Origin: a virus
Strand: one strand, 5' to 3'
DNA: 20,620 nt
IMG/VR virus record: IMGVR_UViG_3300035698_013859
Span: 1 to 20,620 of that record
The translations under genes and the position numbers were made by a program. The notes beneath the pieces were generated by a model that did no database searches, had not been told where the DNA came from, and saw only the letters and a program-made list of their open reading frames with translations. Shown in pieces: positions 1 through 20,620 of the stretch (position 1 is its first letter; every line of letters begins with the position of its first letter).

Positions 1-2
1 GA

Positions 3-122
3 TTAGTAATATACTGGGCTATAGTTTTTATTACAGTTTTCCTTGTTGGATGGGGACTTATGTGGTTTGGTGACAAAGTTAAATCATACGAACAAGAACA
101 ACAAACAGAGGAAGCGGAATGA
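3..122 (+). CDS. C-terminal part of a small membrane protein (5' end outside window)
   Basis: An open frame entering from the left edge encodes at least 39 residues: a hydrophobic, Trp-containing stretch (residues 1-22 of the visible part, typical of one membrane helix) followed by a charged tail rich in Lys, Glu and Gln. The stop overlaps the next start as ATGA. I recognise no family. A short TM protein with a charged tail in a phage could belong to a lysis or membrane-remodelling cluster, but no endolysin is visible to support this. Confidence 0.5.
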   Translation, partial: LVIYWAIVFITVFLVGWGLMWFGDKVKSYEQEQQTEEAE

Positions 123-205
123 ATAAAGGATTAGCAGTAATTTTATCAATAGCATTTGTTATTGGTGTAGCGTGTTTATTAATATTTGTGGCTAAGCCAT
201 ACTAG
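119..205 (+). CDS. 28-residue single-TM peptide, unknown
   Basis: The ATG overlaps the upstream stop in the ATGA arrangement, which suggests translational coupling. The product is almost entirely hydrophobic: residues 5-24 form one probable membrane helix, with Lys3 at the N-terminus and Lys26 near the C-terminus. It is followed directly by a GAGGAG ribosome binding site for the next gene. The length is at the limit of what can be called a gene; support comes from its position in a run of coupled small frames. Function unknown. Confidence 0.45.
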   Translation: MNKGLAVILSIAFVIGVACLLIFVAKPY

Positions 206-218
206 AGGAGATGGAATA

Positions 219-413
219 ATGACAGGTAAAATTTTTTGGACTGAGCTATCTTGGGTTGGGTTTGTATTATTTTTATGTGTATTCTTGCCTTCTGTATATT
301 TTGGTTATAGATTAGGAATTAAAAACTGTGAACTACAGCAGCAGAAAGTTAATGTGTTGCAGGATTATAATATTAAAAATGTAATGGCGAATGAGCCGAT
401 ATTGGGGGAGTGA
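219..413 (+). CDS. 64-residue membrane-anchored small protein, unknown
   Basis: I chose the ATG at 219 because GAGGAG at 205-210 lies 8 nt upstream; an in-frame ATG at 186 has no such site and would extend into the previous gene. Residues about 5-30 form a hydrophobic helix and the remaining 34 are hydrophilic, with Gln and Asn. The outline (N-terminal anchor, short soluble tail) resembles very small inner-membrane spanin-like or accessory phage proteins, but there is no diagnostic motif and no lysis gene nearby. Between the ribosome site and the start there is a two-codon minigene (ATG GAA TAA at 211-219) whose stop overlaps this start. Confidence 0.6.
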   Translation: MTGKIFWTELSWVGFVLFLCVFLPSVYFGYRLGIKNCELQQQKVNVLQDYNIKNVMANEPILGE

Positions 414-414
414 T

Positions 415-528
415 ATGGATGAAGAACAACAATCATTTTTTGCTACACTAAAACAAAACTTAAAAGCAATAGATGGGTATCTTGATATTATCAAAGAAAG
501 GCAAGAGTTGATTAATAACAAGCAATAA
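415..528 (+). CDS. 37-residue acidic/helical small protein, unknown
   Basis: A short frame starts 2 nt after the preceding stop, behind a GGGGGAG stretch (404-410). The product begins with an acidic MDEEQQ segment and looks like one amphipathic helix with alternating charged and aliphatic residues; it has no membrane segment. Spacing and coupling support translation, but length and composition allow no functional call. Confidence 0.45.
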   Translation: MDEEQQSFFATLKQNLKAIDGYLDIIKERQELINNKQ

Positions 529-549
529 TTTTAGATGGAGAATATTATC

Positions 550-954
550 ATGGCAAAAGAGATCAAGAAAGAAACAATCAAACTACTCATCAACGAAATC
601 CTCCCATATTCAAATAATGCTAAAAAGCATGATCTTGAAGGAATAAAGGAGAGCTTCAAGGAACACGGTTATATAGCTCCTGTGTTAGTTGATGAGGATA
701 ATATCATATTAGCTGGCCATGGACGATTAGAAGCCATGAGAGAGCTTAAATATAAAGAGGCTGAGGTTATAAAAATCAGCGGGATGTCAGATGAAAGTAA
801 AAGACGTTATCGGTTGGCAGATAATAGACTTACTGAGTTTGGCGGATATGATTTTGAACTATTGAAGAGGGAATTTTCAAAGGATGAGCTTCTAGGGTTT
901 AATTTTGAATTGGATCAGCTAGGTATAAAAGAAAAAGAGGTGCGTATGGTATGA
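550..954 (+). CDS. ParB/Srx-fold N-terminal domain protein (detached methyltransferase partner)
   Basis: The 134-residue product matches the ParB-like domain normally found at the N-terminus of phage DNA methyltransferases. It has the NAKKHD segment, the LVDEDNIILAGHGRLEAM core (the usual I-aGHgR-ea motif of the fold) and the RYRLADNRLTE segment that follows. In the usual fused protein this domain is followed by a linker and a methylase; here the frame stops just after the linker-like LDQLGIKEKE. I prefer the ATG at 550, with GGAG 9 nt upstream, over the in-frame ATG at 535, which has no ribosome site. The stop overlaps the next start as ATGA, so the two halves may be translated together. Recognition of the domain is confident; its role alone is not known. 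Confidence 0.8.
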   Translation: MAKEIKKETIKLLINEILPYSNNAKKHDLEGIKESFKEHGYIAPVLVDEDNIILAGHGRLEAMRELKYKEAEVIKISGMSDESKRRYRLADNRLTEFGGYDFELLKREFSKDELLGFNFELDQLGIKEKEVRMV

Positions 955-1250
955 AGCCAAATGATGGAAAAAGAGTGCATCCAACTCAAAAACCAGTAGA
1001 TTTAATTTCCCAAATGATTAATTTATGGGCTAAGGAATGTAAATCAATCCTTGACCTCTTTGGTGGTTCAGGCTCAACTCTTATAGCTTGCGAGCAATTA
1101 AATCGTAAGTGCTATATGATGGAACTTGACGAGCATTATTGTCAGGTAATCATAGATAGGTATATAAAGTTTGTTGGAAGTCAGGGTGAGGATGTATGTT
1201 TATTGAAGGATGGAAACAAGATACCTTATAAGGAGGTTATAAATGGCTGA
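951..1250 (+). CDS. C-terminal fragment of a beta-class DNA N6/N4 methyltransferase, catalytic motif missing
   Basis: The 99 residues carry the hallmark C-terminal elements of phage ParB-methylase proteins: HPTQKPVDL near residue 10, the S-adenosylmethionine loop DLFGGSGST (motif I, about residues 35-43), and the CEQLNRKCYMMELDEHYC segment (motif II) with the final helix. In beta-class enzymes the catalytic motif IV (DPPY/NPPY) precedes the target-recognition region and the HPTQKP segment. That entire part, probably 150-200 residues, is absent here and upstream. The product could still bind the cofactor but should not methylate. It overlaps the ParB-domain gene by 4 nt in another frame, and its end overlaps the small terminase gene, so it is kept inside a coupled array. 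It is either decay in progress or a retained remnant with another role. Confidence 0.8.
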   Translation: MKPNDGKRVHPTQKPVDLISQMINLWAKECKSILDLFGGSGSTLIACEQLNRKCYMMELDEHYCQVIIDRYIKFVGSQGEDVCLLKDGNKIPYKEVING

Positions 1251-1668
1251 CAATGGTAATCTATTACATGGTAATCCTGAGACAGAATTTAAAAGCGGTC
1301 GGGAAGCGGTCGAGAAAGGTAAATCAGGAGGAGTAGCAAGCGGCATATCTAAAAGAAAGGCTGGTGAGCTTAGTAGCAAGCTTATTATGGCTGTTAATAT
1401 CTGTACTCAGAAAGCACAGGAAGAAGCTAACAACTGCGCAAAAGAAGCCACAAGTCCAGAAGAAAAAAAGGTATTAAAAGAAGCCGCAAAAGATATAGCG
1501 GAGTTTGGCGTAGATGTTTATGAGCTAATGAAGATCATCAACTCAAAATGCAAGAAAGAGACTAAATTAAAAGCCCTTGAGTTATTATGGGACCGCACAG
1601 AAGGAAAAGCCACTCAAAAATTGATAAATGTCGAGAGAGAATACTCAACAGAAGTAGATTATTTGTAA
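1243..1668 (+). CDS. Terminase small subunit-like protein (KGG-type N-terminus)
   Basis: The 141-residue product begins with the NGNLL... and GKSGGVASGISKRK pattern seen in phage proteins encoded just before the large terminase and commonly annotated as small terminase or KGG DNA-binding proteins. The rest is helical, ending in a KALELLWDRTEGKATQK segment that is also typical. It starts behind a perfect AAGGAGG site and overlaps the methylase fragment by 8 nt. The assumed role is recognition of phage DNA for packaging. The large terminase lies 1.2 kb further on, separated by an apparently independent unit. The functional call rests on position and the N-terminal pattern, so it is moderate. 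Confidence 0.55.
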   Translation: MADNGNLLHGNPETEFKSGREAVEKGKSGGVASGISKRKAGELSSKLIMAVNICTQKAQEEANNCAKEATSPEEKKVLKEAAKDIAEFGVDVYELMKIINSKCKKETKLKALELLWDRTEGKATQKLINVEREYSTEVDYL

Positions 1669-1674
1669 TTTCTC

Positions 1675-1703
1675 TTGACTTTTGTGAAAAGATAATCTAT
1701 AAT
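1675..1703 (+). promoter_or_regulatory. Sigma-70-type promoter for the HTH-lipoprotein-J unit
   Basis: TTGACT (1675-1680) and TATAAT (1698-1703) are separated by exactly 17 bp, and the HTH gene starts 43 nt downstream of the -10 box. Transcription would begin near 1710. This is one of the two best promoter matches in the window, and it starts 7 nt after the small terminase stop. Confidence 0.8.
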
Positions 1704-1715
1704 ATACCTTATAGA
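1696..1715 (+). promoter_or_regulatory. Operator-like dyad over the -10 box
   Basis: Perfect 7-bp inverted repeats TCTATAA (1696-1702) and TTATAGA (1709-1715) are separated by 6 bp. The left arm lies across the -10 box and the right arm covers the expected transcription start. A dimeric HTH repressor bound here would block the promoter; the first gene of the unit is such a protein, so autoregulation is the natural inference. Confidence 0.55.
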
Positions 1716-1745
1716 GTCTGAGTTATCAATGAGAGGATATAGATT

Positions 1746-1940
1746 ATGATAGGAATAGAGCGAAAAATTAGAAAATTACAAAGTATGGGGTTGAGTATAA
1801 TCACTATTGAAAAGAATAGCGGTCTTGGTAATGGCACTATAACAAGAATACTAAGAACTAAAAAATTTAGAAGAACTACTGAGCTGAAGATCAACAGTTT
1901 TTATTTGAGAGTTATTAAAGAATTGACTGAGGAATTATAA
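1746..1940 (+). CDS. Small XRE/Cro-like helix-turn-helix protein
   Basis: The 64-residue basic protein has a clear helix-turn-helix at about residues 16-37: LSIITIEKNSGLGNGTITRI, where LxxxTIEKxSGLxNGTI matches the XRE-family pattern of first helix, turn glycine and recognition helix. It lies directly downstream of a strong promoter with an overlapping dyad and has a GAGAGGA site about 8 nt before its ATG. Its end carries the ribosome site (GAGGAA) of the following lipoprotein gene. The likely role is repressor/autoregulator of this unit. At 64 residues it is about the minimum size for a Cro-like regulator. Confidence 0.7.
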   Translation: MIGIERKIRKLQSMGLSIITIEKNSGLGNGTITRILRTKKFRRTTELKINSFYLRVIKELTEEL

Positions 1941-1942
1941 CT

Positions 1943-2275
1943 ATGAAAAAACTATTATTACTATCAACTATTTGCTTATGTTTAACTAATTGCGCCGTTG
2001 GCAATTGGTATATGTCCGAACTAGAAAAGTATAATCCTAGCAAAAGGCAGCTCGAGCAAATCAAAATAGAATCGCCAGAATATTATGAAATGGTTAAAAA
2101 TGGAGAGTTTAAAATCGGGATGCCAGAAGAATACTTCAAGATAAGCGTTGGAAAACCAAAAAGAATAAACGAGTCTTGCAGTAATAGCGGATGTGTTAAG
2201 CAATATGTTTTATATAATCACTATGTTTATATAAGAGATGGCAAAGTATCTTCTTGGAGCGGCAGAAATGGGTAA
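1943..2275 (+). CDS. Putative lipoprotein with BamE/SmpA-like C-terminal segment
   Basis: The 110-residue product has a classic export signal: MKK, a hydrophobic core (residues 4-14) and a lipobox-like LTNC with the lipidated Cys at position 17. Asn at -1 is slightly off consensus. The mature part contains GEFKIGMPEEYFKISVGKP near the middle, then YVLYNHYVYIRDGKVSSW, which follows the layout of SmpA/BamE-type outer-membrane lipoproteins (GMs...v...lG.P...n...w.Y......y..dGkv). Two further cysteines (ESCSNSGC) could form a disulfide in the periplasm. Its place behind its own promoter and regulator suggests a host-altering (moron) gene rather than a virion protein. Surface exclusion or envelope modification is speculation. 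The signal and lipobox are clear; family membership is moderate. Confidence 0.7.
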   Translation: MKKLLLLSTICLCLTNCAVGNWYMSELEKYNPSKRQLEQIKIESPEYYEMVKNGEFKIGMPEEYFKISVGKPKRINESCSNSGCVKQYVLYNHYVYIRDGKVSSWSGRNG

Positions 2276-2894
2276 TGAAAGTTTATATGAAGTATTAGGT
2301 ATACCAAAAAAGACAAATAATAAGAAGGCAATTAGGAATGCTTATATTTCAAAGTCTAAAACTGATCATTCAGATGCTGGCGGTGAGCCGGAAAAGTTTA
2401 AGTTAGTTGCAAAGGCCTATCAAATCTTAAAGGATGATGAGAATAGGAAGAAATATGATAATGGTGAATCTGTAGATCAGATATTGACCCCAAATAATAA
2501 TAAAGCCTACACTATTTTATCTACAATATTGTGTGGTGTTATAGAAGGTGCAGACCCAACAACTCAAGATATTATTGAATTAGTTGAGCAAAATATAAAT
2601 GTAAATATTGCTGAAATTCAATCCAAAATAGCCAAGGCAGCTAAAGAGCAAAGTAATTATGAAACCTTTCTTAAAAAGGTAAAGAAGAAAAAGAAGAAGA
2701 AGGGCAGCGCCTTTATGATTGATGTTGCAAAAACACAAATAGAAGGAAAGAAAGAAACTATTAGTAAGCTTAAAAGTGAAAAAGAGTCTTATGAAGAAGC
2801 AAAAGAAATAAATCAAAACTATTGCTATGAAGCTGATCCAGTAGTAGCCTCAAATCTTATGTGGTCTTCATTTACTGCAACAGGAGGATTTTAA
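2268..2894 (+). CDS. J-domain protein with HSD in place of HPD, plus coiled-coil tail
   Basis: I start at ATG 2268 (MGNESLYEVLG), with GGAG at 2256-2259 upstream and an 8-nt overlap with the lipoprotein gene; an in-frame ATG at 2238 is possible but less well placed. Residues 6-66 form a J-domain: LYEVLGI, a helix II with AIRNAYISKSK, the loop TDHSDAGG, then FKLVAKAYQILKDDENRKKYD. The signature tripeptide that stimulates Hsp70 ATPase, HPD, reads HSD (residues 34-36). Residues 100-185 are helical, with a lysine-only stretch at about 137-145. The closest general pattern is phage J-proteins encoded near terminases; their proposed role is recruiting host DnaK. Whether this one can do so without the proline is open. 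Confidence 0.75.
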   Translation: MGNESLYEVLGIPKKTNNKKAIRNAYISKSKTDHSDAGGEPEKFKLVAKAYQILKDDENRKKYDNGESVDQILTPNNNKAYTILSTILCGVIEGADPTTQDIIELVEQNINVNIAEIQSKIAKAAKEQSNYETFLKKVKKKKKKKGSAFMIDVAKTQIEGKKETISKLKSEKESYEEAKEINQNYCYEADPVVASNLMWSSFTATGGF

Positions 2895-2906
2895 GGAGTT
2901 TAAACT

Positions 2907-2954
2907 ATGTCTTCGCAATTAGTCCCTATAATGTCTTCACAGTTAGCACCTGTA
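2907..2954 (+). repeat. 24-bp tandem duplication at the terL start
   Basis: Two adjacent 24-bp units (2907-2930 and 2931-2954) match at 19 of 24 positions and encode MSSQLVPI then MSSQLAPV. Each begins with ATG. The ribosome site serves the first; the second lies too far for it without an extended spacer. Confidence 0.75.
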
Positions 2955-4244
2955 TCTGTAAGAAATCTTATAATTCGTAAAGAAGACTATCTACCTCATC
3001 AATACGACTTTTTGACGTGTTGTCATAAAATAAAGGCTCTAGTTAGTGGTTATGGCGGCGGCAAGACCTATGTTTTTATTAAAGAATGCTTAAAGCAGCA
3101 TATCACTAATAGAAGGGACACAGACGGCATGAGTGTGGGCTGGGTGATCTATCCAACCCTTGAGCTTGCCAATGACTTGTTTGTTGATGATTTCAAGGAT
3201 CTGCTCGACAGAAAGAATATACCCTATATTTATAACACCAAATACATGACCTTCAAGACTGTGTATGGCAAAATCAAGATATATACTCTTGAAAAGCCAA
3301 ACAGAATGATCGGGTCCAACTTAACATGGGCCGGAGCCGATGAGTTTGACACATCTCTAGAAAAGAATAGCTCGCAGGCCTATAAAAAGATTATTGCTAG
3401 ACTGCGTGGAAATGACCACGGTGTTCTTTTCATCGTAACCACCCCGGAAGGATTCAAGGCCACTTATAATATCTTTGTTGTTAATGACAATAAAGACAAA
3501 ATGATATTTCACGCAAAGACAACTGACAATCATCATTTGCCAAAAAATTATGTGGAATTACTTTATCAGGAATATGGAGAAAGAGAGATAAAAGCCTATG
3601 TAAATGGTGAATTTACAAATATGAATACTGGTACTGTTTACTATGGATTTGATAGAGAAAAAAATATTGTTGAAGATAACAGCCTTGAAATAGATAAAAA
3701 TCTTCCGGTCAATCTGTTCTTTGACTTTAACGTTTACCCTTTATCTTGCGGGTGGGGGCAGCATAAGAACACTGAGGAAATACGGATAATAGATGAATGT
3801 GTTATGCGTGGCCACTCGAACACATGGGACCTATGCTCTGAATTAAAGAAAATACTTCCAAGGGACATTGACGTTGTGATATACGGTGATGCAAGTGGAA
3901 GCTCGAAAAGTACCAAAAACAACCTATCTGACTATCAAATAATAGACAATGAATTAAGAGATTATTTCAATTCTATAACTTATAAAGTACCGAAATCTAA
4001 TGGAGCGATAAAAGATCGTGTTAATTGTGTAAATGCCAAGCTGCAAAAAATATACTTGAAAATTAATAAACGATGCGTTAAGTTGATAAGAGATTTAGAG
4101 CAGGTTTGTTATACTGAAAAAGGCGATGTTGATGGTAGCAATATTGAACTTACTCATATTTCTGATGCCTTGGGCTATTATGTAAATGCTGAATTTCCCA
4201 TTGTAAGGAGGCTATTAAATAGAGAAGAAACAACACAGGTATAA
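2907..4244 (+). CDS. terL: Terminase large subunit (packaging ATPase-nuclease)
   Basis: The 445-residue protein has both terminase domains. The ATPase part has the Walker A SGYGGGKT (residues 47-54), the Walker B region LTWAGADEFD with the D145-E146 pair, and the coupling motif TTP at 178-180. The RNase H-like nuclease part has the acidic residues expected for metal binding: FFDFN (D273), YGDAS (D328) and HISDA (D420). The length is normal for the family. It pumps DNA into the prohead and makes the terminal cut, working with the portal gene that follows 3 nt downstream. AAGGAG lies 8 nt before ATG 2907. The first 16 residues are an internal duplication with a second ATG at 2931, so a start 24 nt later is also possible. 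Confidence 0.95.
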   Translation: MSSQLVPIMSSQLAPVSVRNLIIRKEDYLPHQYDFLTCCHKIKALVSGYGGGKTYVFIKECLKQHITNRRDTDGMSVGWVIYPTLELANDLFVDDFKDLLDRKNIPYIYNTKYMTFKTVYGKIKIYTLEKPNRMIGSNLTWAGADEFDTSLEKNSSQAYKKIIARLRGNDHGVLFIVTTPEGFKATYNIFVVNDNKDKMIFHAKTTDNHHLPKNYVELLYQEYGEREIKAYVNGEFTNMNTGTVYYGFDREKNIVEDNSLEIDKNLPVNLFFDFNVYPLSCGWGQHKNTEEIRIIDECVMRGHSNTWDLCSELKKILPRDIDVVIYGDASGSSKSTKNNLSDYQIIDNELRDYFNSITYKVPKSNGAIKDRVNCVNAKLQKIYLKINKRCVKLIRDLEQVCYTEKGDVDGSNIELTHISDALGYYVNAEFPIVRRLLNREETTQV

Positions 4245-4247
4245 AAT

Positions 4248-5861
4248 ATGTTTGAAATATTCAGTAGATTTTTTAAAACAAAAAACGGCGATAAAACACA
4301 GTTATATCAGCAGATAGAACACGTTACTTTAATGCCGGTTGAGAGAGAAAGGAATCAATCAGAAGATGCCCGGAGAAAATACGCCACAGAGCTTCTTGAT
4401 ACCTATTATGGTTTTGGGCTGGCTTATCTAAAGGGGCGAATAACATCATCTTTTAAATCACAACTAACAAGAGACTCAATGCTTAACCTTGCTGTTTCTC
4501 TTCCTTTACTTGAGAAGTTTATCCGCACTATATCGAAAGTCTATTCGATAAACCCCACACGTAAATTTTACATTGGCGGCAAGGAAATATTAGCCGAAAA
4601 GCCAAATGAGATCATCGACGATAAAAAATACGTGGTTGATGAAAAGCTATATAATCAGCTAAACAACTTTTACAATGACAATGTAAATGTTTCTATGAAG
4701 GAGGCTGAAAAGCTCACCAATCTGCTTAATACAACAGTATATAAAGTAATAACCGATAGAAACGACCAAATGAAAATTGTCTTTATTCCCAACGACAATG
4801 TCCAAATTTGTGAAGATGTTGAAGATATAACCGCAGCAAGAGACATCGCTTTCATCAAGGACCAATTCACTGATTTGAATAAAACAAATTATAAATCTAC
4901 TCAAGAAGTATGGTCTGCTGAATTTAAGAAAATACCTGATGCAGATAATAATGAAGATGCGGCCGAAATAAATGAGGCTGGTGTAGAAGCTACAAAACTA
5001 TTCGGCAATAACCAAATAGGGTGGGCTTTTGCTCCTTTTGTTGTTTTTAGAGATGCTCAACCAACTGTAAACTTTTGGGATAATAAGAGGGCCAGCTTGA
5101 TTGACTTTATTGGTGCAATCAATATGAGCATAACAGAGTTAAGGTATTTGACAAGATACACTGCCTTCGGTCTGAAATATACTGTAAACCTTAAATCGCC
5201 GCAAGACGGGATAATTGACCCAACTGGAATGTTAAATTATGCTATTTCTAGTTCTGGAGCGCCTAACTCTGAGGGTGATAAAAATTGGGCTGTAGGTGAG
5301 TTCGAAAACAACGGCAAGATCAAAGAATTAATTGAATACATCGTTTTCAATCTAAAAATGGTTTATGACATTTATGACATTAGCCTAGATTCTCTAATAA
5401 GCACAAATTCAGTTAGAAGTGCTGAGAGCAAGGACAAAGACAACGAGAATCTGTTTAGCTATATAAATTCTCAGCGTGAAATATGGAACTTAAACGAACA
5501 GAACCTATTCAAGGTAATGTGCGCCGTCAACAATAGGGATAGCGCTATAAAGATCCCAAAAGATGTTGAGATACAAGTCAACTATGAAGAGTTAGACACA
5601 AACATAAAGACTAATGAGGATTGGCTAGTTGAAATTCAAAACGATATAAGCACCTACATTGATTGGCTTAGTGATTTGAATCCAGATCTTGACAGGGATG
5701 AGCTTATAAAGTTGTTGGCAGACAACAGGGGCATAAACGAGATTAAAGCCGATCTTGATTCTGATGATGACGATGACGATGATAAAAATCCCGATGAAGA
5801 TCCTATAAAAGAAGAAAAAAAGAATATTAACAAAAAAACAGGAAAAGAAGATATTAAATAG
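4248..5861 (+). CDS. Portal protein
   Basis: This 537-residue protein directly follows the large terminase and precedes the Mu gpF-like gene, the canonical position of the portal (the dodecameric DNA gate at the unique head vertex). Its size and layout fit SPP1-type/Phage_portal proteins: helical N-terminal region, a mixed central domain (about residues 130-290) and helical C-terminal clip/crown region. The C-terminus is strikingly acidic: a run of aspartates (DSDDDDDDDK, about residues 503-512) followed by a Glu/Lys-rich tail, probably disordered and perhaps facing the capsid interior or the scaffold. Its ribosome site is weak (only AGG about 10 nt upstream), so coupling to terL translation is likely. 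The call rests on position and size more than on a signature motif. Confidence 0.85.
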   Translation: MFEIFSRFFKTKNGDKTQLYQQIEHVTLMPVERERNQSEDARRKYATELLDTYYGFGLAYLKGRITSSFKSQLTRDSMLNLAVSLPLLEKFIRTISKVYSINPTRKFYIGGKEILAEKPNEIIDDKKYVVDEKLYNQLNNFYNDNVNVSMKEAEKLTNLLNTTVYKVITDRNDQMKIVFIPNDNVQICEDVEDITAARDIAFIKDQFTDLNKTNYKSTQEVWSAEFKKIPDADNNEDAAEINEAGVEATKLFGNNQIGWAFAPFVVFRDAQPTVNFWDNKRASLIDFIGAINMSITELRYLTRYTAFGLKYTVNLKSPQDGIIDPTGMLNYAISSSGAPNSEGDKNWAVGEFENNGKIKELIEYIVFNLKMVYDIYDISLDSLISTNSVRSAESKDKDNENLFSYINSQREIWNLNEQNLFKVMCAVNNRDSAIKIPKDVEIQVNYEELDTNIKTNEDWLVEIQNDISTYIDWLSDLNPDLDRDELIKLLADNRGINEIKADLDSDDDDDDDKNPDEDPIKEEKKNINKKTGKEDIK

Positions 5862-5865
5862 TTAT

Positions 5866-6024
5866 TTGCAAGCATTGGCTTTAACCGCCAACATAATATT
5901 TTTTGCTATATCCTTCAATGCTATATTTAGGCTTATGAAAAATAAGTGGAAATATAAGTATATTTGGATGCAGCTATTCTTGATTATTTTAGTAGGTTTA
6001 AATATGTACTTATGGATCCATTAG
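5866..6024 (+). CDS. Possible hidden two-TM small protein between portal and gpF-like genes (TTG start)
   Basis: A frame with TTG at 5866 would encode 52 residues: hydrophobic segment (about 3-22), a basic, aromatic loop MKNKWKYKYIW, and a second hydrophobic segment (about 36-50). It fills the gap after the portal gene and overlaps the beginning of the gpF-like gene. No convincing ribosome site precedes the TTG, and AT-rich frames often look hydrophobic by chance. An internal ATG at 5935 would give only the second helix. I list it as a candidate only. Confidence 0.25.
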   Translation: MQALALTANIIFFAISFNAIFRLMKNKWKYKYIWMQLFLIILVGLNMYLWIH

Positions 6025-6761
6025 ATAAAAGACGGAAACAAATCAACAAGCTCATTCTTGATATTGAAAAAGTAGCTGATCTCACAAAAAAACAAAGTGA
6101 AAAAATATATAATCAGACTATAGATTTTATAATAAAGAAGAATGATAACGTAACTCCTTATGTATTAACTAGCTTAGTTACTCAGCAAGTCAACAACGAA
6201 TTAAGAAAAATAGTTAAAAGCGTTGATGCTTCCTTTGAAGATATTATCAAAAAAACTCAAAGAAACTTAGCTAGTGGTTACGATATAGAATTATCGCAAG
6301 CAGATCTAACGGCTATTTCAAAATCAAAATCATTTATCATCGATAAGCTATTAACCAACACAAATGTCTTAAATAGTGATATAAAGACAATTCTATACTC
6401 AAACTTGGGTCGTGGAGTTCCAAAACATCAATTAATAAAAAAGCTGAAAGATCTATATCCTGCGTACGCAAGAAATGCCTATACAATTGTTAATACCGGA
6501 ATAGCTAGAGAGTTACAGGACATAAATATAACTAAGTTTGAGCAAGCTGGGTTTAAATATTATATGTATATGGGACCACTTGACAAACTGACCAGAGACA
6601 AGCCTTGTCGTTCGTGGACTGGTAAAGTTTTTACAATGGATGAATTACCAACAGTTTCTGCTACAAGACAATCCCTTTTTAACTGCAGGCATTCGTTGAT
6701 TCCAATTACAAAAAAAGAATACGACTCAAGAGAAAAATTAATTACTTCTGAGGGATTTTAG
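5964..6761 (+). CDS. Minor head protein, Mu gpF-like
   Basis: The C-terminal part carries the Mu gpF signature: YMGPLDKLTRDKPCRSW, then DELP, then FNCRHSLIPI, i.e. the TR..C....G....CRH.l.P pattern with its conserved Cys and His residues. The first 180 residues are helical. Such proteins are incorporated in few copies near the portal and are encoded right after it, as here. The ATG at 5964 gives 265 residues; an in-frame ATG at 6012 gives 249 and would nearly remove the overlap with the small two-TM frame. Neither has a good ribosome site, so the start is uncertain. No fused toxin or protease domain is present. Confidence 0.85.
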   Translation: MDAAILDYFSRFKYVLMDPLDKRRKQINKLILDIEKVADLTKKQSEKIYNQTIDFIIKKNDNVTPYVLTSLVTQQVNNELRKIVKSVDASFEDIIKKTQRNLASGYDIELSQADLTAISKSKSFIIDKLLTNTNVLNSDIKTILYSNLGRGVPKHQLIKKLKDLYPAYARNAYTIVNTGIARELQDINITKFEQAGFKYYMYMGPLDKLTRDKPCRSWTGKVFTMDELPTVSATRQSLFNCRHSLIPITKKEYDSREKLITSEGF

Positions 6762-6802
6762 ATTTAATTGATAAAAATCTAGATGGCTTTATTAATGCTT
6801 TT

Positions 6803-6880
6803 TCAATATCCATAACCTTTATATACTAAAGCTGTTAGTCTTCCAAACTTTTGACCTGTAATATCTATGAATTTTCCCAT
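6803..6880 (-). pseudogene. N-terminal stub of an HNH/AP2-type homing endonuclease
   Basis: Read on the minus strand from ATG at 6880, 25 codons encode a protein beginning MGKFIDITGQKFGRLTA. This is the highly recognisable N-terminus of phage HNH/AP2 endonucleases (usually ...IDLTGQKFGRLTV...), where it precedes a zinc-finger-like Cys region and the nuclease domain. The frame stops (TGA) after 25 codons and all following frames are short, so everything catalytic is missing. AAAAGG sits a few nt before the ATG. It is oriented against all other genes. I interpret it as the remains of a mobile endonuclease gene that once sat in front of the capsid operon. Confidence 0.7.
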
Positions 6881-6906
6881 TTTGAAACCTTTTATTTATT
6901 TAATAA

Positions 6907-6942
6907 CTGAACACAAGGTGGGTAGGTGTTCAGAACTACCCA
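6907..6942. repeat. Two interlocked perfect inverted repeats
   Basis: Arm A CTGAACAC (6907-6914) pairs with A' GTGTTCAG (6926-6933), and arm B TGGGTAG (6919-6925) pairs with B' CTACCCA (6936-6942). The order is A-B-A'-B', so the two stems exclude each other or could form a knotted fold. All 15 base pairs are perfect. The linkers are 4 nt (A to B), 0 nt (B to A') and 2 nt (A' to B'). Confidence 0.85.
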
Positions 6943-6947
6943 TTAAT

Positions 6948-6975
6948 AGTATAACCTATTTAGTATAATATTCAA
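6948..6975 (-). promoter_or_regulatory. Possible minus-strand promoter for the endonuclease stub
   Basis: On the minus strand TTGAAT (6975-6970) and TATACT (6953-6948) lie 16 bp apart, pointing towards the stub ATG at 6880. The transcript would begin near 6941, so its leader would contain nearly all of the interlocked repeats. AT-rich DNA yields such matches easily. Confidence 0.35.
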
Positions 6976-6986
6976 ATATGTTTGAA
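6971..6986. repeat. Palindrome just upstream of the capsid promoter
   Basis: TTCAAA (6971-6976) and TTTGAA (6981-6986) form a perfect 6-bp dyad with a 4-bp centre, ending 5 bp before the -35 box at 6992. It could be an activator site, or simply part of an AT-rich upstream element. Confidence 0.4.
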
Positions 6987-6991
6987 ATATA

Positions 6992-7020
6992 TTGACAACA
7001 AATATAATATAGAATATAAC
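6992..7020 (+). promoter_or_regulatory. Strong promoter of the scaffold/capsid operon
   Basis: TTGACA (6992-6997, perfect -35) and TATAAC (7015-7020) are separated by 17 bp, with very AT-rich DNA upstream. The predicted start near 7027 gives a leader of about 50 nt before the scaffold gene. A second TATAAT at 7003 is too close to this -35 to pair with it. Confidence 0.7.
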
Positions 7021-7032
7021 TAAAAATGCTTA

Positions 7033-7050
7033 GTAAGTGCGTTAACTTAC
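7033..7050 (+). promoter_or_regulatory. Leader stem-loop of the capsid-operon mRNA
   Basis: GTAAGT (7033-7038) and ACTTAC (7045-7050) form a 6-bp perfect stem with a 6-nt loop, a few nt into the predicted transcript and about 20 nt before the ribosome site. A 5'-proximal hairpin of this kind can protect a message from RNase E, as is known for other phage mRNAs. Confidence 0.4.
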
Positions 7051-7078
7051 AAAAATTCAACTCAAAAAAGAGGTTAAA

Positions 7079-7714
7079 ATGTCCGAAGAAACCAAAGACA
7101 ATGCTGCTAAAGAAACCACTACTACTACCGATGGTTCTGAAAAAGCAGGAGAGAAAGCAGGAGAGAAAACAAGCAAGCCTCCAGTGCCTTATGACCGTTT
7201 TCAAGATGTTAATAATAAGTTTAGAGCAGAGGAAACAAAGGCAAAAGAACTACAGATAGAAGTAGATGCTTTTAAAGAGGCAGAGAGAAAAAAAGTCGAA
7301 GATAAGCAGAAAAAAGACGGTGAATATACTGAGCTTTTGAAAACTAAAGAAACTGAAATTGAGACCCATAAAGCAGAAAACGAGTCTTTAAAAAAGAACA
7401 TGGCCCTTGAAAAAGTAAAAGGCAAAATTATCAATGCAGCTAATAAAGAAGGCGCCGTTGATAGCGAAGATATTTTAAGATTTATCGCAACTGATGATTT
7501 GCTCGTATTAGAAGATGACAAATTAACAGAAGCTATAAATGCAAAAGTATCCGAAATAAAAAATAATAAGGCTCATTTATTCGGAGCTTCTGGTAGAAGC
7601 AACAAAGAAAATGGAACTCCTTATTCAGTAAATACTTCTGACAGTAAGTCTAATAAAAATTTGAGTTTAGACGAACAAATAGAAGCATCTTTAAGAAACA
7701 GTCACAAGAGGTAG
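7079..7714 (+). CDS. Scaffolding protein
   Basis: The 211-residue, highly charged, mostly helical protein precedes the major capsid gene, the normal position of the scaffold. It begins with a low-complexity Thr/Lys/Glu region containing AGEKAGEK, followed by PPVPYDRFQDVNNKF, which resembles the VPYDRFqeVN segment of phage scaffolds. A long coiled coil (about residues 45-125) and a small C-terminal basic tail (SLRNSHKR) follow; basic tails commonly bind the coat protein. No prohead protease gene is seen, which agrees with a separate, non-cleaved scaffold. AGAGG lies 5 nt before the ATG. Confidence 0.8.
   Translation: MSEETKDNAAKETTTTTDGSEKAGEKAGEKTSKPPVPYDRFQDVNNKFRAEETKAKELQIEVDAFKEAERKKVEDKQKKDGEYTELLKTKETEIETHKAENESLKKNMALEKVKGKIINAANKEGAVDSEDILRFIATDDLLVLEDDKLTEAINAKVSEIKNNKAHLFGASGRSNKENGTPYSVNTSDSKSNKNLSLDEQIEASLRNSHKR
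7145..7168 (+). repeat. 12-bp exact tandem repeat in the scaffold gene
   Basis: GCAGGAGAGAAA occurs twice in direct succession (7145-7156, 7157-7168) and encodes AGEK-AGEK in the disordered N-terminal part. It looks like recent slippage. Confidence 0.8.
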
Positions 7715-7769
7715 GCAAGATATCTTTTTGTGATTAATATTTTATTATTAATTAACAAAGAGGTTTAAA

Positions 7770-8924
7770 ATGACTACAGATTCTTATGATTTAGACAATA
7801 GAAAAAGAGACGTGAATGAAGCTTTTCAGCTTGTACTTTCTGATCCCTTTTCAGTTACATCCTTATTCCCACTAATCAGTGGAGTATCTAACACTAAATA
7901 CGAATGGTTTAATGATATACTAACTCAAACCAAATCCGATGTCACAGCTATGACCACAGACGGAGATGGAGTAAGTTTTGTTCTTACATCAAATGTTGGC
8001 TTTGAAGTTGGCTCAGTTGTACGTTTTGAGTCCGCAACTGGTCAAGGATACACAGAGCAAGCACAAGTAGGCTCAGTTAATGCTGATGGCGTTACAATAG
8101 TTATCGTTCGTGATTATGCTTCTTCAACTACTACAACATTACAGGTTGGCGACTATTTCATTCTTAGTTCAACTCCAAAACTTGAAAAATCTTTGACAGG
8201 TTCCGGTACAGTTCACAATGCAGTTGCAGAATATAACTATACTGAAATTTTTGATGAGCATGCTGAATTGTCAAGAACTGCGATGAAATCCGCTACTTAT
8301 GATGGTGCTAATCAATTAATGGCCTATCAAGAAAAAATAGCAATGTTGCGGATGAAGAGAAAATTAGCAAACTCTCTTGTTCATGGTCGCAGACTTCTTA
8401 GATCTGATAGTGTTCAAGGTACCATGGGTGGATTAATTCAATACATCGTTGCTGGTGGAAATACCGCAGCAATTGGTGGGGCAATTTCCACAACTGTACT
8501 TGATAACGCTTTTGAAGAAATTTTAGAAAAGGGTGGAGCAAGTGCCGCAGATTTAGCAATGATCGTACCTGCAAATCAAGCAAGAAGAATTTCAGGATTA
8601 AATACTTCAGCTTCCAATCCAATCATTACTAAAACTGATTCGCCAGAACAAAGAATTGGAAACTTTGTAACTACATTTATTAGTAGTCTTCCAGTAATGG
8701 GCGGTTTAGGTGCGAAAATTTTAGTTGACTACACAATGCCAAGAGACCAAATCCTGCTTGTTGATACTTCAAAAGTATCTTTAAGACAAATGGACCCAGT
8801 GATATCAGCGAATGCTACAGCTCCAGCAGAAGATGGACGTAGAACGAGATTATTGACTGAACTGACTTTAGAAATAAAGAATGCAGCTCAAGCTCACTAC
8901 ATGCTAACTGGTTTGACTGTATAG
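7770..8924 (+). CDS. Major capsid protein, SU10-like/DUF5309-like HK97 fold
   Basis: The 384-residue product follows the scaffold and is introduced by the strong initiation region AAAGAGGTTTAAAATG. Residues 146-225 (NAVAEYNYTEIFDEHAELS, then GANQLMAYQEKIAMLRMKRKLA, HGRR, GTMGGL) match the layout of the SU10/DUF5309 major capsid family, in which an Nx(T/Y)(Q/E)IF...aelS segment leads into a long spine helix and a GG turn. Residues about 58-137 form a separate beta-rich inserted domain (SFVLTSNVGFEVGSVVRFES ... VGDYFIL) containing the GD(x)F-type turn common in this family. The C-terminal half contains the P- and A-domain-like strands and ends in YMLTGLTV. It would form the icosahedral shell. 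A G-run hairpin follows the stop. Confidence 0.85.
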   Translation: MTTDSYDLDNRKRDVNEAFQLVLSDPFSVTSLFPLISGVSNTKYEWFNDILTQTKSDVTAMTTDGDGVSFVLTSNVGFEVGSVVRFESATGQGYTEQAQVGSVNADGVTIVIVRDYASSTTTTLQVGDYFILSSTPKLEKSLTGSGTVHNAVAEYNYTEIFDEHAELSRTAMKSATYDGANQLMAYQEKIAMLRMKRKLANSLVHGRRLLRSDSVQGTMGGLIQYIVAGGNTAAIGGAISTTVLDNAFEEILEKGGASAADLAMIVPANQARRISGLNTSASNPIITKTDSPEQRIGNFVTTFISSLPVMGGLGAKILVDYTMPRDQILLVDTSKVSLRQMDPVISANATAPAEDGRRTRLLTELTLEIKNAAQAHYMLTGLTV

Positions 8925-8937
8925 TTTAATTAATATT

Positions 8938-8955
8938 GGGGGTTTAATTACCCCC
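8938..8955 (+). terminator. GGGGGT/ACCCCC hairpin after the major capsid gene
   Basis: A 6-bp stem, GGGGGT (8938-8943) with ACCCCC (8950-8955), encloses the loop TTAATT and is followed by TCTTTC. It starts 13 nt after the capsid stop. The poor T-run argues against a full terminator; partial termination or protection of the mRNA 3' end is more likely. Confidence 0.55.
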
Positions 8956-8975
8956 TCTTTCATGGAGATATTACG

Positions 8976-9626
8976 ATGGCAGATTTTCAATATAAATTAA
9001 AGGCGGGGGATACCTTGCAACTTGGTGATTCCACTAACACCGTGAAAGTTCCAGGTACTTTTAATGCGGATGGTGTTTTTCAAATAGGCGGCGTGGCGGT
9101 TACGAAAACGGCGGCAGAAATAAACGCGATTAATTCCATATCTACAGATTATGTCAAAATGCTAGGTATTAAGGATGTTATAGACATTGCAACTGGAACT
9201 TGGACAATTACTAGAGTTGCTCAAGCAGATTATACTTACCGCAAAACAGCAACGGATGAAACTTCCATTATCGGTATTGATATTACTGAGACATTGAGAA
9301 CTACAGCTTCAAAAGGACTGAAGCTCGCAAGTTTCGATGTTATCTTTAGAAATATTACTACTGCTTTGGATGCTCATTCAGTAACTCTTGATAGAGTTGA
9401 ATATACTGATAGTGCGGTGGTCAGTGTAAATACCATTGCTCTGACAGGAGCTTTGTCACTTCTGACTGATGCAGATCCACAAATTAGTAATGTTGTTATC
9501 GATACTCCATTATATAATGTAACCGATGATTCCAAGTATGTAATGGAAATCACAGTTGACGCGGCGACTGCTTCGGTCTATGACTTTATTGGTGTAAATC
9601 TAAAGTTCACAAGAAACGATAATTAA
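8976..9626 (+). CDS. Putative capsid decoration/cement protein
   Basis: The 216-residue product sits between the capsid gene and the neck genes and is flanked by two strong hairpins, like other abundant virion genes here. The N-terminus (GDTLQLGDSTNTVKVPGTFN, GVFQIGGVAVTKTAAEINAI) is a small beta module also seen at the start of phage fibre or decoration proteins. Residues about 75-216 form one beta-rich domain with DYTYRKTAT, LDAHSVTLDRVEY and VYDFIGVNLKFTR. No signal, catalytic motif or coiled coil is present. A decoration protein is inferred from position, size and presumed abundance; a head fibre is the alternative. Confidence 0.5.
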   Translation: MADFQYKLKAGDTLQLGDSTNTVKVPGTFNADGVFQIGGVAVTKTAAEINAINSISTDYVKMLGIKDVIDIATGTWTITRVAQADYTYRKTATDETSIIGIDITETLRTTASKGLKLASFDVIFRNITTALDAHSVTLDRVEYTDSAVVSVNTIALTGALSLLTDADPQISNVVIDTPLYNVTDDSKYVMEITVDAATASVYDFIGVNLKFTRNDN

Positions 9627-9639
9627 TTATTTAAAATCA

Positions 9640-9667
9640 GGGGGGGGTGACAATTTGTCCCCTCCCT
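9640..9667 (+). terminator. Long G8/C-run hairpin after the decoration-like gene
   Basis: A run of eight G (9640-9647), one unpaired T, then GACA (9649-9652) folds back on TGTC (9656-9659) and the C-rich 9660-9667. This gives about 12 pairs including two G-U, with a 3-nt loop. It begins 13 nt after the stop and has no following T-run. Confidence 0.6.
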
Positions 9668-9693
9668 CATTCAACTCAATAAAGAGGTAAAAA

Positions 9694-10251
9694 ATGTTTA
9701 AATTTAAAGCACTAATTGCTCAAAAAGGAAATTATTTTTATAATGACAGATTTGTTCAATATAAAAATTCTGAGGTTATTACAGAAGATAAAGAAGAAGC
9801 TGAATATTTAAGACAAAATAGAGGATTTGTAGAAGTAATAGAAGAAGTAATAGAAATTCAAAGAGTAGCAGAAACATCGCCGTCAGTAATTAATACAATT
9901 ATTCGAGTTGAAGAACCCGAGGCACCAGTTGAAGAAGTTACACCAGTTGAAACACCAGTTGAAACACCAGTCGAGGAATTAAGGAAAAAGGCAATTGCAA
10001 TGGGATTGAAACCTCATCACGCGGCAGGCATATCAAAATTGACTGAGATTATCGAAGAAGCAATGAAAAAAGAAGAAGTCGTAGTTAATGCTTCTGATAT
10101 TATCGGTGGCGTTAATGGTGTTGAAGAGGTCGAAGAATCTCAGGTACCGGAAGAAGCAGAAGTTTTAGACGGCGTTGAAATAAAAGATGACCAGTCTGAA
10201 GCTCCAAAAGAAGAAATTGAGGAAACTGAGGCAACCGAAGAGGCTGAATAA
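9694..10251 (+). CDS. Acidic head-region protein with HeH/SAP-like segment
   Basis: The 185-residue protein has three parts. Residues 1-50 form a small domain (MFKFKALIAQKGNYFYNDRF...EAEYLRQN) like short phage proteins that set out a residue-rich beta hairpin. Residues about 70-95 are a Pro/Val/Glu repeat (VETPVETPVEE). Residues about 94-122 (VEELRKKAIAMGLKPHHAAG, SKLTEIIEEA) match the two-helix HeH/LEM/SAP-type nucleic-acid-binding pattern. The remaining 60 residues are Glu/Asp-rich and probably disordered. It may be a head-neck accessory protein touching DNA. It starts behind AAAGAGGTAAAAAATG, close to the initiation sequence of the major virion genes, and overlaps the next start by 1 nt. 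Confidence 0.55.
   Translation: MFKFKALIAQKGNYFYNDRFVQYKNSEVITEDKEEAEYLRQNRGFVEVIEEVIEIQRVAETSPSVINTIIRVEEPEAPVEEVTPVETPVETPVEELRKKAIAMGLKPHHAAGISKLTEIIEEAMKKEEVVVNASDIIGGVNGVEEVEESQVPEEAEVLDGVEIKDDQSEAPKEEIEETEATEEAE
9941..9976 (+). repeat. Three tandem 12-bp units encoding TPVE repeats
   Basis: CACCAGTTGAAA occurs at 9941-9952 and 9953-9964, with a diverged third copy at 9965-9976; a related unit lies just upstream at 9923-9934. They encode the flexible acidic linker. Confidence 0.75.
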
Positions 10252-10865
10252 TGTCTATTTTTGATAAAGTAAGTGGATCATATACTTCATATACCGCAAC
10301 TACCATAACGGATAGTTCGGCTGAATGGACCGTCAATGCGTACCAAAATTGGTATGTAACTATTGACAGTGTAGAATATAAAATTATCAGCAACACCGCT
10401 GATACACTTACTTTTGATAATGCATTTATAGCCGTTGGAAGTTATGAAATAGCTTTTTGTGGTAGAACATACCTAACAGAAATTGAAAGCGATTGTAGCA
10501 ACTCAGCAAAGATCCCAGATGCTCTAATATTGAAAAAATATAATCAGGCAAATATAGACATCTATAATAAGGTTTTTGCTTATATTAGGAAGCTATACGC
10601 TACTGATTTTGACCCACTGGCTTACATAATAAACATATTCATCATGCAGCAGTCTTATGCGTATTATATGCTTTATTTGATTTATACCGATTTGACAATA
10701 CAGGAAGGCTCATTTAATACTTACAAGACTGATGTGTTCTATAGCCAATATAAAGATGCTGTTAAGGATGCTTTGGCATTATTGCAAATTGACTTTAACA
10801 AGGACGGGGTCGCAGATCCGGAAGAAAAAACCGATAGTGTTGGAGGGACTGTTTTAACAAGATGA
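10251..10865 (+). CDS. Head-tail connector (adaptor)-like protein with EF-hand-like loop
   Basis: The 204-residue product has an N-terminal beta segment (TTITDSSAEWTVNAYQNWYV, DSVEYKIISNTADTLTFD) followed by a helical bundle (about residues 90-185) starting IPDALILKKYNQANIDIYNK, a common layout for adaptor proteins that dock on the portal. Near the end, DFNKDGVADPEE places acidic or amide side chains at positions 1, 3, 5, 9 and 12 around a central glycine, as in a calcium-binding EF-hand loop. Position four genes after the capsid, directly before two other neck genes with ATGA overlaps, supports the role. The fold is inferred, not proven. Confidence 0.55.
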   Translation: MSIFDKVSGSYTSYTATTITDSSAEWTVNAYQNWYVTIDSVEYKIISNTADTLTFDNAFIAVGSYEIAFCGRTYLTEIESDCSNSAKIPDALILKKYNQANIDIYNKVFAYIRKLYATDFDPLAYIINIFIMQQSYAYYMLYLIYTDLTIQEGSFNTYKTDVFYSQYKDAVKDALALLQIDFNKDGVADPEEKTDSVGGTVLTR

Positions 10866-11284
10866 AAATTGAAACGATAGGATCCTTTAAATCGATAACT
10901 GACAAGGTCATTAAAAAAGATGATGATTTTTCCAACTTTCTATATGAAACAGCCTTATTGCTGAATGGAAAAATACAGCAAAGAGTGCAAAAAAGAGGGG
11001 TTAGCTCTAGTGGAAGTCCTTTAAAAAGATACTCCAAAAGTTATAAGAGAAGAAGATCAGAAACAGGAAGGCAAGCGAAATTTAGAGATTTGACTTGGAG
11101 TGGTAATATGTTTCAATCATTGACGGCCGAAAAAATAGGCAATAAGCAAGCGAAGATGTTTTTTGGAAGTGCAACTGAAAAATCAAAGGCTTTTTATAAT
11201 GATGAGAAGACTCCATTTTTTAGTTTAAATCCAAAAGAACAAGATTTTTTAAGAAAAGAGTTAGAGGGTTTTGCAAAATTATGA
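10862..11284 (+). CDS. Head completion / HK97 gp10-like neck protein
   Basis: The 140-residue basic protein overlaps the upstream gene by 4 nt. Its pattern of an N-terminal helix (FSNFLYETALLLNGKIQQRV), a G..SSGSPLKRYSKSYKRRR loop, then DLTWSGNMFQSL and FFGSATEKSKAFYN fits phage proteins of the HK97 gp10/virion morphogenesis type that join head and tail. In those families the recurring elements are I...R...G....G..l..Ys..Y and lt.tG.m..s. The next gene again overlaps by 4 nt, so these neck proteins are co-translated. Confidence 0.6.
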   Translation: MKIETIGSFKSITDKVIKKDDDFSNFLYETALLLNGKIQQRVQKRGVSSSGSPLKRYSKSYKRRRSETGRQAKFRDLTWSGNMFQSLTAEKIGNKQAKMFFGSATEKSKAFYNDEKTPFFSLNPKEQDFLRKELEGFAKL

Positions 11285-11703
11285 GTACTTTAGTTGAAAT
11301 CATTGCAGAAATAAAAGTACAAGCGTTGGCAAGCGGATTCGCGTTTGTTGAAGAAAACAAAGTAGTTCAAAGCGATGTTTCTGATACCTTGCTCCCTGCT
11401 ATGTACATAAAGCTTGCTAAAACCGACTACGCTAAATTTAGAATAAATACCGTAGAAGAAACATACACCTTTAATTTATTGATGGTAATCAGTGAGGCCA
11501 CCAATGCCATTACAAGTTTAGTTGCTTTACAGGACGCATTTTTAACAAAATTAGTTGCAAGTACTGTTTTGCAAAGCTATTTCTTAGGTGAAAAGATAGA
11601 TTTGAAAGATAGTACCATGACCAACGATAAAGAATTAAACCAGGCACTTGGTGGAGAATCAAGTATTTTGACATTAACAATTGAAAATATTAATAATTTT
11701 TAG
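11281..11703 (+). CDS. Tail terminator/completion-like protein
   Basis: The 140-residue protein lies between the gp10-like gene and the tail tube, the usual place of the tail terminator that caps the tube. The outline fits: an N-terminal helix (EIIAEIKVQAL), strands ending in PAMYIKLAKTDY, a central beta sheet (ETYTFNLLMVISE), a second helix (SLVALQDAFLTKLV) and a final pair of strands (SSILTLTIENIN). There is no diagnostic motif; the call rests on size, secondary structure and order. Confidence 0.5.
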   Translation: MSTLVEIIAEIKVQALASGFAFVEENKVVQSDVSDTLLPAMYIKLAKTDYAKFRINTVEETYTFNLLMVISEATNAITSLVALQDAFLTKLVASTVLQSYFLGEKIDLKDSTMTNDKELNQALGGESSILTLTIENINNF

Positions 11704-11712
11704 AGGTATTTT

Positions 11713-11952
11713 ATGAGTAAATCAAAAGAGAACATAAATAAAGAAATGGAAGCTGCTCCAGAGGAATCACCAATAATTGAGGAATCAGAAGTTATTGAGA
11801 AATCAAAAGTTGTTGAATTTATCGCCCTGCAAACGATAAAGGTTTATTGCAATAAGTCTTTCGAGTTAGTTGAAGGACAAAAAATCCCAGAGGATTTCCC
11901 TAAGGGATTTATTACGAGTTTAATTAACAGTAAAATAATAAAAGAGGTTTAA
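11713..11952 (+). CDS. Small acidic protein before the tail tube, unknown
   Basis: The 79-residue product has a charged, disordered N-terminal half (KENINKEMEAAPEESPIIEE...) and a small folded C-terminal half (VVEFIALQTIKVYCNKSFELVEGQKIPEDFP). The latter resembles in outline the first domain of the acidic head-region protein at 9694: strand, F-x-N-x-F-like turn, then helix. AGAGG lies 7 nt before the ATG and it stops 2 nt before the tail tube start. Small proteins in this slot are common in siphoviruses and mostly uncharacterised. Confidence 0.5.
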   Translation: MSKSKENINKEMEAAPEESPIIEESEVIEKSKVVEFIALQTIKVYCNKSFELVEGQKIPEDFPKGFITSLINSKIIKEV

Positions 11953-11954
11953 TC

Positions 11955-12836
11955 ATGACTACTTCAACACCACTACAAAATTTTGGTATACACCAAGTTA
12001 CTCTAAAAGGCATAAGCGACCCTAGTATTATTGCGGTCGGTAAGATTTTAGGAGACGTTTCACCTGACTTAAATCAGGAATTAATTGATAATAGAGGTGG
12101 ATCCGCCGCTTTCCCATGGTCATCAGCACCAGGTGAAGCAACAGGTGAAATTTCTATCGTTCTAAAACAATATGACAATGTTTTGCTTAGGTTCTTAAAT
12201 CCTTGGATTTCTGGCTCGATTGTAGAAGATGACACAGGTGACGCGGCTGGTTATGCTGCCGCCCTTGCTAATAGTGTTGGAACAACTATGTTAAACGCAA
12301 CAACTGGTATAGCCTCGGTTGCCGTTGATGCTGCTACTGCTGCGGCTGGTCTTGCCTATGGTGATTATATCATAAAAGGTACGGCTGCTGGAACATTCGA
12401 TATTTATATTGATATGGATATTAGCGGTACTGCTCCATATGTTGACGACACATACAAAGTAAATGCTGCTGCAATTACCAACCCAGGAACGGGCGGAAAA
12501 GTTGTTGCCCATGGTATTGAATTTACCGCTGGTTCGGCTGGTTCTGCATTCGTAACTGGAGATGTAGCAAGGTTCTCTGTCAGACCTATCAACTCTTACA
12601 TGATGACAAACTACCTAATGAAATCTGGTGCTTCACCTCAAGAGTTCGAGTTGACAGTTGTTGGCGAAAAAATCGGAACCAAAGTTAGAGTAATGAAATT
12701 TCCAAGATGTATTGCCGGTGGTGGTGGTAACTTGAAATTTGTTTACAAAGATTGGTCGATGATTGAAACCACAATTAAAATTCTACAGCCTGCGACTGTT
12801 GATCATGTTGCTGTACAAGAATTTATGGATCGTTAA
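11955..12836 (+). CDS. Major tail tube protein with an inserted Ala/Gly-rich domain
   Basis: The 293-residue protein follows the tail terminator-like gene and precedes the chaperone-like and tape measure genes, the invariant place of the tube subunit. Residues 1-90 and 209-293 together look like one beta-rich tube domain (ending KDWSMIETTIKILQPATVDHVAVQEFMDR). Between them, residues about 92-208 form an extra domain rich in Ala, Gly, Asp and Thr (TGDAAGYAAALANSVGT... TGDVARFSVRP). The insert would sit outside the tube like the surface domains of other tail proteins. It is initiated from AAAGAGGTTTAATCATG and followed by a G5/C5 hairpin, both shared with the capsid gene, in line with high expression. 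Confidence 0.75.
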   Translation: MTTSTPLQNFGIHQVTLKGISDPSIIAVGKILGDVSPDLNQELIDNRGGSAAFPWSSAPGEATGEISIVLKQYDNVLLRFLNPWISGSIVEDDTGDAAGYAAALANSVGTTMLNATTGIASVAVDAATAAAGLAYGDYIIKGTAAGTFDIYIDMDISGTAPYVDDTYKVNAAAITNPGTGGKVVAHGIEFTAGSAGSAFVTGDVARFSVRPINSYMMTNYLMKSGASPQEFELTVVGEKIGTKVRVMKFPRCIAGGGGNLKFVYKDWSMIETTIKILQPATVDHVAVQEFMDR

Positions 12837-12843
12837 TCTTATA

Positions 12844-12861
12844 GGGGGTAGAAATACCCCC
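12844..12861 (+). terminator. GGGGGTA-GAAA-TACCCCC hairpin after the tail tube gene
   Basis: A perfect 7-bp stem (12844-12850 with 12855-12861) closes a GAAA tetraloop, an especially stable RNA loop of the GNRA class. It starts 7 nt after the stop. GCTTACAGG follows, not a T-run, so this is not a standard terminator. Confidence 0.6.
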
Positions 12862-12876
12862 GCTTACAGGTGAATT

Positions 12877-13509
12877 ATGGAAATCGTAATTAACAAATTA
12901 ACATACGTGTTGAAATCAATAAACGCTGATAGAAGGGTTCTCTTTTCTACCAGTGTTTTGCCATTCTATGATCTTGAAGATTTGACAAAGGACCAATTAG
13001 AAGATTTTGAGAAAAGTGTCACTCTAGTTTTGTGGGATTTTTTGAAAGATGAAGATAAAAAAGAATTGGGTGTCAAGGAGTCTCTAGAAGTTGAAACCGA
13101 AGAACTCGCTAAGTTTATAAATTGGATTTCTGAAAGAATAAAAGAATATTGCGCTTTTATAAACTTAAATAATTCTGAGGAAGATTCAACTACTGAAAAA
13201 ACAGAAACAATCCTTGCATTTTTAGCTAAACAATATAGCTGGACCTTCGAACATATGCAAGAAATGGATGAGATGGATTTATACAAAGCTTTAAAAGAAG
13301 CCTGTAAATTAGAAGACAAAGAAAAGCTAAACAGAGTTAATATAGGTGCTTTGGTAGGGGCTTTTTCTGCTGGTAGTAAGCACGCCAAAAGAAAAATAGA
13401 TGAGATGAATAGGAAAGCCAAAACTGAAAGAAAAATAGACGAAATAAAAGAAAGAAAAGTAGTACGCGATGACGATTTTCTGAGTGACGAACAATTAAAA
13501 AGTTTATAA
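12877..13509 (+). CDS. Tail assembly chaperone-like protein, single frame
   Basis: The 210-residue helical protein sits between tail tube and tape measure, where siphoviruses encode the chaperones that coat the tape measure. Residues 1-100 form a first domain; residues about 108-140 (ILAFLAKQYSWTFEHMQEMD, EMDLYKAL) resemble the short second domain (the T part of lambda G/GT), which is usually reached only by ribosomal frameshifting. Here both lie in one frame and I find no correctly phased slippery heptamer. The C-terminal 60 residues are very basic and acidic by turns (AKRKIDEMNRKAKTERKIDE). Its stop overlaps the tape measure start as TAATG. Confidence 0.6.
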   Translation: MEIVINKLTYVLKSINADRRVLFSTSVLPFYDLEDLTKDQLEDFEKSVTLVLWDFLKDEDKKELGVKESLEVETEELAKFINWISERIKEYCAFINLNNSEEDSTTEKTETILAFLAKQYSWTFEHMQEMDEMDLYKALKEACKLEDKEKLNRVNIGALVGAFSAGSKHAKRKIDEMNRKAKTERKIDEIKERKVVRDDDFLSDEQLKSL

Positions 13510-15752
13510 TGGCCACTGAAGAAGTACAGATCATATTAAAAGGAGACTTTAAAAATAAACAAGCGATTGTTGATGCCTTGAAAGGTATTGACAAAGGCGT
13601 TAAAGGCGTTGGCACTCAATCAGATAAAACAGAGAAAAAAGTAAAATCATTAAGCTCCACTCTTAAAAAACTTGCTCAAGTTGTTGGAATAACTATTTTA
13701 GCTAAAAAATTCCTCGATCTAGGAAAGGCCTCTTTAACTGCCGCAGGTCAAATGCAGAATTATAATCTTGCTTTTACAACGCTTTTAAAAAGTGCTAGTA
13801 AGGCAAAATCATTGATGGAAGATGCGATTGAGTTTGCAGCAAAAACCCCTTTTAGTTTAGAAGGTGTCTTAACCGCCACAACACAATTATTAGGATTTAA
13901 TACAGCTCAAAAAGACGTGATTCCTTTATTGACTGACCTTGGCAACATTTCTTCTGCGTTAGGCTCAGATTTAAGATTACTAGCAAAAGCATATGGAGAT
14001 GTGAAGAACAAAGGTAAACTTGCAGGTCAAGAACTAATACAGTTTCAAAATGCTGGTGTTGGTCTTCAACATTTTGCTGATGCTTTAGGAATTACAAGTA
14101 CAGAATTCAGCAAATTACAGCAAAAAGGTCAAGTTTCATTTGCGATGATACAACAAGCCATTAAAAATATGAATGCCGAAGGGGGGATGTTCTTTAATAT
14201 AATGGAAGAAAGAAGTAAATTATTCCTCGGCACTGTTTCGAATATGCAAGATGGGTTTTTCCAGCTTAAAATATCAATAGGAAAAGCATTGTTACCAGTT
14301 GCTCAAGACACGGTTAATAAGATGATAATTCTTTTTGATAGATTAAAGAAAAAAGTTGATGAAAATAGACAGACAATAACGGATTTTGCTGTTAAATTTA
14401 AAAAGGCTATAGGTGTTGGAATAACCATATTGGCAACCTTTGTCAAAGGAATAGCTTTTTTAGTATCCCAGCCTCTGATAAGATGGCTTGGAATAACTAC
14501 TGTTGCAGTTCTTGCATTGAAAAAAGCCCTAGTTTTAATTACTAAAACTCCAATTTTATTTTTTATAACATTACTTATACAGGCAATAGGTTATTTAGTT
14601 AATAATTTTGAAAGCTTACCAGATTTTGCACAAATAGCTTTATTAAAAGTAGCAAAGGCTTTTAAGATTCTTGAAAATTCCGTTGCAACTGTAGTGGAAG
14701 CAATATTAAAAAAGTTAAGTTTTCTTAGCGATGTACCAGGGTTCGGTTGGGTTGATAATGCAATTGATAAATTTGGTGAATTTAGAGATTCTGCTATTAA
14801 AGACATAAACGACATTGAAAATAAAATAGAAGAACTGAGAAATAAACCAGCTGAAGTTGCTGGTACTGAAGTTGAAGAAGAAAGTGGATTGCAAGAAAAA
14901 TTAGAAGAAGAAAAAAATATAATAGATGAATCAAATCAAGTTAAGTTTGAACAAGAAAGTGAACATCAACAAGCCATAGCCGATTTGCAAGAAGAGTTTA
15001 GACAGGGAAAAATAGGCTTACAAACTCTTGATGATGAACTCGCCGCCATAAAAGCCGAAGAGGATTTTGCTAAATTGAATAAGAAATATATTGTTGACCA
15101 AGAATTGCTTGGTGACAATGAAGAGGCAAAATTAGAATTAAGAAAAAAATATGATGTAGAAAAAGATAAATTAGATACCTCAAGAGTAAAAAAACAAAAA
15201 TTCTTTAGTAAAGCTTCACTAGATGGTGCTAGGTCTGCTTCTGGACAATTAGTAGCTTTAGAAAATTCAAAACATAAAGAGTTGGCTGCAATAGGAAAAG
15301 CGGCTGCATTATTTAATATTACAGTCGATACTGCTAGGGGAGCAATAGCTGCCTATACTTCTTTAGCTCCGATTCCTTTTGTTGGTCCTGAACTTGGAAT
15401 AGCGGCAGCGGCAGCATTAACAGCTTATGGTGTGGAACAATTTGCGTCAGTGTCTGGAGCATCATTTGCGGTTGGTGCTGGAGAAATACCTCAAGATATG
15501 CAAGCACAATTACACGCGGGTGAAATGGTTATACCATCATCATTTGCAGAAAGTATTAGAGCCGGTGAATTGTCAGTAGGTGGTGCTGAAAATCAAGGAG
15601 CGTCAGGCGGTGAAAATATAATTAATATTAATTTTGAAGGGGCAATCTTTAACGGTAATCTTGATGATGATGATGTTATAGCTATTGGAACCAGAATAAG
15701 TGAACTTATAAATGAGAATATTTTGTCACCTATACCAACGGGGATCGCATAA
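13509..15752 (+). CDS. Tape measure protein
   Basis: The 747-residue product has the tape-measure N-terminal domain: AGQMQNYNLAFTTLL, EFAAKTPFSLEGV, TQLLGFN, DLRLLAKAYGDVKNKGKLAGQE, ELIQFQNAGVG (about residues 79-186). Hydrophobic segments at about 303-318, 328-345 and 348-364 could be membrane-active during DNA injection. A long coiled coil spans about 430-560. The C-terminal region has the recurrent Ala-rich module AAALFNITVDTARGAIAAYTS followed by GEIPQDMQAQLHAGEMVIP, seen in many tape measures. It fixes tail length; at about 1.5 angstrom per residue the tail would be near 110 nm. It is coupled at both ends by overlapping stop/start codons. Confidence 0.9.
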   Translation: MATEEVQIILKGDFKNKQAIVDALKGIDKGVKGVGTQSDKTEKKVKSLSSTLKKLAQVVGITILAKKFLDLGKASLTAAGQMQNYNLAFTTLLKSASKAKSLMEDAIEFAAKTPFSLEGVLTATTQLLGFNTAQKDVIPLLTDLGNISSALGSDLRLLAKAYGDVKNKGKLAGQELIQFQNAGVGLQHFADALGITSTEFSKLQQKGQVSFAMIQQAIKNMNAEGGMFFNIMEERSKLFLGTVSNMQDGFFQLKISIGKALLPVAQDTVNKMIILFDRLKKKVDENRQTITDFAVKFKKAIGVGITILATFVKGIAFLVSQPLIRWLGITTVAVLALKKALVLITKTPILFFITLLIQAIGYLVNNFESLPDFAQIALLKVAKAFKILENSVATVVEAILKKLSFLSDVPGFGWVDNAIDKFGEFRDSAIKDINDIENKIEELRNKPAEVAGTEVEEESGLQEKLEEEKNIIDESNQVKFEQESEHQQAIADLQEEFRQGKIGLQTLDDELAAIKAEEDFAKLNKKYIVDQELLGDNEEAKLELRKKYDVEKDKLDTSRVKKQKFFSKASLDGARSASGQLVALENSKHKELAAIGKAAALFNITVDTARGAIAAYTSLAPIPFVGPELGIAAAAALTAYGVEQFASVSGASFAVGAGEIPQDMQAQLHAGEMVIPSSFAESIRAGELSVGGAENQGASGGENIININFEGAIFNGNLDDDDVIAIGTRISELINENILSPIPTGIA

Positions 15753-16543
15753 TGAGATTTTTTGATACAAACGTTTTATATACATTATTCGGAAATATAA
15801 TAACAGAAAGTTCTGGAACTGGAACACTTGCTTTTGATGAAAAAACTAGATATGGGTGGGCGAGTAGTGGCGAAAATACAGACGGCGACACTGCATGGGT
15901 AGATTGTGTTTTACCAACTGGACAATCTATTGATAGAATTTTTGTTAAAGATACAAATATTGTTTTAAATAGTCCGGGATTAGATAATTTATGGGGAGAT
16001 AAAGGAGCTGGATTTGAAGAATTAAACGCAGATATAATTATTTCCAATGAAGCTTTAACATCACATTTATATATATTTAATACACCTATTACTATTACTA
16101 GGGTTAGATATTATGGAGATGACACTATAGTTGCAGACCAAGAAAAAACAATAAAACAAATTTACGCTTTTACTGAACTTGGAAGGTTAGAGAATTTTGA
16201 TAATATTGCGCCTACTAGAGAGAGATTGCAAAAAATAAGTAAGTTACAAGCTGGCAAGGTTGATGTTATTGATTTTGGCAGACACTTTTCATTTAAGCTA
16301 GGAATAAAAGCCCATTATGTGGAAGATGATAATGATGTAATAGATATGTTGGCACAACGTGACACTCCAATGTTTATCTGGATTAATGATAATACTGAAG
16401 ACATCATGAAAATGTATCAAGAACCTTTTAGATTTCAGGATATTTACAAGGTAGCGATACAGAAAAAAGATAGTCTAAAGTTTGCTAAAAATTTATATTT
16501 TAGTGGGATTGATGACTCAATAAGTATGGTGGAGGTTTATTGA
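15752..16543 (+). CDS. Distal tail-like protein with discoidin-like N-terminal domain
   Basis: The 263-residue protein directly follows the tape measure, the usual position of the distal tail (Dit-like) component. The N-terminal half (ITESSGTGTLAFDEKTRYGW, TAWVDCVLPTGQSIDRIFV, ITITRVRYYG, IKQIYAFTELG) follows the sequence pattern of F5/8 type C/discoidin domains, which often bind carbohydrate. The C-terminal half (DVIDFGRHFSFKLGIKAHYV, DTPMFIWINDN) looks like a separate mixed domain. The start overlaps the tape measure stop by 1 nt and the end overlaps the next start as TGATG. The role in the tail tip is inferred from order. Confidence 0.5.
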   Translation: MRFFDTNVLYTLFGNIITESSGTGTLAFDEKTRYGWASSGENTDGDTAWVDCVLPTGQSIDRIFVKDTNIVLNSPGLDNLWGDKGAGFEELNADIIISNEALTSHLYIFNTPITITRVRYYGDDTIVADQEKTIKQIYAFTELGRLENFDNIAPTRERLQKISKLQAGKVDVIDFGRHFSFKLGIKAHYVEDDNDVIDMLAQRDTPMFIWINDNTEDIMKMYQEPFRFQDIYKVAIQKKDSLKFAKNLYFSGIDDSISMVEVY

Positions 16544-17760
16544 TGGCATTAACCTTACGGCAAATATATGAGAGATACGGAGAGCGAGAATTTGTAAGAG
16601 TTATTGAAGTTAAAAGACGTAATACGGATGATAGTTATGAGGCCAGTTGGAGCAATATAGAAACCTTGTCTTCTTTGTATAATTTAGACAAAACGGTGTC
16701 AAGTATAAGCTACTCAACACCAAACGACAACTATTCTTTTGGTATAGTCAAGGTTGGAAATTTAAAGCTAAAATTATTGAGCAAGAATGGAAACTATGAT
16801 GACGAAAATAATCAAGATTCTATATTTAGAGGATTTTTAAGGCATAAATCGCTAATAAGAGTTAGAGACGGCTATGTGGACAAATACACCGACCCAGCCG
16901 TTCCTGTGGACGTTTTATCTACTGTTTTTGAGGGGTTTATTGATGGAACTTCCACGGGGACCAAAGTTGATAAGAATAATATTGTGCAAGATCTTCAATG
17001 TATAGATACCTTATCATTTTTGCTCAAAGAAAATACCCTAGCTGATATGGGGGTTTTAGCGCAAACAACGTTGAGCGATTTGATTTATGAAATATTAAAT
17101 CGTAGTGCTTTCACAGATTTTTTCACAGTGGCCGCATTAAATATTGTACCGGGATATGATATAACAACGTTAGATATGGCGGAATATGAAGGGCAGACAC
17201 AATTGTTTACTGTATTTGAAAATCTTAGCATTGGACATTCAATATTTTATGTTCTCGATGGTGTGTTTTATTATAAAGATATTAAAAATGCTATAGTGAC
17301 AACATTTGAGGTTGATGAGAAGAAAATAATCAATTTGTCAAATTATAGCAACGGCGCTGAATTAGTTTTTGAAAAATTTTACTGGGATGATTCAAGTGAG
17401 TCATACACAGCCCCTACAAACGTTTATAATAGAACTAAAACAATAGATATAAAGGCTTGTACAAATTCAACTCAAAGACAAAACGTGCTTAATTATGTAG
17501 GCGGAGTTGCTAGGATACAAAGAAAAAGAGTTAAGCTTGAAATGCCTTATTATCCTAATTTATTTGTTTTGCAGAAGATCACAGCGAATTATCCAGACAT
17601 TTTGCCTGCTGATGCTTTTATATGGGATATATCAAATTGGGATGAGGCTTATTGGAGAACCCCTATAAGTGCTTCACCAATTAATCAGGTCAATTGGGTT
17701 ATTAGAGATTTAAAACATAGCAGTTTTAAAACAACAGTTATATTAGAGGAGGTTATATAA
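16543..17760 (+). CDS. Tail tip/hub-like protein
   Basis: I take the ATG at 16543, with GGAGG at 16531-16535 upstream; the TTG one codon earlier is less likely. The 405-residue product begins with a helix and strand (REFVRVIEVKRRN, DSYEASW) and has a hub-like beta core in which IFRGFLRHKSLIRVRDGY and a FEGFIDG segment recur in phage tail proteins of this position. A middle helical part (TTLSDLIYEILNRSAFTDFF) resembles the domain found in baseplate hubs. The C-terminal third is beta-rich with several Trp residues. The call is by position and general layout; I see no lysozyme or peptidase motif. Confidence 0.5.
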   Translation: MALTLRQIYERYGEREFVRVIEVKRRNTDDSYEASWSNIETLSSLYNLDKTVSSISYSTPNDNYSFGIVKVGNLKLKLLSKNGNYDDENNQDSIFRGFLRHKSLIRVRDGYVDKYTDPAVPVDVLSTVFEGFIDGTSTGTKVDKNNIVQDLQCIDTLSFLLKENTLADMGVLAQTTLSDLIYEILNRSAFTDFFTVAALNIVPGYDITTLDMAEYEGQTQLFTVFENLSIGHSIFYVLDGVFYYKDIKNAIVTTFEVDEKKIINLSNYSNGAELVFEKFYWDDSSESYTAPTNVYNRTKTIDIKACTNSTQRQNVLNYVGGVARIQRKRVKLEMPYYPNLFVLQKITANYPDILPADAFIWDISNWDEAYWRTPISASPINQVNWVIRDLKHSSFKTTVILEEVI

Positions 17761-18765
17761 ATGACAGGAGAATTTACAAAATCATCAACGATGACCCCGG
17801 CAATAGCAGGGCAAATGGCAAAGGCTGAGGTAATGAACCAAAATCTAGCTATTCTTGGCAAAGATAGTTTTATTCCTATTGATGAAGATGGTACTCCAAC
17901 CGATGGTGACTTAGGTGATGAAACACTTGGTACAAATGGCACATTAATTGCTGACATGAAAGTTAGAGCAGGTGATAGCCTAAAAATCTATGATGCTAGT
18001 GGTAATTTATTAAATACCGCTACATGGGTTTCACTATTGACTGCTTCAACTTATATCGATAAATATGGAATATATGGACTCGTTCCTTCCAGTAATTCAG
18101 GAACTCCGGATGAGCAAGTTGATATAACACTAGGAAAATGTATTGCTGAAGATGAAAGTACTATATTAAGTTTATCAACCACCACCACAGCAGATTTAAC
18201 GACCCATATAACTCCGGGAAACAATACAACATACTATTTATTTTTATATAGGAATGCTTCAAGTGGGCTTGATATTGTTGATTTTACAACTTCTTTAACT
18301 CCAACCGCTGGAACTGGTAATGGACAATTACCAAATTTAGATACTGGAAAATTAAGATTGATTTGTTCTTATAAAACCGATGGAACTGCTGATTTAAGAT
18401 TACATGTTGGAAGTGGCAATGGAAAAGAAATATTTATAAAATATGATAGAATATTAGAAAAAATAGGTTTGACATCAAGCTCTGTTGAATACCCATTATC
18501 TATACCTGATAACATACCAGTAAGGCCTTTATATTATATTTTCCATGTTTGGGACGATACAGGTAGTGTTATAAGTGCGTTAGCAGATGGGATTGAAACA
18601 CACTTAGGTGAAGGAGCGGCAGGAACTAACCAAATGCAGGATGCTATAGTTGGAGCTTTTGTTGAAACTGATACTGGAAGTCTATTTTTAAAACAAGTAG
18701 GAACTCCTCCAGTGAATGCATACTTATATACAGAAGGTTATTATTTAAAAAGAGAACAATATTAG
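17761..18765 (+). CDS. Baseplate/upper tail fibre protein, unknown family
   Basis: The 334-residue product begins immediately after the hub-like stop, with AGGAGG upstream. An N-terminal helical segment (TPAIAGQMAKAEVMNQNLAIL) could dock on the tail tip; the rest is Thr/Ser/Gly-rich beta protein with many short turns, e.g. TYYLFLYRNASSGLDIVDF and VRPLYYIFHVWDDTGS. It has the look of a trimeric baseplate or upper fibre subunit. After it the gene string is broken by a 99-nt AT-rich gap, so it probably ends the main tail transcript's tightly coupled part. Confidence 0.45.
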   Translation: MTGEFTKSSTMTPAIAGQMAKAEVMNQNLAILGKDSFIPIDEDGTPTDGDLGDETLGTNGTLIADMKVRAGDSLKIYDASGNLLNTATWVSLLTASTYIDKYGIYGLVPSSNSGTPDEQVDITLGKCIAEDESTILSLSTTTTADLTTHITPGNNTTYYLFLYRNASSGLDIVDFTTSLTPTAGTGNGQLPNLDTGKLRLICSYKTDGTADLRLHVGSGNGKEIFIKYDRILEKIGLTSSSVEYPLSIPDNIPVRPLYYIFHVWDDTGSVISALADGIETHLGEGAAGTNQMQDAIVGAFVETDTGSLFLKQVGTPPVNAYLYTEGYYLKREQY

Positions 18766-18812
18766 AGAAGTATATTATATTTAGCTTGAACTAAAAACTC
18801 TTAATGTATTAT

Positions 18813-18840
18813 TTGAAGTTTATTAAATTATTATTAATAT
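18813..18840 (+). promoter_or_regulatory. Possible weak promoter before the fibre genes
   Basis: TTGAAG (18813-18818) and TAATAT (18835-18840) lie 16 bp apart in the 99-nt AT-rich gap 18766-18864. No terminator-like hairpin with a T-run is present in the gap. The match is modest and such AT-rich DNA gives chance hits. Confidence 0.3.
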
Positions 18841-18864
18841 TAAAAATAAAAACGAGGTAGAAAA

Positions 18865-19161
18865 ATGACAGTCAATCAGAACGTTACTAAATCAATAGCC
18901 GCACAAAATACATTTAGCGAATGGTTAATTGTAAATAAGGGACAAAGATTCAACTTAGATATATGGGGAACTTTTGCAGGTGTTGTGACTGTTCAACATA
19001 CTTATGATGATGGCACGACAGTTCTTGATGATGAAATTACTTTTACATCTCCAGTACATGAAAAAAGTATCCCACAAGCAGAAACAGCAAAATATAGGGT
19101 TGGCATAAAAACAGGTCAGTATACAAGTGGGACTGCTGAAGTTAGATTAGGGAGGAATTAA
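18865..19161 (+). CDS. 98-residue small beta protein of the fibre region
   Basis: The product is compact and mostly beta: NTFSEWLIVNKGQRFNLDIW, then GVVTVQHTYDDGTTVLDDEI, then AKYRVGIKTGQYTSGTAEVRL. It has no signal, helix bundle or catalytic motif. Such small Ig-like or jelly-roll-like proteins next to fibre genes are often minor virion components. The initiation region CGAGGTAGAAAAATG resembles that of the major structural genes, and the gap to the fibre gene is 2 nt. Confidence 0.5.
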   Translation: MTVNQNVTKSIAAQNTFSEWLIVNKGQRFNLDIWGTFAGVVTVQHTYDDGTTVLDDEITFTSPVHEKSIPQAETAKYRVGIKTGQYTSGTAEVRLGRN

Positions 19162-19163
19162 TT

Positions 19164-20620
19164 ATGTCAGTATTCGAAGGTTACGTAAAACAATCTTTAA
19201 AAGCAAAACAATTATTTTCGTATTCGGCAAGTGCCGTTTATAACGTAGGTGATAGTGTTGTTCAGGCGAACGCATTATATCAATGCCATACTCAAATATT
19301 AACTGCGGAAGCATTTACAATTGCAAAATGGGATTTAATCGGTAGTGATGTTGGGGCTTTTATTTATCAAGGTTCAATTACTTTACCCGCTGATTTTCCT
19401 ACGTCCGCTTTAGTTGTTAATGGTTGGACATACAATATCGTAGCAAATGTAACTGATAATGATGCCACAAAGACAAATACCGGTCAATCATTTTTAATTG
19501 GTGATGTAATTTCTTGGAACGGGACAAACTGGACTGATGTAACTGGTCTAGAGTATTTTTTAGATAATGGAACTGATTTAACACCAATCAACGCAAGAGG
19601 AATTGATATTGCGGCTGGTCAAGCTTTCAAAATTAATTCTATTAATATAAAAGATTTTTCTGAAACATTGACAAATAAGACAATTGATGGAGATGACAAC
19701 ACTGTTCAAGATTTGGCTTTAACCTCTGTTAAAACAGTTTTGGGAGATGCTAGCAAGATTCTACAAAGAGATGCGGCTGGGATTGTTATAAATTTAACCT
19801 CTTTACCTGATGGAACTGTAGCAACAACACAGTCCGCAAGTGATAATAGCACAAAACTTGCAACAACATCTTATGTTGAAACAGCAGTTGCCGCAGTAGA
19901 TACATGGGATGAAGTGATGCACAATGGTGAAACTTTCACAGTGCTAGATACTGAAAACTTATCTGCTGAAATTACTCAGAATGATACAACAAACAACCCA
20001 GCAGCTTTAATCATAGCTAATACTGGCTCTGGTGATGATATTACATTGCCTAACAGCTCATATATAAAAAATGGAGTAGCAAAATTAGTTGGAGGTTTGG
20101 AAGATGCAAATGTTACAACTGCGGTTCTTATTGGTTCGGCAACTGACACTTCATTAAATACAACAAAAAAAGATTTATTGGGTGGAATAAATGAAGTTGA
20201 TTCTGAAAGTGTTAAACTTGTTGGTCGTGCAGGAGGACAAACAGTAGATGGTGGAACTTTAACCACGGAAACATTATCATTAAGAAACAATGCTGTTGAT
20301 AATCTAGGTGCTGTAATAAATTCCGATGGGTCTTTGTCGGTAAATGCTACCAACTATGAAACATTAGTTACTGATGATGATGATATTCCAAATAAAAAAT
20401 ACGTTGATGATGCTATTTTAACAATTGATACTTGGGATGAAGTAACACACAACGGTGAAGTAGTCACTATTCTTGATAATGAAAATTTAAGTCCAACAAT
20501 TACTCAAAATGATACTACAAATAACCCAGCAGCATTAATTATAGCAAACACAGGTTCAGGAAATGATGTAACGTTACCTGGTAGCTCATCTATTAAGAAT
20601 GGTGCATTAGTTATGGGAAC
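19164..20620 (+). CDS. Tail fibre protein, N-terminal part (runs off the window)
   Basis: An uninterrupted frame starts at ATG 19164 (GGGAGGA 7 nt upstream) and remains open to the last base, 485 codons. The N-terminus has an SAVYNVGDSVVQANALYQCH ... AKWDLIG segment like the small carbohydrate-binding modules of chitinases and fibres, followed by the fibre-typical VISWNGTNWTDV. Later come DNSTKLATTSYVETAVAA and DDIPNKKYVDDAI, the AT(T)xYV spacer motif that recurs along phage fibres, and two copies of a 62-residue module 176 residues apart. This is the probable host-recognition fibre; the receptor-binding tip and any chaperone lie outside the window. Confidence 0.8.
   Translation, partial: MSVFEGYVKQSLKAKQLFSYSASAVYNVGDSVVQANALYQCHTQILTAEAFTIAKWDLIGSDVGAFIYQGSITLPADFPTSALVVNGWTYNIVANVTDNDATKTNTGQSFLIGDVISWNGTNWTDVTGLEYFLDNGTDLTPINARGIDIAAGQAFKINSINIKDFSETLTNKTIDGDDNTVQDLALTSVKTVLGDASKILQRDAAGIVINLTSLPDGTVATTQSASDNSTKLATTSYVETAVAAVDTWDEVMHNGETFTVLDTENLSAEITQNDTTNNPAALIIANTGSGDDITLPNSSYIKNGVAKLVGGLEDANVTTAVLIGSATDTSLNTTKKDLLGGINEVDSESVKLVGRAGGQTVDGGTLTTETLSLRNNAVDNLGAVINSDGSLSVNATNYETLVTDDDDIPNKKYVDDAILTIDTWDEVTHNGEVVTILDNENLSPTITQNDTTNNPAALIIANTGSGNDVTLPGSSSIKNGALVMG
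19896..20081 (+). repeat. Fibre module, copy 1 (second copy 20424-20609)
   Basis: Sixty-two codons beginning DTWDEVMHNGE and containing ITQNDTTNNPAALII recur at 20424-20609. By eye 48 of 62 residues agree, while many third codon positions differ, so the duplication is old and the protein sequence is conserved. The spacing is 528 nt. Confidence 0.85.
20424..20609 (+). repeat. Fibre module, copy 2
   Basis: This is the second copy of the DTWDEV...NDTTNNPAALIIANTGSG module; see copy 1 at 19896-20081. More copies may follow beyond the window edge. Confidence 0.85.

Follow-up and report, generated by a model that had tools for sequence, protein, structure and literature searches.

The superinfection-exclusion proteins T5 Llp, Cor, and Rtp45 are small phage lipoproteins that a lipid anchor fixes to the periplasmic side of the outer membrane. 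T5 Llp blocks the receptor from the periplasm (PMC9586334), and Rtp45, which has a disulphide, acts from the periplasmic side (PMC12685063). Morons, in the usual sense of the term, are horizontally acquired genes that are transcribed independently of the other phage genes (PMC6469090). Here, we analyzed a virus record of 20,620 bases (hereafter, the window; 34.7% G+C), the plus strand of which carries a packaging, head, and tail operon. A predicted lipoprotein of 110 amino acids (aa), compared with about 6 kDa for Rtp45, is encoded between the two terminase genes behind its own helix-turn-helix (HTH) gene, whereas llp adjoins the gene for the receptor-binding protein. The initial annotation had taken this block for a self-contained moron of three genes, possibly expressed in lysogeny. 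Its sequence observation is confirmed and the insertion is real, but the reading needs three changes: two genes rather than three, a setting that is probably lytic, and a slot that extends across a clade.

Along the window, the order runs from the small terminase gene (terS, by position) through promoter, HTH gene, lipoprotein gene, and J-domain gene to the large terminase gene (terL). The features are as follows, with L002 denoting the close relative described below:

1243..1668, plus strand: small terminase gene (141 aa), so named from its position; borders the block on the left.
1675..1703, plus strand: sigma-70-type promoter TTGACT-17-TATAAT, 11/12 matches; hexamers conserved in L002.
1692..1701, no strand assigned: left arm ATAATCTATA of a perfect inverted repeat; candidate operator half-site overlapping the -10 hexamer.
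1738..1747, no strand assigned: right arm TATAGATTAT of the same repeat, running into the HTH start codon.
1746..1940, plus strand: 64-aa HTH protein with a lambda-repressor-like fold, probable autoregulator, from its model, fold matches, and L002 homologue.
1943..2275, plus strand: 110-aa lipoprotein precursor with an LTNC lipobox (Cys17), from its signal peptide and its homologues in L002 and phage M1EM-1 (gp21).
2268..2894, plus strand: J-domain protein (PF00226) with a helical C-terminal domain and HSD for HPD, starting at a Shine-Dalgarno-led ATG; absent from L002.
2907..4244, plus strand: large terminase gene (PF03237, phrog_2), 78% identical to L002; right border of the block.
6992..7020, plus strand: second internal promoter TTGACA-17-TATAAC before the scaffold gene, kept with its leader in L030.

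The name of the left border rests on position, since the product of 1243-1668 gave no terminase family match; it is homologous to the gene in the same position of a more distant relative, L042 (32.6%, E 2e-13). Just before it, a ParB-like open reading frame (ORF; 535-954) runs into the coding region for the C-terminal portion of a DNA methyltransferase (951-1250). Relatives such as L008, L009, and L015 have a single fused ParB-methyltransferase, so the catalytic middle seems to have been lost in the window. At the right border, terL starts with a near-tandem duplication (2907-2960; MSSQLVPI MSSQLAPV) that is absent from L002. The G+C fraction of the block is 0.29-0.34, compared with 0.36 for terL, and does not mark the block as foreign by composition.

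Only one close relative was found, IMGVR_UViG_3300035698_016682 (L002/L030), with terL 78% and portal 68% identical, and the cassette is common to the window and this relative only. Direct searches of 50,697 phage records with the lipoprotein and the HTH protein gave nothing useful, and scans of viral contigs with two-row alignments of each returned L002 again and nothing else. The order in L002 is terS, promoter, HTH gene, lipoprotein gene, and terL. BLAST found no homology between the two terS products beyond a short C-terminal tail. Since L002 shares promoter, HTH, and lipoprotein but has no J gene, the conserved core of the block is, as judged from the sequences, the promoter plus the HTH and lipoprotein genes, which have stayed together although terS changed.

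We then considered the promoter, which begins 7 nt past the terS stop codon. A site with at least 11/12 matches is expected by chance on the plus strand of this 77-nt stretch with a probability of 0.0011. In the whole window, three such sites were present against 1.2 expected, so the weight of this promoter rests on its place and conservation rather than on its score. The counterpart in L002 reads TTGACT-17-TACAAT; the hexamers of the two promoters are 11/12 identical while the spacers agree at 5/17 positions (Fisher P 0.0011). The near-consensus promoter annotated right after the small terminase gene is thus retained in L002, the one relative with which the window has the block in common. The annotated operator-like dyad fared less well. 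A perfect 10-bp inverted repeat, ATAATCTATA/TATAGATTAT, does flank the -10 hexamer and the HTH start codon (chance about 0.025 in a 141-nt stretch), and TATAGATTAT occurs without mismatch in the window only at the two arms. The pair is not conserved in L002, which keeps a single TATAGAT half-site just before its HTH start codon. As sequence, the repeat is suggestive of an operator, and with the dyad kept in L002 as a half-site only, autoregulation of its own transcript by the HTH protein is plausible.

The terminase junction was also compared in 56 viral terL loci found with an 11-row terL alignment. In about 39 of these, at 38-44% terL identity and not all independent, terS abuts or overlaps terL and there is no block, which bears out the annotated insertion between the terminase genes. 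Four loci at 52-53% terL identity (L039-L042, with L040 and L041 nearly duplicates of each other) encode in the gap a different small protein, which carries a Sec-type signal peptide and a conserved pair of cysteines (ECxYFYSG...LVSVQC); its gene overlaps or directly adjoins terL. These proteins have no detectable homology to the window lipoprotein, so the resemblance lies in gene position and export. Weak matches of the exported proteins to the lysozyme inhibitor MliC and to T4 Spackle came from the signal peptide and were gone when mature sequences were used.

Promoter-like sites were present in the gaps of three of these four loci, the near duplicates L040 and L041 included. L042 has a 10/12 promoter just before the exported-protein gene (P 0.013) and the L040 gap an 11/12 promoter-like site (P 0.018), while no promoter-like site was found in the L039 gap. 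The L039 gap encodes a 54-aa sigma-70 region-4-like protein (476-640; PF04545 above the Pfam cut-off). In L040 (1205-1978), and also in L041, 775 nt without a convincing ORF separate terS from the exported-protein gene. This gap shows strong predicted folding (z -3.24), gave no convincing Rfam match and no tRNA or tmRNA, and possibly holds an unknown structured RNA. The junction thus holds a lambda-repressor-like HTH and a lipoprotein in the window and L002, a sigma-region-4-like HTH and a signal-peptide protein in L039, a structured 650-nt non-coding stretch and a signal-peptide protein in L040 and L041, and a promoter and a signal-peptide protein in L042. Compared at this level, the terS-terL junction resembles a variable slot in which one clade of phages carries small exported proteins. 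That it is a dedicated slot, repeatedly refilled with a promoter or small DNA-binding regulator and an exported-protein gene overlapping or adjoining terL, is a possibility that we put forward tentatively.

These sequence comparisons give good support to an accessory cassette that has its own promoter. Our favored explanation, which has a serious though less than even claim, is that a promoter, a self-limiting HTH protein, and a lipoprotein that most likely blocks superinfecting phages form an accessory terS-terL cassette, and that the J gene is a later, independent insertion. For it we counted the presence of promoter, HTH, and lipoprotein together in L002 despite the unrelated terS, the empty or differently filled junctions of the other relatives, a full-length homologue of the lipoprotein in another phage (below), and the precedent of T5 Llp and Rtp45. 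Against it we counted that a single relative shares the cassette, that the operator pair is not kept there, and that the 1675 promoter may mainly serve terL and portal, as no terminator follows. Pressed further, that last objection becomes an explanation of its own, in which the promoter is chiefly an internal one for terL, portal, and minor head genes while HTH and lipoprotein ride along. Tight packing of the downstream genes, with no terminator between the lipoprotein or J gene and terL, agrees with such a role, as does the second sigma-70-type promoter, which stands before the scaffold gene in both phages. There, the promoter and its 5' leader are conserved (window 6992-7078; L030 6074-6155), including a strictly conserved leader hairpin, GTAAGT-GCGTTA-ACTTAC (window 7033-7050), so a promoter inside the late genes is not the special mark that the block had been credited with. 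Yet relatives in which terS abuts terL leave no gap for a promoter, so terL needs none there, and the promoter-like sites of L042 and L040 also accompany exported-protein genes. We therefore regard a promoter dedicated chiefly to the structural operon as rather unlikely. The long non-coding gap before the scaffold promoter also contains two interleaved inverted repeats, CTGAACAC/GTGTTCAG and GGGTAG/CTACCC (window 6907-6941).

The signal peptide of the lipoprotein, with Cys17 (LTNC), is kept in L002, where the counterpart is 44% identical. The asparagine at the -1 position of this lipobox is atypical and not favored in the classical consensus. Beyond the lipobox, Cys79 and Cys84 are conserved between the two proteins, and in sequence terms these two cysteines fit an exported protein. 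The structure model, confident outside the signal region, consists of a C-terminal helix and four strands. Among viral structure models, the lipoprotein matched named phage lipoproteins, and it is homologous over its full length to gp21 of Salinibacter phage M1EM-1 (hhalign 94.4%, E 9.4e-8), which we equated with the viral model match by its 113-aa length and signal peptide. gp21 has a clear lipobox, and its gene adjoins an HTH_3 regulator gene on the same strand, like the pairing in the window. In contrast, the gp21 gene is found on the opposite strand, past the genes for the tail and putative lysis functions rather than between the terminase genes, and the protein is without the two cysteines conserved in the window lipoprotein.

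The protein had been annotated as BamE/SmpA-like. It has the G-M-x..G-x-P motif and weak fold matches, but neither the whole nor the mature sequence matched any Pfam or NCBIfam profile, that of BamE/SmpA_OmlA included. The best solved-structure matches were BLIP-like and OsmE-like and none was significant (best E 0.07); in the fold comparison, OsmE reached a probability of 0.97 but an E-value of 0.12, and BamE an E-value of 1.8. With BamE/SmpA, OsmE, and BLIP-like periplasmic proteins, the modeled lipoprotein shares a helix with an antiparallel sheet and the motif, but no family-level sequence match. We therefore rejected membership of the BamE family, the motif being in register with Escherichia coli BamE in an alignment far below significance (1.4% probability). 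These same likenesses in fold and motif are what would speak for a role in outer-membrane assembly or lysis, as a BamE-like factor or outer spanin, rather than in exclusion; with the BamE alignment so weak and no adjacent inner spanin or lysis genes, we think such a role improbable. By analogy to the phage lipoproteins named at the outset, envelope modification or superinfection exclusion is the likeliest role, although none of the tools used picked up a likeness in sequence to Llp, Cor, or Rtp45.

The last gene of the block probably has a history of its own. The annotated J-domain protein before terL matched Pfam PF00226 (E 4.5e-12; 46.3 bits against a cut-off of 27.8). Its ORF was listed from 2238, but we placed the likely real start at 2268 because of its J domain and an ATG led by a Shine-Dalgarno sequence (GGAG), overlapping the lipoprotein stop codon. 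Its C-terminal part is homologous to those of the J proteins of Rhizobium phage RHph_N65, Alteromonas phage R7M, Brevundimonas phage Strzyga, and contig L003, scoring 22.0 bits where the best of 1000 shuffles reached 11.4. The three named phages have proteins of the same architecture but keep HPD and carry the gene in replication or other non-packaging regions, while in the window it adjoins terL and reads HSD; all four phage homologues compared keep HPD. In simulations of DnaJ, the P34A substitution misorients H33 and D35 (PMC13012618), and in view of its HSD motif, the window protein is doubtful as a stimulator of DnaK, and so is the host DnaK use that had been proposed.

In L002, no J gene lies between the lipoprotein gene and terL. 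At the lipoprotein gene's end, the sequence is CTTGGAGCGGCAGAAATGGG in the window, with the start of the J gene, and CTTGGAGAAGTAAATAATGTGTCA in L002, with the start of terL, so that one ribosome-binding site serves J in the former and terL in the latter. Because the exported-protein genes of distant relatives also overlap or abut terL, the simpler reading of these sequences would be that the J gene is a separate, later insert in the window lineage. The three genes are thus not one unit, and lipoprotein and J protein were rejected as a functional pair since L002 has the one without the other.

We next weighed whether the block is a classical moron, that is, an independently transcribed unit expressed from a prophage in lysogeny. 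Like phage morons, it is, on the sequence evidence, a lineage-specific insertion against empty relatives with a conserved promoter of its own and a putative operator, and it encodes a small lipoprotein of the sort associated with lysogenic conversion; this much of the moron proposal holds. The block differs in showing no signs of lysogeny, in sharing its operon with a second internal promoter, and in its open end: no terminator-like site was found after the lipoprotein or J gene, so the 1675 promoter should read into terL and the block is not self-contained. In none of 18 records was an integrase found. The window itself is a fragment, but the 18 include a related record of 41,353 bp with a 127-bp terminal repeat that we took as complete. 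Its scanned early genes comprise a thymidylate synthase, a DnaB-like helicase, and RecE-like and Sak4-like recombination genes, with nothing typical of a temperate phage among the replication genes scanned. A search of genome contigs for host prophages with this terL returned none beyond one 37% match, a Cloacimonadota metagenome-assembled genome contig that begins inside terL. The suggested expression in lysogeny thus found no backing in these records; a lysogeny-expressed moron is unlikely, a slim chance at best, and the phage is probably lytic.

Under the favored cassette reading, the HTH protein is a regulator. The annotated 64-residue protein downstream of the promoter (gene at 1746-1940) is kept in L002 (51-52% identical). 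Its AlphaFold2 model has four helices (pLDDT 90.5), and its Foldseek matches were mostly lambda-repressor-like regulators or antitoxins at a TM score of about 0.6, every one with E > 1; no Pfam HTH match was found. A comparison with the early-region HTH protein of L040 gave no support for homology. That the protein instead serves DNA packaging, as a second small-terminase-like component, is the least credible alternative. In favor of it are the location between the terminase genes and the retention of the protein in two phages whose terS products are unrelated; against it, repressors and antitoxins predominate among the fold matches, packaging proceeds in more distant relatives that do not have the protein, and the dyad sits at the promoter of the HTH gene itself.

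Together, these results suggest how the cassette may work. It would occupy the junction of terS and terL in a single branch of a siphophage-like virus clade, and host RNA polymerase would use the 1675 promoter without a phage factor, as its near-consensus form suggests. By binding the dyad that flanks the -10 hexamer and start codon, the HTH protein probably limits its own transcript. The lipoprotein would be exported, lipidated (as predicted at the signal-peptide level), and come to lie on the periplasmic side of the outer membrane; there, by analogy with T5 Llp and Rtp45, its most likely action is to block the receptor or some other step in the entry of superinfecting phages. Transcription would continue from the cassette into terL, no terminator intervening. 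The J gene, probably inserted later between lipoprotein gene and terL, would have taken over the ribosome-binding site, and its product may not drive DnaK.

This corrects a tempting reading, as lipoprotein and J protein would adjoin through separate events and form no functional pair. If right, the terS-terL junction would be a named genomic position for exchangeable envelope-acting proteins in a clade of uncultivated phages, and it would offer a simple route to novel proteins for superinfection exclusion or surface modification in phages that have no cultured host.
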